From Trueperaceae bacterium (GTDB taxonomy: Bacteria; Deinococcota; Deinococci; Deinococcales; Trueperaceae), in contig REEJ01000171.1 in assembly GCA_007695125.1 (NCBI GenBank), positions 1-49,175 on the forward strand: a DNA stretch of 49,175 bases, given 5' to 3'. Positions 1 to 49,175 of this stretch are shown piece by piece. A program made the translations under genes and the position numbers. A model generated the notes under the pieces. That model was not told the origin of the DNA, did not search any database, and saw only the letters and a list, made by a program, of their open reading frames with translations. How positions within the stretch are numbered: the stretch's first letter is position 1; every line of letters starts with the position of its first letter.

Positions 1-391
1 CCAGCACGGCCTCTTCGTCGACCACGAGTCCGATCGAGACGCAGAAGCCCGGGTAACCGCGCACGAAGTTGTGGGTGCCGTCGATCGGGTCGATCACCCA
101 GGTTGGAGCGCCGGGCTCGGCCTCGTCCAGCCCCTCTTCCCCGACGAAACCGACCTCCGGCGCCGCCTCGCGCAAGGCGACCACGAGGCGTCGTTGAACC
201 TCGGCGTCGGCGAAGGTGACCATGTCGCCGGGGCTGGTCTTGGTCGTCTGGCCCAGGTCGCCGTCGCCGGCGCTGGCCTGCGCGGCGAAGGCGGTCGCCC
301 AGCGCCCCAGCGCGCGGGCGTGTGCGCCCGCGACGTCCTTGAGTGCGAGGAGGCGCTCGGTGTCGAACGTGCGGTCGGGGGTGTCGCTCAT
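1..391 (-). CDS. Inositol monophosphatase family protein (C-terminal part runs off the window)
   Basis: Minus-strand reading from ATG at 391: MSDTPDRTFDTERLL...SPGDMVTFADAEVQRRL...FVGEEG...PTWVIDPIDGTHNFVRGYPGFCVSIGLV; GEE and DPIDGTxNF motifs of the IMPase family. Confidence 0.9.
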   Translation of the reverse strand, partial: MSDTPDRTFDTERLLALKDVAGAHARALGRWATAFAAQASAGDGDLGQTTKTSPGDMVTFADAEVQRRLVVALREAAPEVGFVGEEGLDEAEPGAPTWVIDPIDGTHNFVRGYPGFCVSIGLVVDEEAVL

Positions 392-429
392 CGTTCGAGC
401 GTACGACGCGTGAGCCTGGCGCACGGCCG

Positions 430-1839
430 TCAGCGGCTGGGCGCCAGGCTCCAGGCCTCGCATCGCACGACGCGCGCCTCTCCCCCGACGGCCGTCAGCG
501 CCACGCGATCGACCGCAGGCCCCTCGGGGTAGACGCGGGTGGTGAGCGCATGGCGGTCGTCGGCGATCAGCTCGAGCACCGAGCTGTCGAGGTAGAGGTG
601 CATCTCGACGCGCTCGAGCGGCTCGCCGGGCAGGCCCAGCGGAGCGCTGTCGACGGCGTACTCGGCGCCGTGCGGGCCCTTCGCGTGGCGCGTGTCGACG
701 ATCAAGCGCTTCGTCCGCCAGGCGATGAGCACGTCGGTGTGTTCGGCCTCGCTGTGCTGCAGACGCAGGCCGGATACGGCCGCGGTGCCGCGCTCGAGCG
801 TCAAGCGGAGCTCGAGGGCCGAACCCCCGACGTCGAGCTCGACGCGGTCGCGCACGTCGACGGCGTCGAGCCGCGCGGGCTCGCCGGTTCGCAACGCCGT
901 CAGTTCCGGTACGAAACGCTGTCGCACCTCGTCGTCCTCGAACGTGAGGACCCGTGGCAGCGACATCACGCCCGCCCACGTGCCGTTCGCGCCTTCGACG
1001 GAGCGTTGCTCCTGGAGCCACCCCCACATCAACCGACGTCCGCGGTCGTCTTCCGTCGTCAGCGGGGCGTAGAAGCAGCGGTAGCCCCAATCCAGGCGCT
1101 GCCTCCGCTCGGGGTGGAAGCGCCGGTCGCGATACGTGCCGATGAGCACGTTCGGGTAGGTGAGCTCGGACCGTTGCCAGCGCGATACCAGCAGCAGGTG
1201 CGCGCCACCTACGGTGACGAAGTTGGGACACTCCCAGATCTGTCCAGTGTCGTCGCACACCGGCTCGGCGTGCTCGGGGACGAAGGGGTGCAGGTACGTC
1301 CAGGTGCGCAGGTCGCCGCTGCGGTAGAGCAGGGCCTGCCCGACGCCGCCCAGCGACGTCCCGACCAGCGCATACCAGGCGTCGCTCTCACGCCACACGA
1401 AGGGGTCGCGGTACGCCTCGAGCGTGTGTTCGTACAGCGACTCGGGCACGCGCGCGACGGGATTGTCGCCCAGTTTGCGCCAGCGGACCAGGTCGTCGGA
1501 GCCGAGGGCGACGGAGGTGGCTTGCACGCCGTCGCGCACGCCGGTGTAGAGGATCGTCGGCGTGCCGGCATCGATCACCAGGCAACCCGACCAGCAACCG
1601 CCATCGTCTGCCGGCGGCATGTCGGGCGTGATGGCGACCGGGAGGTGCTCCCAGTGGACCAGGTCGTCGCTGACCGCGTGGCCCCAGTGCGGAGGCGCCC
1701 AGCGCGGCGCCAGCGGGTTGTGCTGGTAGAAGACGTGGTAGCGACCGCGCCACTGGACGACGCCGTTCGGGTCGTTCATCCAGCCGGACGCTGGCTGCAG
1801 GTGATAGCGCGGACGGTGGCGATCGGAGACGAGGCTCAC
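430..1839 (-). CDS. Glycoside hydrolase family 32 (beta-fructosidase / sucrose-6-phosphate hydrolase type)
   Basis: WMNDPNGVVQWRGRYHVFYQHNP, YRDPFVW and WECPNFV motifs; GTG start at 1839 overlaps the upstream permease stop (GTGA). Confidence 0.93.
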   Translation of the reverse strand: MSLVSDRHRPRYHLQPASGWMNDPNGVVQWRGRYHVFYQHNPLAPRWAPPHWGHAVSDDLVHWEHLPVAITPDMPPADDGGCWSGCLVIDAGTPTILYTGVRDGVQATSVALGSDDLVRWRKLGDNPVARVPESLYEHTLEAYRDPFVWRESDAWYALVGTSLGGVGQALLYRSGDLRTWTYLHPFVPEHAEPVCDDTGQIWECPNFVTVGGAHLLLVSRWQRSELTYPNVLIGTYRDRRFHPERRQRLDWGYRCFYAPLTTEDDRGRRLMWGWLQEQRSVEGANGTWAGVMSLPRVLTFEDDEVRQRFVPELTALRTGEPARLDAVDVRDRVELDVGGSALELRLTLERGTAAVSGLRLQHSEAEHTDVLIAWRTKRLIVDTRHAKGPHGAEYAVDSAPLGLPGEPLERVEMHLYLDSSVLELIADDRHALTTRVYPEGPAVDRVALTAVGGEARVVRCEAWSLAPSR

Positions 1840-2720
1840 CCCTTGACCCCCGAGGCGGCGATCGACTCGATGAAGGCGCGCTGCAGCAGCAGGTAGAACA
1901 CCAGCACCGGGATGGTGATGAGCGACAGGTAGGCCATCACCTCGCCCCAGGCGACGTTGAGCTGGAAGAAGTACTGCAAGCCCACCATCACCGGACGGTA
2001 CGTCTCGCCTTGCGCGACCATGAGCGGCCAGAGGTACATGTTGTACATCGCCAGGAACTTCAGGATCGCGGCGGTGGCGAAGACCGGCCCCGACAGCGGC
2101 ACGATCACACGCAGGTAGACCTGCCACCACGAGGCGCCGTCGATACGAGCGGCCTCGATGATCTCGTCCGGGAGGTCCTTGAAGAACTGCACGAACAGGA
2201 AGATCGAGAGCGCGTCGGCGATGAACGGCACGATCTGGACGCGGTAGCTGTTGAGCCAGCCGAAGGTCAGACCGTCGGGGCCGAGCCACGGCAGCGCGTT
2301 GACCATCATCAAGAGCGGTACCGCGATGGTCTCGAACGGCACGATGAGGGTCGCGATGACGACGGAGAGGACGATCGCACGGCCGCGCCAGCGCAGCTTC
2401 GCGAAGGCGAAGCCGGCGAGCGAATTGAGGAAGAGCCCGAACATCACCGTGAGACCGGTGACGAGCACACTGTTGTACACGAAGCGACCGATCGGTGCTC
2501 GCTTGAAAGCGGCGACGTAGTTGTCCAGCGAGATGTCGCCGACGGGCAAGAAGGCACGGAGCGAACCGGTGTCGCGCAGGAGCTGCAGGTCGGGCTTGAG
2601 CGACGAGACGACCATGAACACGACCGGGAACACGAAGACCAGCGCGACCGCGATCAGCAGAGCGTAGCGCCAGGCCACGCGGTAGCGCTCGTTGCGGGCA
2701 CCGACCATGCGCCCACTCAT
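1836..2720 (-). CDS. Carbohydrate ABC transporter permease (MalG-like)
   Basis: Six-TM permease with EAARIDGASWWQVYLRVIVPLSGP EAA-loop motif. Confidence 0.93.
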   Translation of the reverse strand: MSGRMVGARNERYRVAWRYALLIAVALVFVFPVVFMVVSSLKPDLQLLRDTGSLRAFLPVGDISLDNYVAAFKRAPIGRFVYNSVLVTGLTVMFGLFLNSLAGFAFAKLRWRGRAIVLSVVIATLIVPFETIAVPLLMMVNALPWLGPDGLTFGWLNSYRVQIVPFIADALSIFLFVQFFKDLPDEIIEAARIDGASWWQVYLRVIVPLSGPVFATAAILKFLAMYNMYLWPLMVAQGETYRPVMVGLQYFFQLNVAWGEVMAYLSLITIPVLVFYLLLQRAFIESIAASGVKG

Positions 2721-3853
2721 CGCGCGCGCTCCCGGGTCACGTAGCGCTGCAGCAGCGACACGGAGAGCACCAGCAGGAACAGCACGACCGAGATGGCTGA
2801 GCCGCCCGCGATGTCCTGGCGCTCGAAGCCGCGCTGCACCGCCTGGAAGACGATCGATTGGGTCGCATCACGCGGCCCACCGCGTGTCATGACATCGATC
2901 TGCGCGAAGAGCGCGAAGGCCTGCATGGTGATCACCACGAGGATCAGCACGGCCGTGTTGCGCAAACCCGGCCAGGTGACGTGTCGGAACTTCTGCAAGG
3001 CGCTGGCGCCCTCGACCGACGCCGCCTCGTACAGCACACCTGGGATGGTCTGGAGACCGGACAACCAGATCACCATGTGGAAGCCGACGGCCTGCCAGAT
3101 CGACATGGCCATGATGGCGCCGAGCGCGGTGTTCGGGTTGCCGAGCCAGTCGACCGGCGTGAAGGCGCCGAAGGTGAGCCCCGTGAGCATGGAGTTGAGC
3201 AACCCGCCCGGGCTGTAGATGAAGCGCCACAGCAACGACACGACGACGATCGAGATGACGACGGGCATGAAATAGATGGTGCGGAAGATGTTGACGCCCC
3301 GCAGACGCTGGTTGATCATCAGCGCCAGCATCAACGCCAAGGTGGCTTGTGTCGGAGCGACGACGAGCACGAAGAGCATGGTGTTGCGTAGCGCGCGCAT
3401 GAACACCACGTCGCTGGCGAGGAGGTAGAGCCGTCGCTCACCGAGTTGCCAGGAGGCGAGCTCGCGCAGGCCGTCGAACTGCGGGTAGTCGGGGTTGCGG
3501 CGGGTGATGTCGCGCAACACCGGATAGACGGGTGCGCCGGTGTCGTCGCGGAGCGTGGCGCCGGACTCGGGATCGGTGAGCGGCGCCATCATGAAGGGCC
3601 TGACGGTGAGCAGCTGGGTGAAGTTGCGGGTGCCGACGAACGCCGTCGGGTTGGGCGACACGAGGCGCTGGTTGGTGAACGCCATGACGAACGCCAAGGC
3701 GAAGGGGGTGATCAGGAAGGCCACCAGCAGGATGACCGCGGGCGCGGCCATCGCCAGACCGGCCGCCTCCTCACCGCGGCGGCCCGGGCCCAGACCGCTC
3801 GCCGCGGCTTGCCGAACGAGCTCCGGGACGGGCTTCACCGGGATCCTGTGCAT
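2717..3853 (-). CDS. Carbohydrate ABC transporter permease (MalF-like)
   Basis: YEAASVEGASALQKFRHVTWPGLRNT EAA-loop motif; internal ATG at 3853 preferred over the 3910 start. Confidence 0.92.
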   Translation of the reverse strand: MHRIPVKPVPELVRQAAASGLGPGRRGEEAAGLAMAAPAVILLVAFLITPFALAFVMAFTNQRLVSPNPTAFVGTRNFTQLLTVRPFMMAPLTDPESGATLRDDTGAPVYPVLRDITRRNPDYPQFDGLRELASWQLGERRLYLLASDVVFMRALRNTMLFVLVVAPTQATLALMLALMINQRLRGVNIFRTIYFMPVVISIVVVSLLWRFIYSPGGLLNSMLTGLTFGAFTPVDWLGNPNTALGAIMAMSIWQAVGFHMVIWLSGLQTIPGVLYEAASVEGASALQKFRHVTWPGLRNTAVLILVVITMQAFALFAQIDVMTRGGPRDATQSIVFQAVQRGFERQDIAGGSAISVVLFLLVLSVSLLQRYVTRERAR

Positions 3854-3878
3854 CGCGCTCTCGGTCTCCTCTCGCTCG

Positions 3879-3906
3879 GGTGTGGCCCCCGCTGGGGGGC
3901 CACACC
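3879..3906 (-). other. Perfect 12-bp-stem intercistronic hairpin between binding-protein and permease genes
   Basis: GGTGTGGCCCCC-gctg-GGGGGCCACACC, fully complementary arms. Confidence 0.9.
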
Positions 3907-3958
3907 GCACACGAAGGTGTCGCGGGCGTGCGGACGCGCGCCGCGAGCCGAACTCAGC

Positions 3959-5221
3959 TCAGAAGCCGTAGCCGTCGTTGTTGGCGATGTCGCGCTCGAT
4001 CTCGTCGACGGCCGCGTCGAGCGCGTCCTGCACGTCGGCGCCGTTGGCGATGTCGGCCAGCGCCTTCTCGAAGGTCAGCGCGATGCCCACGTACGCCGGG
4101 GTCGGCGGGCGGATCAGCGACTGCTGGTTGCTCAGCTCGTAGAACACCTCGAGCGGTCCGCCCTCACCGTAGTTCTGGGTCATGGCGGCGGCGGAGACGG
4201 TCGACGGGACGAGGCCGATGCCGTCGCTGAAGGCGGCGAGGTACTCGTCTTGCAGGGCGAACTCGATGAAGGCGTTGGCGCCCTCGGGGTGCTGGGTGGT
4301 CGCCGAGACGCCGAACTGCCAGGAAGCGCCGCCGATCTTGGGACCGTGGCCGAAGTCGGGCGCCGGCAGGAAGAGGAGGTCGTCGCCGAAGGCCTCGAGG
4401 GCGGGGATGGCGGCCCAGTTGCCGTTCCACTGCAGCGCGTAACGCCCGTCGAGGAAGCCGGTCTCGCGATCGGCGTCGTCCTGCGACGTGCCTGGGGTCA
4501 GGCCGCGCGTGAAGAGGCTCTGCCACCAGTTGCCGAAGGCCACGGCCTCGGGGCCGTTCAGGACCCCTTCGGCGGTGAGGAAGGTGCTGCGGTCGATCAG
4601 GTCGCCACCGAAGCTCTGCAGGAAGGGCGAGAAGGCGTAGGGGTACCACTCTCCGGTCCACGCCATGCCGACGTCGAACGCGTAGTCGAACTCGCCGGTC
4701 GCGTCGAGCGTCTCGAGGATGGCGTCGAACTCCTCGAACGTCCAGGGCGCGTCGAGGCTGGGGATGCGGATGTCGTTCGCTTCGAGCACCGAGCGCCGGG
4801 CGTAGATCGCGATCGCCGCGTCCCACAGGCCCACCGAGTAGACCTCGCCCTGCCACTCGCCGATCACGCTGGGCAGGAAGCCATCGAGCACACCGTCCGA
4901 CAGGCTCAACGGTTGCATGTAGTTGGCCCAGGCCCAGTTGGGCATCACGGGACCGTCGACGTCGAGGATGTCGGGCAGGTTGCCGGCGAGCGCGGCGGAG
5001 ACGACCGAGGGGTTGTAGGCGAGTTGGGGGAACTCCTCGAGCGTGACGCGCCAGTCGTCTTGCGCGGCGTTGAAGTCGTCGATGATCTGGACGATGATCG
5101 CTCGCTCGACCTCGTTGCCGGCGCCGTGGTACCAGAGGCTCAGGGTGGTCTGCGCGAACACGACGCCGCTCAGTGCGAGGGCGGCGAGCAGCGCTGTGAG
5201 GGACCGCTTCGTCGTTGTCAT
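3959..5221 (-). CDS. Extracellular sugar-binding protein of ABC transporter
   Basis: Signal peptide MTTTKRSLTALLAALALSGVVFAQTTLSLWYHG; family-1 SBP features (LQWNGNWA, DVQDALDAA near C-terminus). Confidence 0.92.
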   Translation of the reverse strand: MTTTKRSLTALLAALALSGVVFAQTTLSLWYHGAGNEVERAIIVQIIDDFNAAQDDWRVTLEEFPQLAYNPSVVSAALAGNLPDILDVDGPVMPNWAWANYMQPLSLSDGVLDGFLPSVIGEWQGEVYSVGLWDAAIAIYARRSVLEANDIRIPSLDAPWTFEEFDAILETLDATGEFDYAFDVGMAWTGEWYPYAFSPFLQSFGGDLIDRSTFLTAEGVLNGPEAVAFGNWWQSLFTRGLTPGTSQDDADRETGFLDGRYALQWNGNWAAIPALEAFGDDLLFLPAPDFGHGPKIGGASWQFGVSATTQHPEGANAFIEFALQDEYLAAFSDGIGLVPSTVSAAAMTQNYGEGGPLEVFYELSNQQSLIRPPTPAYVGIALTFEKALADIANGADVQDALDAAVDEIERDIANNDGYGF

Positions 5222-5248
5222 GATGATTCCTCTCCGTTCTTTCGTAGC

Positions 5249-5272
5249 GATGCCGGCCAGCTGGCGGGCATC
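5249..5272 (-). other. Inverted repeat between lacI and the SBP gene
   Basis: gatgccGgccagctggcGggcatc; symmetrical with a single G/G mismatch pair. Confidence 0.7.
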
Positions 5273-5335
5273 GGGGCGACGGACCGAGGTGCTTTGGACC
5301 GTGTCGGACTCGAGCCATCAATCGGGTGCGTCCAG

Positions 5336-6385
5336 TCAGGACTCCTCTCCGGCGTCGCTCGCAGGCGCGCGTCCCACGGAGCCACGCTCGACGATCGGGC
5401 ACGGTAGGCGCCGCTGGGGTGGCGGACGATCCTCGCCCCAGGGTGCGGTCAGGAGGTGGTCGATGGCCCAGCGGCCCATGGCCGCGTGCGGCAGTGCCAT
5501 CGTCGTCAGGGCCGGGCGCAGGGCGTCGGCGATGTAGTGCTGGTCGTCGAACCCGACCACCGACACGTCACCGGGGACGCTGAGACCCACCTCGGTGAAC
5601 GCGAAGTAGGCGCCCATCGCCATGCGGTCGGTGCCGAAGAAGTACGCCGTGGGAGGGTCGTCGGCGTCGAGCAGGTCGTGCGCCCAGCGGTAGCCGCTGT
5701 CGGCGTTGCCCGACCCCTCCCGAACGAGCGCCTCGTCGAAGGGCACTCCGGCCTCGGCGAGTGCTTCCTTGTAGCCCTCGAGGCGCCCCACGGCTGCGGG
5801 GTAGCCGGTCGAGAGGACGTCGTTGGTGACCATGGCGATGCGTCGGTGTCCCTCCTCGAGCAGCCGCTCGGTGGCCTCGCGGCCGCCGCGCACCTCGTCG
5901 GGCACGACCGACGCGAAGTCCCGGTTGGGCGTGAAGCAGTCCACGAGCACGGTCGGGACTTCATGCAGCGCCTTCGGGACGTGGACCTCGTGGTGGAACA
6001 TGGCGGCGTAGACGATGCCCTCGACGCCGCGCTCGATCAGGTTGGCGACGGCCTGCTCGCGCACCCGGTCGTCACCGTCGGCGTCGATCACCATGAGCAT
6101 GCGATCGGCCTGACGGGCACGCGCCTGGGCGCCCTTGATGAGATCGTGCGCGAACGGCGTGGTGGTGACCTGATCGGTGAGGAACCCGAAGAGCTGGGAG
6201 CGCCCAGTGCGGATGTGGCGAGCGGCGAAGGTGGGACGGTAGCCGAGCTGCTCCATGACGGACTCGACCTTGGCCCGCGTCGCCTCGGCCACGTTGGGCC
6301 GCTCGTTCAGGACGCGCGAGACAGTCCCGACGCCGACGCCTGCGGCCTTGGCGATGTCGTGTATCGACGGCTTCTTCACTGCCAC
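5336..6385 (-). CDS. LacI family transcriptional regulator
   Basis: KKPSIHDIAKAAGVGVGTVSRVLNERPNVAEATRAKVESVMEQLGYRP HTH; periplasmic-binding-like C-terminus. Exact start may be GTG 6385 or 6379. Confidence 0.95.
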   Translation of the reverse strand: MAVKKPSIHDIAKAAGVGVGTVSRVLNERPNVAEATRAKVESVMEQLGYRPTFAARHIRTGRSQLFGFLTDQVTTTPFAHDLIKGAQARARQADRMLMVIDADGDDRVREQAVANLIERGVEGIVYAAMFHHEVHVPKALHEVPTVLVDCFTPNRDFASVVPDEVRGGREATERLLEEGHRRIAMVTNDVLSTGYPAAVGRLEGYKEALAEAGVPFDEALVREGSGNADSGYRWAHDLLDADDPPTAYFFGTDRMAMGAYFAFTEVGLSVPGDVSVVGFDDQHYIADALRPALTTMALPHAAMGRWAIDHLLTAPWGEDRPPPQRRLPCPIVERGSVGRAPASDAGEES

Positions 6386-6404
6386 GTCAGGTTGCCCTTC
6401 CTGG

Positions 6405-6433
6405 TGGAACCGATTCCAGTGGAACTGATTCCA
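6405..6433 (-). promoter_or_regulatory. Tandem LacI-type operators
   Basis: TGGAACCGATTCCA (6405-6418) and TGGAACTGATTCCA (6420-6433) directly downstream of the predicted lacI -10 box. Confidence 0.8.
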
Positions 6434-6435
6434 AA

Positions 6436-6465
6436 AGCGTAGGGGACATCCTGGCGATCTGTCAA
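6436..6465 (-). promoter_or_regulatory. Promoter of lacI/ABC/GH32 operon
   Basis: Minus strand TTGACA (6460-6465), 18-bp spacer, TACGCT (6436-6441). Confidence 0.75.
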
Positions 6466-6613
6466 GACCGACCTAGGTGCGCCGCATGCGCGCAGCGCAC
6501 GACCAACGCCGTCGGCGGCGTGGTCATCCGCCGGCGGTCCGGGCGTGGCATGATGCCACAACCCACACGCGTGCACGGCCCGCTAGCGGCGCCGTCACGA
6601 GGCGAGGAGCGGC

Positions 6614-7561
6614 ATGGGCATCGGATCGTGCGACCACACCATCCACGAGCACCAGCACCACCACGTGTGGGACCTGGCGCAGCCGCCGGCGCTCGAGGTC
6701 GACGACGGCGCGAGCGTCGAGTTCGACACCACCGACGCGTCGGGAGGTCAGCTCGGGCCCAGCTCGAGCGCGGCCGACCTCGCGAACGTCGATTTCGCCC
6801 GCGTGAACCCTGTGACCGGTCCCGTCTACGTGCTCGGCGCGCGGCCCGGCGACGTGCTCGAGGTCGAGGTGCTCGAGCTCGCCATGAGCGGCTGGGGTTG
6901 GACCGCGCTCATCCCCGGCTTCGGCCTGCTGGCAGAGCAGTACACCGAGCCCTGGCTCAAGCACTGGGACCTGACGCCCGGCGCCCGGACCGCTGCGTTC
7001 GCAGACAGCATCGACGTGCCGATCGCGCCGTTCCCAGGCACCATCGGCCTCGCGCCGCCGACGCCCGGACCCCACCCCACCGTGCCACCGCACGCCTGGG
7101 GCGGCAACCTCGACACCAAGCACCTCACGGCCGGGACGAAGCTCTACTTGCCCGTCGGCGTCGAGGGCGCGCTCTTCTCGGTCGGCGATACCCATGCCGC
7201 ACAGGGCGACGGCGAGGTGTGCGGCACCGCGATCGAGTCACGCATGCGCATCGCGCTGCGCTTCCGGCTGCGCCGCGATCTGCGCCTGCGCTTCCCCGCC
7301 TTCGAGACCTTCGGAGCCGCTCCCGGCGACCGCGCCACCAGCGGCTCGTTCGTGACCACCGGGGTCGGTCCGGACCTGATGGGCGCCGCTCGCGACGCCG
7401 TGTCGGGGATGATCGATCGCCTGATGGCCACCACGCGCTTGGACGCCGACGAGGCCTACGCGCTGTGCAGCGTCGCGGTCGACATTCGCGTCCACGAGGT
7501 GGTCGACGCACCGAACTGGGTGGTCGGCGCGTGGTTACCGCACGGCGTCGTGCGCGGCTGA
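6614..7561 (+). CDS. Acetamidase/formamidase family protein
   Basis: NPVTGPVYVLGARPGDVLEVEVLEL, HAWGGNLDTKHLTAGTKLYLPVGVEGALFSVGDTHAAQGDGEVCGTAIE family motifs; RBS gaggag upstream. Confidence 0.93.
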   Translation: MGIGSCDHTIHEHQHHHVWDLAQPPALEVDDGASVEFDTTDASGGQLGPSSSAADLANVDFARVNPVTGPVYVLGARPGDVLEVEVLELAMSGWGWTALIPGFGLLAEQYTEPWLKHWDLTPGARTAAFADSIDVPIAPFPGTIGLAPPTPGPHPTVPPHAWGGNLDTKHLTAGTKLYLPVGVEGALFSVGDTHAAQGDGEVCGTAIESRMRIALRFRLRRDLRLRFPAFETFGAAPGDRATSGSFVTTGVGPDLMGAARDAVSGMIDRLMATTRLDADEAYALCSVAVDIRVHEVVDAPNWVVGAWLPHGVVRG

Positions 7562-8152
7562 CGCCTCGACCCGTTGCGGAGTCGGCACCAGGCCGAGCCT
7601 GAGGTAGGTCCGCACCAAAGCGTCGGCAACCGTGGTCAGCGCCGCGGCTTCGTGCGCGCCGAACACCCGATGGCGTCGGACCGCATCGAGCCCGACGAAG
7701 CCGATGCAGGTCGGCCCGTCCATCATCGGCACGCTCGTGAGGCTCTTGATGCCCTGCGGTTCGAGCGTGTGCCGCACGCCGCTGTCGGGCGGCAACGCGA
7801 AGACGTCGACGACCTCCATGGCCTCGCCAGCCCGGTGGCGCGCCACCCATTCCGGTACCAGATGCAGCGGGAACGCCTGTAGGATCGCGATCTGCGGCTC
7901 CACGGCTGCGGCGCACCACTCGTGCGTGTTGTGGCACAGACCGGCGGCGAAGTCGTAGCTGAACGCGTACGCGCGGTCTGCGCCGACCGCGCTCCCGAGG
8001 GCCTCGAGCACCACGTCGACGGCGCCGTCGAGACCATCGCCATCGACCTTGTCGAGCCGACCCACGGCGATGCCGAGCGCCGTAGCGAGCGCCCCATCGA
8101 CGGACGCGGGGGGCTCCGGAGGAGCGGTGTCGGCCGCTCCCCTCTCAATCAT
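7535..8152 (-). CDS. GAF domain-containing protein
   Basis: VDVVLEALGSAVGADRAYAFSYDF...SLTSVPMMDGPTCIGFVGLDAVR...FGAHEAAALTTVADAL. Confidence 0.8.
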   Translation of the reverse strand: MIERGAADTAPPEPPASVDGALATALGIAVGRLDKVDGDGLDGAVDVVLEALGSAVGADRAYAFSYDFAAGLCHNTHEWCAAAVEPQIAILQAFPLHLVPEWVARHRAGEAMEVVDVFALPPDSGVRHTLEPQGIKSLTSVPMMDGPTCIGFVGLDAVRRHRVFGAHEAAALTTVADALVRTYLRLGLVPTPQRVEASAAHDAVR

Positions 8153-8250
8153 GCCCAGACCGCCGCATCTGTTCGCGCACCATTTCCGCAGCGTACCGCT
8201 GCGCGTTGCGCCGCGGAGCGACGGATGCACACCAGGCGCGGCCACGGGGG

Positions 8251-9171
8251 TCAGGTGGCGGTCGCGGCCCCTTCGCGCACCCACGCGCCCACCACGTCGG
8301 CCACGCGTGTCGAACCCACCCACGTAGCGCGCTCGGGTTCGTCCTCGGGGTCGCCGCCGCGCTCGATCTCGTGCATCGAGAGGTCGAGCAGCGCGTGCAG
8401 ACCCGGATGCAGGGCCCGTGTCGCACCCCGCAACACCTTCACCACGCCGACGGGAAGGTGTTGGCGCCGTGCCTGCACGCCGAGCTCCGCCTCGACGAGC
8501 TCCAACGCCTCACGACGGCTGAGGTGGTCGCGGCCGCGGACCTCGCGGACGGTACCGAGGGTGGCGTCGTCGTCCAGGCAGCGCACCACGTCGTCGGCGA
8601 CGTCGTCCGCCGAGACCCAGTTGATGCGCTCCTCGCCGGCTCCGAAGAACGGCACCGGCTTCCCGGCGCGCACGGGGGCGCCGAGCAGGACGAGGGCGTG
8701 GTTCTCCGGGAACACGCTCGGACGGATCACCGTCCACGGCGCGCCGCTGGCCTCGAGATGACGCTCCGTCGCGCGCTTGACGCGCCCGAAGGCGGTGGCC
8801 TCCGAGGCGGCACCGGCGGCGGAGAGGTAGACGACCTGCCGCACACCCGCCGCCGCGGCCGCATCGATCAGCCTCCGCGCACCCACGCCATCGACGGCCA
8901 TGGGCGTGTTGCGCCGCGACGGCGGCACCAGCCCATGCGCGGCGATGACGAGGCGTTCGGCGCCCGCCAGCGCACCCTCCTCCCACCCGGTTTCCAGCAG
9001 GTCGCCTCGGACGACCTCGGCACCGCGAGCCGCGGCAGCGACGAGGCGATCGGGGTCACGCGACACCGCGCGCACGCTCGAACCGTCGTCGAGCACGCGC
9101 TGGACGACGCGGCTGCCGAGGACCCCGGAGGCGCCTACGATCACCACCACGGCGGCGCCTCCCGCGGACAC
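8251..9171 (-). CDS. NAD(P)-binding / NmrA-like sugar-epimerase family protein
   Basis: VVVIVGASGVLGSRVVQRVLDDGSSVRAVSRDPDRL Rossmann start; WTVIRPSVFPEN. Confidence 0.88.
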   Translation of the reverse strand: MSAGGAAVVVIVGASGVLGSRVVQRVLDDGSSVRAVSRDPDRLVAAAARGAEVVRGDLLETGWEEGALAGAERLVIAAHGLVPPSRRNTPMAVDGVGARRLIDAAAAAGVRQVVYLSAAGAASEATAFGRVKRATERHLEASGAPWTVIRPSVFPENHALVLLGAPVRAGKPVPFFGAGEERINWVSADDVADDVVRCLDDDATLGTVREVRGRDHLSRREALELVEAELGVQARRQHLPVGVVKVLRGATRALHPGLHALLDLSMHEIERGGDPEDEPERATWVGSTRVADVVGAWVREGAATAT

Positions 9172-9342
9172 GGACGACGGGGATCGGATGGGGTCATGGT
9201 TTCACCTCCTGGGCCGCGCTCGTCCCGGGCTGCGGTGCATCGAGGCAACCCGGGACGAACGCCGTGACGGTGTGAGGCACGATAGAGCATCGTCATCGAC
9301 GCGCGCCACATCGGCGCACCGACCCGCCACAGCGCAACGCGA

Positions 9343-9348
9343 TAGGCT
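9343..9348 (+). promoter_or_regulatory. -10 box for a leaderless mRNA
   Basis: TAGGCT followed by 8 nt, then ATG 9357; no Shine-Dalgarno seen. Confidence 0.5.
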
Positions 9349-9356
9349 CGGCGTCG

Positions 9357-10904
9357 ATGCGTACGCCGCCCGACGATGCGCTCTCCCCCGTCACCGACCG
9401 CTCGCTCGAGCGCTCGGAGACCATGCGTCGCGTCGTGCTCTCAGCCGTCGTCGGCTGGGCGCTGCTGTCGATCGCCTCCGTCGGCGCAGGGGATCCCGCT
9501 GGTGTCGTGTGGATTGGCGCCGTGGCGTTCGCCGTCGTCGCCGCACTCTGGTGTGCGCGCTGGCAGGTGTTCAGGCGCGCCGCCACGGCGGCGATCGGCC
9601 TGTACGCGGCCGTCCTGACCGGCGCGACCCTCTTCGCGGGTTGGTCCGACGTGACCGACGACGCCAGGGTGCAGATCTTCACCGGCAACCCGAACGTGTT
9701 GGCTGCTGCCCTGGTGACCGCCTTCGCAGCCTGGGCGGCGCTGGCGCCGCGGCGGCGTTGGGTGTGGTGGGGCTGGCCGGCCGTGGCGCTGGCGGTGCTG
9801 CACACCGGCTCGCGGACCGCGGGCGGCGCACTGTTGGCGGCGGGCACGGTGTGGTTGGTGGTGCAGGCAGTCCGCCGACGCTCGCGACTCGCGTGGGCAC
9901 CGGTCGTCGCCGTGGCCATCCTCGCCGCAGCGGCGTTCGCCTGGCAGCGCGGCGTGGTGGAGTTGACGCCGAACCTGCTCGCCGCCCCCAGCGACTTCAA
10001 CGACGCCGCGTGGCGTCATGATCTCGCCGCCAGCGTCACCGTGAGCGACGAGGGTGCGCCCGGACCGTTCCCCGGCACCAGTGCGCAGCGGCTGGTCGCG
10101 ACCGCGCTGCCGAACCGGACGCATCTGGCACACCAGAGCATCGGTCGCTCCGAGGACGGCGTTCCCTACGTCGCCTCGATCTACCTGCGCTCCGACACAC
10201 CGCAACGCTTCGTGCTCACCTCGCACCTCGCCAGCGTGACGTGCGACGTCGGCCCCGAGTGGAGCCGCTGCGTCACGCCGGTCGGCTTCGGCGACGACCA
10301 TGCCCAGCGCCAGATCCACCTGCGAGCACCGGCTCGTGGCGGCAGCGTCGACGTCGAGGTGTTCGGCGCGCAGTACGAACGCGGGACCGAGGCGACGCCG
10401 TTCCTCGACACCCGACCCGCCTGGGTACCCCAAGCCATGGTCAACCGTTTCGACCTGCGGCGCGTCACGCTGCTGCCGGAGAACCGCCTGCCGCCCTGGC
10501 GCGCCGGCGCCGAGATCTTCATGGACCACCCCTGGTTCGGCGTCGGTCTGTCCGCCGCTCCCGACACCTTCCTCGAACGCACGGGCCGCACCATGTCTCG
10601 ACCGGTCAGCTACGCACACCACCTGATCCTGCAGTGGCTCGCCGTCCACGGCGTGGTCGGCGCCGCGGGCATCGCCGTGTTGGCCATCGGCGTGCTGTCG
10701 CTCCTGAGCGCCACGGCGTGGGCACGGCTCGCACCGATGTTGGTCGCGCTCGCGCTCCTGAACACGTGGGACGTGACGCTCATGGAGCCGACCGTGTTCG
10801 CGGCTGCGCTGCTGGCGACCGCTTCGTTGGTGCACGGAGGAACGCCTACGGCACCTCGAACGCGCTCTGGTCGACCGGCCCACGCCGGTGACCCGAGTAC
10901 CTGA
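9357..10904 (+). CDS. O-antigen ligase (Wzy_C/WaaL)-like membrane protein with inserted beta-sandwich domain
   Basis: TM-rich N-terminus with GNPNVLAAALVTAF and HTGSRTAGGALL; C-terminal DHPWFGVGLSAAPDTF...YAHHLILQWLAVHGVVGAAG typical of the family; insert 'NLLAAPSDFNDAAWRHDLAASVTV...VEVFGAQYERGTEATPFLDT'. Confidence 0.75.
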   Translation: MRTPPDDALSPVTDRSLERSETMRRVVLSAVVGWALLSIASVGAGDPAGVVWIGAVAFAVVAALWCARWQVFRRAATAAIGLYAAVLTGATLFAGWSDVTDDARVQIFTGNPNVLAAALVTAFAAWAALAPRRRWVWWGWPAVALAVLHTGSRTAGGALLAAGTVWLVVQAVRRRSRLAWAPVVAVAILAAAAFAWQRGVVELTPNLLAAPSDFNDAAWRHDLAASVTVSDEGAPGPFPGTSAQRLVATALPNRTHLAHQSIGRSEDGVPYVASIYLRSDTPQRFVLTSHLASVTCDVGPEWSRCVTPVGFGDDHAQRQIHLRAPARGGSVDVEVFGAQYERGTEATPFLDTRPAWVPQAMVNRFDLRRVTLLPENRLPPWRAGAEIFMDHPWFGVGLSAAPDTFLERTGRTMSRPVSYAHHLILQWLAVHGVVGAAGIAVLAIGVLSLLSATAWARLAPMLVALALLNTWDVTLMEPTVFAAALLATASLVHGGTPTAPRTRSGRPAHAGDPST

Positions 10905-11499
10905 GCTCGGTGCCCGAGTCGTCGAGACCCTTGACCACGAGACCCGCCCCGCGGTCGAACCAGAACCACCGCCCGTGGGCGCCGCCGTCGCGGCCGTCGA
11001 CCTCGATCCGCCAGCGCTCCAGCACGCTGCCGTCGACGGTCTCGTCGGCCTCGAAGGTGCAGCGGTGCGTCTCGGGCGAGCGGGTGCACGGGTGGCGCGG
11101 GTCCTCGGGCTCGGTGACGGCTGCGATGTAGCCGTGCACGAGCAGCTCGTGCGTGTCCGGACCCGTCAGCGTGAAGCTCTGCGTGCTGCCGTCGGGGAGG
11201 AGCGCCCACATGCGCACCGAGTCGCCGTCCGGCATCGCGACGGTGACCTGCTCCGTGCCGGCGATGCGCCACTCGGTGCGCACGGCGTGGGCGTCGACCA
11301 CGATCGTCCCCGCCATGGCTCCGGTGTCCGGGTTGGACATGTGCACGTCGACCGAGAACGGTTCGGTGAACCAGCTCCACGTCTCGGCGGAGGCGGCACC
11401 TGCCAGGGCGAGCACGGCCACGGCGAGCAGGCATCCGGGCACGGCGAGGAGCGTGGTGGGTGGGGCTGCGTCGGCTGCGCATGCGGTGTCGCCGTCCAT
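10846..11499 (-). CDS. Secreted hypothetical protein
   Basis: Signal-peptide-like N-terminus [40 protein letters not shown]; convergent 59-bp overlap with the ligase-like gene. Confidence 0.65.
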
Positions 11500-11518
11500 G
11501 TGGGCCCTCCCTTTCCTG

Positions 11519-11758
11519 TCAATACGTGAGCGCACGATCGTGCTCGAAGGTGAGGCGCACCAACACGCCCGGCAGCGCGAACTCGGCAGGCACGTGTGCG
11601 CTGTCCACCTCGCGCACGCCGCGCGCCTTGGCCGACATGCCCGAGCGGTGGAAGCGCACGCCGCCGGCCACGCGCGCGGTTCGGCCGACGAGAGACGCCA
11701 GCGCGGCTCGGGTCGGACCGTCGGGACCACAAGTGACGTGTACGAGCAGCTTCGCCAT
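11519..11758 (-). CDS. Small DsrE-like hypothetical protein
   Basis: [28 protein letters not shown]...; family guess only. Confidence 0.6.
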
Positions 11759-11834
11759 GCACACCTCCGTTGTACGAGGCCCGAAGGGTAGCAGATCGTC
11801 GCGGCCACCCACGGTCAGATCGGACTGCGATGCG

Positions 11835-11862
11835 TGTTACTTAGGTCTTGCCCTAAGTAACA
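11835..11862. promoter_or_regulatory. ArsR-type operator (perfect inverted repeat)
   Basis: TGTTACTTAGG-tcttgc-CCTAAGTAACA, 11-bp perfect arms, immediately upstream of an ArsR gene. Confidence 0.85.
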
Positions 11863-11883
11863 GTGTCCTCGTAGGATGCCCGC

Positions 11884-12222
11884 ATGGCGCCGTCACCCGA
11901 TGCCCGAACCGACGTCTTCAAGGCACTCGCCGACCCGACCAGGCGCGCGGTCGTCGAGCGCCTCGGGGACGGGCCCGCGTCGGTGACGGAGCTCGCGCGG
12001 CCATTCGATATGGCCTTGCCGTCGTTCGTGCAACACCTCCGCTCACTGGAGGCGGCAGGGCTCGTGGCCTCACACAAGTCGGGCCGCGTCCGCACCTACC
12101 GACTCGTCCCCGACCACCTCAAGGGCGCCGAGGACTGGCTCGCGCGCCAACGCACGCTCTGGGAACGCAGGCTCGACCGCTTCGACGCCTACGTCTCCAC
12201 CCTCGAGGAGGACGCATCATGA
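11884..12222 (+). CDS. ArsR family HTH transcriptional regulator
   Basis: [52 protein letters not shown]. Confidence 0.95.
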
Positions 12223-12701
12223 CCACCGACCGCTTCACCCACGACCCCGCTCTCGACCTCGTCCTCGAACGCGACATCGACGTCCCTCGTGCGCTCGTCT
12301 GGAAGGCCTGGACGACGCCCGAGCACGTCAAGCAGTGGTTCGCGCCCAAGCCGTGGTCGGTCAGCGAGTGCGTGATCGACCTACGCCCCGGCGGCGTGTT
12401 CCGAACGGTGATGCGCTCACCGGAGGGCCAGGAGTACCCCGGCGACGGCTGCGTGCTCGAGGTGGTACCGAACGAGCGCCTCATGTGGACCGACGCGCTG
12501 CTTCCCGGCTACCGTCCGGCTCCGGAGCCGTTCTTCACCGCCAGGATCGAGCTGCGCGACAGCGGTGGAGGGACGCGCTACGTCGCCACGGCGATCCACC
12601 GCGACGCCGAGGGGCGCAAGCGACACGAGGACATGGGCTTCCTGGACGGTTGGGGCATGGCGCTCGACCAGCTCGTCGCCCACGTGAAGGCGGTGCTCTG
12701 A
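12219..12701 (+). CDS. SRPBCC / AHSA1 domain protein
   Basis: [34 protein letters not shown] overlap with the ArsR stop. Confidence 0.93.
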
Positions 12702-12828
12702 GCCACGGGCAGCCCGAACGGCCAGTGCAGGGACGCGAGGTCACGCCACGATCGCCGCCACGCCCAAGGGCCCGGCGGCGCCGGCCACGGTCGGTGATCG
12801 GTCCGTCGCTGCGCGTCGCGCACGAGCG

Positions 12829-13320
12829 TCACGCCGAGCCAGCGAGGTCGAGGGCCAACACCACCTCGTCGCCGTCCATCCGACCCGTGTGGTGGAAGCC
12901 GAGCGACCGGTAGAACGGCTCGGGGTTCCCCTCACCAGGCACGTACGACAGCTCGAGCGTCGTGAACACCTCCTTGGCGCGCACGTGATCGATCACCTGC
13001 AGCAACGCGGCACGACCGACACCCCGCCCCTGGAAGCGCTCGTCGATCATGAAGCGCCAAACGCCTACGCTCGGCGTCGCCGGAGGAGGTGACCGAAGCG
13101 ACTCGTCGTACAGCATCACGAAGCCGGCCGGTTCGTCGCCCAGGTAGATCGCCCGGTACCACGCCTCCTTCGAGAAGAGCGCCTGGGCCAGCGACACGGC
13201 GTTCGTAGCGACGAAGCCCTTCTGATGCTCCGCGACCGAGAGCTTGACGATCGACACGACCGTGTCCTCGGTGATCTCGCGCAGCGTCACGCGGGTCGGA
13301 TCGATGGAACCGGTCGTCAT
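12829..13320 (-). CDS. GNAT family N-acetyltransferase
   Basis: VTLREITEDTVVSIVKLSVAEHQKGFVATNAVSLAQA...FQGRGVGRAALLQVIDHVRA; RBS GGAGG 7 nt before ATG 13320. Confidence 0.92.
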   Translation of the reverse strand: MTTGSIDPTRVTLREITEDTVVSIVKLSVAEHQKGFVATNAVSLAQALFSKEAWYRAIYLGDEPAGFVMLYDESLRSPPPATPSVGVWRFMIDERFQGRGVGRAALLQVIDHVRAKEVFTTLELSYVPGEGNPEPFYRSLGFHHTGRMDGDEVVLALDLAGSA

Positions 13321-13622
13321 CGCATGTCCTCCATCGGCCATCAGTCAAGCGCGTGCGTACGCCGACCGCGAGGGTCGAAGGTCACCTCGGACAGCGACCG
13401 CCGACGACGCGCATGGGAGTGTACGGATCATGACCGCTGCCGTCTCCCATGAAGGCACGTCGCGACGCTCGGCGGACGACACGATGGCATCCCACCCTTG
13501 TTGGTCTCCTGTTCGCCGTCGACGATCTGGCCATCGTGACGGAGGTCGGCGACGTGCGGCACGGAAACGAGCGGCACCGCGTAGGTGCGGCGCCGCTCGT
13601 CACCGAACCGGGCTCTGCCGGG

Positions 13623-15932
13623 CTACTCGCCCACGTACCAGCGAACCTGGTCGAGCATCGCCGAGCCCGCGCCACCGTCGATCGTCACGTCCAGGCCACG
13701 GACCTCGCGTCGCGTGAAGCCCTCGTCCGAGGCCCCTTCGGGTTGCTCGGCGGCACGCTCGAACGCGTCGAACGGGAGCCGTACGAGCGTCCAACCCTCG
13801 ACCTCGTCTTGGAACGAGGCCTCGAAACGTGCCGAGGTGTCGCGCTCCTGATAGATGCGGACGTAGTCGATGCGCATCTCCTGCGGGAACGTCGTCGTCT
13901 CGTCCGGGTACCCAGGCCAATGCCCGCCGACCGCCACGTTCAAGATCAGGAAGTGCGGGTGGTCGAACACCCAGCGCGCGCCGCGCGGCAGGTCTGCCGG
14001 CGTGATGGTCGAGTACTCGACCCCGTCGACCGACCAGGTGATGCGCTCGGGCGCCCAATCGATGGCGTAGACGTGGAAGTCGTCGGCGAACCGAGCGCCT
14101 TCGGGGTGCGTGAAGGCACGGCCGACGCTATCGCCGGCCGAGTAACCGGGTCCGTGGACTGTGCCGTGGACGGTCGACGGCTCACGGCCGATGTTCTCCA
14201 TGATGTCGATCTCGCCCGACTCGGGCCAGCCGACCTCGCCGATGTCGTTGCCGAGCGTCCAGAAGGCGGGCCAGAGGCCCTGGCCGTAGGGGATCTGCAG
14301 GCGGGCCTCGATGCGGCCGTAGGCCACCTCGAGCGCGCCCTGCGTGATGATGCGCGCCGAGGTGTACTCGCACGGCTCGCCGTAGTAGCACATCGGCGCG
14401 TCGCCGTGGGTCTCGAGCGCGCGGATCACCAGATGCCCATCGCCGTCGAGCGCCAGGTTCTCCGCGTCGCCGGTGTAGAACTGGCGCTCGGCGTTGCCCC
14501 AGCCGGGGATGCCGTTGGCCGTCCCGTCGCCGATCTCGGGCGTCCACACGCTCGGGTCGGGTGGCGAGCCCGCCGGCCCCTCGAACTCGTCCGACCACGA
14601 GAGCTCCCACGGACGCGTAGGGTCGCTGCCGTCGAGCAGCCGCACGTGCACGGTGCGGCCGCTGCCGTCGCCGTGGTACCAGAACTCGATGCCATCGGCG
14701 TGGCTGACGTCGACGCCCTGACCGAAACGCGCCTGGACCAGGCCACGCTCTGCCCACGTCATGCTCAACACCCGCTCGAAGGTGGCCTGGCGGGGCCGGG
14801 CGTCGGCGTCGCCGGCGAGCAGCTCGGGCGTCGCCACGCTCGTATCGGCGCCCGCTGCGAAGGAACCGGGTCCGTCACCGAAGTCCTCGACGAGGTCGGG
14901 GTCGAAGGGGTCGGCGTCGACGATGACCACCACGGCCTGGCGCTGGAACCCGAGTTCGGCGCCCTGCGGACCCTCGAGCTGCGCCTGCGCGCGCTGGTCG
15001 CCCGTGTGCCGGCGGTTCCTCAGCGCACGGACGCTCACGGCCGCCTCGGTCTCGCCGGGCTGGAACACCACCACCTCGTCGACTGGGACGAAGTCGCGCC
15101 CAGGCGTCGCCTCGTCGCCACGCACGAGCACCCGCACCGAGACCGGCTCGTCGCTGGGCCCAGAGAGCGCGAGACGCAGCTCACCACGCTCCTCCTCAGC
15201 GAGGCGCACGAGCGCGTCGGCGAACTCGACCGCGACGACGGCGGCAGCGGCCTCGACGCCCGACGAACCGTAGGCCTCGACACGCGCGACGTACGTCGTC
15301 CCCTCGCCCGATGGGAAACCGAGGGCCCAGCCCGAGGCCTCGTCGAGGCCCAACCCATCGTCCGGTGCCCCGCTGGGCTGAAAGTCCGTGCGGCGAGCGA
15401 ACGAGTCGAACGGGATCTCGACCAGCCGCCACTCGCTGGTGTCGTCGCTGAAGCGGTAGAACCAGCGCTCGGCGCTGTCGCCCGTCAGGTCCGGGTTGCG
15501 GTTGTCGAACAGGTCGACCTGGACGGTGTCGCCGTTGCCCGGGCCCTGGTACCAGAAGCGCAGGCCTTGGTACGGCGAGAGGTCGATCCCGATCCAGCGG
15601 GTCAGGGCGTCGTTAGCGAAGGCCTGCGTGAAACCGCCCCACGACGCGATGCGGTGATCGACGCGCAGCACATGCTCGGTGCCCACCTGATCGGGTAGCT
15701 CGAGCGGATCGCCGGGGTCGACGGCCACCGCGGAGAGCTCCAGCGCGCCGCCGCCGTCTTGCCAGGTCACGAAGCCGATGCCGTTGCCGAAGGCGTCGGT
15801 GCCGCTCGGCACACCGTCGCCGAGGTCTGCGAGCCGCAGGGCGGGCTCGTCCTGGGCCATCGCCAGCGCGACCAGGCCGGTCAGGGCGATCGCCACGAAG
15901 GGTGCAAGCAGGCTCGGGAAGCGTCTGGTCAT
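13623..15932 (-). CDS. Secreted multidomain GH16 beta-glucanase (laminarinase-type) with CBM-like and Calx-beta-like domains
   Basis: GH16 core WSDEFEG...YTSARIITQG...EARLQIPYGQGLWPAFWTLG...GEIDIMENIG (ExDxxE); Calx-beta-like segment with 'DFVPVDEVVVFQPGETEAAVSV'; two related CBM-like segments. Confidence 0.93.
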   Translation of the reverse strand: MTRRFPSLLAPFVAIALTGLVALAMAQDEPALRLADLGDGVPSGTDAFGNGIGFVTWQDGGGALELSAVAVDPGDPLELPDQVGTEHVLRVDHRIASWGGFTQAFANDALTRWIGIDLSPYQGLRFWYQGPGNGDTVQVDLFDNRNPDLTGDSAERWFYRFSDDTSEWRLVEIPFDSFARRTDFQPSGAPDDGLGLDEASGWALGFPSGEGTTYVARVEAYGSSGVEAAAAVVAVEFADALVRLAEEERGELRLALSGPSDEPVSVRVLVRGDEATPGRDFVPVDEVVVFQPGETEAAVSVRALRNRRHTGDQRAQAQLEGPQGAELGFQRQAVVVIVDADPFDPDLVEDFGDGPGSFAAGADTSVATPELLAGDADARPRQATFERVLSMTWAERGLVQARFGQGVDVSHADGIEFWYHGDGSGRTVHVRLLDGSDPTRPWELSWSDEFEGPAGSPPDPSVWTPEIGDGTANGIPGWGNAERQFYTGDAENLALDGDGHLVIRALETHGDAPMCYYGEPCEYTSARIITQGALEVAYGRIEARLQIPYGQGLWPAFWTLGNDIGEVGWPESGEIDIMENIGREPSTVHGTVHGPGYSAGDSVGRAFTHPEGARFADDFHVYAIDWAPERITWSVDGVEYSTITPADLPRGARWVFDHPHFLILNVAVGGHWPGYPDETTTFPQEMRIDYVRIYQERDTSARFEASFQDEVEGWTLVRLPFDAFERAAEQPEGASDEGFTRREVRGLDVTIDGGAGSAMLDQVRWYVGE

Positions 15933-17920
15933 GGGTGGTTCCTTCCACTGGCGGTGCGTGAGGGGTGCTCGGCAGCGCAATGGGCAGCGAGCGTGAGCCA
16001 CGGCGACACGTCCGTGGCGTCGCCGTAGCGCAGGCCGTACCCGCGCGGGAACAAGGGCGCGTCGCAACCGTCGGTCGGCAACGCGTCCAGATCGAAGGGC
16101 AGCTGCGCGACGCTGCGCGGCCAGGTGTACGGGAGGGTGCCGACGGCCTCGCGCTCCCCGAACAAGACGTCGGCGACGCCGTCGCCCTCGGAACCAGGCA
16201 GCCAGGCGGCGACGAAGGCGTCGGCCAGGTGCAGCTCATGCTCGATCACCAGCGGGCGGCCGGACACCAGCACCACGACCAGCGCGTCGACCCGAGCGCG
16301 CAACCGCTCGACCGCGATCGCATCGGCGAGGGAGAGTTCCAGCGTGGCGTCGTCTCCGAACCACTCGGCGTAGGGCACCTCGCCGACGACGGCGATGCCG
16401 AGCTCGGCGCGCTCCGGTGCCGCGTCGGCCCTCTCGAAGCGGCCGCGGGCATCGAAGTGCAGCGTGGTAGCGGGGCCGAAGCCGGTCCGGAGACCCTCGA
16501 GGATGGTGGTGCCCGGCGTCAGCGACGCGGTCGAGCCTTGCCACTCGATGGTCCAGCCGCCGGACTGCATGCCGATGCTGTCCGCGGCGGAGCCGACGAC
16601 GAGCACGGTCTGCGCGGCATCGGCGCGCAGCGGCAGCGCAGCGGCGTCGTTCTTGAGGACGACCAGCGTCTTCGCTACGGCCTCGCGCGCCAGCGCGCGG
16701 TGCTCGTCCGACCCGACCGACGCCTGCAGCGCATCGTCACCGAACGGCCGTTCGAACAGGCCGAGCTCGAACTTGACGCGCAGGATGTTGGCCACCGCCT
16801 CGTCGATGCGCTCCAGCGTGACGTCGCCGCGCTCCACGGCACGCAGCGTGGCCGCGATGAAGCGGCGGTGGTCGTACGGGACCATGTTCATGTCGACGCC
16901 GGCGGCGATCGAGAGGGCCACCGCCCGGTCGTAGTCCCGGGCGACGTCGTCGACGCCCGCCCAGTCCGAGACGACGAAGCCGTCGAAGCCGAGCTCGCCG
17001 CGCAACACGTCACGGAGCAAGTAGGAGTGCCCGTGCATCGGCAGCCCCTGCCAGCTGGAGAACGACACCATCACGCTGCGGGCGCCGTTCGCCACGGCGT
17101 CCACGTACGGTGCCAGGTGCACGCGACGCAGCGTGGCCTCGTCGACCAGGGTGTCGCCCCGGTCGAGCAGGCCGCCGGATATGGGCGAGGTGTTGAAGGC
17201 GGTGCCGCCGTCGCCCACGAAGTGCTTGGGCGTGGCGAGCACCGTGTCGGGTGCCGCCAGGTCGTCGCCCTGGAGGCCGCGCTGCGCGGCGAGCGCCAAG
17301 CGCGTGACCAGGTCCGGGTCCTCCCCGTAGCCTTCATAGGTGCGACCCCAGCGGATGTCGCGCGGCACCGCCAGGACCGGCGCGTAGTTCCAATGGATGC
17401 CGGTGGCGAGCATCTCGAGGGCGGTGGCACGCGAGATCGCCTCCACCAGGTCGGGATCGTCCGCCGCGCCGAGGCCGACGTTGTGCGGAAAGACCACCGC
17501 TCCCACCACGTTGGCGTGCCCGTGCACGGCATCGACGCCGTAGAGCAACGGGATGCCCAGGCGTGTGGCGAGCGCGGCCTCCTGGTACCCCCGCACCATC
17601 GCGGTCCACCCGGCGACGGTGTTGTCGCCGGGTGGGTAGCCACCCCCGCCGCTCAACACGGCGCCGATCGCGTAGCGCTCGACGTCGGCGGGGCCGATGC
17701 TGCCGCGCTCGATCAGCGTCATCTGGCCCACCTTCTCCTCGAGTGTCATGCGCTCGAGCAGGTCGGCGACGCGCTCGTCGATGCCCAGGGCCGGGTCGAG
17801 GTAGGCGGGCGGGGTGTCCTGGGCGGCGGCTGGCAGGGGTACGAGCGCGAGGAGCGCGACGAACCCGGCGATCGAAAGGGTCCTGACCGAGCGTGTGGCG
17901 AGCGACGGCCACCGCGTCAC
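15929..17920 (-). CDS. Secreted glycoside hydrolase family 3 (beta-glucosidase)
   Basis: RMTLEEKVGQMTLIERG...PLLYGVDAVHGHANVVGAVVFPHNVGLGA...GFVVSDWAGV (GH3 nucleophile motif SDW). Confidence 0.95.
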   Translation of the reverse strand: MTRWPSLATRSVRTLSIAGFVALLALVPLPAAAQDTPPAYLDPALGIDERVADLLERMTLEEKVGQMTLIERGSIGPADVERYAIGAVLSGGGGYPPGDNTVAGWTAMVRGYQEAALATRLGIPLLYGVDAVHGHANVVGAVVFPHNVGLGAADDPDLVEAISRATALEMLATGIHWNYAPVLAVPRDIRWGRTYEGYGEDPDLVTRLALAAQRGLQGDDLAAPDTVLATPKHFVGDGGTAFNTSPISGGLLDRGDTLVDEATLRRVHLAPYVDAVANGARSVMVSFSSWQGLPMHGHSYLLRDVLRGELGFDGFVVSDWAGVDDVARDYDRAVALSIAAGVDMNMVPYDHRRFIAATLRAVERGDVTLERIDEAVANILRVKFELGLFERPFGDDALQASVGSDEHRALAREAVAKTLVVLKNDAAALPLRADAAQTVLVVGSAADSIGMQSGGWTIEWQGSTASLTPGTTILEGLRTGFGPATTLHFDARGRFERADAAPERAELGIAVVGEVPYAEWFGDDATLELSLADAIAVERLRARVDALVVVLVSGRPLVIEHELHLADAFVAAWLPGSEGDGVADVLFGEREAVGTLPYTWPRSVAQLPFDLDALPTDGCDAPLFPRGYGLRYGDATDVSPWLTLAAHCAAEHPSRTASGRNHP

Positions 17921-20900
17921 GACGAGCGCCTGGAGTCAGCCGCGGGCACGGCCACCTCGATTCGCGCGACGGTCCCGGTGCGCCCGAACACCTCGCGGCT
18001 GGTGGCGTGGTCGAGGAAGGCCCCTTCGAACGCCTCGACGCTGCCGTCGCGAAGCACCGCCGAGACGCGCGCGTCGCCGGCGTCGAGCCGGTAGACCACC
18101 GGCACGTGGCACATGGTGAACGCCAGCGTGCCGCGCTCGAGCGACAGGTCCTCGTGACCCGCGTGGGTCGTGACGCGGGTCAGGGCGGGCTCGGCCAGGA
18201 ACTCCGTTCGCGGCAACAGCTCTGGGGCGAAGCCCAAGCGCCCCTCGCGCACCTCGACGCCGAGCTCTCCGAGCCGGGCCAGCACGTCCTCCTTGACCTG
18301 ACCCGTCATGCCCGGCTGCTGCGCTCCGGCGTGGGCCGGGGTGTGTGAGTAGGGGTCGAGTGGGACGGCGCCGAAGACCTCGGGCGGCTTGTGGAAGCCG
18401 AGGCCTGCGCGCACGTCGTGATATGCGGCCGCGAGCGCCGCGAGGCGTTCGTGCGGCTCTCCCGCCACCCGGGCACGCTGGTAAGCCTCCTGGACCGCGA
18501 GCAGCAGTTTCGACACCATGTGCCAGTAGATGCTGCCGAGCCCCTCGTACGCGAAGAAGGTGCCGGAGCGGCCCGTGAAGGCGTCATGGTCGAAGACCTC
18601 TTCGAAGGCGCGTGCGACGGCCGAGCCGTGCGCGTCGACGAGGTCGCGCCACGGCTCCTCGCGTGCGAGCTCGGCCAACGCGCGGCGGACGTCCTTGGCG
18701 TTGCGGAACGAGCCGTGGAAGTGCACGTCGCCCTGCTCGTCGCGCACCACGATGCGGCGGTCGCCTCGCTCGAGCAGGGCCGTGAGCAGCGGCGAGGCTG
18801 CCACGCGCTCCGGCGACAGGTGGTTCTTCTGCAAGAAGCCGGGCAGGTCGCGGTCGGGGTACAGCACGTAGCTGTGCTGGTCGGCGCGGTAGAGCGGCCC
18901 GTGCCGCAGGCTGTGCAGCAGCTCCAGGGCCTCCTCGGCCGAGAGCAGGCCGGACGACAGGATCGCGACCTGACCCTCGAGCATCTCGCTCAAGTGCCGC
19001 ACGCCCGCGCGGTCGTCCTCGAGGGCGAGGACGTTGTAGGAGTGGTAGAGCGCGTCGTCGCGGCGATTGGCGCGAAGCGTGTGCTCGAGGTACGCCTGGG
19101 CGAGCTCCAGCAGGCCAGCCACCGTCGCTCCAGGCACCTCGCTCCGCTCGCCCGAGAGGCCGCGCTCGTAGAGGCGCTCGCGGTAGGCGCTGCCGGCGGC
19201 GCCGAGGGCGTCCATGCAGACCCGCCGGCGGCGGTCGTCGAACACCCCTTCGAGCGCGTCCGCGTGCGCGCGCAGGGCGCCGTCGACGGCGCCGAGGAAG
19301 GTCGCGACCTCGCGTGAGACGCTGACGTCGCGGCCAGCCAGCAGGCCCTGCAAGAACACGACGCTGCGGTACAGGTAGGCGGTCGTGACGACCGAGAGTC
19401 CCCGACCCACGAGGGCGTTGTTGGCGTCGTTCCACTCGGGCCGCTGGGTGTTCATCCAGATGCCACCCTCGGGCACGAGGTTCGCGAGCTTGACGAGCAG
19501 CAGGAGCAGCAGCTTCTCGGCCATCGACACGTGGACGACGGCGCCGTCGCGGCCCATGACGAGCCGTGCGTCGGTGCCTCCGCTCGCCACGGCGGCGTCG
19601 ATGCGGCGGTGCCGTTCGTCGTCGAAGTGGATCGTGTCGTAGGGGTCGGCGAGCATGGCCTGGTAGGGGGCGATGCGGTAGGGGACGTCGGCGTGGCTGA
19701 AGACGCGCCGCTCCAGCAACGCCTCGAGCGCGGCCGGGTCGAAGCGCTGCGAGGTCTCGAGCAGCTTCTGGAGGTAGATGACCTGGTGGTCGCTCCAGTA
19801 CCCGATGTTGGCCCACGCATGCCCGGGCTCGGGGACCTCCCACTCGATCCCGTCGCGCGTGACGCGGTACGGGTTGTAGCCGTCGGCGGTGGTGGCGCCG
19901 AGGAACACCGTGACCATGCCGTTCACGAACCCTGGGAACGCGTACGCAAGCGCCTCCCAGTTCTGGAAGATGTCGCGCCAGTTCCCTTGGTAGTCGAGAC
20001 GGAGCCGGCCGGCCTCGTCGCGGACGTTGATGGTGAAGCGGTTCCAGGGGCGGCTGGGATCCCCGTGACGGCGGCTGAACGCGAGCGGCAGGTACGAGCG
20101 GCACAGCCGCTCCAGGTCGGCGGAGCCGCTGCCGGCGGCGTGCTCGACCAGCTCGGGGTACGTCAGCGTCTCGGGCAGGGCCGCCAGGAACGCTGCGTGC
20201 TCGGCGTACGCAGCGCGGTTGCGGGTCCGGATGAACGCCAGCAGGTCGTCGCGCTGCACCCGGTGGTCGTCGACGAACAGGCCGCCGCGCATGACGTTGA
20301 AGAGCACGCTGGCGAGGTGGTGGTCGGCGCTCGCCTGGTCGCCCGTCCACTGCAGGCCGTCTGCGCTCGCGACGAGCGCCTCGAGCGCGTCGGCGCTGCG
20401 CCGCAGGTCGTCCTCGACACGCCCCTCGAGCGCGCCTTCGTCACCTGCGAGCGCGTTCACCAGGGCGACGACGCGGGCGTGGTCCTGGGCGACGTCGGCG
20501 ACGAAGCGCCAGCGCCGCGTGGCGCCGGCCTCCAGCGCCACCTCGGCGTGGACGAGGAAGGCGCCGCGTCGACCACGGACGTCGGTCTCCTCGACCGGCG
20601 TGGCGCCGTGCCTGAACGCGTCGAGCTGGCGCGACGAGAGCAGCCGCCGCCCGCCGCTGAGCCCCAACGCGAAGACGGTGGTCGCCCGCAGCGACTCGCT
20701 CGGCTCGGCCAAGTCGGTGAGGATCGAGCTGAGCGTGAAGAGGCCTAGGCCGCTGCGCGGTTCGAGCTCGTTGCGCTTGTAGGCGTCGACCAGGTTGCTC
20801 ATGCCGGCCTGCATCGCCGCGCTCACGCCGCAGGGCAGCAGGTTCTGGAGGCCATCGACGACGTCGACGACGCAGCGCTCCGAGGCCGTCTCGGTGAGCC

Positions 20901-21390
20901 AGGCGGTGCGCACGAAGCCGAAGGCGTCGCTCCCCCGCCACTCGTACGCGAAGGTGAGCCCCAGATCGAGGTTGACCTCCTCGAACACGACGGCGTGACC
21001 GAGCACGCTCTTGGCGAGCGAACGCTCGACGCGGTAGACGCCGCGGCCCCGCTCTGAGAAGGGCTCCCACAGCGAGGTGTGGCCGCCGCGGCGCACCCGC
21101 AGCACCGTCTTCGGGCCGGTGTGCTCGACGCTCTCGAACAGCCGGTCCTGCGTCACGTAGGGGAACAGCGCCATGTCGGCGTCGACGCGGCCCGCCGTGA
21201 GACCGCCGGTGCTGGCAACGAACATCCACAGGTCCGAGGCGCCGAGGAGGCTCATCAGGAAGGGTGGCATGGCGTCGACGTTGCGGATGCGGTAGAAGCG
21301 CTCGCCACGCAGCGTGGCGTAGCCACCTTCGACCGGTGTGCCGGTCGGATGCTGCGGGCCGTGGCCAAGATGTATGACGGAGTAGGACAT
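17917..21390 (-). CDS. 1157-aa cytoplasmic protein of unassigned family; possible (alpha/alpha)6-barrel glycoside phosphorylase/hydrolase-like enzyme
   Basis: No signal peptide; first structural gene of a coupled operon with GH3 and GH16. Motifs NVDAMPPFLMSLLGASDLWMFVASTGGLTAGR, GNWRDIFQNWEALAYAFPGFVNGMVTVFLGATTADGYNPYRV, NIGYWSDHQVIYLQKLLE, DPYSHTPAHAGAQQPGMTGQVKED. Confidence 0.85.
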   Translation of the reverse strand: MSYSVIHLGHGPQHPTGTPVEGGYATLRGERFYRIRNVDAMPPFLMSLLGASDLWMFVASTGGLTAGRVDADMALFPYVTQDRLFESVEHTGPKTVLRVRRGGHTSLWEPFSERGRGVYRVERSLAKSVLGHAVVFEEVNLDLGLTFAYEWRGSDAFGFVRTAWLTETASERCVVDVVDGLQNLLPCGVSAAMQAGMSNLVDAYKRNELEPRSGLGLFTLSSILTDLAEPSESLRATTVFALGLSGGRRLLSSRQLDAFRHGATPVEETDVRGRRGAFLVHAEVALEAGATRRWRFVADVAQDHARVVALVNALAGDEGALEGRVEDDLRRSADALEALVASADGLQWTGDQASADHHLASVLFNVMRGGLFVDDHRVQRDDLLAFIRTRNRAAYAEHAAFLAALPETLTYPELVEHAAGSGSADLERLCRSYLPLAFSRRHGDPSRPWNRFTINVRDEAGRLRLDYQGNWRDIFQNWEALAYAFPGFVNGMVTVFLGATTADGYNPYRVTRDGIEWEVPEPGHAWANIGYWSDHQVIYLQKLLETSQRFDPAALEALLERRVFSHADVPYRIAPYQAMLADPYDTIHFDDERHRRIDAAVASGGTDARLVMGRDGAVVHVSMAEKLLLLLLVKLANLVPEGGIWMNTQRPEWNDANNALVGRGLSVVTTAYLYRSVVFLQGLLAGRDVSVSREVATFLGAVDGALRAHADALEGVFDDRRRRVCMDALGAAGSAYRERLYERGLSGERSEVPGATVAGLLELAQAYLEHTLRANRRDDALYHSYNVLALEDDRAGVRHLSEMLEGQVAILSSGLLSAEEALELLHSLRHGPLYRADQHSYVLYPDRDLPGFLQKNHLSPERVAASPLLTALLERGDRRIVVRDEQGDVHFHGSFRNAKDVRRALAELAREEPWRDLVDAHGSAVARAFEEVFDHDAFTGRSGTFFAYEGLGSIYWHMVSKLLLAVQEAYQRARVAGEPHERLAALAAAYHDVRAGLGFHKPPEVFGAVPLDPYSHTPAHAGAQQPGMTGQVKEDVLARLGELGVEVREGRLGFAPELLPRTEFLAEPALTRVTTHAGHEDLSLERGTLAFTMCHVPVVYRLDAGDARVSAVLRDGSVEAFEGAFLDHATSREVFGRTGTVARIEVAVPAADSRRSS

Positions 21391-21474
21391 GGTCGTGGTG
21401 ATACCTCCGTGGTGGTGCGAGGCGGGAGGAACGCGGCGGCCGAGCCGGGGATCGGGGTGGTCCCGATCGTTCGA

Positions 21475-22479
21475 TCAGCGCACAGCGCTCGCGACCGATT
21501 GCCGCTCGACCAGTTCCGGGTCGAACCGGTGCACGACCTCCCTCCGCTCGCCGTCGAGGCGTTCGAGCAACAGATCGGCGGCGGCTCGTCCCATCTCGAC
21601 CAGCGGCTGCCGGACCGTGGTCAGGGTCGGCGTCAGATAGCGCGCCAGGAAGACGTCGTCGTAGCCGATGATGGAGATGTCGTCGGGGACCGCATGCCCT
21701 GTCTCTCGCAGGGTGCGCATCGCTCCGGCCGCCATCTGATCGTTGGCGACGAAGATGGCGGTCAGGTCGGGGGCGCGCTCGAGCAGATGTGCCGCCGCCT
21801 CGGCTCCCCCCTCTTCGAGGAAGGTGGACTCGACCACGTAGCGGTCATCGAAGGCGATCCCAGCCGCCACCAGGGCGCGGCGGTAGCCCATCAGGCGGTC
21901 ACGGGCGTCGGCGTAGGAGAGCGGTCCGGCGATGTGCCCGATGTGGCGGTGACCGTGGCGCAGCAAGTGCTCCGTCGCCAGCGAGCCACCGAGTTCGTTG
22001 TCCAAGACGACGCATGACGAGCCGATCTCGGCGACGCTTCGACCGAACACGACGACGGGCGTGTCGCCGTCTCGTGCCAACTCGATGAGCGCTTCGTCGT
22101 CGAGGGCGTCGGACTGGACGATCAGGCCATCGCAGCGGCGTTCGAGCAGGAAGTCGACGGAGGCTCGCTCGAGCGCTGCGGTGGCGTAACCGCTCGACAC
22201 CATCATGTGGATGCCCTCGGCCCGCACGACCTGTTCGACGCCACGGATGAAGGCGCCGAAGTAGGGGCTCGAGATCTCGTTGACGGTGACGCCGATGCCA
22301 CCGGAGCGGTTGGTGGCGAGGCCGCGCGCGAAGGCGTTGGGCTTGAAGCCGAGCGTGGCGATGGCTGCGAGGACGCGTTCACGGGTCGGGTGCGCAACCG
22401 TGGAGGCTCCGTTGAGGACGCGCGATACGGTGGCGATCGACACGCCGGCCAGCCGTGAGACTTCGCGGATCGTTGCCAT
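21475..22479 (-). CDS. LacI family transcriptional regulator
   Basis: MATIREVSRLAGVSIATVSRVLNGASTVAHPTRERVLAAIATLGFKPNAFARGL. Confidence 0.95.
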   Translation of the reverse strand: MATIREVSRLAGVSIATVSRVLNGASTVAHPTRERVLAAIATLGFKPNAFARGLATNRSGGIGVTVNEISSPYFGAFIRGVEQVVRAEGIHMMVSSGYATAALERASVDFLLERRCDGLIVQSDALDDEALIELARDGDTPVVVFGRSVAEIGSSCVVLDNELGGSLATEHLLRHGHRHIGHIAGPLSYADARDRLMGYRRALVAAGIAFDDRYVVESTFLEEGGAEAAAHLLERAPDLTAIFVANDQMAAGAMRTLRETGHAVPDDISIIGYDDVFLARYLTPTLTTVRQPLVEMGRAAADLLLERLDGERREVVHRFDPELVERQSVASAVR

Positions 22480-22534
22480 GCCGCCCTCCCCTCCACTGGC
22501 GTCGACGGGCCAGGTGGTCCGTCGTGTAGAACGA

Positions 22535-22581
22535 TGTAACCGGTTTCAGGAAAGCGTAGCACCCGCCCGCATCAGCGTCAA
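22535..22581 (-). promoter_or_regulatory. Promoter plus LacI-type operator for the beta-glucan operon
   Basis: Minus strand TTGACG (22576-22581), 17 bp, TACGCT (22553-22558), then operator TGAAACCGGTTACA (22535-22548). Confidence 0.75.
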
Positions 22582-22826
22582 CCACATCCTCCGGTGACCG
22601 TGCGACATGCCGTTTCATACGCCGTTCGTCAACCGACCGGTGACCGTGCCGAGCTGGCGAGACGTGACGATCGTGTAGCCGCGGACGCGGCCAGCATCGA
22701 ACCTGCAGCAGCCCACCCGGTCGTCGTCGAGGCGCCGGCGCAGCGCGGCGCCGGTGAGCGGTGCGACCGTGATCACCGCGCCGCCACGCGCGCAGGTTGG
22801 TCCGCTTGGTCTGCGCCGCGCGACGC

Positions 22827-23681
22827 CTACGTCAGCGCACCCTCCGCCAGCACCCGCGCGTGGCCGCCGACCCACACGGTGCCGGACCCGTCCACGTCGA
22901 TGCGGACCCGGCCGTCGCGCCCGACCCGACGGCCCTGCGTGGCGGTGAAGGGCGCGCGCACGCGACCCGTCGCGAGCATCCACTGCGCCACGGACGCGTT
23001 GAGGCTGCCGGTGACGGGGTCCTCGATCAGGTTGCCGTGGTGATCGCTGAACAACGCCCGGACCTCGAGGGCGGCGTCGCCCCCGCCGGGGTACGGCCCC
23101 ACCACCCCGACCTCGACGCGGGTCGGGTGGTGCCGTGCCGGCTCGATGTCGAGGACGGCCTGGGCCGTCTCGAGCAGCACCGCGATCCAGCCGGGGCCGT
23201 TGTCGGCCCAGGCCGCGTCGACGATCGCCGACCGGGGGATGCGCAAGACGGCGGCGAGCTCATCAAGCCGAGCCTCCTCGACGGGCCCACCGCGCAGCAG
23301 CGCCGGCGCGGCGAACGCCAGCGTGTCGCCGGCGACCCTCAGCCGCACCAGGCCCGCCCCGCACTCCTGCACCACCACACCGTCGTCGCGCTTCGGCGTG
23401 CCGCCGGCATGCAGCCAGGCACGACAGGTGCCGAGCGTCGGGTGGCCGGCGAAGGGCATCTCGCGCTCCAGCGTGAAGATGCGCACGCGGTAATCGGCCT
23501 CCGGCGCCGTGGGCGGGAGGAGGAACGTCGTCTCGGACAGGTTCAACCAGCGCGTGATGCGCTGCATCACGTGGGTAGCGAGTTCGCCGTCGCCGTCGCC
23601 CTCAGCGGCGATCACCGCGACCGGGTTCCCCATGAAGACCCGCTCGGAGAACACGTCGACCAGCGTGAAGCGTGGTGGCAT
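22827..23681 (-). CDS. PhzF family isomerase
   Basis: FTLVDVFSERVFMGNPVAVI...NLSETTFLLPP...DYRVRIFTLEREMPFAGHPTLGT. Confidence 0.95.
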   Translation of the reverse strand: MPPRFTLVDVFSERVFMGNPVAVIAAEGDGDGELATHVMQRITRWLNLSETTFLLPPTAPEADYRVRIFTLEREMPFAGHPTLGTCRAWLHAGGTPKRDDGVVVQECGAGLVRLRVAGDTLAFAAPALLRGGPVEEARLDELAAVLRIPRSAIVDAAWADNGPGWIAVLLETAQAVLDIEPARHHPTRVEVGVVGPYPGGGDAALEVRALFSDHHGNLIEDPVTGSLNASVAQWMLATGRVRAPFTATQGRRVGRDGRVRIDVDGSGTVWVGGHARVLAEGALT

Positions 23682-23967
23682 GGTTCAGGCTCCTCTCGAC
23701 GCGCGTTCCACGTACCCCTGATCTGCGTACCTCGGGTGGCCGGACTCGACGAGCGTCGCGGGTGACGACGAGGCGGTCCGCGTACGGGCGGAGGTTCGAC
23801 ACGAGCTGCTCGAACACGGGCACGAGGTCGGGCATCGTGGGCCTCCTGATCACGGATGCGTACCATGGTGCCATGGGACACGATCCGACGCCGGCTGCGA
23901 TGCGACTCGAGCGGGGCACCTGCGAGCACGGCACAGGCGGCAAGCGCAGCGCCGTGACCGCCAGCCG

Positions 23968-24633
23968 GTGGCCGACATGACACCCGACGCACTGCTGCGC
24001 ACGGCGGCCGAACTCGGCGTCGTACCCCTCTTCTACGACCCCGACCTCCCACGCGCCCACGCCACCGTCACCGCCCTCGCAGCCGGCGGAGCGACCATCA
24101 TCGAATACACCCTCCGCGGCCCCGGCGCCGAAACGGTGCTCGCGGCCCTGGTCGCAGACGCCCCCGAAGGCGTGACCATCGGCGCCGGCAGCGTCAACGA
24201 CCTCGCCACCGCCAACCGAGCACTCGACGCCGGCGCCGCGTTCATCGTAGGACCCAACGGCAACCGCGACATCGCCGAACGCTGCCACCACGCCAACGTC
24301 GCCTACGTACCCGGCTGCCTCACCCCCAGCGAGGTCGTGACAGCCGGCACATGGGGCTGCCCCCTCGTGAAGGTCTTCCCCGTCTCCGCCCTCGGCGGCC
24401 CCAGCTACGTACGCGCCCTGCGCGGACCGCTCCCCACCGTGCGCCTGATGGCCACGGGCGGCGTCGGACTCGACGACGTCGACGCCTACCTACGCGCAGG
24501 CGCGGCCTGCGTCGGACTCGGCGGCGACCTGGTGAAACGCGAGTGGCTGGAACACGACGACGGCCGCCGCCTCAGCGAGGCCACCGCCGACGTGCTCGAG
24601 CGCGCACGCGCCGCCCGCGAACAGAAGGGCTGA
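23968..24633 (+). CDS. eda: 2-keto-3-deoxy-6-phosphogluconate / 4-hydroxy-2-oxoglutarate aldolase
   Basis: VVPLFYDPDLPRAHATVTALAAGGATIIEYTLRGPGA...IGAGSVND...VGPNGNRDIAERCHHANVAYVPGCLTPSEV...PLVKVFPVSALGGPSYVRALRGPLPTVRLMATGGV. Confidence 0.92.
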   Translation: MADMTPDALLRTAAELGVVPLFYDPDLPRAHATVTALAAGGATIIEYTLRGPGAETVLAALVADAPEGVTIGAGSVNDLATANRALDAGAAFIVGPNGNRDIAERCHHANVAYVPGCLTPSEVVTAGTWGCPLVKVFPVSALGGPSYVRALRGPLPTVRLMATGGVGLDDVDAYLRAGAACVGLGGDLVKREWLEHDDGRRLSEATADVLERARAAREQKG

Positions 24634-24852
24634 CGAGCATGCGCTCGGGATGAACACGTTCGCGTGGCGCTGGCCGTGAGCGTGGCGCTGGCCGCCGCCC
24701 GGTTGGTCCACATCTACGCCTGCGAGAACGACCGCGGCGTGCCTGGCCGCGGCCAGGTCGCCTGGGCGGACGTCGCTCCCAGCTAGGAGAACGCAACTCA
24801 GTTGACCTAAGTGCGCACGTCACGATGGCCCCAGCCCGCAAGGAGGCCCATC

Positions 24853-25875
24853 GTGACCGACCCCGCCGACATGTGCGCGACCATCCTCGACAGCGTCCAC
24901 GGTCAGCTCTCCATCGACGACGTCTGGACCGTCCACGACGCAAACGGCTTCACCTGGTGGCCCGGTGACGGCGTTCGCCAGCACGTCCGCGCCGAGGGCC
25001 CCGTCGACGTCGACGGCTGCGCTACCTGGTGGCTCAGCATCGAGACGCCAGTGTGGCGCGTCGGCGACGCCGCAGGGATCGTCGCGCTCGAGTGCGCGAT
25101 CGAGGCGCTGCGCGTCCGCGCGTTCGGCGCCGGCGTCGTCACCGACATGGAGGACGGCAGCGTGGCGCTCGTCTCGCGCAGCTACCTCATGCCCGAGACG
25201 GTCCCGGAGCGCTGCTTCCCCCTGGCTGGACTCGGTGCTCTCCAGGCGCGCCTCGCGCTCGACGCCTGGGCCGATGCCGAGGCGCGCGTCGGCGACCACG
25301 CACGCGCGTGGCGCGACGCACGACCCCACCCGATCGGCGGCGAGCGCATCGGTAGCGACGAGATCCTGACGCTCCCCGACACCGCCATGCCTGCCATCGC
25401 ACGGCGCCACGGACACGCCGGCCTGCTCGACATGTGGAGCCGGACCGGCGACGCCCTCGCCACCGCCCTGGGGGGCGAGCCGCACAGTCAGCACGACACG
25501 CTGCTCATGTTCGGCGCCGATCTCGGACGGCTGCAGGCGAGCGTGCTGTGCGGCCTCATGCGAGGCGGACTCGCCGGACCCAGTGTCGCCGTCACGATCA
25601 TCCTCGACGGCCGCTACGGACCACAGGACGGGCGCGCCCTGTGCGAGGCGCTGCAGCGCCTCGCCCTCGAGCCACCATCGCTCGCCTGGACGCTCGGCTC
25701 GTGGGTGCTCCGCGATCGGGTCGACGGTACCGATGGGCTCATGCCCGTCTACGGCGCCTTCTTGCCGATCGGCCTGTTCGAGCCGGCCTACGGCGGCGTG
25801 CTCGGTCACGCGATCGGGTGCTACCTGGGCGACCTTCGGCGCTCCCTGCAGGCCTCGCCCGACCTGCGCCGGTGA
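24853..25875 (+). CDS. Hypothetical protein
   Basis: AGGAGG at 24841-24846 and GTG at 24853; open frame with protein-like composition to 25875. Confidence 0.6.
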   Translation: MTDPADMCATILDSVHGQLSIDDVWTVHDANGFTWWPGDGVRQHVRAEGPVDVDGCATWWLSIETPVWRVGDAAGIVALECAIEALRVRAFGAGVVTDMEDGSVALVSRSYLMPETVPERCFPLAGLGALQARLALDAWADAEARVGDHARAWRDARPHPIGGERIGSDEILTLPDTAMPAIARRHGHAGLLDMWSRTGDALATALGGEPHSQHDTLLMFGADLGRLQASVLCGLMRGGLAGPSVAVTIILDGRYGPQDGRALCEALQRLALEPPSLAWTLGSWVLRDRVDGTDGLMPVYGAFLPIGLFEPAYGGVLGHAIGCYLGDLRRSLQASPDLRR

Positions 25876-25958
25876 CGGCACCATGGCTTGGTTCAGTTCT
25901 GTAACGAACGCACGTGCAGGCGCTCGGCCCCGGCGATCACGCTTCTGGCGCACCAAGA

Positions 25959-25984
25959 GGCCTGCATGGTGATCCATGCAGGCC
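25959..25984 (+). terminator. Perfect hairpin, candidate terminator
   Basis: GGCCTGCATGG-tgat-CCATGCAGGCC between genes; no U-tract. Confidence 0.5.
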
Positions 25985-26037
25985 GTCCCAGATGCGCTTC
26001 GGCGCAGCGGCATGCCGTATGCCAATCTGCGTTGGTA

Positions 26038-26067
26038 TTGACAATGACTACTGTAGATGTATATGGT
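26038..26067 (+). promoter_or_regulatory. Consensus-like promoter giving a leaderless mRNA
   Basis: TTGACA (26038-26043), 18 bp, TATGGT (26062-26067), 6 nt, ATG 26074; unusually AT-rich for the window. Confidence 0.75.
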
Positions 26068-26073
26068 GCGTTC

Positions 26074-26874
26074 ATGCCCGCCACGTTCGACAGCCTCACC
26101 TCGCGCGACGCCGACTGGAACCTCGACGACTTCGTCGACGAGGTCAACGCGGTGCTGCCGGACGTGGTGCCGGACGCTGCGGCGAAGGGCAAGCTCGCCG
26201 TGAACGCGCGGCTGGTGCGTCACTACACCACCGAGGGCGTGCTCCCGCGCCCGCTGAAGGACGGCGTCGAGGCGCGCTACGACACCGACCACCTCGTGCG
26301 CGTGCTCACCCTGCGTCGGCTCCTGGCGGAGGGCTACCCGAGCACCGTCGCAGGCGCCTTCTTGCACGCGCACGACCGTGAGACGCTCGCGCGTTTCCTC
26401 CTGGGTGAGCTCCGGCTCGGGCTCGACCTCGCGCCCGGCGGCCCCACCGCGACGCCGATGCGGTTCACGCACCTGCGGCCGAGCGCGCGCTCGCAGCTCG
26501 ACGCCATGCGGCGCCGCGCCGGTCTGGCGCCGCTCGAGGAGCGCCATGAGGAGCGCGGTGCGCCCCGCGGCGACGACCAGCCAGCGATGTCCGCGCCACC
26601 AGCGCATGCGCTCCATCGGCGCGCGCCCGCAGACCTGTTCGATGACGTCGACGACGTCGACCACGACGTCTTCGAATCGCGCGCCGAGCCGCTCCAACCA
26701 CAGCGTCAGCAGAGCGCGACGGTCTTCACCCGGTACGACCTCCTCGACGGGCTCGAACTGCACGTCCGTCACGATTTCGAGGACCCCACCACCCCGGCGG
26801 CCTGGAACACCCTGCGCGACGCCATCCTGGCGCGCCTCGAGCAGATCGCCCTCGAACGCGTCACCAAGCGCTGA
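26074..26874 (+). CDS. MerR-like transcriptional regulator
   Basis: VNARLVRHYTTEGVLPRPLKDGVEARYDTDHLVRVLTLRRLLAEGYPSTVAGAFL winged-helix MerR pattern. Confidence 0.85.
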   Translation: MPATFDSLTSRDADWNLDDFVDEVNAVLPDVVPDAAAKGKLAVNARLVRHYTTEGVLPRPLKDGVEARYDTDHLVRVLTLRRLLAEGYPSTVAGAFLHAHDRETLARFLLGELRLGLDLAPGGPTATPMRFTHLRPSARSQLDAMRRRAGLAPLEERHEERGAPRGDDQPAMSAPPAHALHRRAPADLFDDVDDVDHDVFESRAEPLQPQRQQSATVFTRYDLLDGLELHVRHDFEDPTTPAAWNTLRDAILARLEQIALERVTKR

Positions 26875-27029
26875 GCACGACACGCAAGCAGCCGCCCCGA
26901 GCATCTGCCGGGCCCGTCACGGCCTCGCGTCGAGCGTCCGTCGGCCCGTCCCAGCCATCGAGCCCGTCCCAGCCATCGCCACACGCAGCGGCCACCCACC
27001 CCTCACCGGCTCCTGGAAGGAGACCCCCC

Positions 27030-28958
27030 ATGACCCATCTGCCCCTTCCCACCGTCAGCCTCACGCCCGAGCGCGGCGCCCTGCCGCGGGCCGGCGGCCG
27101 CGTCGACGCCCTCCTGCGCATCGAGGTCGGCGTGCCAGGCGTCGAGCGCAACCGCGAGGCCGTCACCCTGGCGCTCGTGATCGACCGCTCCGGATCGATG
27201 GGAGGCGAGCCCCTCGCCTACGCCAAGCGCGCCGCGCAGCAGGCGCTCACGGTGTTGCAACCCGGCGACGCCGTCGCGGTCGTCGCGTTCGACAACCACG
27301 TCGGGGTCGTCGTCCCGACCGTCGTCGTGCACGACGACCTCTCGGCGGTGCACGAGGCGATCGAGCACATCGGCGTCGGCGGCTCGACGGCGCTGCACGC
27401 CGGCTGGGTCGAGGGCCTCACGCAAGCGCTCGAGCTGGAGCATGCGTCGGGCATGGCGCGCGTCGTGCTCCTGTCGGACGGCTGCGCCAACGTCGGCGAG
27501 ACCAGGTCCGAGGCGATCGCCGCCGACGTCGCCAAGGCGTTCGCCGACCACGGCGTCTCCACCAGCGCCGTCGGCCTCGGCGCGCACTTCGACGAGCGCC
27601 TCATGAGCGCCATCAGCACGGCTGGGGGCGGCACGTTCACGTTCGTCGAGACACCCCAGCAGCTCCCAGAGCTCTTCGAGACCGAGATCGCCAGCCTGTC
27701 GTCGCTGCGCGGCCGCAACGTGCGGCTGGCGTTCGACGGCGCCGCCGCGCGCTTCGTCGCCGCCGGCGGTGGGGCGCGTCTGGACGCGGGGCGCATCGGC
27801 TTCCCCGACCTCGTCGGCGGCATGCCGCGCGACGTGCTCGTGACGATCGAGCTCGATGCCCACTCCGCGCTGCCGCCGCTGCGCCTCTCGTGGGACGACA
27901 CCTACACGGGCGCGCACGAGACGCTCGACGTCACGCTCGACCTGCCACTGCTCGATCCCGACGCGCTCGCCGCCCGAGCCGTCGACCCGGCCGTGGCAGC
28001 CGCGCAGCGCAGACACGCCTACGCCGACGCCGTCGGCCGCGTCGAGCCACTCGTTCGTGGCGGCCGCTTCGACGACGCCGAGCGCGAGATCAACTCGCTG
28101 CGCGCACAGGTCGACTCGTGGCCCGCCGACGCGTCGCGGGATGAGAGCCTCCGGGACCTGGCGCAGCTGCTCGAGCGGAGCCGCGCACGCGACCACGCCA
28201 TGAGCGCGAAGGTCGCGCACCGCATGAAGTACCACCTCGACATGGACGTGGGGTCCTCGAAGCGCGCCTCGATGCTCGACGCCGAGCGCGGCCTCCGCTC
28301 CGCCAAGCAGGCGTACCGGCAAGCGGCGTCCAGCACGTCGAGGCCAGCGCGGACCACCGACGCGTCGGCAGGCCGCACGCCGATGCGGCCGGCGCGCACC
28401 GTCCATCAGGCCGAGGTCGCCCACCAGGGTGGCGGCACCACGCGCCTCGAGGTCGTGATCGGTGACATCACGCAGCAGACGGCGGACGCGATCGTCAACC
28501 CGAGCAACCGGGGCCTGTTCGGTACCGCCGGCGTCGACGGCGCAGTGCACGCCATGGGCGGCCCCGAACTCACCGCCGCCTGTCGCGCGATCGGCGGCAT
28601 CGACTACGGCCAGGCCACCGTCACCCCCGGCTTCCGGCTGGCGGCGACGCACGTGATCCACACCACCACGCCGCGTTGGCGGGGCGGCGACGGCGGCGAA
28701 CTCGCCACCCTCGAACGCGCCTACGCGGCCTGCCTCGACGCCGCCCGGCGCCTGCGTGTCCACACGCTCGCCATCCCCGCCATCGGCACGGGCGCGTTCC
28801 GCTACCCGCTCGACCAGGCCACCGCGGTGGCGGTCGCGGCGGTGGTCGCCGCGGTCACGAAGCACGAGGTGCCAGCGGTGGTGCGCTTCGTGGTGCTCGA
28901 CGAGGGCCTGGCGAACACGTACGCGCGGGAGCTCGACGCGGCGCTGGCCGCGGTCTAG
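27030..28958 (+). CDS. VWA domain - macro domain fusion protein
   Basis: VWA with MIDAS: VIDRSGSMGG (DxSxS), GGSTAL, LLSDGCANVG; C-terminal macro domain: RLEVVIGDITQQTADAIVNPSNRGLFGTAGVDGAVHAMGGPEL...IPAIGTGAFRYPLDQA. Confidence 0.93.
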   Translation: MTHLPLPTVSLTPERGALPRAGGRVDALLRIEVGVPGVERNREAVTLALVIDRSGSMGGEPLAYAKRAAQQALTVLQPGDAVAVVAFDNHVGVVVPTVVVHDDLSAVHEAIEHIGVGGSTALHAGWVEGLTQALELEHASGMARVVLLSDGCANVGETRSEAIAADVAKAFADHGVSTSAVGLGAHFDERLMSAISTAGGGTFTFVETPQQLPELFETEIASLSSLRGRNVRLAFDGAAARFVAAGGGARLDAGRIGFPDLVGGMPRDVLVTIELDAHSALPPLRLSWDDTYTGAHETLDVTLDLPLLDPDALAARAVDPAVAAAQRRHAYADAVGRVEPLVRGGRFDDAEREINSLRAQVDSWPADASRDESLRDLAQLLERSRARDHAMSAKVAHRMKYHLDMDVGSSKRASMLDAERGLRSAKQAYRQAASSTSRPARTTDASAGRTPMRPARTVHQAEVAHQGGGTTRLEVVIGDITQQTADAIVNPSNRGLFGTAGVDGAVHAMGGPELTAACRAIGGIDYGQATVTPGFRLAATHVIHTTTPRWRGGDGGELATLERAYAACLDAARRLRVHTLAIPAIGTGAFRYPLDQATAVAVAAVVAAVTKHEVPAVVRFVVLDEGLANTYARELDAALAAV

Positions 28959-31633
28959 GCGCCGTCGTCCTCGAGCCACCCGAGCGTCCGCGCGCGCTCC
29001 ACGGCCTCGAGCCGCGTCCCGACCCCGAGCTTGGCGTAGAGGTTCTTGACGTGGAACCGGACGGTGTTCACGCTCAGGCCGAGGTCGTCTGCGATGCGAC
29101 CGTAGCTGGCGGCCGTGGCCAACGCGCGCAGGATGTCGCGCTCGCGCCGGGTCGCAGCCTGCAGCCCCGGCTCCGGCGCCGCATCCACGACGCGGGCACG
29201 GACCTCGCTCGGGAACGCCGCGAGCAGGCGCCGGGCGTACGGGTGCCCGAGCCGACCGAGCAACGCCGCGCACTCGCGGCCGGCCTCGACGAACGTGCGC
29301 GCGAACCCCTCGGGTTCGGCCATGCGAACGGCCCGTGCCAACGACGTGTGCGCGGACGATGCGTCGCCGCTCGCAGCCTGCGTCGACGCCTGGACGACCA
29401 GCGCCCCGATGCGCACGCCGTCGCCCGGATCGCCGGCGCCGGCGTGCGCCACGAGCGCACTCGTGATCGCGAGCGCCGCGTCGAGGTCACCGGGAGCGCG
29501 GCGCCGCAGGAGCAGCCGCGCGCGTGCCAGCGCGAGCGCCGCGCGTGCCGGCCCGCGTGCCCCGAGGGCCTCGGCGCCGACGAGGTGGGCCTCGGCCGCA
29601 TCGAACGCACCCGCAGCCGCGCTCGCCTCGCACGAACGCGCCGCGACCAGCGCCCGCACCCAGGTCGGGACGCCGCGCTCCACCAGCGTCCGCGCCGCCT
29701 CGAGCGCGGCGTCGGCACGGTGGCGATCACCATCGGCCTGGCGCAGCCGGCTCCAGGCGAGCTGCGCGTTCACGAGCACGGCCGGCTGGCCGCCGCGCTC
29801 GGCGAGCGCCGTCGCCTCCGGGAGCGCGGCACGGACCGCCGCGAGCTCGTCGCGTTCCAGGAGCGCCGCACAGCGTGAGAGCAGCGCCGCCGCGGCGGCC
29901 GGATGGCCTGCCGCGCCCTCCAACGGCTGCGTCACCGAGATCGCCTTGCTCAACTGCCCGCGCTGCACGTAGAGCAGGCCGAGGTGTGCGCGCGCCAAAC
30001 CCTCGGGGACCGCCAGGCCCGCTGCGCGGCTGAGCGGGATGGCGCCTTCGTACGCGGCGATCGCCGGGCCGATCTCGCCCAACTCGCGCCGCGCACCCGC
30101 GAGCGCCATCTGGGCCGTGGCCCGGGTCACGAGGTCCCGCTCGGGCGCTGCGTCGAGGACCTCGTGAGCGAGCGCAAGCGCGTCGTGCGCCCGTCCGCGC
30201 GTGTCGGCCAGCACCGCCCTGAGCGCGAGGAGCTGTGCGCGATCGCCTGCCGAGAGCGCCTGCACCTCGTCCTGCAGGCCGTTCGTCAGCTGCGCGAGGT
30301 CGTCGTACCGTCCACGCAGCAAGAGCGCCCAACCGTAGGCGAGACGGGCCCGCTGGGCGCGGGCGCGGTCTTCTGCGGGGAGCCGCTCGAGGGTGCGTTC
30401 GACGTAACGGGCGCGGCCCTGCATCACCAGGTCGTACGCCCGCGCGTCGAGCAGGCGCGCGCCGCGCCGCGTGTCGCCCGACGACAACGCGTACTCGAGC
30501 GCCACCTCGGCGGCACCGTGGTCCTCGAACCAGGCGGCGGCGCGGCGCCGCAGCAGCGGCTCACGCTCCGCGTCGACGGCGTTGGCGCGACCCCGGAGGA
30601 GCGTGCGGAAGAGCCGGTGGAAGCGCCACCACGCGGCGCCGGGCGGGGCGCCTTCGGGCGGGGGCGCGGCCTGGACGAACAGCCCACGCTCGCGCGCCTC
30701 GCGCAGGCGCGCGTCGGCGTCGTCACGCGCAGTCACGGCGTCGACGAGGTCGGGCGTGAAGGCGTCGAGCGCGGCCGCGTCGAGCACGAACGCGGCGAGC
30801 GGCCCGTCGAGGCGGGCCAACACCTCCTCGGCCAGGTACTCCAGCGCGTAGCCGGTGCCGTGCGCGAGGCGCTCGACCAGCGCCCGCTCGTCGGTGTCGA
30901 CGGTGCCTACGAGCGCCAGTGCTGCCAAGCGGACGCCCGCCGCCCAGCCTTCGGTGGCGTGCAGCACAGCCGCGGCGGTCGCCTCCCCGACCGGCCGGCC
31001 GAGCTCGCGCGTGAGCATCTCGGCGGTGTGGTCCGCGCTCAGGCGCAGCTCGTCCGCGCGCACCTCGAGCAGCTGCCCGCGGGCGCGCCAGCGGTGCAGC
31101 GGCAGCGGGGGGTCGGCGCGCGTGGCGATCACCAGGCGCAGCCCTTCAGGAGCGTGCTCGACCAGGAACTCGAGTCCCTCGTGGACCTGCGGGTCGGCGA
31201 CGAGGTGGAGGTCGTCGAGGCACAAGAGCACCTCGCTTCGCGCCGCGCTGAGGGCGTTCAGCAGCGACGTGAGGAGCACCGGCACGGGCGGTGCCTGCGC
31301 CGTGGCCAGCGCGCGTTCCAGGGCCGCGCCGTGGCCACTGACGCGCTGGAGCGCCGCGCCGACGAGGCGGAAGAAGCGCTGCGGGTCGTCGTCTCGTTCG
31401 TCGAGCGCGACCCAGGCGACGCGGGCGGGATCAGCGCCCATCGCGGCGACCAGCGCGCTGGTCTTGCCGAAGCCCGCCGGAGCGCTCACGAGCGTCACCG
31501 GCGAGCGCCAGGCCTCCGCGAGGCGCGTCGTCAGCGCCGCGCGTGCCACGTGGCGCGGGTGCAGCGTGGGCGGCCGCAGCTTCGCCAGCGGTATGGGCTC
31601 GGGGGTCGGCGCACCGGCGGGGCCGTCGGGCAT
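28955..31633 (-). CDS. LuxR family transcriptional regulator, MalT/LAL type
   Basis: N-terminal VTLVSAPAGFGKTSAL Walker A; C-terminal RERDILRALATAASYGRIADDLGLSVNTVRFHVKNLYAKLGVGTRLEAVERARTLG. Confidence 0.95.
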   Translation of the reverse strand: MPDGPAGAPTPEPIPLAKLRPPTLHPRHVARAALTTRLAEAWRSPVTLVSAPAGFGKTSALVAAMGADPARVAWVALDERDDDPQRFFRLVGAALQRVSGHGAALERALATAQAPPVPVLLTSLLNALSAARSEVLLCLDDLHLVADPQVHEGLEFLVEHAPEGLRLVIATRADPPLPLHRWRARGQLLEVRADELRLSADHTAEMLTRELGRPVGEATAAAVLHATEGWAAGVRLAALALVGTVDTDERALVERLAHGTGYALEYLAEEVLARLDGPLAAFVLDAAALDAFTPDLVDAVTARDDADARLREARERGLFVQAAPPPEGAPPGAAWWRFHRLFRTLLRGRANAVDAEREPLLRRRAAAWFEDHGAAEVALEYALSSGDTRRGARLLDARAYDLVMQGRARYVERTLERLPAEDRARAQRARLAYGWALLLRGRYDDLAQLTNGLQDEVQALSAGDRAQLLALRAVLADTRGRAHDALALAHEVLDAAPERDLVTRATAQMALAGARRELGEIGPAIAAYEGAIPLSRAAGLAVPEGLARAHLGLLYVQRGQLSKAISVTQPLEGAAGHPAAAAALLSRCAALLERDELAAVRAALPEATALAERGGQPAVLVNAQLAWSRLRQADGDRHRADAALEAARTLVERGVPTWVRALVAARSCEASAAAGAFDAAEAHLVGAEALGARGPARAALALARARLLLRRRAPGDLDAALAITSALVAHAGAGDPGDGVRIGALVVQASTQAASGDASSAHTSLARAVRMAEPEGFARTFVEAGRECAALLGRLGHPYARRLLAAFPSEVRARVVDAAPEPGLQAATRRERDILRALATAASYGRIADDLGLSVNTVRFHVKNLYAKLGVGTRLEAVERARTLGWLEDDGA

Positions 31634-31639
31634 GCCTCG

Positions 31640-31645
31640 ACGGTA
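31640..31645 (-). promoter_or_regulatory. -10 box for leaderless LAL-regulator mRNA
   Basis: Minus strand TACCGT, 6 nt, ATG 31633. Confidence 0.45.
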
Positions 31646-31693
31646 CTGCGCCGGGGGCGGGCTCTGGGCAGGGGCCGCGGTCCCGGCAGACGC

Positions 31694-31927
31694 TCAGCCG
31701 GCGCCGTGGACGCGCGGTAGCTCGCGGACCCCGATCAGCACGAGCCCCAGGTCGCGCACCCGCGCGAGCGCTCCGTGCAGCGCGGCTTGATCGGCGAGCG
31801 TGCCGGTGAGGACGGTGCTGCCGTCCGGTTCGTGGTGGAGCTCGAACTCCGGGAAGAGCGCCGCTGCGCCGCTACCGAGGTGGCGTTCGACCCGGAGCTC
31901 GTAGGCACGAGCCGTCGCGGGTGCCAC
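31694..31927 (-). CDS. Small hypothetical protein (77 aa)
   Basis: VAPATARAYELRVERHLGSGAAALFPEFELHHEPDGSTVLTGTLADQAALHGALARVRDLGLVLIGVREL; GTG start just after the upstream stop. Confidence 0.75.
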   Translation of the reverse strand: MAPATARAYELRVERHLGSGAAALFPEFELHHEPDGSTVLTGTLADQAALHGALARVRDLGLVLIGVRELPRVHGAG

Positions 31928-31935
31928 CGCGCACC

Positions 31936-32322
31936 TCAGCGCCGTCCGGCGATGAGCCCGAGCAGCCACACCTGGAGCAGCACCTGCGGGACCTTCGTGG
32001 CGATGCCGCCGGTGGACAACAGCACCGAGGCGTCGCCCGCGTAGGCGGCGATGAAGAAGACGAGCACCAGCGCGTTCACGACCGCTCCGAGGATCCACAA
32101 CCAGCGGCGGCGGAGCAGCACCAGCGCGCCGCCCACGGCGTAGCAGCCGGCCGCGAACAACACGATGCCTTCGCTCCCCGGCTCCCCCTGGTACCCGCCG
32201 GTGCCGAGCACGCCAAGCGCGAGCAACACGTAGGCGAGCGCGGTGAGCCCCGCGAAGAGCGCGGCGACGCGGCCGGCCCTGCCTGAGTCCGTGAACGGTC
32301 GGCGTTCGACGGCGGCGATCAT
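31936..32322 (-). CDS. Small membrane protein, hypothetical
   Basis: Four hydrophobic segments; ATGA-type overlap with the flavodoxin gene. Confidence 0.8.
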   Translation of the reverse strand: MIAAVERRPFTDSGRAGRVAALFAGLTALAYVLLALGVLGTGGYQGEPGSEGIVLFAAGCYAVGGALVLLRRRWLWILGAVVNALVLVFFIAAYAGDASVLLSTGGIATKVPQVLLQVWLLGLIAGRR

Positions 32323-32921
32323 GCGACCACCTCGTCCAGCCGAGCGCGGACCGGGGCAGCGTGAGACGCGGCGGCTGGCGCCGCGAACGCTGCTGCGGCC
32401 TTCGACGGCTGCGCGTCGGCGGCGGGCTCGCGCCGCTCGAGCGCGTCGGCGACGCCGTGGGTCCAGGCGCGGATCGCCTCCCAGTCACGGAAGTCGCCAG
32501 CGGGCGCCTTCACCACGCGGGTGATCAAGCGGTCGACCAGGCTCAAGCGGCTGCGGTCCAGCGCACCCGCCAGGGTGACGTACCCGCGCGCGCCTGCCGA
32601 CTCGACGAGGGTGGCTGCCTGCTCGGGATCACCCGCGGGCTGCGGGTCCTCGAGGCCGAGCGGTCCGACGCCATAGAGCCACACGGGGCGCTCGCGCAGT
32701 GCGGCAGCGTGTGCCTCGAGGTACGCCGAGGCGGCCTTCAGCCACGATCCGACGTAGACGGCGCTGCCGATCACAGCAGCGTCGTAGCCGTCCGGCGCCG
32801 GAGCCGTGCCGGCCTCGTGGACGTGGGCGGCGTGGCCGCGGGCTCTGAGCGTCTCGCCGATCGCCGCGGCGACGTCGACGGTGCTCCCGTACTTGCTGGC
32901 GTACACGATCAGGACCTTCAT
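32319..32921 (-). CDS. Flavodoxin domain protein
   Basis: MKVLIVYASKYGSTVDVAAAIGETLRARGHAAHVHEA...YDAAVIGSAVYVGSWLKAA. Confidence 0.93.
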   Translation of the reverse strand: MKVLIVYASKYGSTVDVAAAIGETLRARGHAAHVHEAGTAPAPDGYDAAVIGSAVYVGSWLKAASAYLEAHAAALRERPVWLYGVGPLGLEDPQPAGDPEQAATLVESAGARGYVTLAGALDRSRLSLVDRLITRVVKAPAGDFRDWEAIRAWTHGVADALERREPAADAQPSKAAAAFAAPAAASHAAPVRARLDEVVA

Positions 32922-32974
32922 GTGGGTCCCCCTCTCTCTGCCGCCATGCTAGGGAGGGGGCGATCCGGGGCGCG

Positions 32975-32990
32975 CCACATGATGATGTGG
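32975..32990. promoter_or_regulatory. Palindromic site upstream of the flavodoxin operon
   Basis: CCACAT-gatg-ATGTGG, about 43 bp upstream of the TSS predicted from TAGCAT (minus, 32946-32951). Confidence 0.55.
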
Positions 32991-33058
32991 GGTGGGCGTG
33001 TGGGCGTCGCCCGTCTGCCGCTGATCGGGGCTCGGGGCCGTGGACCGACGGACCGCTG

Positions 33059-35485
33059 CTATCCGAACCGCATCGGCGTGCAGACGCCGGCAATCCGGTT
33101 GCACGCCGACGGGACCCAGTCCGTGGCCATCGAAGCGATCATCAGCCCCGTGCCGGCCCCTAGGTCGAGCGCGATCATCAACCCGAGCGCACCGATGCCG
33201 AAACCGGCCGCGAGAGCGGCCCCGAGGCCGACGAACGCTCCGGTGATGACGACACCCTCGACCACGCAGCAGGCGTAACCGCGGGCGCTCCCGGCGGCGG
33301 CGCAACTGGACAGCGTCCGGGTCCCGGCCAGGATCAGGCCGGCCGCCATGAGCTGCTGGCTCGCGTTCAGCGTGAGCAGGTACTCCACGAACCCCTTCCC
33401 GCGCCCGTCGTCTCCGACACCCAACGTCTCACCCGTCACCGGATCGCTGCGCCACCATCCCGCGAAGCGGCCCCCATCGGGCACGCTCACCGGCGTGACG
33501 ACGGCGAACCCCGCCGCGAGATCCGCGGCGATCGCACGCCGCGATCGCTCGGGGAGGTCGAGCCGTGCGGCGGCCTCGACGTCGCCCGGTGCCAGCGTAC
33601 GGATCTCGACGCCCTCCCGCTGCGCGGCCTCGAAGACGGTGAACGTGTTCCACTCGGCGGCATCGGGGCGGACGATCGGCAGGCCCTCGGTTCGCGTCTC
33701 CCACACCCCGATCGTGCGCGCGGCAGCGGGCGCGAGGCGCGGCAGTCCAGGCTGAGCGACGTCGAGGACGACCTTTCGGTTCTGGACGACGTCGACCACG
33801 GCATGGCTGCCGTCCCACGCACGTTCGACGACGACGAGCGACGGCACCGCCCGGTAGGCGAGCACGTCGTCCGGGATCGGAGCGGCGTCGAACGCGGCGT
33901 ACAACTGGAGCAGGTCGAGCGAGCGAGCCGACTCGGCCACCTCTTCGGGCAGCTCGGCATCTGCCGCCAGTTCGACGCCGGCATCGAAGATGCTCTCGAG
34001 GAGCGGCTGTGAGGCGATTGACGAGGCGAGCTGGGCGTCCAGGACGAAGGCGTCAGCGTAACGACCAGGCGCGACCATGAAGGTGTGCGACCGCAGCATG
34101 GCGTCGGCCACGTCTGCGGCGCTGACCTCCGGGTCGACCTCGACGATCCCGGCGGCGCGCCGCTCGGTGCCGACGCGATCGACGATCGTGCGCGTGTGCG
34201 TCGTCTCGCGACCACCGGGCTCGATCAGCGTGTACTCGATCCACTGTGCGGTCAGCGTGACGAAGTCGTCCGGATCGGCTTCGCCCGCCAGTGCGCCCGC
34301 CGCCGTCCCGAAAAGCCCACCCGTCGCCCGGACGACGCCGGCCGCCTGGTCCATCGCGACGTCAGGCGCGAGGCTGTTCCCGTTCAGGTCGAAGGCGAGC
34401 GCGCCGGGCGCGAACTCGCTCTGCATGAACGGCGTGAAGAACGTTGTCGCCTCGAGGACCGCCTCCGTGTCGGTCGGGTCGTCCACGTCCATGAGGCCGT
34501 CGGGCATGTTGACGAGGGTCACGGCTCGCCCGTAGATCGACACGGCGGGTCGCTCCCACGGATCGGTCACGGGAGAGACGATCAGCTCGTGACCGCGCCG
34601 CTGCTCGATGAACACCTGCACGCGTACCCTGTGCACGAGCTCTTCGGGCACGACGTCGTCGAGGTGGCCCTCCACGTCGAGGGACTCGGGCGCCTCGCCC
34701 TCCGGGAACGCCGGATGTGCCTGTTCCCACGCTCCGCCGAAGCCGTACTCGACCCACGTGTAGGCGCGCGTCGCCTCGACCAAGGCGTCGACGACCCCGT
34801 CGGCAGCGTCCGCGTTCACGCCGATGCGTCCGCCGAGCATGTCGGTGACGTCTTCGAGCTCGCGCTGGAGTTCGCCCAGGATCGCCTGGCCCTCGCCGGC
34901 GGCTCGGCCCATGTCGGATCCGTCGAGCCCGAACGAGCGGGTGAATGCCTCGAAGGACGCGTCGTCCGGCAAGGCCGAGCGCAGGTCTTCGGTCCGGGCC
35001 ATGCTCGCAACCAGCCTCTCGGCGTCGGCCCGACCGATGCGCCCCTGGCCGAGCCGGACGTCGTAGCCCGCGCTCGTGAGCAGCGTGCTCGCGAGCAGCG
35101 CCTGGTCCATCGCGTTCGCGCTGCCACCGACGAGGGCGCCTTGCGCCCCACGCAACACACCGTCATAGGCCTCGAACGCGATCGAGTCTCGGACGAAGGC
35201 GGTGATCTCTCCTGCTTCGGCGAAAGCGAGCTCGAAGGCGAGCGCCTCGACGTCGATCGCGGTCCGGTCGATGCTGGCGCGCAACGCAGCGAACTCGGCC
35301 ATGGCGCCTCGCATCGCCTCGCGCGCCTCGTGCGGTTCGACGGCGGCGAACGCCACGCCGCCGCCCGGCACGCCCGGCACCAGCGCGACGAGCGCCAGCG
35401 AGACGACGGCGACGAGGGTCTGCCGCAGGGCGCGCCAGAGGCGGCGGCCAACCGGATGATCGGGACGTGGTTGATGACGGGGCAT
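33059..35485 (-). CDS. Large secreted protein with transglutaminase-like domain and C-terminal hydrophobic region
   Basis: Signal segment LVAVVSLALVALVPGVPGGGVAFA; VRDSIAFEAYDGVLRGAQGALVGGSANAMDQALLASTLLTSAGYDVRLGQGRI resembles transglutaminase-like cores; C-terminal glycine-rich TM segments. Confidence 0.75.
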   Translation of the reverse strand: MPRHQPRPDHPVGRRLWRALRQTLVAVVSLALVALVPGVPGGGVAFAAVEPHEAREAMRGAMAEFAALRASIDRTAIDVEALAFELAFAEAGEITAFVRDSIAFEAYDGVLRGAQGALVGGSANAMDQALLASTLLTSAGYDVRLGQGRIGRADAERLVASMARTEDLRSALPDDASFEAFTRSFGLDGSDMGRAAGEGQAILGELQRELEDVTDMLGGRIGVNADAADGVVDALVEATRAYTWVEYGFGGAWEQAHPAFPEGEAPESLDVEGHLDDVVPEELVHRVRVQVFIEQRRGHELIVSPVTDPWERPAVSIYGRAVTLVNMPDGLMDVDDPTDTEAVLEATTFFTPFMQSEFAPGALAFDLNGNSLAPDVAMDQAAGVVRATGGLFGTAAGALAGEADPDDFVTLTAQWIEYTLIEPGGRETTHTRTIVDRVGTERRAAGIVEVDPEVSAADVADAMLRSHTFMVAPGRYADAFVLDAQLASSIASQPLLESIFDAGVELAADAELPEEVAESARSLDLLQLYAAFDAAPIPDDVLAYRAVPSLVVVERAWDGSHAVVDVVQNRKVVLDVAQPGLPRLAPAAARTIGVWETRTEGLPIVRPDAAEWNTFTVFEAAQREGVEIRTLAPGDVEAAARLDLPERSRRAIAADLAAGFAVVTPVSVPDGGRFAGWWRSDPVTGETLGVGDDGRGKGFVEYLLTLNASQQLMAAGLILAGTRTLSSCAAAGSARGYACCVVEGVVITGAFVGLGAALAAGFGIGALGLMIALDLGAGTGLMIASMATDWVPSACNRIAGVCTPMRFG

Positions 35486-35596
35486 TGTGGGACCTCACAT
35501 GCTCGTGTGACGACACGCAGGGAAGCGATAGGGCGTGAGGCGCCGCGGCGCCCTGGATGGACGCCATAGTATCGACCAGCAGCGAGTCGCGTGCAA

Positions 35597-35758
35597 CCGC
35601 ACGTCGCACCGCTCCGTTCGCAGCGAAAGGTCGACGACGCTGTCCTCGAGCCGCGGGCCGCGCGCCAGGAGCGGCAACAGCAACACGAACGCCAGGCCCT
35701 AGCGGAGGCCGGCGAACGTGAGCGCCGGGATCTCGTCGAGGCCCGTCTCCGGGGTCAT
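35597..35758 (-). pseudogene. Relic of EamA/DMT-type transporter
   Basis: MTPETGLDEIPALTFAGLR*GLAFVLLLPLLARGPRLEDSVVDLS; in-frame TAG at 35699-35701 where the EamA family usually has Tyr. Confidence 0.6.
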
Positions 35759-35804
35759 GGAGCGCTCGGTCCAGGCCCGCTCAGCGGCGGAACCCTAGCT
35801 CCCA

Positions 35805-36233
35805 TCATCGGTCGCTGGCGCGATCGTAGCGCATGCGCGCGAGCAGGTGCCCGACCAGACCCGTCGGCCCCAGCATCAGTGTGAGGAGCAGCAGCGGCGA
35901 ACTCAACCAGGGCGGCATGTTGCGCGAGCGGGCGTCGAGGTAGATCCAGCGGCCGACGAACAGGTCGAAGGCCAGGAAGTGCACCCATGCGACGGTGGCG
36001 CCGGCCGGCATGGCGAGGAGCGCCGCGATCGTCTCGAGTTCGGGCGAGGCCACCGCCGCGAGCACGCCCGGCAGGTCTGGAACGACCAGGACCAGGTAGA
36101 GCAGCGCTGCAGGGGCGGCGATCCAGGCGGAGCCGGCCACGCGCCGCGTGACGCGCCAGCCTGGGGCGAGGATCATCAACAGCCAGAACGGCGCGACGAG
36201 CACGAAACTGGCTTGGAAGACCGTCGCCATCAC
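35805..36233 (-). CDS. ABA4-like (DUF4281) membrane protein
   Basis: WLLMILAPGWRVTRRV...VAWVHFLAFDLFVGRWIYLDARSRNMPPWLSSPLLLLTLMLGPTGLVGHLL. Confidence 0.85.
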   Translation of the reverse strand: MMATVFQASFVLVAPFWLLMILAPGWRVTRRVAGSAWIAAPAALLYLVLVVPDLPGVLAAVASPELETIAALLAMPAGATVAWVHFLAFDLFVGRWIYLDARSRNMPPWLSSPLLLLTLMLGPTGLVGHLLARMRYDRASDR

Positions 36234-37222
36234 ACCTCACCTGCTCGCGTCACGACCGAGCGCTGCTCCGCCGGTCGCCCCCGCACGACGAGCAGCGCAG
36301 CCACGCCGCAGGCGGCGACGAGCAGGGTGAGCGCGCCGAGCGTGAGCGTGTCGGGGCTGAGGAGCGGTTGCGCCCGCAAGGCCTGCCAGGTCACGAGGCC
36401 CGTCAGCCCGAGGTATCCGCCGGCGGCGACGGCCACCAGCGCGACCCGCTGTCCTTCCCGCAAGCGGCGCCTCCGCTGCAGCCACACGCCGAACACGGGG
36501 ACCACCTGCAACGCATGGAGGCCGACGAAGTGCCCGACGCGCAGGTCGCCCACGTCGCTGCGCCAGCCCGTGACGGGCAGTCCCGGCCCGCCGTCGGGGG
36601 CGCCGACGCTGTGCGCACCGGCGACGGTGACGCTCTCGCCGGCCTGCCAGCCGGCGAGCTGGGTCGCCGTCGGGCTGGTCATGAGGAACGCTTGGGCCAT
36701 GCCGACGATCGTGATCGCCAGCCCGAGCCGCAGCGCCCAGCCGAGGCTGGGACGCTCGAAGCGCTGTTTGAGCAGGAGCCCGGCGACGACGACGTTGGTC
36801 ACGAGCAGCACGTTGATGGCGGCGGCCATGAGCGCCCACATCGCCGCGTCGAAGGGCGTGGCGACGTTGAAGTGGCTGGTGTTGCCGCGCAGCACCTGGG
36901 TGACGATGGCGAGCCACTCGAGCGCGAAGGTCACCACGACGACCCAACCGGCGATGCGCACGAGACGAGCGCGCCACACGGTGTGCTGCCGCACGTGCGC
37001 GAGCAGCCACAGCAGCGTGAAGGTGTAGACGGTGATCGACACGGCGAACTTGGTCGGCTTGAGCCAAGCTGGGGCGCCGCCGATGGTGCGCGGGTCGAGC
37101 ACCAGGCCGAAGAGGAAGAGCGCGAGCAGCGCGAGCGTCGCCAGTCCGGAGAAGGCGAGGGGTCGGTGGTGCTCGGCGAGGTTCCGGAAGGCGGTGACGG
37201 GGTCGAACGTGGTCGTGCGCAT
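36230..37222 (-). CDS. Multispanning membrane protein, hypothetical
   Basis: APAWLKPTKFAVSITVYTFTLLWLLAHV...VGHFVGLHALQVVPVFGVWL; RBS AAGGAGG before ATG 37222; overlaps the ABA4-like gene. Confidence 0.8.
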   Translation of the reverse strand: MRTTTFDPVTAFRNLAEHHRPLAFSGLATLALLALFLFGLVLDPRTIGGAPAWLKPTKFAVSITVYTFTLLWLLAHVRQHTVWRARLVRIAGWVVVVTFALEWLAIVTQVLRGNTSHFNVATPFDAAMWALMAAAINVLLVTNVVVAGLLLKQRFERPSLGWALRLGLAITIVGMAQAFLMTSPTATQLAGWQAGESVTVAGAHSVGAPDGGPGLPVTGWRSDVGDLRVGHFVGLHALQVVPVFGVWLQRRRRLREGQRVALVAVAAGGYLGLTGLVTWQALRAQPLLSPDTLTLGALTLLVAACGVAALLVVRGRPAEQRSVVTRAGEV

Positions 37223-37234
37223 CGTTCCTCCTTG

Positions 37235-37247
37235 TGAACGGTGTTCA
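37235..37247. promoter_or_regulatory. TetR operator, site 2
   Basis: TGAACGGTGTTCA upstream of the membrane protein/ABA4-like operon. Confidence 0.8.
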
Positions 37248-37289
37248 GTAGTGGGCACGCTGGGGCGTTGGCGAAGGATGGTCATGGCG

Positions 37290-37934
37290 TCAGGTCCGGA
37301 TGTAGAAGCCGTCGCGCAACACGCGCGCGGTTCGCTCGTAGAAGGCGCGGGCGGCGTCGGCATCGATGCCTGGCACGCTCAGGTGCAGCCCGACGATGCC
37401 ATGCACGGTGGTCCACAGCCAGGCGGCGACCTCGCGGCTCGACTGCTCGGGCAACGCGCCCATGGCCATCGCCGCCTCGACCGACTCGATCAGCACGTCG
37501 AACCCGTCGATGATCGGTGGTCCGCCGGGCGTGGCACGCAGCAACATGTCGCCGCGGCGCAGGAACATCAGCCGGTACTCGACCGGGTGCGCCAGCCCGA
37601 ACTCGACGTAGGCACGACCGATCGCCTCGATGCGATCGACCGGGTGGACCGCTCCCGCAGCCGCCTCGGCGAGGCGAGCACCGAACGTGGCGCAGCCCGC
37701 CTGGGCGGCGTGGAAGAGCAGGTCGTCCTTGTCGGCGAAGTGCAGGTACACGGTCGGCGGCGCGTAGCCTGCGGCCTCGGCCACCTGGCGCAGCGAGAAA
37801 CCGTCGACGTCGTGCTCCGCGAGCAGCGCGACGGCCGCGGCCAGCAGGTCGCCGCGGGTGTCGGGGCCGCGCACGGAGCGCCGGTCGGGACGAGACGTTC
37901 GCTTGCCCGCATCGGATCGTGGGGTCACGCGCAT
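37290..37934 (-). CDS. TetR/AcrR family transcriptional regulator
   Basis: RGDLLAAAVALLAEHDVDGFSLRQVAEAAGYAPPTVYLHFADKDDLLFHA; start may be the leaderless GTG 37928. Confidence 0.95.
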   Translation of the reverse strand: MRVTPRSDAGKRTSRPDRRSVRGPDTRGDLLAAAVALLAEHDVDGFSLRQVAEAAGYAPPTVYLHFADKDDLLFHAAQAGCATFGARLAEAAAGAVHPVDRIEAIGRAYVEFGLAHPVEYRLMFLRRGDMLLRATPGGPPIIDGFDVLIESVEAAMAMGALPEQSSREVAAWLWTTVHGIVGLHLSVPGIDADAARAFYERTARVLRDGFYIRT

Positions 37935-37963
37935 ACGATAATGAACACTGTTCACTTCGTCAA
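37935..37963 (-). promoter_or_regulatory. tetR promoter with operator in the -35/-10 spacer
   Basis: Minus strand TTGACG (37958-37963), 17 bp containing TGAACAGTGTTCA (37942-37954), TATCGT (37935-37940). Confidence 0.85.
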
Positions 37964-38279
37964 GCGGCCAACCGCTCCGCCGGTGCGGACCGGTCCGACG
38001 TTCGGACCGCGGACAGCAACGTGCCGGGACCACCGGCGTGGGTGAAGCCGAGGAACGCCGCCGTCCTGCCGGTCCCGTCCGGGGGGCATCTGCACGGTGT
38101 CGCCCGCCGCGGCGAGACCGGAGCGCCGCCGCCGACCACGCGCACGGCGAGAGCCATGAACGCCCCAGACGCTAGGGATGGTGGGGTGGCGGTTGCAGCG
38201 TGCCATGGTGACCTCCTCGAGGCCCACAGCGAAGCGCAACGGGCGTCAACGGGGCGTCACAGCCTTCGGTGCGGGCCCG

Positions 38280-39965
38280 TCAGTCGCGCACGACGGCCTC
38301 CCCCACGTCCTCGAACACGTTCTCGCCCACCGCGACGCTCGCATCGCGTGCGATCTCGAGACCGACGGAACTGCCGCGCACCGTGTTGCCGCCGAAGCTA
38401 CCGCTTGCCGCCTCGTCGAACCACGCCGCGCGGTTGGCGTTGCCTTCGAACAGGTTGTCGGTCACCTCGGCCACGGCCTCACCCGCGATGACCACGCCAG
38501 CCCAACCGTTGTCGTCGAAGGTAGAACCGCTCACCTCGCCCGTCGCCGCGTCCAGGAACCCCACGCCGCTGCGTTCCTGAGCGAGTACCACCACGCCGTG
38601 CACTTGGAGCGTGCTGAACTCCGCCGCGACGAGGCCAGAACGGTTGCCGCGCACGGTCGTACCGTCGACGCTCGCCCGAGCCGACCCCAGCAGGTACAAC
38701 CCGAAGCCGCCGTGGTGCTCGATCCGACCGCCTCGAACCTCGATGACCGCGAACCCATCGGCCAGCAGCGCGTCGCCGTCGCCACCGTCGCCGATCATGA
38801 CGACATCGTCGAGCTCGGCGCTGGCCGCGTCGCCGACGTACAGGCCCCCCTCGTTCGCGGTGAACGTGCCCCCGACCACACGCACCGTGGCGCGCTCGAC
38901 TGCGTAGACGTGCGCCCACGTGCCCGTGCGCTCGATCGTCACACCCTCGAGGAGCACGCTCGCCGCGCCGACCACGTCGACCGCGCCGCCGGCGTGGTCA
39001 CGAAGGTGATCCCCGTGGAGCGCCAGGGCGGCGCCGTCGCCCACCCACACCGCGGAGACCAGCACCTCGTCCGTGTTGGCGCCGTTGTGCTCGAAGAGGC
39101 CGCCGTACGAGCGCACCGAGGCACGATCGTGCAGCGAGAGGGCGAAGCGCGGGTTGTGCGCGAAGACGACCCGGCGGAACTCGGCCTCGGCGTCGCCGCC
39201 GACGCGAACAGCATCGACGTCGAGGCCGCCGAGGCTGCCGCTCTCCTCGATGTACGTTGCCTCGAGGCTCACGCTGGCGCGTCCTCGGACCTCGAGTGCG
39301 CTCGCGACGTGCTGGCGCAACTCGCCACCGACCATCGTCAGGCTCGCCTCGCCGTCGATGTGAATCCCACCAACGTTCCTCACCACCACGACGTCGTCCA
39401 GATGCACGGTCGAGGCATCGCGCACCTCGATCGCGAACCCCTCGTGGCGACCGAAGCCACCACCGACCACGCGGACGTCGGCCGCACCCGACGCCACCAG
39501 GCCGCTGCCGTGACCGAACGGTCGCTCGGCCGAGTCGGCGTAGCCCCCGACCGCGAAGCCGACGTCGACGTGTTCGAGCGTCATCGCCGCGTCCCGGATC
39601 CACAGCACGTCGCCTGGCGCCTCGGCGTCGTACGCCAGACGGAGGCCTGTGATCCGCACCTCGGCACCCGGTTCGATCGACACGCCGAGGGGCGCGGAGC
39701 GCAGGTTCAACTGCACGGTGCCGGCCTCCTCGGCACGCAGGTCGACCTGGCCGCGCAGGACCAGGGTGTCGTCCAGGTCGTACTCGCCAGGCGCGATCGT
39801 CACGACACCGCCGTGGTCGAGTGCCTGCAGCAATGCCGCAGCGCTGTCGACGGTGACCGTCGCTCCGGGCTGAGCGAGCGAGGCGCCCGCGATCAGGAGC
39901 GCGAGCAGCAACGGACCCAAGCCGAGGGCGCCGACCCGACGACGCCGCGCCCACCAGGCGACCAT
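38280..39965 (-). CDS. Secreted right-handed parallel beta-helix protein
   Basis: Signal peptide LGPLLLALLIAGASLAQ; repetitive beta-helix repeats (e.g. VSGSTFDDNGWAGVVIAGEAVAEVTDNLFEGN). Confidence 0.88.
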   Translation of the reverse strand: MVAWWARRRRVGALGLGPLLLALLIAGASLAQPGATVTVDSAAALLQALDHGGVVTIAPGEYDLDDTLVLRGQVDLRAEEAGTVQLNLRSAPLGVSIEPGAEVRITGLRLAYDAEAPGDVLWIRDAAMTLEHVDVGFAVGGYADSAERPFGHGSGLVASGAADVRVVGGGFGRHEGFAIEVRDASTVHLDDVVVVRNVGGIHIDGEASLTMVGGELRQHVASALEVRGRASVSLEATYIEESGSLGGLDVDAVRVGGDAEAEFRRVVFAHNPRFALSLHDRASVRSYGGLFEHNGANTDEVLVSAVWVGDGAALALHGDHLRDHAGGAVDVVGAASVLLEGVTIERTGTWAHVYAVERATVRVVGGTFTANEGGLYVGDAASAELDDVVMIGDGGDGDALLADGFAVIEVRGGRIEHHGGFGLYLLGSARASVDGTTVRGNRSGLVAAEFSTLQVHGVVVLAQERSGVGFLDAATGEVSGSTFDDNGWAGVVIAGEAVAEVTDNLFEGNANRAAWFDEAASGSFGGNTVRGSSVGLEIARDASVAVGENVFEDVGEAVVRD

Positions 39966-41617
39966 CAGCGCGCCTCCGTGACGTTCTGGCCGTTGTCGGA
40001 GAACACGTTGTCCACGCCCTGGGCCGCACCCTGGTCCTCCAGGCGCACACCGGACTCGGAGCCCGCGATCGTGTTCCCCTCCAACGTTCCGGTGGCGGCG
40101 TCGACGATCAGCACGCCGACCTGACCGTTGCCGAGAAGCCGGTTGTCCTCGAGGTGCCCGCCCGACTCGTCCGCCAAGGCCACCCCGTTGCGTCCGTTGC
40201 CCGTGATCTCGTTGCGCATGAACACGGCGCGGGTGCCACCCAGGAGCACGGCGCCGGAGTGCAGGTTGTCGAAGACCCGGTTCTCCGTGACGAAGGCGGT
40301 GGCGGCACCGGTCATCCACAGCCCCATCTCGTTGCCCGTGATGGTGTTGTCGGTCAGGTCGGCGCTCGCGTCGCCGTCGATCCACACGCCCCTCGCCACG
40401 TGACCGGCGATGGTGTTGCCGACGATGTCGACGCTGGCCGCCTCGCCGATGGTCACGCCCGACGACGCGCCGTCGAGCAGCTCGGAGCCGTGGATGGCCG
40501 CCCGGGCGTCGCCGTGGACGAACACCGACCCCTCGTTGCCGAGGAAGCGGCTGCCCTGGATCACCAAGGTGCCCTGATCGCTGACCCGGGTGTGGCCGAA
40601 CGCCCCGTTCGCCGCGACGGTCGAGTCCTCGATCACCAGCGTGCCCGCCTGCCGCACTTCGAACGCCCCGCCGAGACTGCCGCGCACCGTGGCACGTTGC
40701 ACGGCCACGCGCGCCTCGTCCATGACGACCACGGCTGCCCAGCGCCGGCTCCCGTCCTCGAGCCCGTCACCGTTGGCCTCGAGCAACGTACCGTCGATGA
40801 CCACCTCGGCGGTGCCGCTGGCGGCGATGGCGGACACCGGCGAGTCGCGCACGATCCCGCCCCGGAAGGTCGCTCGCGCCTGGTCCACCACCCGGATGGC
40901 TTCGAGCCACATCCCGCGCTCGACGTCGAGGACGCCGTTGCCTCCGAAGCCGCTATCCGTGAGCGTCGCCTGCGCGTCGTCCAGGAGGACGATCGCCTGC
41001 GCGAACTGGTCGAGGAAGGTGCTGCCACGGACGTCGATCCGAGCCTCCTGGACCGCGATGATCCCGCGGTGGTTGTCACCCACCTGCGACGTGGCGAGGC
41101 GCAGCGCACTCGTCCCGAGCACCTCGATCGCCGCGTTCTCGTTTCGGATGATCCGCGTGTCCTCGACGTCGGCCTCGGCCCTGCCCTGCAGCACGAGGGC
41201 CGTGCCGTGCCCGGCCGGGCGCCACGGATCCGCTGGCTCGACGGTGCCCGCCTTGGCGAGCCCGAGGTCGACGCCGCGCAGCACGACGTGGCCGTTACGC
41301 ACCACCACGAGGTCACCGGCCGAGTCGCCGGCCCACACGAGGCGCAGCCCCTCCAGATGCAGCCGGGCTCCTTCACCGACGCGGACGGCGATCGGGCCGC
41401 CGGACGCCTCGATGGTCACGTCGTCGGGGCCGCTCCCGACGATCGACAGCGCGCCGGCGACGTCGAGCGAACCGTCGAGCGCGTACGTGCCAGGCGCGAT
41501 TCGGTACTCGCCGCCGCTCGCGAAGGCGGCCACCAGGTCGTCGACGCTCTCGATCGCCGTCTGGGCGAAGGCGGCGCACAGGAGCAGCGCCAGCACCAGG
41601 GTGCCGAGGCGCCTCAC
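39965..41617 (-). CDS. Secreted right-handed parallel beta-helix protein (paralogue)
   Basis: GTG start overlaps the upstream stop; repeats such as NTITGNEMGLWMTGAATAFVTENRVFDNLHSGAVLLGGTRAVFMRNEITGNGRNGVAL. Confidence 0.88.
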   Translation of the reverse strand: MRRLGTLVLALLLCAAFAQTAIESVDDLVAAFASGGEYRIAPGTYALDGSLDVAGALSIVGSGPDDVTIEASGGPIAVRVGEGARLHLEGLRLVWAGDSAGDLVVVRNGHVVLRGVDLGLAKAGTVEPADPWRPAGHGTALVLQGRAEADVEDTRIIRNENAAIEVLGTSALRLATSQVGDNHRGIIAVQEARIDVRGSTFLDQFAQAIVLLDDAQATLTDSGFGGNGVLDVERGMWLEAIRVVDQARATFRGGIVRDSPVSAIAASGTAEVVIDGTLLEANGDGLEDGSRRWAAVVVMDEARVAVQRATVRGSLGGAFEVRQAGTLVIEDSTVAANGAFGHTRVSDQGTLVIQGSRFLGNEGSVFVHGDARAAIHGSELLDGASSGVTIGEAASVDIVGNTIAGHVARGVWIDGDASADLTDNTITGNEMGLWMTGAATAFVTENRVFDNLHSGAVLLGGTRAVFMRNEITGNGRNGVALADESGGHLEDNRLLGNGQVGVLIVDAATGTLEGNTIAGSESGVRLEDQGAAQGVDNVFSDNGQNVTEAR

Positions 41618-42930
41618 GGCGCCACGGGCCCGTAGGTGCCGTCGAAGCCGATCGCGACCGCGAAAGCGTCGGCGAGCGACATACGCGGGAGCCACACGTC
41701 GGAGTCGACGTCGAGGTCGGTGCCCTGCAGGTTCCAGCCGAAGAAGCCGCGAACGGTGTTGGCCCACGACTCGACGACTTCGACCTCGGCCTCCGCGGCG
41801 TTGCGGTCGATCAGCGTACGCGCGCCGTAGAGCGCGCCCCACGCCGGGCTGATGGCGTACTCGAGATCGAAGCGGGTGTTGCCCCAAGCGTCGTACACCT
41901 CGAGCGCCCAGTCGGCGATGTTGTCCAGGTCGATGATCGTGTCGAACTCTTGGTAGTCGCCCTGCGCGTTGGCCACGAAGACGTTATCGAGCAGCACCAG
42001 GTCGCTCGCCCGGCGGGCGTTGTCGATCCCGAAGGCGTCGTTGAAGGCGAGGATGTTGTTGGCGACCTCGACCGTGATGCGTCCCTCGAGCAGGATCGCC
42101 GAGCCGCCGAAGCTGCCGAAGGGGCTGTGCTTCTGCGTGAAGAGCGCGGCGTTGTGCGCGAAGCGGTAGCGCGGGAAGTCGTTCGGGTCGTCGGCCGCGA
42201 TGGCGGTGGCGAGGTGGAAGCCGGCGCCGGTGTTGTTGACCGCGACGGAGTGCTCGATGGTCACGTCGGCCGCGGCGCCAGGGTAGAAGGCGAACGCGCC
42301 CTGCGTGGGGGCGGTGTTGGTGACGATCACATGCCGCACGACGATGGTGCTGTCGACGCCGGTGCGGATCACGAGGCCCCCCGACTCCGGGGTCGGCGTG
42401 TGCTGCGGCGTGCCCTGGCGGATGATCCGGCTCCCCTCGTCGTCGGGGTAGTAGTTGCGCGGACCGTGGTCGATGACCACGCCGTCGACGACCACCGTGT
42501 GCACGGTGTCCTCGCCGCGCGCCTGCATGAGCCTGGTCGCGAACCCACTCGTATCGATCATGAGACGCGGGTCGGTGGTGAAGTTCTGGGCGTTGTGCAC
42601 ACCGGTGAGCACCGTCACGTGCGCGCCCCACGGATCGCGGCTGGCGAAGTCGGGGGCGAAGCCGCCGTAGATCTCCACCGGGACGGTGATGTGATCGGCG
42701 CCGTTGTCGGCGCGCCCAGTGAAGGTGCCGCCGGTGATGCACACCACGTCGCCGGGCTCGAGGTCGGTGACGATGTTGCCGAGGTCGCGCGCCGGGCGCT
42801 CGAGGCTGGCGACGCGGCCACTCCCCTGCTCGCTCACGTACTTCGTGCAGGCTTGCGCCAGCGCGGGTGCGCCGGCGAGCAGCAGCGTCGCGAGCGCGAG
42901 TGCGAGGCGGCGGACGGTGGGGTGGTGCAT
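41614..42930 (-). CDS. Secreted parallel beta-helix-like protein
   Basis: Signal peptide LALALATLLLAGAPALAQA; NIVTDLEPGDVVCITGGTFTG, IYGGFAPDFASRDPWG, VAVNNTGAGFHLATA. Confidence 0.85.
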   Translation of the reverse strand: MHHPTVRRLALALATLLLAGAPALAQACTKYVSEQGSGRVASLERPARDLGNIVTDLEPGDVVCITGGTFTGRADNGADHITVPVEIYGGFAPDFASRDPWGAHVTVLTGVHNAQNFTTDPRLMIDTSGFATRLMQARGEDTVHTVVVDGVVIDHGPRNYYPDDEGSRIIRQGTPQHTPTPESGGLVIRTGVDSTIVVRHVIVTNTAPTQGAFAFYPGAAADVTIEHSVAVNNTGAGFHLATAIAADDPNDFPRYRFAHNAALFTQKHSPFGSFGGSAILLEGRITVEVANNILAFNDAFGIDNARRASDLVLLDNVFVANAQGDYQEFDTIIDLDNIADWALEVYDAWGNTRFDLEYAISPAWGALYGARTLIDRNAAEAEVEVVESWANTVRGFFGWNLQGTDLDVDSDVWLPRMSLADAFAVAIGFDGTYGPVAP

Positions 42931-42969
42931 GGTCTCCTCTTCCCGCCCCGAGGGTGGGGCTCGGCCGGG

Positions 42970-43155
42970 TCAGGAGCGGGTGTCGTCGCACGCCGCGTCG
43001 GCGTGCACCGCCTCGTCGACGAACGCCCAGGCGGCCACCCACGTCTCGAACTCGAGCACCTCGCGCGTGCGCAGGTCCTGCACGTGCACGCGCTGGGTAC
43101 CGTTCGACTGGGTGAACCGGATCAGGTAGCTGCCGACGAGCCGCTCCTTGGCCAT
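42970..43155 (-). CDS. 61-aa small protein, hypothetical
   Basis: MAKERLVGSYLIRFTQSNGTQRVHVQDLRTREVLEFETWVAAWAFVDEAVHADAACDDTRS; precisely positioned behind a predicted leaderless promoter. Confidence 0.7.
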   Translation of the reverse strand: MAKERLVGSYLIRFTQSNGTQRVHVQDLRTREVLEFETWVAAWAFVDEAVHADAACDDTRS

Positions 43156-43162
43156 GCGGGAC

Positions 43163-43205
43163 AGGCTAGGAGGGTGCCGTTTCAGTGCCGTTTCGGTGCC
43201 GCGGC
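43163..43205 (-). promoter_or_regulatory. SARP-type promoter (heptamer repeats plus -10) for the 61-aa gene
   Basis: Minus strand: GCCGCGG-CACC-GAAACGG-CACT-GAAACGG-CACCCTCC-TAGCCT-GTCCCGC-ATG; 11-bp period, 8-bp gap to -10. Confidence 0.75.
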
Positions 43206-43230
43206 GACCGCAAGGGACGGCGTGTCGAGG

Positions 43231-46185
43231 TCAGCTCGCGAGCAGGAGACGCTCGACGACGGGCGCGAGGCGCTCGGGATCCGCCGGCGGTTCGTGATCG
43301 GCGTCGGGCCGCAGTGCCGCGGCCCGGTCGCGCAGGCTCGGGGGCGTGACCGGGTGACGCAGTACGGCATCGAGCACGGCGGTCGCCAGCTCGCACCGAC
43401 CGGTGGCATCGAGCGCGCCGGCGTACGCCACCAGCACCTGGAGGAGCCGCGGCAGCGCGGCAGCGTCACGGGCGATGCGCAGCGCGGGGAGGTAGTGCGC
43501 GTCTGCGCGCTCGGGAACTCCGCGGCGGACCTGCAGGTCGCCGAGGTTCTTGAGCGTGACGATCTGGCCGAGCGTGTCTCCGACCGCCTCCTTGATGGCC
43601 AGACTCTCGCGGCCCATCGCCTCCGCCTCGTCGAGGCGTCCGAGGGTGCCGTAGAGCACCAGCAGGTTGTTCTTCACCGACGAGACGCCGCGCGGGTAGG
43701 CCAGACGCCCGTACACCTCGAGGCTCCGTTCGTAGCGGCGCGCCGCCTCCTGCGCGTCGCCGCGCGCGTCGGCGATGTAGCCGAGGTTGTTCAGCGCGGT
43801 GGCGCGCGACAGCTCGTCGCCGACCCGCTCGAAGAGCGTCACGCAGCGGAGGAAGCGCGCCTCCGCCGCATCGAACCGCTCTTGCATCGCCTCCATGCTG
43901 CCGAGCGAGTTGAGCACGTTGGCGAGCTCGGCCTCGTCGCCACTCGCCTCGAACGCGGCGACGGCGCGCTCGTAGACCGCGTCCGCCTCGTCGAACGCTC
44001 CTTGTAGCTGCAGCACGTCGCCGAGACAGCGCTGGGCGCGCCCGGCCAACGTGTCGTCGCCGATCCTCCCAGCACGCTCCGCAGCTGACGCTGCGAAGCC
44101 GCGGGCCTCGGCGAGCTCGCCACGCTCCCGGGCGGTCGTCGCGGCCGCCACCTCCACCGTGGTGGCGAGCGCCTGCGCGAACCTCCCGTCGACCACGCCC
44201 ACGCGCTCGAGCGATGCGCGGCACAGCTCACCACCGCGGCGGTAGTGCCCGAGCAGGTCGTAGTGGTCGAACAGCGGCTTGGCGACCTGCAGCGCACGCT
44301 CGAACGCGTGGGTGTCGAGGAGGCGCAGCCACGCGCGCTCGAGGTTGGCGAGGTCGTCGCCGAGCGCGACGAGCGCCTCGCTCGCACCGGTGGCGGGGTG
44401 CTCGGCGACGGCCGCGAGTCGCTCCGTGTAGTGCTCGGCGTGCGCGTCGAGCGCAGCGGCCTCGAGCTCGGGGTCGTCTGCCAGCGCCTCGGCCGCGTAC
44501 TGCGCAACCAGGGCGTGGCTGGCGAAGCGGTCGGGCCCGAGCCGCTGGACGAGCGACTGGTTCAGCAGGCTGAGCAGGAGCGCGCGCGGCGCCCCACTGA
44601 CCGCAGCCGCGGCCGCGAGCGTGCCGCCGCCCACGAGGACGGAGAGGCGGGCGAGCGCCGCGCGCTTGGCGGTGCTGAGGTCGGCCCAGGTCCGCTCGAG
44701 CACCGAACGCATGCTGCGGTGACGCTCGGGGACGTCCATGAGGTCGGTCTCGAGCAGGTGGTACCCGGTCTCGAGCTCGTCCGCGACGGTCGCGAGCGGC
44801 ATCGCCCGGACCCACGTCGCGGCGAGCTCCAGCGCCAAGGGGAGCCCCTGCACCGCGCTCGCGATGCGCGCAGCGGCCGCGAGCTCACCGTCGCCGACCT
44901 GCAGGCGCGGCTCGACGCGGCGCGCCGCACCGAGCAGCAGCGTGACCGCGTCGCTGCGACCGCCGGTTTCGTCGGCATCGGTCCGCAGGCCTGCGAGGTC
45001 GAGCACCACCTCACTCTGGAGCGCCAGGCGCCGGCGCGAGGTGACGACCGCCCGCGCCGCCCCGTCACCGGCGAGCCACGCCCCGAGGCGTGCGGCGTGT
45101 TCGGCGAGGGGCTCGAACTCGTCGAGGACCAGGAGCACGTCGAGCTCGGCCAGGACCTCCCGCAACCGCCGGTCGGCCGCTTCGCTGCCGCCCTCGACCT
45201 CGATGCCGAGCGCCTCGGCGACCCGCTCGAGGAGACCGTCGCCGTCACGCACGGCAGCGAGCGGTACGAAGACCGCCCCGGCGCCATGACGTGCGGCGCG
45301 GCGTCGAGCGAACTCGAGCGCCAGGCGCGTCTTGCCGATCCCACCGAGGCCGAGGATGGTGACGAGTCGCACGCCTTCGGCGTCGATCAGCGCCTCGAGC
45401 TGAGCCAGCTCCTGCGCACGGCCGACGAAGCGCGTGGCCGGCTCCGGGAGCATCGGCCGTTGCGGCTCTGGGGCCGGAGGCTGCTCGCCGACGGCAGGCT
45501 GTGGCTCCAGCGCCGCGCGGGTCGCGGCCGTCGGGGTCGTACCGACCTCGCGCTCGAGGAGGTCGCTGAACGCGTCGAAGCGGCGCTGCGCCTCGGTCGC
45601 GCGCCCAGAGCGTACGAGCGTCACCAGGAGGTGCTCCATCGCCCGCTCGTCCAGGTCGTCGATCGCCACGAGCCGTTCGAGAGCGTCGATCGCGTCCGTC
45701 CAGGCAGCCTCTGCGAGGCGCGCCTCCGCCAGGCGCTCGAGCGCCCCTCGATATCGGGACTGGAGCTCGAGCCGCTCGAGCTCGAGCCAGGTGTCGAAGG
45801 TCGGACGACCGCGCAGCGCGTACCCGGCGAGGAGCGGTCCCCGGTACGAACGCACGGCGGCGTCCAGGTCGTCCGCGGCGAGCGCAGCGCGGAACGTGGC
45901 GACGTCGTGACCGACGTCGAAGCGCACGCGGTGGGGTTCGACCTGCAGCCCAGCGGCCCACGGCAGCTGCTGCGCACGGTGCAGCTGCAGTCGGAGATAC
46001 TGCAGAGCCTGCGACTCGGCCTCGTCGGGTCGATACAGGTAGGCGAGGTCGGTGCGCGGCACCCAGCCCTCGGCGAGCGCGAGATACGCCAGGAGCGACG
46101 CGGGTGCGTTCACCGGGAGTGTGGACTCGACGCCAGCGTGCACGACCGCTGGGCTGCCGAACAGGGTGAGGCGCACGTCGGGCAC
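43231..46185 (-). CDS. SARP-type regulator: BTAD domain - NB-ARC/AAA ATPase - TPR
   Basis: VPDVRLTLFGSPAVVHAG...AIDALERLVAIDDLDERAMEHLLVTLVRSGRATEAQRRFDAFSDLLEREVGTTPTAATRAAL (BTAD); TILGLGGIGKTRLALEFARR (Walker A), VLLVLDEFE; C-terminal TPR repeats. Leaderless GTG 46185, 5 nt after TAGACT. Confidence 0.92.
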   Translation of the reverse strand: MPDVRLTLFGSPAVVHAGVESTLPVNAPASLLAYLALAEGWVPRTDLAYLYRPDEAESQALQYLRLQLHRAQQLPWAAGLQVEPHRVRFDVGHDVATFRAALAADDLDAAVRSYRGPLLAGYALRGRPTFDTWLELERLELQSRYRGALERLAEARLAEAAWTDAIDALERLVAIDDLDERAMEHLLVTLVRSGRATEAQRRFDAFSDLLEREVGTTPTAATRAALEPQPAVGEQPPAPEPQRPMLPEPATRFVGRAQELAQLEALIDAEGVRLVTILGLGGIGKTRLALEFARRRAARHGAGAVFVPLAAVRDGDGLLERVAEALGIEVEGGSEAADRRLREVLAELDVLLVLDEFEPLAEHAARLGAWLAGDGAARAVVTSRRRLALQSEVVLDLAGLRTDADETGGRSDAVTLLLGAARRVEPRLQVGDGELAAAARIASAVQGLPLALELAATWVRAMPLATVADELETGYHLLETDLMDVPERHRSMRSVLERTWADLSTAKRAALARLSVLVGGGTLAAAAAVSGAPRALLLSLLNQSLVQRLGPDRFASHALVAQYAAEALADDPELEAAALDAHAEHYTERLAAVAEHPATGASEALVALGDDLANLERAWLRLLDTHAFERALQVAKPLFDHYDLLGHYRRGGELCRASLERVGVVDGRFAQALATTVEVAAATTARERGELAEARGFAASAAERAGRIGDDTLAGRAQRCLGDVLQLQGAFDEADAVYERAVAAFEASGDEAELANVLNSLGSMEAMQERFDAAEARFLRCVTLFERVGDELSRATALNNLGYIADARGDAQEAARRYERSLEVYGRLAYPRGVSSVKNNLLVLYGTLGRLDEAEAMGRESLAIKEAVGDTLGQIVTLKNLGDLQVRRGVPERADAHYLPALRIARDAAALPRLLQVLVAYAGALDATGRCELATAVLDAVLRHPVTPPSLRDRAAALRPDADHEPPADPERLAPVVERLLLAS

Positions 46186-46263
46186 GCGGGAGTCTACCGC
46201 CGGGGCTGAGCGCGGCTGGGGCAGCGGGCACACAGGACGCTCGGCGTCGATGCCGCCGTGCGT

Positions 46264-46310
46264 GCGCTAAGCGGGCGCTAAGCCGGCGCTAAGCGGGCGC
46301 ACCATAGCCT
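46264..46310 (+). promoter_or_regulatory. SARP-type promoter with three perfect-period 11-bp direct repeats
   Basis: GCGCTAAGCGG GCGCTAAGCCG GCGCTAAGCGG GCGCACCA TAGCCT; heptamers TAAGCGG/TAAGCCG/TAAGCGG, 8 bp before TAGCCT (46305-46310). Confidence 0.85.
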
Positions 46311-46378
46311 CGCGACCGGACGGTTGGGCAGGCCACGGCCGTGGTCGGCACCTCTCCGTATCGCCGTTGGAGGCCATG

Positions 46379-47482
46379 ATGCAGACACACTCGCTCCGCT
46401 CTCGTGCCGCCCTCGCCCCGCTGATCGCGCTCGCGCTTGCGCTGTCTGCCTGCGGTGGCCCCGCGCCCGGCGGTCCGGGTGACCCGGACCCGGACCCGGA
46501 CCCGGACCCGACCGGCGTGACGCCCGCCATCCTCTTCCTCGGTGACGACTCCGGCATCCTCCAGGTCCTGCACAGCACGTCCACCGGCATCGCCGCTCGC
46601 GCCCCGCTGGTCCTGCCCGAGGACGCCGAGCCATGCGGCAGTGCCGCGCATGACGGGCGTCTCTACGTCGGCGACTACTGGAACGAGGTCATCTATGCCT
46701 ACGACCTCGAGGCCGCGATCGGCGGCGGCGTCGTGAGCCCACTCGCGACCGCTACCCCCAACGTCTCAGGGATCGTCGAGCCATGCGGTCTCGCGTTCGA
46801 CTCGAACGGCGACCTCTGGGTCGGTGACTTCTCCTCCGGCAACCGCGTCCTCACGTTCACCGATCCAGCCACGTGGAGCGGCGACGAGAGCCCGACCCCG
46901 TCGCGCATCCTGACGATGTCGTCGGCGGGCAGCTTCCAGAGCTGGGTCGACGTGGTCGACGTCGCTTTCGACGACGATGGCAACCTCTGGGTGGTCGACG
47001 AGTGGTACGAGACGATCACACGGATCGACGACCCGACCTCGCTCCCCGCCGACGCCACCAACACGGTGCCGTCGCTGCAGATCGTCGACGTCGAGGTGCC
47101 ACCGAGCGACGGCCTGAGCTACTCGCTGTACCTGCCGAACAGCGTCGCCATCGGCCCAGACGGCATGGTCTACGTCGGCAACGACTGGAGCTCGACCAAC
47201 CTGATCACACGCTACGACGACGTCGGTCTGGTCGACACGACCGGACAGGTCGAGCTCGTGCCGGGGGCCTACATCGTCGCCCCCGCTCCGTTGACGCGAT
47301 CCTTCAGCGTCGGCTTCGACCCCGATGGTCGCCTCTGGGTCGCCGACCGCGCCCGCTTGCACCGGCTCACCGGGTACACGGGCGATGGCGTGGTGAACGC
47401 CGGCAGCGGCGACTCGATCGCCCTCGCCGGCGCGACCACGTACTACGGCGGCATGACCTGGGTCGCCTGGTCCGGCGACTGA
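46379..47482 (+). CDS. Lipoprotein with NHL/SMP30-like beta-propeller repeats
   Basis: Lipobox LALSACGG; Asp-Pro linker; CGLAFDSNGDLWVGDF, VAFDDDGNLWVVDE, VAIGPDGMVYVGND, VGFDPDGRLWVADR repeats; GGAGG before ATG. Confidence 0.88.
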   Translation: MQTHSLRSRAALAPLIALALALSACGGPAPGGPGDPDPDPDPDPTGVTPAILFLGDDSGILQVLHSTSTGIAARAPLVLPEDAEPCGSAAHDGRLYVGDYWNEVIYAYDLEAAIGGGVVSPLATATPNVSGIVEPCGLAFDSNGDLWVGDFSSGNRVLTFTDPATWSGDESPTPSRILTMSSAGSFQSWVDVVDVAFDDDGNLWVVDEWYETITRIDDPTSLPADATNTVPSLQIVDVEVPPSDGLSYSLYLPNSVAIGPDGMVYVGNDWSSTNLITRYDDVGLVDTTGQVELVPGAYIVAPAPLTRSFSVGFDPDGRLWVADRARLHRLTGYTGDGVVNAGSGDSIALAGATTYYGGMTWVAWSGD

Positions 47483-47834
47483 TCTCCGCGACGGCCGTTG
47501 CTCGTCTAAACGCTCGGCTCCTGGGTCGTGCGCGAGACCGTCAGGGACACGGACGACCCGACGGCGATGCACACGGCGCTTGTGCCGGTCGGCCTCTCCC
47601 CTGCAGACTACGGGTTGCCTACGGAGCAGGACGAGTTCGTCGCCCGTTTCGAGTCCACGCCGTTACCGGATCTCCGCCGGGATGACGAGACGACCACCGG
47701 CACCCAATCGCACGCGCACTTCAATCGTCTTGCCATGATGTGCGAGACCTGGCGCGCGTATCGCATGACGTCATCACATGCAGAGCCTGGCACAGCAACC
47801 GACCAGGACATCGGATGACGGCACCCACCCGTCG

Positions 47835-48314
47835 TCACATCGGATCAAAGACCCGCTTGTCGGTGCCGAACGCCCTGCTGTAGGCGCCGCGAACGTACTT
47901 CACCTGCCAGGTGTGCCCGGTGAGGTGGCCCGCGTGCGTGCGGACCACCTTGCCGACGGTGTAGCCCTCGGCGTCCAAGTACGTGACCGGGCGGTCGAGC
48001 TCGGCCTGCTCGATCGCCGCGAAGCGCTCGCGTCGGCGCGCCACGAGCGGTGTGAACGCCGCCCAGAACCCGTCCGCATCGACCACCGGCCGTATGCGCT
48101 CGCCGGCCTCGGCGCGGCCGCCAGCGACGTCGTCGAGAACGTCCACGACCCAGCCCTCGTACCAGAGGTGGTGACCGAGGATCCAGCGGATGGCGTTCGC
48201 CGCCGCGTGGGGGCGCCAGTCGAGTTCCTCGGCCGTGATGTCGGTGAGGGTGCGGCGCAGGATCCCGACCTGTGCCTCGGCGAGCGCGTCGTACGCACGG
48301 ACGATGTCGAGCAT
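47835..48314 (-). CDS. DinB family protein
   Basis: MLDIVRAYDALAEAQVGILRRTLTDITAEELDWRPHAAANAIRWILGHHLWYEGWVVD...RTHAGHLTGHTWQVKYVRG. Confidence 0.88.
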   Translation of the reverse strand: MLDIVRAYDALAEAQVGILRRTLTDITAEELDWRPHAAANAIRWILGHHLWYEGWVVDVLDDVAGGRAEAGERIRPVVDADGFWAAFTPLVARRRERFAAIEQAELDRPVTYLDAEGYTVGKVVRTHAGHLTGHTWQVKYVRGAYSRAFGTDKRVFDPM

Positions 48315-48342
48315 GGTGTCCCTCCGGTACGGTCGATGGTAG

Positions 48343-48775
48343 CGCAGCCTGCGCCGCTTCAACGCAATCATGGGCCTGGTGCACCTTGTCCAGGGCGTGT
48401 TCATGATCCTGGTCAGCAACGACACCACCTGCCCGATCATCACCAACGACCCCAGTTTCGACCTCGAGACGTCCAGCCTGCCGCCGAACCCGCAGCTCCT
48501 GTTCGATCTCCGCTTCGGCCCGGCCGTGGCAGCCTTCCTTTCACCCTCAACGCCACCATGAACCTGGTCGGGATCATGATGGAGGTCCACGACCGCTACA
48601 CCAAGCGCGTCGACTGGACCGCGCTCGTCTACGGCTGCGTGGCCGGAATCGTGCCCTGGATCGTGATCACGATGTACGTCGTCGGTGCGGTCACCTCGGG
48701 TGGCGAGGCCGGGCCGCCGGCGTTCGTCTACTTCATCATCCCGACGCTGTTCGTGTTCTTCAACATCGTCGCGGT
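48343..48775 (+). pseudogene. Decayed heliorhodopsin gene
   Basis: Frame 1: RSLRRFNAIMGLVHLVQGVFMILVSNDTT...LLFDLRFGPAVAAFL; then a shifted frame: (F)TLNATMNLVGIMMEVHDRYTKRVDWTALVYGCVAGIVPWIVITMYVVGAVTSGGEAGPPAFVYFIIPTLFVFFNIVAV; internal deletion, frameshift and C-terminal loss. Confidence 0.8.
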
Positions 48776-48861
48776 GACCCTTGCGCCGGTTAGAGCAGGA
48801 GAGTCCTCGTGGGCGGTCGTGCACCTTGGTGGACGTCGCCCTGCTGGACGTGCAGCATCGG

Positions 48862-49175
48862 TCACGGTGCGAAGCCGAGGTAGAGCTGCAACCCCTGGTC
48901 GATGGCCGCGAGTTCGGACTCCTCGACCCTACCGACGACGCGCAACACGCGGCGCTTGTCGACCGAACGCACATGGTCGACGAGCGCCCAGGACGGTTGC
49001 CGCAGACCGCTCGTTCCGGTGCCCACGTCCGGGTAGAGCGCCCCCTCACCGGAACGGCCGGAGAGCGGGACGAGCGCGATCCAGGGATAGCGTTGCGACG
49101 CGACCGCCTCGCCATCGCTCACCACGACGCACGGTCGCAGGCCACGCTGCTCGTGGCCGACGGTCGGATCGAGAT
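48862..49175 (-). CDS. MazF/PemK-like endoribonuclease toxin (partial at window end)
   Basis: Minus strand reading from the window edge: (D)LDPTVGHEQRGLRPCVVVSDGEAVASQRYPWIALVPLSG...PSWALVDHVRSVDKRRVLRVVGRV; PTxGxEQ.G.RP and V(D/R)SVDKxR motifs. Confidence 0.85.
   Translation of the reverse strand, partial: LDPTVGHEQRGLRPCVVVSDGEAVASQRYPWIALVPLSGRSGEGALYPDVGTGTSGLRQPSWALVDHVRSVDKRRVLRVVGRVEESELAAIDQGLQLYLGFAP

Follow-up and report, generated by a model that had tools for sequence, protein, structure and literature searches.

The window, by which we mean the whole 49,175-nucleotide stretch of Trueperaceae DNA analyzed here (71% GC), carries a run of genes in the order lacI-GH149-GH3-GH16, with a predicted operator upstream of lacI (Table 1). 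The GH149 gene is an intact ORF of 1157 codons that begins with ATG. Its GC content is 0.93 at third codon positions versus 0.47 at second positions, a pattern typical for real genes in this DNA, and it is a real gene. The N-terminus of its product, MSYSVIHLGHGPQHP, reads as lacking a hydrophobic signal segment. The initial annotation had described a protein without a signal peptide, encoded by the first structural gene before genes for secreted GH3 and GH16 enzymes, and our results agree: GH149 is the first enzyme gene in the run, and the GH3 and GH16 genes lie downstream. The gene overlaps described there need one correction. The GH149 and GH3 genes do overlap by four bases (17920-17917), but these bases are GTGA, with GTG as the GH3 start; the ATGA belongs to the GH3/GH16 junction (15932-15929), where the ATG of GH16 overlaps the stop of GH3.

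Table 1. Features of the lacI-GH149-GH3-GH16 locus, with the basis for each call.
Feature	Position	Strand	Basis and remarks
LacI-type operator palindrome TGTAACCGGTTTCA	22535..22548	.	14-base near-palindrome upstream of lacI; predicted
LacI/GalR-family regulator	21475..22479	-	Pfam LacI + Peripla_BP_3; directly upstream of GH149
GH149 beta-1,3-glucan (oligosaccharide) phosphorylase gene, specificity predicted	17917..21390	-	1157 aa; NF058639, phmmer PDB, residue mapping
Secreted GH3 exo-beta-glucanase/beta-glucosidase	15929..17920	-	663 aa, GTG start; PF00933 1e-71, PF01915 1e-34
Secreted GH16 laminarinase-type endo-beta-1,3-glucanase	13623..15932	-	769 aa; PF00722 1.5e-26, PF03425

The GH3 and GH16 proteins both have Pfam matches and, read by eye from the sequence, signal-peptide-like segments at their starts. 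The solved structures nearest to the GH3 protein are beta-glucosidase 5M6G and the barley beta-D-glucan exohydrolase ExoI, and the PDB matches of the GH16 protein are beta-1,3-glucanases (3.8e-89). In the GH16 protein, the catalytic domain (about 441-697) appears to interrupt a CBM11-like domain, whose two parts lie at about 330-438 and 698-766. In an internal BLAST comparison, a first CBM11-like copy (27-235) matched the stretch before the GH16 domain (E 4e-9) as well as the stretch after it (E 1e-10). Alignments of the GH16 protein to L002, L004, L012, and L108 are full-length or both-sided, and the data suggest that the nested CBM11/GH16 layout is common to Deinococcota, Chloroflexota, and Actinomycetota. 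A literature search for this split architecture returned nothing relevant.

The 1157-aa protein had initially been called “unassigned,” a label that does not survive a full-length match to the curated NCBIfam model NF058639 (1,3-beta-D-glucan phosphorylase, GH149 family; equivalog). The match scored 1515.8 bits, relative to a curated cutoff of 1150 bits, and covered residues 19-1148 and model positions 4-1133 of 1134. In a phmmer search, the top PDB match was the GH149 enzyme Pro_7066 (6HQ6/6HQ8; 1110 bits, residues 25-1153), with 44% identity over 1123 aligned residues, nearly the full length. The alignment to 6HQ6 is continuous apart from short gaps, and it spans both Dom 1 (370-428) and Dom 2 (852-938), which are extra domains within the GH149 catalytic domain that are missing in GH94; both appear to be present in the 1157-aa protein. 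A Pfam-A search of this protein returned no matching model, the sole match being SHOCT-like and below threshold. Because Pfam has no GH149 model, the protein can appear unassigned, and the case illustrates that a curated NCBIfam model may already exist for a gene that Pfam misses.

The HMM and structure-database searches that the initial annotation had proposed thus identified GH149 and neither of the other two families it had named. Neither Pfam nor NCBIfam gave a match to a GH94 family model at E values up to 10, which rules out GH94 membership. GH161 phosphorylases (PDB 9H8V and 9QQK; PapP) belong to the same clan, GH-Q, and show weak local similarity that includes the region of the catalytic Asp, but the phmmer score against PDB was only about 59 bits in three patches, in comparison to 1110 bits for GH149, and GH161 membership is likewise ruled out. 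PapP cannot use glucose as an acceptor (PMC6484121).

The active site of Pro_7066 comprises W651-N652-D653, of which D653 is the predicted catalytic residue, together with R470-D471, E951, and H959; the R470-D471 (RD) motif functions in sugar 1-phosphate recognition, and H959 is predicted to recognize phosphate (PMC6771811). When mapped with a chain offset of 19, Pro_7066 residues R470, D471, W651, N652, D653, E951, and H959 correspond to R472, D473, W653, N654, D655, E949, and H957, identical at 7/7 positions. The motifs that the first reading of the sequence had failed to recognize are therefore all present: a WND loop (W653-N654-D655) with predicted catalytic Asp D655, an RD motif (R472-D473), and a predicted phosphate-site His (H957). 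All seven residues are invariant in 88/88 other aligned GH149 rows, among them the acidic residues D473, D655, and E949, the kind of residues that had been proposed for mapping.

The surface laminarihexaose-binding site of Pro_7066 sets the two proteins apart, with 0/8 of its residues kept in the 1157-aa protein (K831R, E838A, Y841H, E982H, E990A, Y993H, E994D, and R1062P). Six of these eight positions vary widely across the 88 GH149 rows, and the other two vary conservatively (K831 to K/R and E994 to E/D). Since the positions vary among GH149 rows, we read the replacements as lineage variation and not as an argument against membership; judged from the alignment, the surface oligosaccharide-binding site is not a family-defining feature of GH149.

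A new phosphorylase or hydrolase family had also been proposed, and the lack of a matching Pfam-A model would fit such a proposal. It is ruled out by the NF058639 match, by a solved GH149 homologue that aligns across nearly the whole length, and by the kept active-site residues, and we assign it a negligible probability; clear membership in a characterized CAZy family is the outcome that the initial annotation itself had named as speaking against it. Its broader suggestion, a phosphorylase of the GH94/GH149/GH161 type that would act on laminari-oligosaccharides within the cell, gains support from membership in GH149. We conclude, with a probability of about 0.95, that the 1157-aa protein is a GH149 beta-1,3-glucan phosphorylase, its predicted specificity being read from the family. 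The genes next to GH149 are predicted to encode beta-1,3-glucan enzymes, a context that favors this assignment.

GH149 was found in 11 of the 61 genomes searched (the window's own and those of its genus, family, and order), and all 11 fall within the window's family. The closest named record is from a Trueperaceae MAG (L002; 76% identical), and a member of the same genus (G004) is 96% identical. In the phylogenetic tree, window-type GH149s group with those of Chloroflexota and Actinomycetota; Pro_7066 falls in a separate Bacteroidota clade. GH149 genes adjoining GH16, GH3, LacI, and ABC permease genes recur in Deinococcota, Chloroflexota, and Actinomycetota. The order in G031/L106, from the same family, is lacI-solute-binding protein-permease-permease-GH149-GH3-GH3, and that in L002 is permease-permease-GH149-GH3-GH3-GH9-GH16. 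A literature search for laminarin use by Trueperaceae returned nothing relevant. As a separate observation, a GH149 gene from a MAG assigned to Brockarchaeota (L020) groups with Acidobacteriota in the tree; either archaea acquired the gene by transfer or the contig was misbinned. The GH149 hosts in the 2018 family paper were bacteria and Euglenophyta only (PMC5827456).

The separation of this clade from Pro_7066 could mean that, in Deinococcota, Chloroflexota, and Actinomycetota, an enzyme of the same clan and with the GH149 fold has come to act on a different linkage or acceptor, such as beta-1,4 or mixed-linkage oligosaccharides. The GH9 encoded in the L002 operon, which has a cellulase N-terminal domain (CelD_N), points the same way, as does the report that, when working in the synthetic direction, Pro_7066 accepts disaccharides with other beta-linkages (PMC6484121). 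Such drift is nonetheless very improbable in our estimation, given that the published active-site residues are all retained, that the NF058639 score lies far over the equivalog cutoff, and that the neighboring GH16 is closest to beta-1,3-glucanases. A shift within the clade in chain-length or linkage preference, toward short laminari-oligosaccharides or mixed-linkage glucan, seems unlikely but less so; the surface laminarihexaose site is missing from at least the window's member. If it were true, the clade would represent a functionally distinct GH149 subfamily. The cited GH149 literature describes only two enzymes of the family as characterized, and because acceptor length preference differs even between EgP1 and Pro_7066, it cannot be read from the sequence.

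Returning to the favored assignment, a beta-1,3-glucan phosphorylase, we note that the window operon lacks the importer genes that flank GH149 in close relatives. G004 keeps both permeases directly upstream of GH149; collinearity with its operon ends at 21438 (junction 21438-21475), and in the window the end of lacI occupies the place that ABC importer genes take in relatives. A search of the rest of the window's genome assembly (about 90% complete) yielded no importer orthologue, just distant paralogues with 37% protein identity and short DNA matches at best; importers of other Trueperaceae operons are 79-94% identical to one another. The absence is due to either a recent deletion or an assembly shortcut. 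A separate sugar ABC transporter (two permeases and a solute-binding protein) with its own LacI is encoded at 1836-6385 on the minus strand. Its permeases are about 27% identical to those of L002 and are not orthologous to the GH149-flanking importer.

The lacI gene ends 84 bases from GH149 and is likely the first gene of the transcription unit. Its product is 75% identical to the LacI that heads the GH149 operon in G031/L106. The palindrome TGTAACCGGTTTCA would be expected 0 times by chance in the window, and across the genome assembly this site is its only exact occurrence. In the same-genus genome G001 (L118), an identical site precedes the gene for a LacI with 86% identity, and a two-mismatch version lies upstream of the L106 lacI. 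A genome-wide search for a second exact site found none, and no unlinked transporter was linked to the regulon. It is likely, on the evidence of this site, that lacI-GH149-GH3-GH16 is autoregulated as a single unit.

We infer the substrate, uptake, reaction direction, and regulation as follows. Extracellular GH16 would cut laminarin-type beta-1,3-glucan into oligosaccharides, which GH3 would trim, and the laminari-oligosaccharides would then be imported into the cytoplasm. There, GH149 would use inorganic phosphate, with inversion and with D655 as the general acid, to split a laminari-oligosaccharide, releasing alpha-glucose 1-phosphate and leaving a shorter chain; characterized GH149 phosphorolysis yields alpha-glucose 1-phosphate from oligosaccharides of at least two glucoses (PMC5827456, PMC6484121). 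A phosphoglucomutase would pass the glucose 1-phosphate into glycolysis, and proteins with the PGM_PMM_I domain (phosphoglucomutase/phosphomannomutase family) are encoded in the window's genome. Control of the four genes probably lies with a LacI-type repressor that binds the one operator, upstream of lacI itself.

The enzyme is of a known kind and its mechanism is likewise familiar. A 2018 paper had already reported GH149 genes clustered with those for LacI regulators, ABC transporters, GH16, and GH3 (PMC5827456). Type I GH149 clusters (LacI or AraC, an ABC transporter, and GH149; PMC5827456) share with the window a LacI gene adjoining GH149; ABC permease genes adjoin GH149 in the close relatives of the window operon but are absent from the window itself. 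Type I clusters lack an extracellular laminarinase, whereas the window operon has secreted GH16 and GH3, and the Type I transporter is of a different class (COG0747/0601/1173, oligopeptide-type) (PMC5827456). Among characterized enzymes, Pro_7066 (PMC5827456, PMC6771811) is the one compared residue by residue above, and the likeness to Euglena gracilis EgP1, the GH149 founder (PMC5827456), is that of the CAZy family, by name; EgP1 is eukaryotic and has an N-terminal extension, unlike the window protein. These results extend a rarely characterized phosphorylase family to the Trueperaceae (Deinococcota), in a clade that is uncharacterized in the cited GH149 literature and that could be an enzyme source for beta-1,3-glucan synthesis.

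Nothing relevant to the GH149 operon came out of Rfam and tRNA searches of the window. A tRNA-Leu(gag) was called at 33516-33607 (minus strand) within an 808-aa ORF without a Pfam match (33059-35485, minus strand), and one of these two overlapping predictions is probably an artifact. The gene at 27030-28958 (plus strand) encodes a protein with a Macro domain at its C-terminus, preceded by a von Willebrand A domain, an unusual-looking combination.

Follow-up and report, generated by a model that had tools for sequence, protein, structure and literature searches.

SARPs are familiar chiefly as activators of antibiotic gene clusters in actinomycetes. What might a large SARP control in a bacterium of the phylum Deinococcota, where its gene precedes those of a 61 aa protein (s61) and three predicted exported beta-helix proteins (bh3, bh2 and bh1)? 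In the literature on SARPs in Deinococcota, we found only a receiver-domain SARP of D. deserti that is induced by irradiation (PMC3564903). The locus examined here lies in a 49,175 nt stretch of DNA (the window, meaning the whole stretch analysed; contig C281) from a Trueperaceae MAG (order Deinococcales) of 3.68 Mb that is 89.9% complete and carries 18 BTAD matches.

Organization of the locus

On the minus strand the genes follow one another, 5′ to 3′, in the order SARP, s61, bh3, bh2 and bh1 (coordinates rechecked). The features are as follows.

43231-46176, minus strand: SARP regulator, 981 aa; winged helix and BTAD, AAA/NB-ARC (STAND) ATPase, C-terminal TPRs (Pfam)
43163-43194, minus strand: s61 promoter, GAAACGG-4-GAAACGG, 8 bp, TAGCCT; predicted SARP operator (repeat scan)
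42970-43155, minus strand: s61, 61 aa, predicted beta4-alpha fold (homologs, SARP adjacency, AF2 pLDDT 88)
41614-42930, minus strand: bh3, predicted secreted right-handed beta-helix protein (homologs; AF2 beta-helix, pLDDT 73.5)
39965-41617, minus strand: bh2, predicted secreted NosD-like beta-helix protein (Pfam Beta_helix, 1.4e-36); GTG start overlaps the bh3 stop
38280-39965, minus strand: bh1, predicted secreted NosD-like beta-helix protein (Pfam Beta_helix, 5.1e-21); ATG overlaps the bh2 stop
46268-46310, plus strand: propeller promoter with a SARP-type operator, TAAGCGG-4-TAAGCCG-4-TAAGCGG, 8 bp, TAGCCT (repeat scan)
46376-47482, plus strand: NHL-type beta-propeller lipoprotein (NHL, 1e-12), divergent from the SARP gene

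An earlier note on this DNA had described a 61 aa gene followed, after about 40 bp, by three coupled beta-helix genes, and this arrangement is confirmed. The SARP and s61 genes are separated by 75 bp and s61 and bh3 by 39 bp, while bh3 and bh2 overlap by 4 bp and bh2 and bh1 by 1 bp. Separate promoters for the beta-helix genes were looked for, but neither a sigma-70-like promoter nor a T-tailed terminator was found between the genes. A conserved RNA hairpin in the s61/bh3 gap was considered and rejected, since its stability is no better than that of shuffled sequences. We consider it likely that the SARP is an AfsR-like activator of s61 and bh3-bh2-bh1, expressed as one transcript, and that the propeller gene is a separate target.

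The regulator resembles large SARPs

The earlier description of the regulator as a STAND-type ATPase with TPRs is borne out by Pfam matches to AAA_22 (9.5e-8) and TPR_12 (1.9e-24), together with a BTAD match of 1.6e-16 (61.4 bits against a cut-off of 22.1); the NB-ARC match (2.1e-4, 21.1 bits) falls just under its cut-off of 23.5. Alternative start codons are present at 46185 and 46233. The N-terminal region can be aligned with other SARPs, and among PDB sequences AfsR is the best match (8k60, E 2.4e-11, residues 118-572). Three features of a large, AfsR-type SARP were found, namely a winged helix with BTAD, an ATPase followed by TPRs, and the expected target-promoter geometry. Because the protein scores 78.7 bits against the cut-off of 1430 of the AfsR equivalog model NF053617 (NCBIfam), we liken the system to AfsR-afsS and do not class the regulator itself as AfsR.

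The same genome encodes a second SARP on contig C167 (L057 44-5811), accompanied by a 74 aa s61-like gene and a Big_2/beta-helix lipoprotein. The operator heptamer at that locus is TTGAGGC.

Predicted operators carry direct repeats at an 11 bp period

Published SARP operators consist of 11 bp direct repeats whose 3′ repeat lies 8 bp from the -10 element (PMC10936776). When the whole window was scanned for three heptamers spaced 11 bp apart, with 10 shuffled copies as a control, triple repeats were found at two sites only, one on each side of the SARP gene, and in none of the shuffled copies (0/10). In the s61 promoter, GAAACGG occupies 43194-43188 and 43183-43177 and is followed, after 8 bp, by TAGCCT (43168-43163) and by the ATG at 43155. 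In the propeller promoter, TAAGCGG, TAAGCCG and TAAGCGG begin at 46268, 46279 and 46290, respectively, with TAGCCT starting at 46305. Both promoters therefore match the published geometry, the last heptamer being 8 bp from TAGCCT. Because the -10 element ends 7 nt before the ATG, the s61 transcript is probably leaderless. The s61 operator-promoter occurs once in its own genome.

The repeat period is conserved among relatives. Of 37 SARP-s61 gaps searched for heptamer pairs at least 6/7 identical at periods 7 to 25, 25 have such a pair at period 11, which is perfect in 15; any other period is represented in 0-5 gaps, and the remaining 12 gaps have no clear period-11 repeat. Across ten loci that combine a SARP with beta-helix genes, there are 17 GNAACG pairs at period 11 and 0-3 at other periods, and a -10-like element lies mostly 9 nt downstream of GNAACG; such locus counts are not independent, because the loci are related by descent. 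Operator distance correlates with SARP N-terminal distance (Mantel r 0.27, p 0.0016), although shared descent may contribute to this correlation. An operator code of GNAACG at an 11 bp period, 8 bp from the -10 element, would make the regulons of such SARPs predictable.

The propeller gene probably belongs to a different regulon

The earlier note had identified the divergent gene as a propeller lipoprotein with its own SARP-type promoter, and this assignment holds, as the protein has an NHL domain and the lipobox LSAC. The note had also placed this gene and the beta-helix genes in one regulon. The part of that proposal that joins SARP, s61 and the beta-helix genes is supported by a gene order that Meiothermus hypogaeus keeps, as do other genera, and by GNAACG operators before the beta-helix genes of relatives. 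The propeller part is not, given its TAAGCGG operator and a linkage that is not conserved.

That the same SARP also activates the propeller gene through the TAAGCGG repeats, making a single regulon, is an alternative that we regard as doubtful. The two sites share their geometry and TAGCCT element, their heptamers agree at 5/7 positions (TAAGCGG versus GAAACGG) and they flank the SARP gene; moreover, one Thermaceae-like genome has a SARP-s61 pair followed by a DUF5122 beta-propeller lipoprotein. However, the GNAACG core is broken in TAAGCGG, where G replaces the second A. The source genome has three sites with TAAGC pairs at 11 bp spacing, and two of these, at a propeller paralog (C167:11280) and at a gene for a 163 aa protein (C323:6377), are away from the SARP. 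The longer TAAGC operator pattern was found in none of 38 other genomes of the family, and no propeller homolog in relatives lies beside s61, leaving them without the propeller-SARP-s61 linkage. On sequence and distribution we rejected assignment of the two operators to the same class. The propeller gene is probably in a different regulon, as a separate SARP-type target with an operator class of its own.

s61 represents a protein family that accompanies SARP genes

Homologs of s61 were first found by its sequence alone, with gene neighbourhood not used. The profile search identified them in 40 of the 111 genomes of the phylum Deinococcota. Among 51 distinct copies, 45 adjoin a SARP gene: 36 lie immediately 3′ of it on the same strand, six immediately 5′, and three are adjacent in other arrangements. 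The other six lie away from any SARP.

No Pfam or NCBIfam model matches the s61 family, and Pfam membership was rejected for want of a consistent family among the matches. The structure search with the s61 model likewise gave no significant match. The order of elements in the model is that of the PC4/Sub1 ssDNA-binding cofactors, but the resemblance (TM about 0.5, Foldseek E about 0.8-1.6) is not significant and has no counterpart in a sequence match, which makes it a lead and not a finding. Our literature search, which left most subscription journals outside its reach, found no description of s61 or of the SARP-s61-beta-helix set. Judged by these comparisons, s61 is an undescribed protein family. 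Its gene forms the module's conserved core.

The gene that follows s61 is export-like in 22 of 31 cases, compared with 192 of 603 other genes (Fisher p 1.8e-5), as called on non-independent loci by a crude signal-peptide heuristic that is positive for the SARP itself too. Genes at this position include those for Big and DUF5122-propeller lipoproteins, and also for GGDEF proteins and an M28 peptidase, so that export is a tendency and not a rule. AfsR-like switches appear to be in use across the whole phylum, each paired with an undescribed protein of about 60 aa and often controlling exported repeat proteins.

In three genomes of one genus (loci L103, L109 and L110), ORFs of 83-89 aa match the s61 profile with no SARP adjacent. 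Two of these ORFs lie beside a putative O-acetylhomoserine sulfhydrylase-like gene.

Beta-helix genes as predicted direct targets

The bh1 and bh2 proteins match the Pfam Beta_helix/NosD families, whereas bh3 is sub-threshold; all three, bh3 weakly, resemble the NosD and pectate-lyase-like fold family. A NosD function for bh1 and bh2 was rejected, since their scores with TIGR04247 (26.6 and 47.8 bits, respectively) are under the curated cut-off of 300; no confident enzyme match was obtained, and no nitrous-oxide reductase genes were seen beside the three genes. The bh3 model gives pectinesterase and polysaccharide-lyase fold matches, but these are weak and there is no significant PDB sequence match, and its identity as a known enzyme was rejected.

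Conservation of the gene neighbourhood, proposed earlier as a check, was found: the SARP-s61-beta-helix linkage is kept in relatives. Of the three beta-helix proteins, bh3 is the SARP's conserved partner. The order SARP-s61-bh3 recurs in two genomes, G014 and G061, the latter with bh1/bh2-type genes as well; bh2 homologs are present at loci L037 and L143 and bh1 homologs at L037 and L038. In M. hypogaeus the order is SARP, s61, a 236 aa protein, bh3, a 145 aa protein, TMEM43 and a beta-helix protein.

This M. hypogaeus locus (strain DSM 23238, L143 3523-9032) is a version from a cultured strain, with bh3, TMEM43 and a secreted 236 aa protein, and makes the idea directly testable. A gasdermin identity of the 236 aa protein was rejected because the match is under the cut-off. 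The TMEM43 profile match was obtained with the L018 protein, and the literature search on TMEM43 returned nothing relevant.

A GNAACG operator lies directly upstream of bh3 at three loci (L137, L138 and L144), before the 236 aa-bh3 unit of M. hypogaeus and before the bh1 homolog at L038; in all, four relatives have such copies at their beta-helix genes. Seen by genome, bh3 is located apart from s61 in G023 and G007, yet a copy of the operator directly precedes it; G023 has one more before a bh1 homolog, and G014 has copies at both s61 and bh3. None of seven bh3 loci outside Deinococcota has this operator. Such independent placement before beta-helix genes is the strongest evidence that these genes may be direct targets.

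These operators also bear on the proposal that s61 is an autoregulatory or inhibitory SARP-binding partner and that the beta-helix genes are passengers, gained downstream in a few genomes. The beta-helix genes do occur in a minority of genomes, and the varied genes downstream of SARP-s61 pairs, from GGDEF and peptidase M28 to Big and propeller lipoproteins, fit this explanation. Passengers, however, would have no need of operator copies of their own, and we judge the proposal unlikely.

In other phyla bh3 occurs without a SARP, as in Balneolaceae and in Hellea, where it is near a YadA-head protein, or with a TPR histidine kinase, as in Saprospiraceae, and is thus not dependent on this regulator. 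The homologs at L145-L147 (Saprospiraceae and relatives) are about 34% identical and have no SARP; at L145 the kinase is encoded two genes downstream of bh3. An accidental neighbourhood, in which a SARP gene lies beside unrelated secreted-protein genes and the repeats arose by chance, would agree with bh3 occurring without a SARP but can scarcely be credited in view of the period specificity, its conservation across many genomes and above all the GNAACG period count.

Proposed mechanism and comparison with AfsR-afsS

In the favoured model of an AfsR-like activator, the SARP would be gated by a ligand or partner and triggered through its STAND-TPR part. Its winged helix and BTAD would bind the two GAAACGG repeats 8 bp upstream of TAGCCT and recruit RNA polymerase. 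As the genes overlap and internal promoters are lacking, a single transcript would begin at the s61 ATG, or right beside it, and continue into bh3-bh2-bh1. The s61 protein would be a small cytoplasmic component, most likely acting in feedback on the SARP or as a co-regulator. From their signal peptides and fold, the exported beta-helix proteins may act on, or anchor to, extracellular material. We infer each of these steps: activation, operonic transcription, ligand gating through the TPRs, co-regulation by s61 and the extracellular role.

The closest parallel is in Streptomyces, where AfsR (993 aa) activates afsS, a gene for a 63 aa protein (PMC6988585). Both systems pair a large SARP (993 versus 981 aa) containing BTAD, an NB-ARC-type ATPase and TPRs with a tiny gene (63 versus 61 aa) directly preceded by two 11 bp direct repeats. 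In contrast, s61 has a predicted beta4-alpha fold without a family match and is likened to AfsS by gene size and layout. It is co-directional with exported beta-helix genes, whereas AfsS leads to antibiotic regulators; its promoter is probably leaderless, and the host belongs to Deinococcota. A more far-reaching possibility is that a regulatory cassette independent of AfsR-afsS is widespread in Deinococcota. Its STAND-SARP would act at a leaderless promoter to turn on s61, a small PC4-like DNA-binding cofactor that would feed back on the SARP, and on a signal from a surface or a neighbour the cassette would deploy exported beta-helix, propeller and Big-domain proteins. We hold this to be improbable.

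Adjacent palindromes

Beyond bh1, two perfect-arm palindromes are present in the window. One, TGAACGGTGTTCA at 37235-37247, lies upstream of a gene for a membrane protein (36230-37222); the other, TGAACACTGTTCA at 37942-37954, lies upstream of the TetR gene (37290-37934). Both are likely TetR operators.

Follow-up and report, generated by a model that had tools for sequence, protein, structure and literature searches.

The gene for a protein of 61 amino acids on this contig stands between a gene for a large SARP regulator and one for a secreted protein, and it begins just behind a pair of short direct repeats. This raises the question of whether the repeats are the operator of the neighbouring SARP, and whether that same SARP also reads a similar group of repeats on its other flank, at 46264, as a first-pass annotation had proposed. 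By the window we mean the whole stretch of DNA that was analysed, 49,175 nucleotides in length. The features at the first site are as follows.

41614 to 42930, minus strand: gene for a secreted protein of the right-handed beta-helix type, which follows the small gene after about 40 bp and has a GAGGAGA-type ribosome-binding site of its own.
42970 to 43155, minus strand: gene for the small protein of 61 aa, of a family with the pattern MxxERLxGSYLVRVxxxxxxRRIxLxxLxTGExxEFxxW, predicted to fold as beta-beta-beta-alpha (pLDDT 89).
43155 to 43156, minus strand: predicted transcription start, at or beside the A of the ATG (leaderless), from the 7-nt spacing between the -10 and the ATG.
43163 to 43168, minus strand: -10 hexamer TAGCCT (TAnnnT), with T, A and the final T conserved in 16 sequences.
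43174 to 43184, minus strand: downstream 11-bp repeat unit TGAAACGGCAC, with recognition heptamer TGAAACG at 43178-43184, adjoining the position of a -35 element.
43185 to 43195, minus strand: upstream 11-bp repeat unit CGAAACGGCAC, with recognition heptamer CGAAACG at 43189-43195.
43231 to 46233, minus strand: gene for the SARP regulator of 1000 aa, with a winged-helix DNA-binding domain, BTAD, nucleotide-binding domain and TPR, and the recognition helix LRLQLHRAQ.

Read directly on the minus strand from 43195 to 43153, the site is CGAAACG GCAC TGAAACG GCACCCTCC TAGCCT GTCCCGC ATG. The order and spacing of the elements before the ORF at 42970-43155 are as the first-pass annotation had given them: the repeats CGAAACG and TGAAACG, of which the first starts with CG rather than TG, have an 11-bp period and are followed by 9 bp, TAGCCT, 7 nt and the ATG at 43155. 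Direct repeats of 11 bp over the -35 position, with some 8 bp between the 3' repeat and the -10, are the arrangement of a SARP-dependent promoter, and in promoters of the OtcR type the 3' repeat is 8 bp from the -10 (PMC4393881). The TAnnnT located 7 nt before the ATG of the 61-aa gene agrees with the leaderless promoters of Deinococcus-Thermus, where TAnnnT 6-7 nt ahead of the start codon is a common pattern (PMC12340547); the window promoter has that spacing and in addition the direct repeats of a regulator. Because the pattern is so common in the phylum, TAGCCT and the 7-nt gap carry no special evidential weight.

The repeats themselves could be a matter of chance. One exact 7/7 repeat followed by N8 and TAnnnT is found in the window, where shuffled windows lead one to expect 0.03, and repeats of at least 6/7 identity in the same geometry occur in 3 regions against 0.47 expected from shuffles. 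From the window alone the promoter is moderately improbable by chance, which is suggestive, and an exact repeat of this kind does appear in about 3% of shuffles of one window. The question is decided by the relatives, since the layout is kept in seven loci that were located by protein homology without use of the motif, and whose flanks are otherwise unalignable. The repeat promoter is conserved in every close homologue derived by protein search, which refutes chance, and we give practically no credence to the view that the repeat is fortuitous and without function. The earlier judgement that chance was unlikely is thus borne out by the homologues, although the window statistics taken alone would have left it at a suggestion.

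Protein search gave matches to the 61-aa protein in 11 other genomes, with one weak match lying inside an unrelated ORF, and the homologous contigs are from Trueperaceae (Deinococcota) and one Meiothermus; the small-gene homologue of Meiothermus hypogaeus has the same promoter. In the closer homologues the pattern is TGnAACG-N4-TGnAACG-N9-TAnnnT, with the ATG 6-7 nt further on in most, and this holds for AT-rich and GC-rich genomes alike. The site is retained in the nearest relative (L113), in which the SARP is 72%, the small protein 70% and the beta-helix protein, encoded at the same place, 81% identical. Across 16 aligned promoters the mean information content is 0.07 bits per column in the flanks, and it rises to 1.5-1.9 bits in the core columns G, A, C and G and in the T, A and T of the -10. 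Nine of the 16 were found by motif and seven by protein alone, and as the nine had been selected by motif it is the seven, free of that selection, that carry the conservation argument. A scan of 61 genomes with the TGnAACG pattern gave 71 matches against 8 for a reversed control. There is also a more distant set, read by eye, in which the repeats are of the GTAACG or TGACG type, the gap is longer by about 1 bp and CATnnT mostly follows. The repeats of this set lie partly within the end of the SARP gene, as do those at C35 in the window's genome.

With regard to the regulator, its gene has the same orientation as the 61-aa gene and ends 75 bp upstream of it. Pfam recognises the BTAD (PF03704, E 1.6e-16), AAA_22, NB-ARC (under its cut-off) and TPR_12, and AfsR is matched over residues 136-591. 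The winged-helix DNA-binding domain has no Pfam match, and the evidence for it comes from a model of residues 16-262 (pLDDT 94). Compared with the PDB, this model is closest to AfsR bound to the afsS promoter (E-value 1.3e-9) and to EmbR, with 244-254 columns aligned. The model supports the presence of an OmpR-type winged-helix domain N-terminal to the BTAD. With BTAD, modelled N-terminal winged helix, nucleotide-binding domain and TPR, the protein has the composition of the large AfsR-like SARPs.

The small-gene loci found by protein search have a SARP gene directly upstream of the small gene. A SARP is present within 1.5 kb at 25 of the 72 sites for which DNA was fetched, and at least 27 of 40 members of the small family are beside a SARP, a lower bound from coordinates that were listed by hand and are partly approximate. 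In three genomes of the same genus the small gene and its repeat promoter are away from any detectable SARP, and this fits a regulated target and not a mere tail of the SARP gene. The gene after the small gene in at least two of these three loci is one that looks cupredoxin-like.

The recognition helix and the operator change together. With SARP N-termini aligned, the third base of TGxAACG is seen to vary with the residue that follows LR: SARPs with L or V there have A or C (10 SARPs), those with K have G (6) and those with Q mostly T. The pairs of helix and heptamer are LR[LV]xxH with TG[AC]AACG, LRKL[IV]F with TGGAACG and LRQLLx with GTnACG, and Fisher tests of the association of helix and base gave 9e-5 and 3e-6, both of which ignore shared ancestry. 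The window SARP, with LRLQLHRAQ and a site that has A as third base, agrees with this rule. In AfsR, two residues of the recognition helix, T88 and R92, make contact with bases that are 2 bp from each other (PMC10936776). Going by residue spacing and not by alignment with AfsR, their equivalents here would be the residue that follows LR and the conserved R four positions further, and the variable base x3 is 2 bp from the conserved T1 of the operator, as in the AfsR contacts. Given the adjacency of small gene and SARP, the conservation of the site in homologues and the joint change of helix and variable base, it is very probable that the 43163 site serves the adjacent SARP as operator and promoter. 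The proposal of a SARP-type operator and promoter before a leaderless 61-aa gene is one on which these three lines and the geometry agree, with the start itself predicted from spacing.

The 61-aa protein has no match in Pfam or NCBIfam, and its model has no PDB fold match at E<=0.001. A PDB profile search brought up only designed proteins ('Tako8'), over 19 positions, and we judged this to be repeat or composition similarity. Of 112 Deinococcota genomes searched for the family, 42 have it, and a second class of 74 aa is likewise picked up with the family profile. As the small gene travels with SARP genes, our best guess for its product is a co-regulator or feedback partner that acts on its own SARP, and we would give this slightly less than an even chance. 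The beta-helix gene is probably co-transcribed with the small gene, and a homologue is also downstream of the small gene in L016. In L117 there are near-duplicate operators at 4961 and 5167, one before the small gene and the other before the beta-helix gene that follows it.

We think it highly likely that the SARP encoded immediately upstream acts through the operator and promoter at 43163 on the 61-aa gene and the beta-helix gene, presumably as an activator. Two SARP protomers would bind side by side, one to each 11-bp repeat, over the missing -35 region, and the bound SARP would recruit RNA polymerase to the TAGCCT -10. Transcription would start at or beside the ATG to give a leaderless mRNA for the small protein, and the downstream beta-helix gene would be transcribed together with the 61-aa gene from this promoter.

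The second site has the following features.

46268 to 46310, plus strand: repeat promoter with three TAAGCSG heptamers in an 11-bp period and TAGCCT at 46305-46310, before the NHL-repeat lipoprotein gene.
46376 to 47482, plus strand: gene for an NHL-repeat lipoprotein, divergent from the SARP gene, with a leader and ribosome-binding site and so not leaderless.

The first-pass annotation had the two sites bracketing the SARP gene, and they do flank it, but the 61-aa gene is on the same strand as the SARP gene, whereas the 46264 site faces a divergent gene. The distance from repeat to -10 is equal at the two sites, and on recounting GAAACGG does match TAAGCGG at 5 of 7 positions. The identical TAGCCT, however, cannot be used as evidence for a common regulator, TAnnnT being a general -10. 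Six to eight copies of the pattern CTAAGCG-N4-CTAAGCG-N9-TAnnnT, allowing for slight deviations, occur in the genome, and most of them precede a gene for a lipoprotein or a secreted protein. Such promoters are found on G000 C281, C323, C8, C167, C322, C81 and C103 (L036-L043), before lipoprotein and secreted genes and one 163-aa gene. The TAAGCG sites appear, from their sequence and the genes they precede, to form a separate lipoprotein regulon. Among 61 genomes the TAAGCG repeat is found only in the window's genome, G003 and G005, and there is one weaker site in the genome of L113, before the orthologue of a window-genome target. No close orthologue of the window SARP was found in G003 or G005, both incomplete assemblies (best matches only 34-37% identical), and the TAAGCG motif was not found in G007, G014, G016, G023 or Meiothermus, all of which have the module of SARP and small gene. 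TAAGCG also departs from the module heptamer at positions 2 and 5, which are nearly invariant in the module motif. Because regulon, genome distribution and these two positions separate it from the module motif, the 46264 site does not carry the operator word of 43163, and the claim that one SARP reads both sites is unsupported; the 46264 site is probably read by another regulator. The BTAD protein of C323 was considered as the TAAGCG reader and is not supported, no homologue of it being found beside the G003 or G005 sites, where the loci are short.

There are nevertheless points in favour of the adjacent SARP as the single reader of the two sites, one that would switch on the 61-aa gene as well as the divergently oriented gene for the NHL lipoprotein. 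The geometry is the same, C1 and A3 of the module heptamer are among the five shared bases, SARP genes commonly have a divergent target as neighbour (at C310 a single motif stands on both flanks), and 46264 is the TAAGCG site nearest to a SARP start. Against a TAAGCG word with a regulon of its own, carried by two genomes with only distant SARP matches and missing from most module genomes, these points leave it unlikely. A different regulator that uses 11-bp repeats, either another BTAD protein or a response regulator of the OmpR/PhoB type, could also have its operator at 43163. The genome has 19 BTAD matches, which provide other candidate readers, and competition of PhoP with AfsR for a shared box is known from Streptomyces (PMC8007912), but this type of SARP stays next to this motif from genus to genus and its helix varies in step with the operator base, and we consider it quite improbable that the reader is not the adjacent SARP. 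It could also be that the small gene is expressed mainly by read-through from the SARP gene, with the repeat minor or autoregulatory, as the two genes are on the same strand only 75 bp apart and another subfamily has its repeats across the SARP stop codon. However the full operator, -10 and leaderless spacing are conserved even at loci where no SARP gene precedes the small gene, and we see only a small chance of this. Activation of the small gene and beta-helix gene by the adjacent SARP is the reading that we prefer.

Other SARPs of the window's genome have their own small gene and their own repeat, TTTGAGG at C167, TTGACG at C310 and CGTnACG at C35. A second-class small gene of 74 aa with GTTTGAGG repeats was seen at L101 (G000:C167, 2252-2515) and L121-L123; it has a GTG start 6 nt after TAGCCT and a lipoprotein gene immediately behind, and it is conserved in three same-genus genomes. 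L097 (G000:C310) has TTGACG-type promoters on both sides of the SARP, at 7058 and 9831, for a divergent small gene and a lipoprotein. A TGGAACG repeat promoter is present before a conserved secreted protein in L035 (G000:C32, 6617-6649), with similar cases in G001-G004 and G006, and no small gene with the TGGAACG word was seen in the window's genome. TGTAACG repeats and a leaderless start precede an orthologous 335-aa gene in four genomes (L072-L075, in G058, G043, G039 and G060), the G043 copy having a divergent SARP 95 bp away; the product is presumably a ketoacyl-synthase III-type enzyme. Within the window, the gene at 28980-31672 (minus strand) for a LuxR-type large ATP-binding regulator has its ATG 6 nt after TACCGT, behind a weak 6/7 repeat, and is probably leaderless.

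Among known systems the closest is AfsR and afsS of S. coelicolor, with its afs box (PMC10936776, PMC2267785, PMC8007912). Both have a SARP of about 1000 aa with nucleotide-binding and TPR domains, an adjacent small gene (61 codons here, 63 for afsS) with SARP-type repeats in its promoter, and, as operator, two direct repeats of 11 bp that extend into the -35 region, and the domain model of the window SARP matches AfsR on the afsS promoter. The 61-aa protein is not AfsS: going by its published description, AfsS is 'sigma-like' with three 12-aa repeats, whereas the 61-aa protein has no such repeats and is predicted to be a compact beta-beta-beta-alpha. The systems also differ in that the window small-gene transcript is predicted to be leaderless, the Deinococcota module sits among secreted and lipoprotein genes, and one Deinococcota genome can have several modules with different operator words. 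The pathway SARPs OtcR (PMC4393881) and PimR (PMC5930380) likewise use two or three repeats with an 11-bp period, but the window system is in Deinococcota, with different heptamers and a small protein as local target. From the same phylum as the window SARP, DnrS of Thermus thermophilus (PMC5748679) and Deide_19260 (PMC3564903) have a BTAD/SARP domain, DnrS being a GAF-BTAD protein and Deide_19260 a response regulator, and the available text of these two papers describes no operator word or small partner gene for them. The module is very probably an AfsR-to-afsS-like one in Deinococcota, with a beta-beta-beta-alpha protein replacing AfsS, and in the open-access literature searched we found no description of it.

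SARPs have been studied mostly as regulators of antibiotic production in Streptomyces. In Deinococcota several of them seem to work in parallel, as switches of genes for secreted proteins and lipoproteins, and many are associated with a small protein that belongs to no family so far described. This may be a widespread Deinococcota module, in which many large SARPs each have a dedicated beta-beta-beta-alpha partner, expressed leaderless under the operator of that SARP, with specificity set by one residue and one base and with feedback on the SARP; we hold this as a tentative picture, with the scales tipped somewhat against it in this full form. If it is true, the pairing of residue and base would let many SARPs operate side by side in a cell with no cross-talk. 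From the covariation of helix residue and operator base comes a directly testable specificity rule for a family of regulators with few known targets, and cultured relatives such as Meiothermus hypogaeus make it practical to test.

Follow-up and report, generated by a model that had tools for sequence, protein, structure and literature searches.

Positions 46268–46310 of the 49,175-nt Trueperaceae stretch analyzed here (the window) are best explained as an operator-promoter of the kind used by SARP activators, which would be controlled in trans by a regulator encoded on contig C323, while the divergent SARP of the window would act on a TGAAACG repeat of its own. To this explanation as a whole, which is drawn from sequence comparison, we assign a probability of roughly 0.77.

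Direct reading of the forward strand identifies GCGCTAAGCSG three times in tandem with an 11-bp period (46264–46296), and Tandem Repeats Finder (TRF) independently reports an array at 46260–46300 (period 11, 3.7 copies, 90% match). The proximal heptamer is separated by the 8-bp spacer GCGCACCA (46297–46304) from a TAGCCT box that lacks a good −35 element. The parsing proposed in the sequence-only reading, i.e. TAAGCSG heptamers at an 11-bp period ending 8 bp before TAGCCT, was exact both by eye and by pattern search: TAAGCSG-N4-TAAGCSG has only two exact, overlapping matches in the window, both at 46268–46296, and the five further matches carry three mismatches each, a number predicted by shuffles. 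Heptamer direct repeats at an 11-bp period and an 8-bp distance from the 3′ repeat to the box are features of described SARP operators, where the direct repeats are spaced at 11 or 22 bp and 8 bp separate the last of them from the −10 element (PMC10936776). The downstream gene does encode the beta-propeller lipoprotein anticipated in that reading, as its lipobox and NHL match confirm (Table 1); its start is ATG 46376 or 46379, 66–69 bp after the −10 box, with a GGAGG Shine-Dalgarno sequence at 46369–46373. Just after the lipobox, five perfect GACCCG units (46481–46510) encode a DP-rich linker.

SARP operators have been described in the antibiotic clusters of actinomycetes. The window site is similar to the operators of the Streptomyces SARP-LAL regulators PimR, SanG, and PolR in placing three directly repeated heptamers, separated by 4-nt spacers, in front of a promoter, the arrangement of the main PimR operator (PMC5930380), and in having a large, ATPase-linked SARP as regulator. 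It differs from PimR, which has CGGCAAG heptamers, in its TAAGCSG heptamers, its occurrence in Deinococcota, and its association with exported proteins rather than antibiotic clusters, and from all three in that the probable regulator carries its SARP domain at the C-terminus. The afs box of Streptomyces coelicolor AfsR likewise has 11-bp direct repeats, an 8-bp distance between its 3′ repeat and the −10 element, and a poor −35 element, although the repeat sequence is different and, in the proposed regulator of the TAAGC set, the STAND ATPase precedes the SARP domain; the ODB+BTA region of AfsR is homologous to both candidate regulators considered below. TANNNT directly before ORFs is a validated leaderless −10 motif in Deinococcus-Thermus (PMC12340547), and the −10 box here is of this type, with leaderless starts at the related sites 43163, C103, and C81; in contrast to leaderless promoters, an activator operator precedes the box, and the lipoprotein mRNA would have a leader of ~60 nt with a Shine-Dalgarno sequence. 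No SARP/BTAD operators, or work on them, in Deinococcota were found in the literature searched, the coverage of which leaves out most subscription papers.

Table 1. Features of the window, and the TAAGC sites of this genome and its relatives with the genes that follow them
Feature	Location	Strand	Basis and remarks
Distal heptamer TAAGCGG	46268–46274	+	Read directly; repeat unit GCGCTAAGCGG, 46264–46274
Middle heptamer TAAGCCG	46279–46285	+	Read directly
Proximal heptamer TAAGCGG	46290–46296	+	Read directly; same geometry at six more promoters in the genome
−10 element TAGCCT (TANNNT)	46305–46310	+	Position conserved in all sites
Target lipoprotein, NHL beta-propeller	46376–47482	+	ORF; lipobox LSAC; Pfam NHL, 1e-12
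SARP-NB-ARC-TPR regulator	43231–46185	−	Pfam BTAD (E = 1.6e-16), NB-ARC/AAA, TPR
Probable −10 TAGACT of SARP gene	46191–46196	−	Inferred from sequence; 5 nt before GTG 46185; leaderless
Predicted cognate site of window SARP (probable), 11-bp direct repeat CGAAACG-N4-TGAAACG	43178–43195	−	Pattern search and conservation
−10 TAGCCT of second promoter	43163–43168	−	7 nt to ATG; leaderless
61-aa protein (MAKERLVGSY...)	42970–43155	−	~60–70 aa family following SARP genes
Exported right-handed beta-helix protein	41614–42930	−	Pfam Beta_helix, 2.2e-4 (weak); downstream of 61-aa ORF
Site target: NHL lipoproteins	C281, C167
Site target: FG-GAP lipoprotein	C8
Site target: Big_2/SBBP lipoprotein	C81
Site target: family 5 solute-binding lipoprotein	C322
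Site target: exported-protein operon	C103
Site target: 163-aa ORF	C323
Relative site	G006:C279		Before orthologue of C323 ORF
Relative site	G004:C90		Before C103 operon gene, 38% identity
Relative site	G006:C31		Before C103 operon gene, 47%
Relative site	G013:C53		Before orthologue of C322 binding protein (SBP)

Across the genome, CTAAKC-N5-CTAAKC-N10-TANNNT has seven matches at up to two mismatches, each with 0 or 1, and the reversed-pattern control has none over the whole genome at the same threshold (genome-wide statements here refer to pattern searches and sampled regions). The proximal heptamer lies 8 bp from the −10 box at all seven sites, and all seven precede ORFs, six of which encode exported proteins or lipoproteins; the gene calls come from a simple codon-usage caller, with signal peptides assigned by eye or by a crude rule. 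Among relatives, clear GCTAAGC sites occur in three genomes (G004, G006, and G013), each in front of a gene that is orthologous to a target of this genome or belongs to the same family (Table 1), and TTAAGC versions in other genera (G019, G021, G022, and G025) precede related exported proteins, most of which are detectably similar to the C103 operon proteins or their G006 homologue. Orthologous sites of this kind are non-independent observations. The earlier suggestion of a SARP/BTAD operator architecture outside Actinobacteria is supported in Trueperaceae by the seven matches versus none, the six of seven exported targets, and the sites at relatives' orthologous targets, and the window site appears to belong to a conserved promoter set. 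At the relatives' homologues of the window lipoprotein (33–38%; G006, G014, G020, and G021) no TAAGC site was seen, which implies that this particular target is lineage-specific, although such absences are soft since the MAGs are incomplete (72–91% in the genus). The conservation upstream of orthologous lipoprotein genes on which the sequence-only reading depended was thus not seen for this lipoprotein, but the motif is conserved in front of orthologues of further regulon members.

The TAAGC repeats are probably read by a SARP-like regulator of the C323 type, encoded elsewhere in the genome, rather than by the divergent SARP. The C323 protein (contig C323, 6961–9654; 897 aa) has an N-terminal STAND-like ATPase, as in the MalT/LAL STAND regulators, and a C-terminal BTAD (791–895), the output domain being ODB+BTAD and not a LuxR helix-turn-helix as in that group. 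A family profile of its last 260 residues matches the AfsR cryo-EM chains over ODB+BTA (8hvr; columns 48–257, E = 1.4e-10), and the C-terminal profile aligns with that of the window SARP family (hhalign 99.8%, E = 6e-28). The SARP domain (residues ~690–895) is C-terminal, in contrast to its N-terminal placing in characterised SARPs. C323-type regulators are present in 12 of 39 family genomes and are inherited together with the TAAGC promoters: 11 of the 12 genomes with the family contain YTAAGC-N5-YTAAGC-N10-TANNNT, versus 3 of the 27 without it (Fisher p = 2.4e-6), the three latter genomes counting against C323 as the reader. Within genera g1 and g7 only, the motif accompanies the family in 4/4 versus 0/8 genomes (p = 0.002), and in the window's genus the family is present in the three motif-bearing genomes and absent from the four motif-less ones. 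TTAAG-core repeats also adjoin C323 orthologues in G019, G020 (two loci), G021, G025, and G036; in G019–G022 TTAAG-core sites are divergent from the orthologue and precede a small ORF, and G018 too has a divergent site there, with a diverged sequence. Two G006 contigs break off within one and the same member of the 163-aa ORF family, which makes it probable that the GCTAAGC site and the C323 orthologue of that genome are adjacent as well.

The divergent gene is, as expected from the sequence-only reading, a SARP-NB-ARC-TPR gene, confirmed by Pfam. Its longest ORF begins at 46233, but the preferred start is GTG 46185, which places ~80 bp between the start and the first repeat. An N-terminal OmpR-type DNA-binding domain precedes the BTAD (Pfam and profile), and the profile of its family (A2) matches AfsR over ODB+BTA (8hvr; columns 8–231, E = 9.7e-6). 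Most likely this SARP acts on a second 11-bp repeat, CGAAACGGCACTGAAACGG, which lies directly 3′ of its stop codon and is followed by TAGCCT. Behind direct-repeat promoters of this kind, after SARP genes, a family of ~60–70-aa small proteins is encoded (MAKERLVGSY/MPTERLLASY...); the window's 61-aa member has no match in Pfam or NCBIfam. Three consecutive exported genes on the reverse strand (38280–42930) lie downstream of the SARP module, in a synteny kept in G013, and both of those tested have right-handed beta-helix domains by Pfam. At the closest orthologue of this SARP that was identified (72%; G013, JAABRX010000107.1, locus L066/L119), the repeat and its −10 box are retained, along with the small ORF and the beta-helix gene. 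Across genera, TGVAACG repeats occupy the corresponding position, before the same small-protein family, at six more loci with SARPs of 30–42% identity (G001, G003, G007, G024, G029, and G030). The TGVAACG pattern has ~50 matches in the family versus a single match for the reversed control, and it is distributed among the genomes differently from TAAGC. At the relatives' loci, the window SARP family co-occurs with TGVAACG and not with TAAGC.

These distributions bear on the proposal, made in the sequence-only reading, that the window SARP itself (43231–46185) activates the lipoprotein gene by binding to the TAAGCSG repeats. Divergent adjacency and a geometry like that of known SARP operators favor it, and a three-copy site ~80 bp from a SARP start is the classic position for a local activator, which counts against C323 as the reader. 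Divergent placing also has precedent in the family sample, where eight repeats are divergent from SARP genes, and cross-recognition is conceivable because, aligned in −10 register, TGAAACG and CTAAGCG have A at positions 3–4 and CG at positions 6–7 in common. However, the relatives of the window SARP adjoin TGVAACG and not TAAGC; G003 and G007 have SARPs with the same downstream module but lack TAAGC promoters, which follow the C323 family instead; and the window provides the only TAAGC[GC] among the SARP-adjacent sites. Given this co-occurrence, and a downstream repeat of its own, the neighbour is an unlikely regulator, and that part of the earlier reading is unsupported. It is less probable still that the C323 regulator binds the repeats and also tunes the divergent SARP gene. 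The ~80-bp proximity would permit this, and SARP-on-regulator hierarchies such as PimR-pimM are known (PMC5930380), but the probable −10 box of the SARP gene lies ~70 bp from the repeats rather than at the 8-bp spacing, direct repeats are directional, and the junction is conserved in no tested relative (the upstream side of the 72% orthologue ends at a contig end). That the repeats arose by chance as a tandem array, or serve an unrelated activator, is very improbable: high-GC intergenic DNA can contain short tandem repeats, and TRF gives 24 other weak arrays in the window, but the exact geometry with its −10 box recurs seven times versus none in the control, and the period-11 peak described below is specific to BTAD loci.

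With C323 as the probable trans regulator, 46268–46310 would serve as the operator-promoter of the lipoprotein gene, on which protomers, each with an OmpR-type winged helix and a BTAD, would lie side by side on successive TAAGCSG heptamers along one helix face and bring RNA polymerase to the TANNNT box next to them. The STAND ATPase with its C-terminal SARP domain would act in this way on at least seven promoters, mostly of exported lipoproteins, while the window SARP would act on its own TGAAACG repeat (43163–43195), from which expression of the small leaderless ORF and of the beta-helix genes would be driven. The sequences themselves show the architecture of the repeats, the set of sites in the genome, their conservation, their co-occurrence with the C323 family, and the ODB+BTA region; binding, activation, oligomer state, regulator identity, and all regulatory links in this scheme are what we infer from them.

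The geometry extends beyond the TAAGC set. In a sample of 121 BTAD loci from 26 genomes (974 kb), searched for perfect 7-mer repeats 7–10 bp before TANNNT, 40 occurred at period 11 versus 0–7 at each other period from 7 to 22, a count that is slightly circular (fewer than 10 of the 40) since a few of the loci had been picked for the TAAGC motif; in 734 kb of control regions, period 11 is not in excess. A SARP gene lies immediately upstream of 22 of the sites, and eight are divergent from such a gene. In other Deinococcota families, TAACG, TGGAACG, and TGTGACG cores are found near BTAD genes, with a modest period-11 excess (4 versus 0–2) in a small sample. Across genera, similarity of the SARP DNA-binding domain correlates with similarity of the repeat (Mantel r = 0.35; 0 of 2000 permutations reach r).

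Other repeats and SARP genes were observed alongside these. This 3.7-Mb MAG has 19 BTAD-domain matches, and other Trueperaceae have up to 27, a large SARP expansion. Another locus of the genome (L039, 2252–5811; G000:C167) combines a SARP gene, a direct repeat of a different heptamer (TTGAGGC) with TAGCCT, a leaderless 74-aa ORF, and a lipoprotein. A control contig (L333; G000:C70) has two period-11 repeats before TANNNT, GGCTTCATGGC and CGTTTCACGTC, which may be operators of another regulator. In the window, GTGGAGG/GTTGAGG at 22400 falls within a LacI-type gene and is probably a chance repeat, and a near-two-copy perfect 18-bp tandem repeat, GCCCGTCCCAGCCATCGA, is present at 26944–26978.

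For this genome, the data define a regulon and point, as to its regulator, away from the neighbouring gene. More broadly, Deinococcota seem likely to use a large-scale SARP/direct-repeat promoter code, in which many regulators per genome would each have their own heptamer at an 11-bp period before a TANNNT box, mostly controlling small leaderless and exported proteins, and in which regulator and heptamer would evolve together. The ~27 SARP-heptamer pairs in one bacterial family constitute a natural data set for the SARP recognition code.
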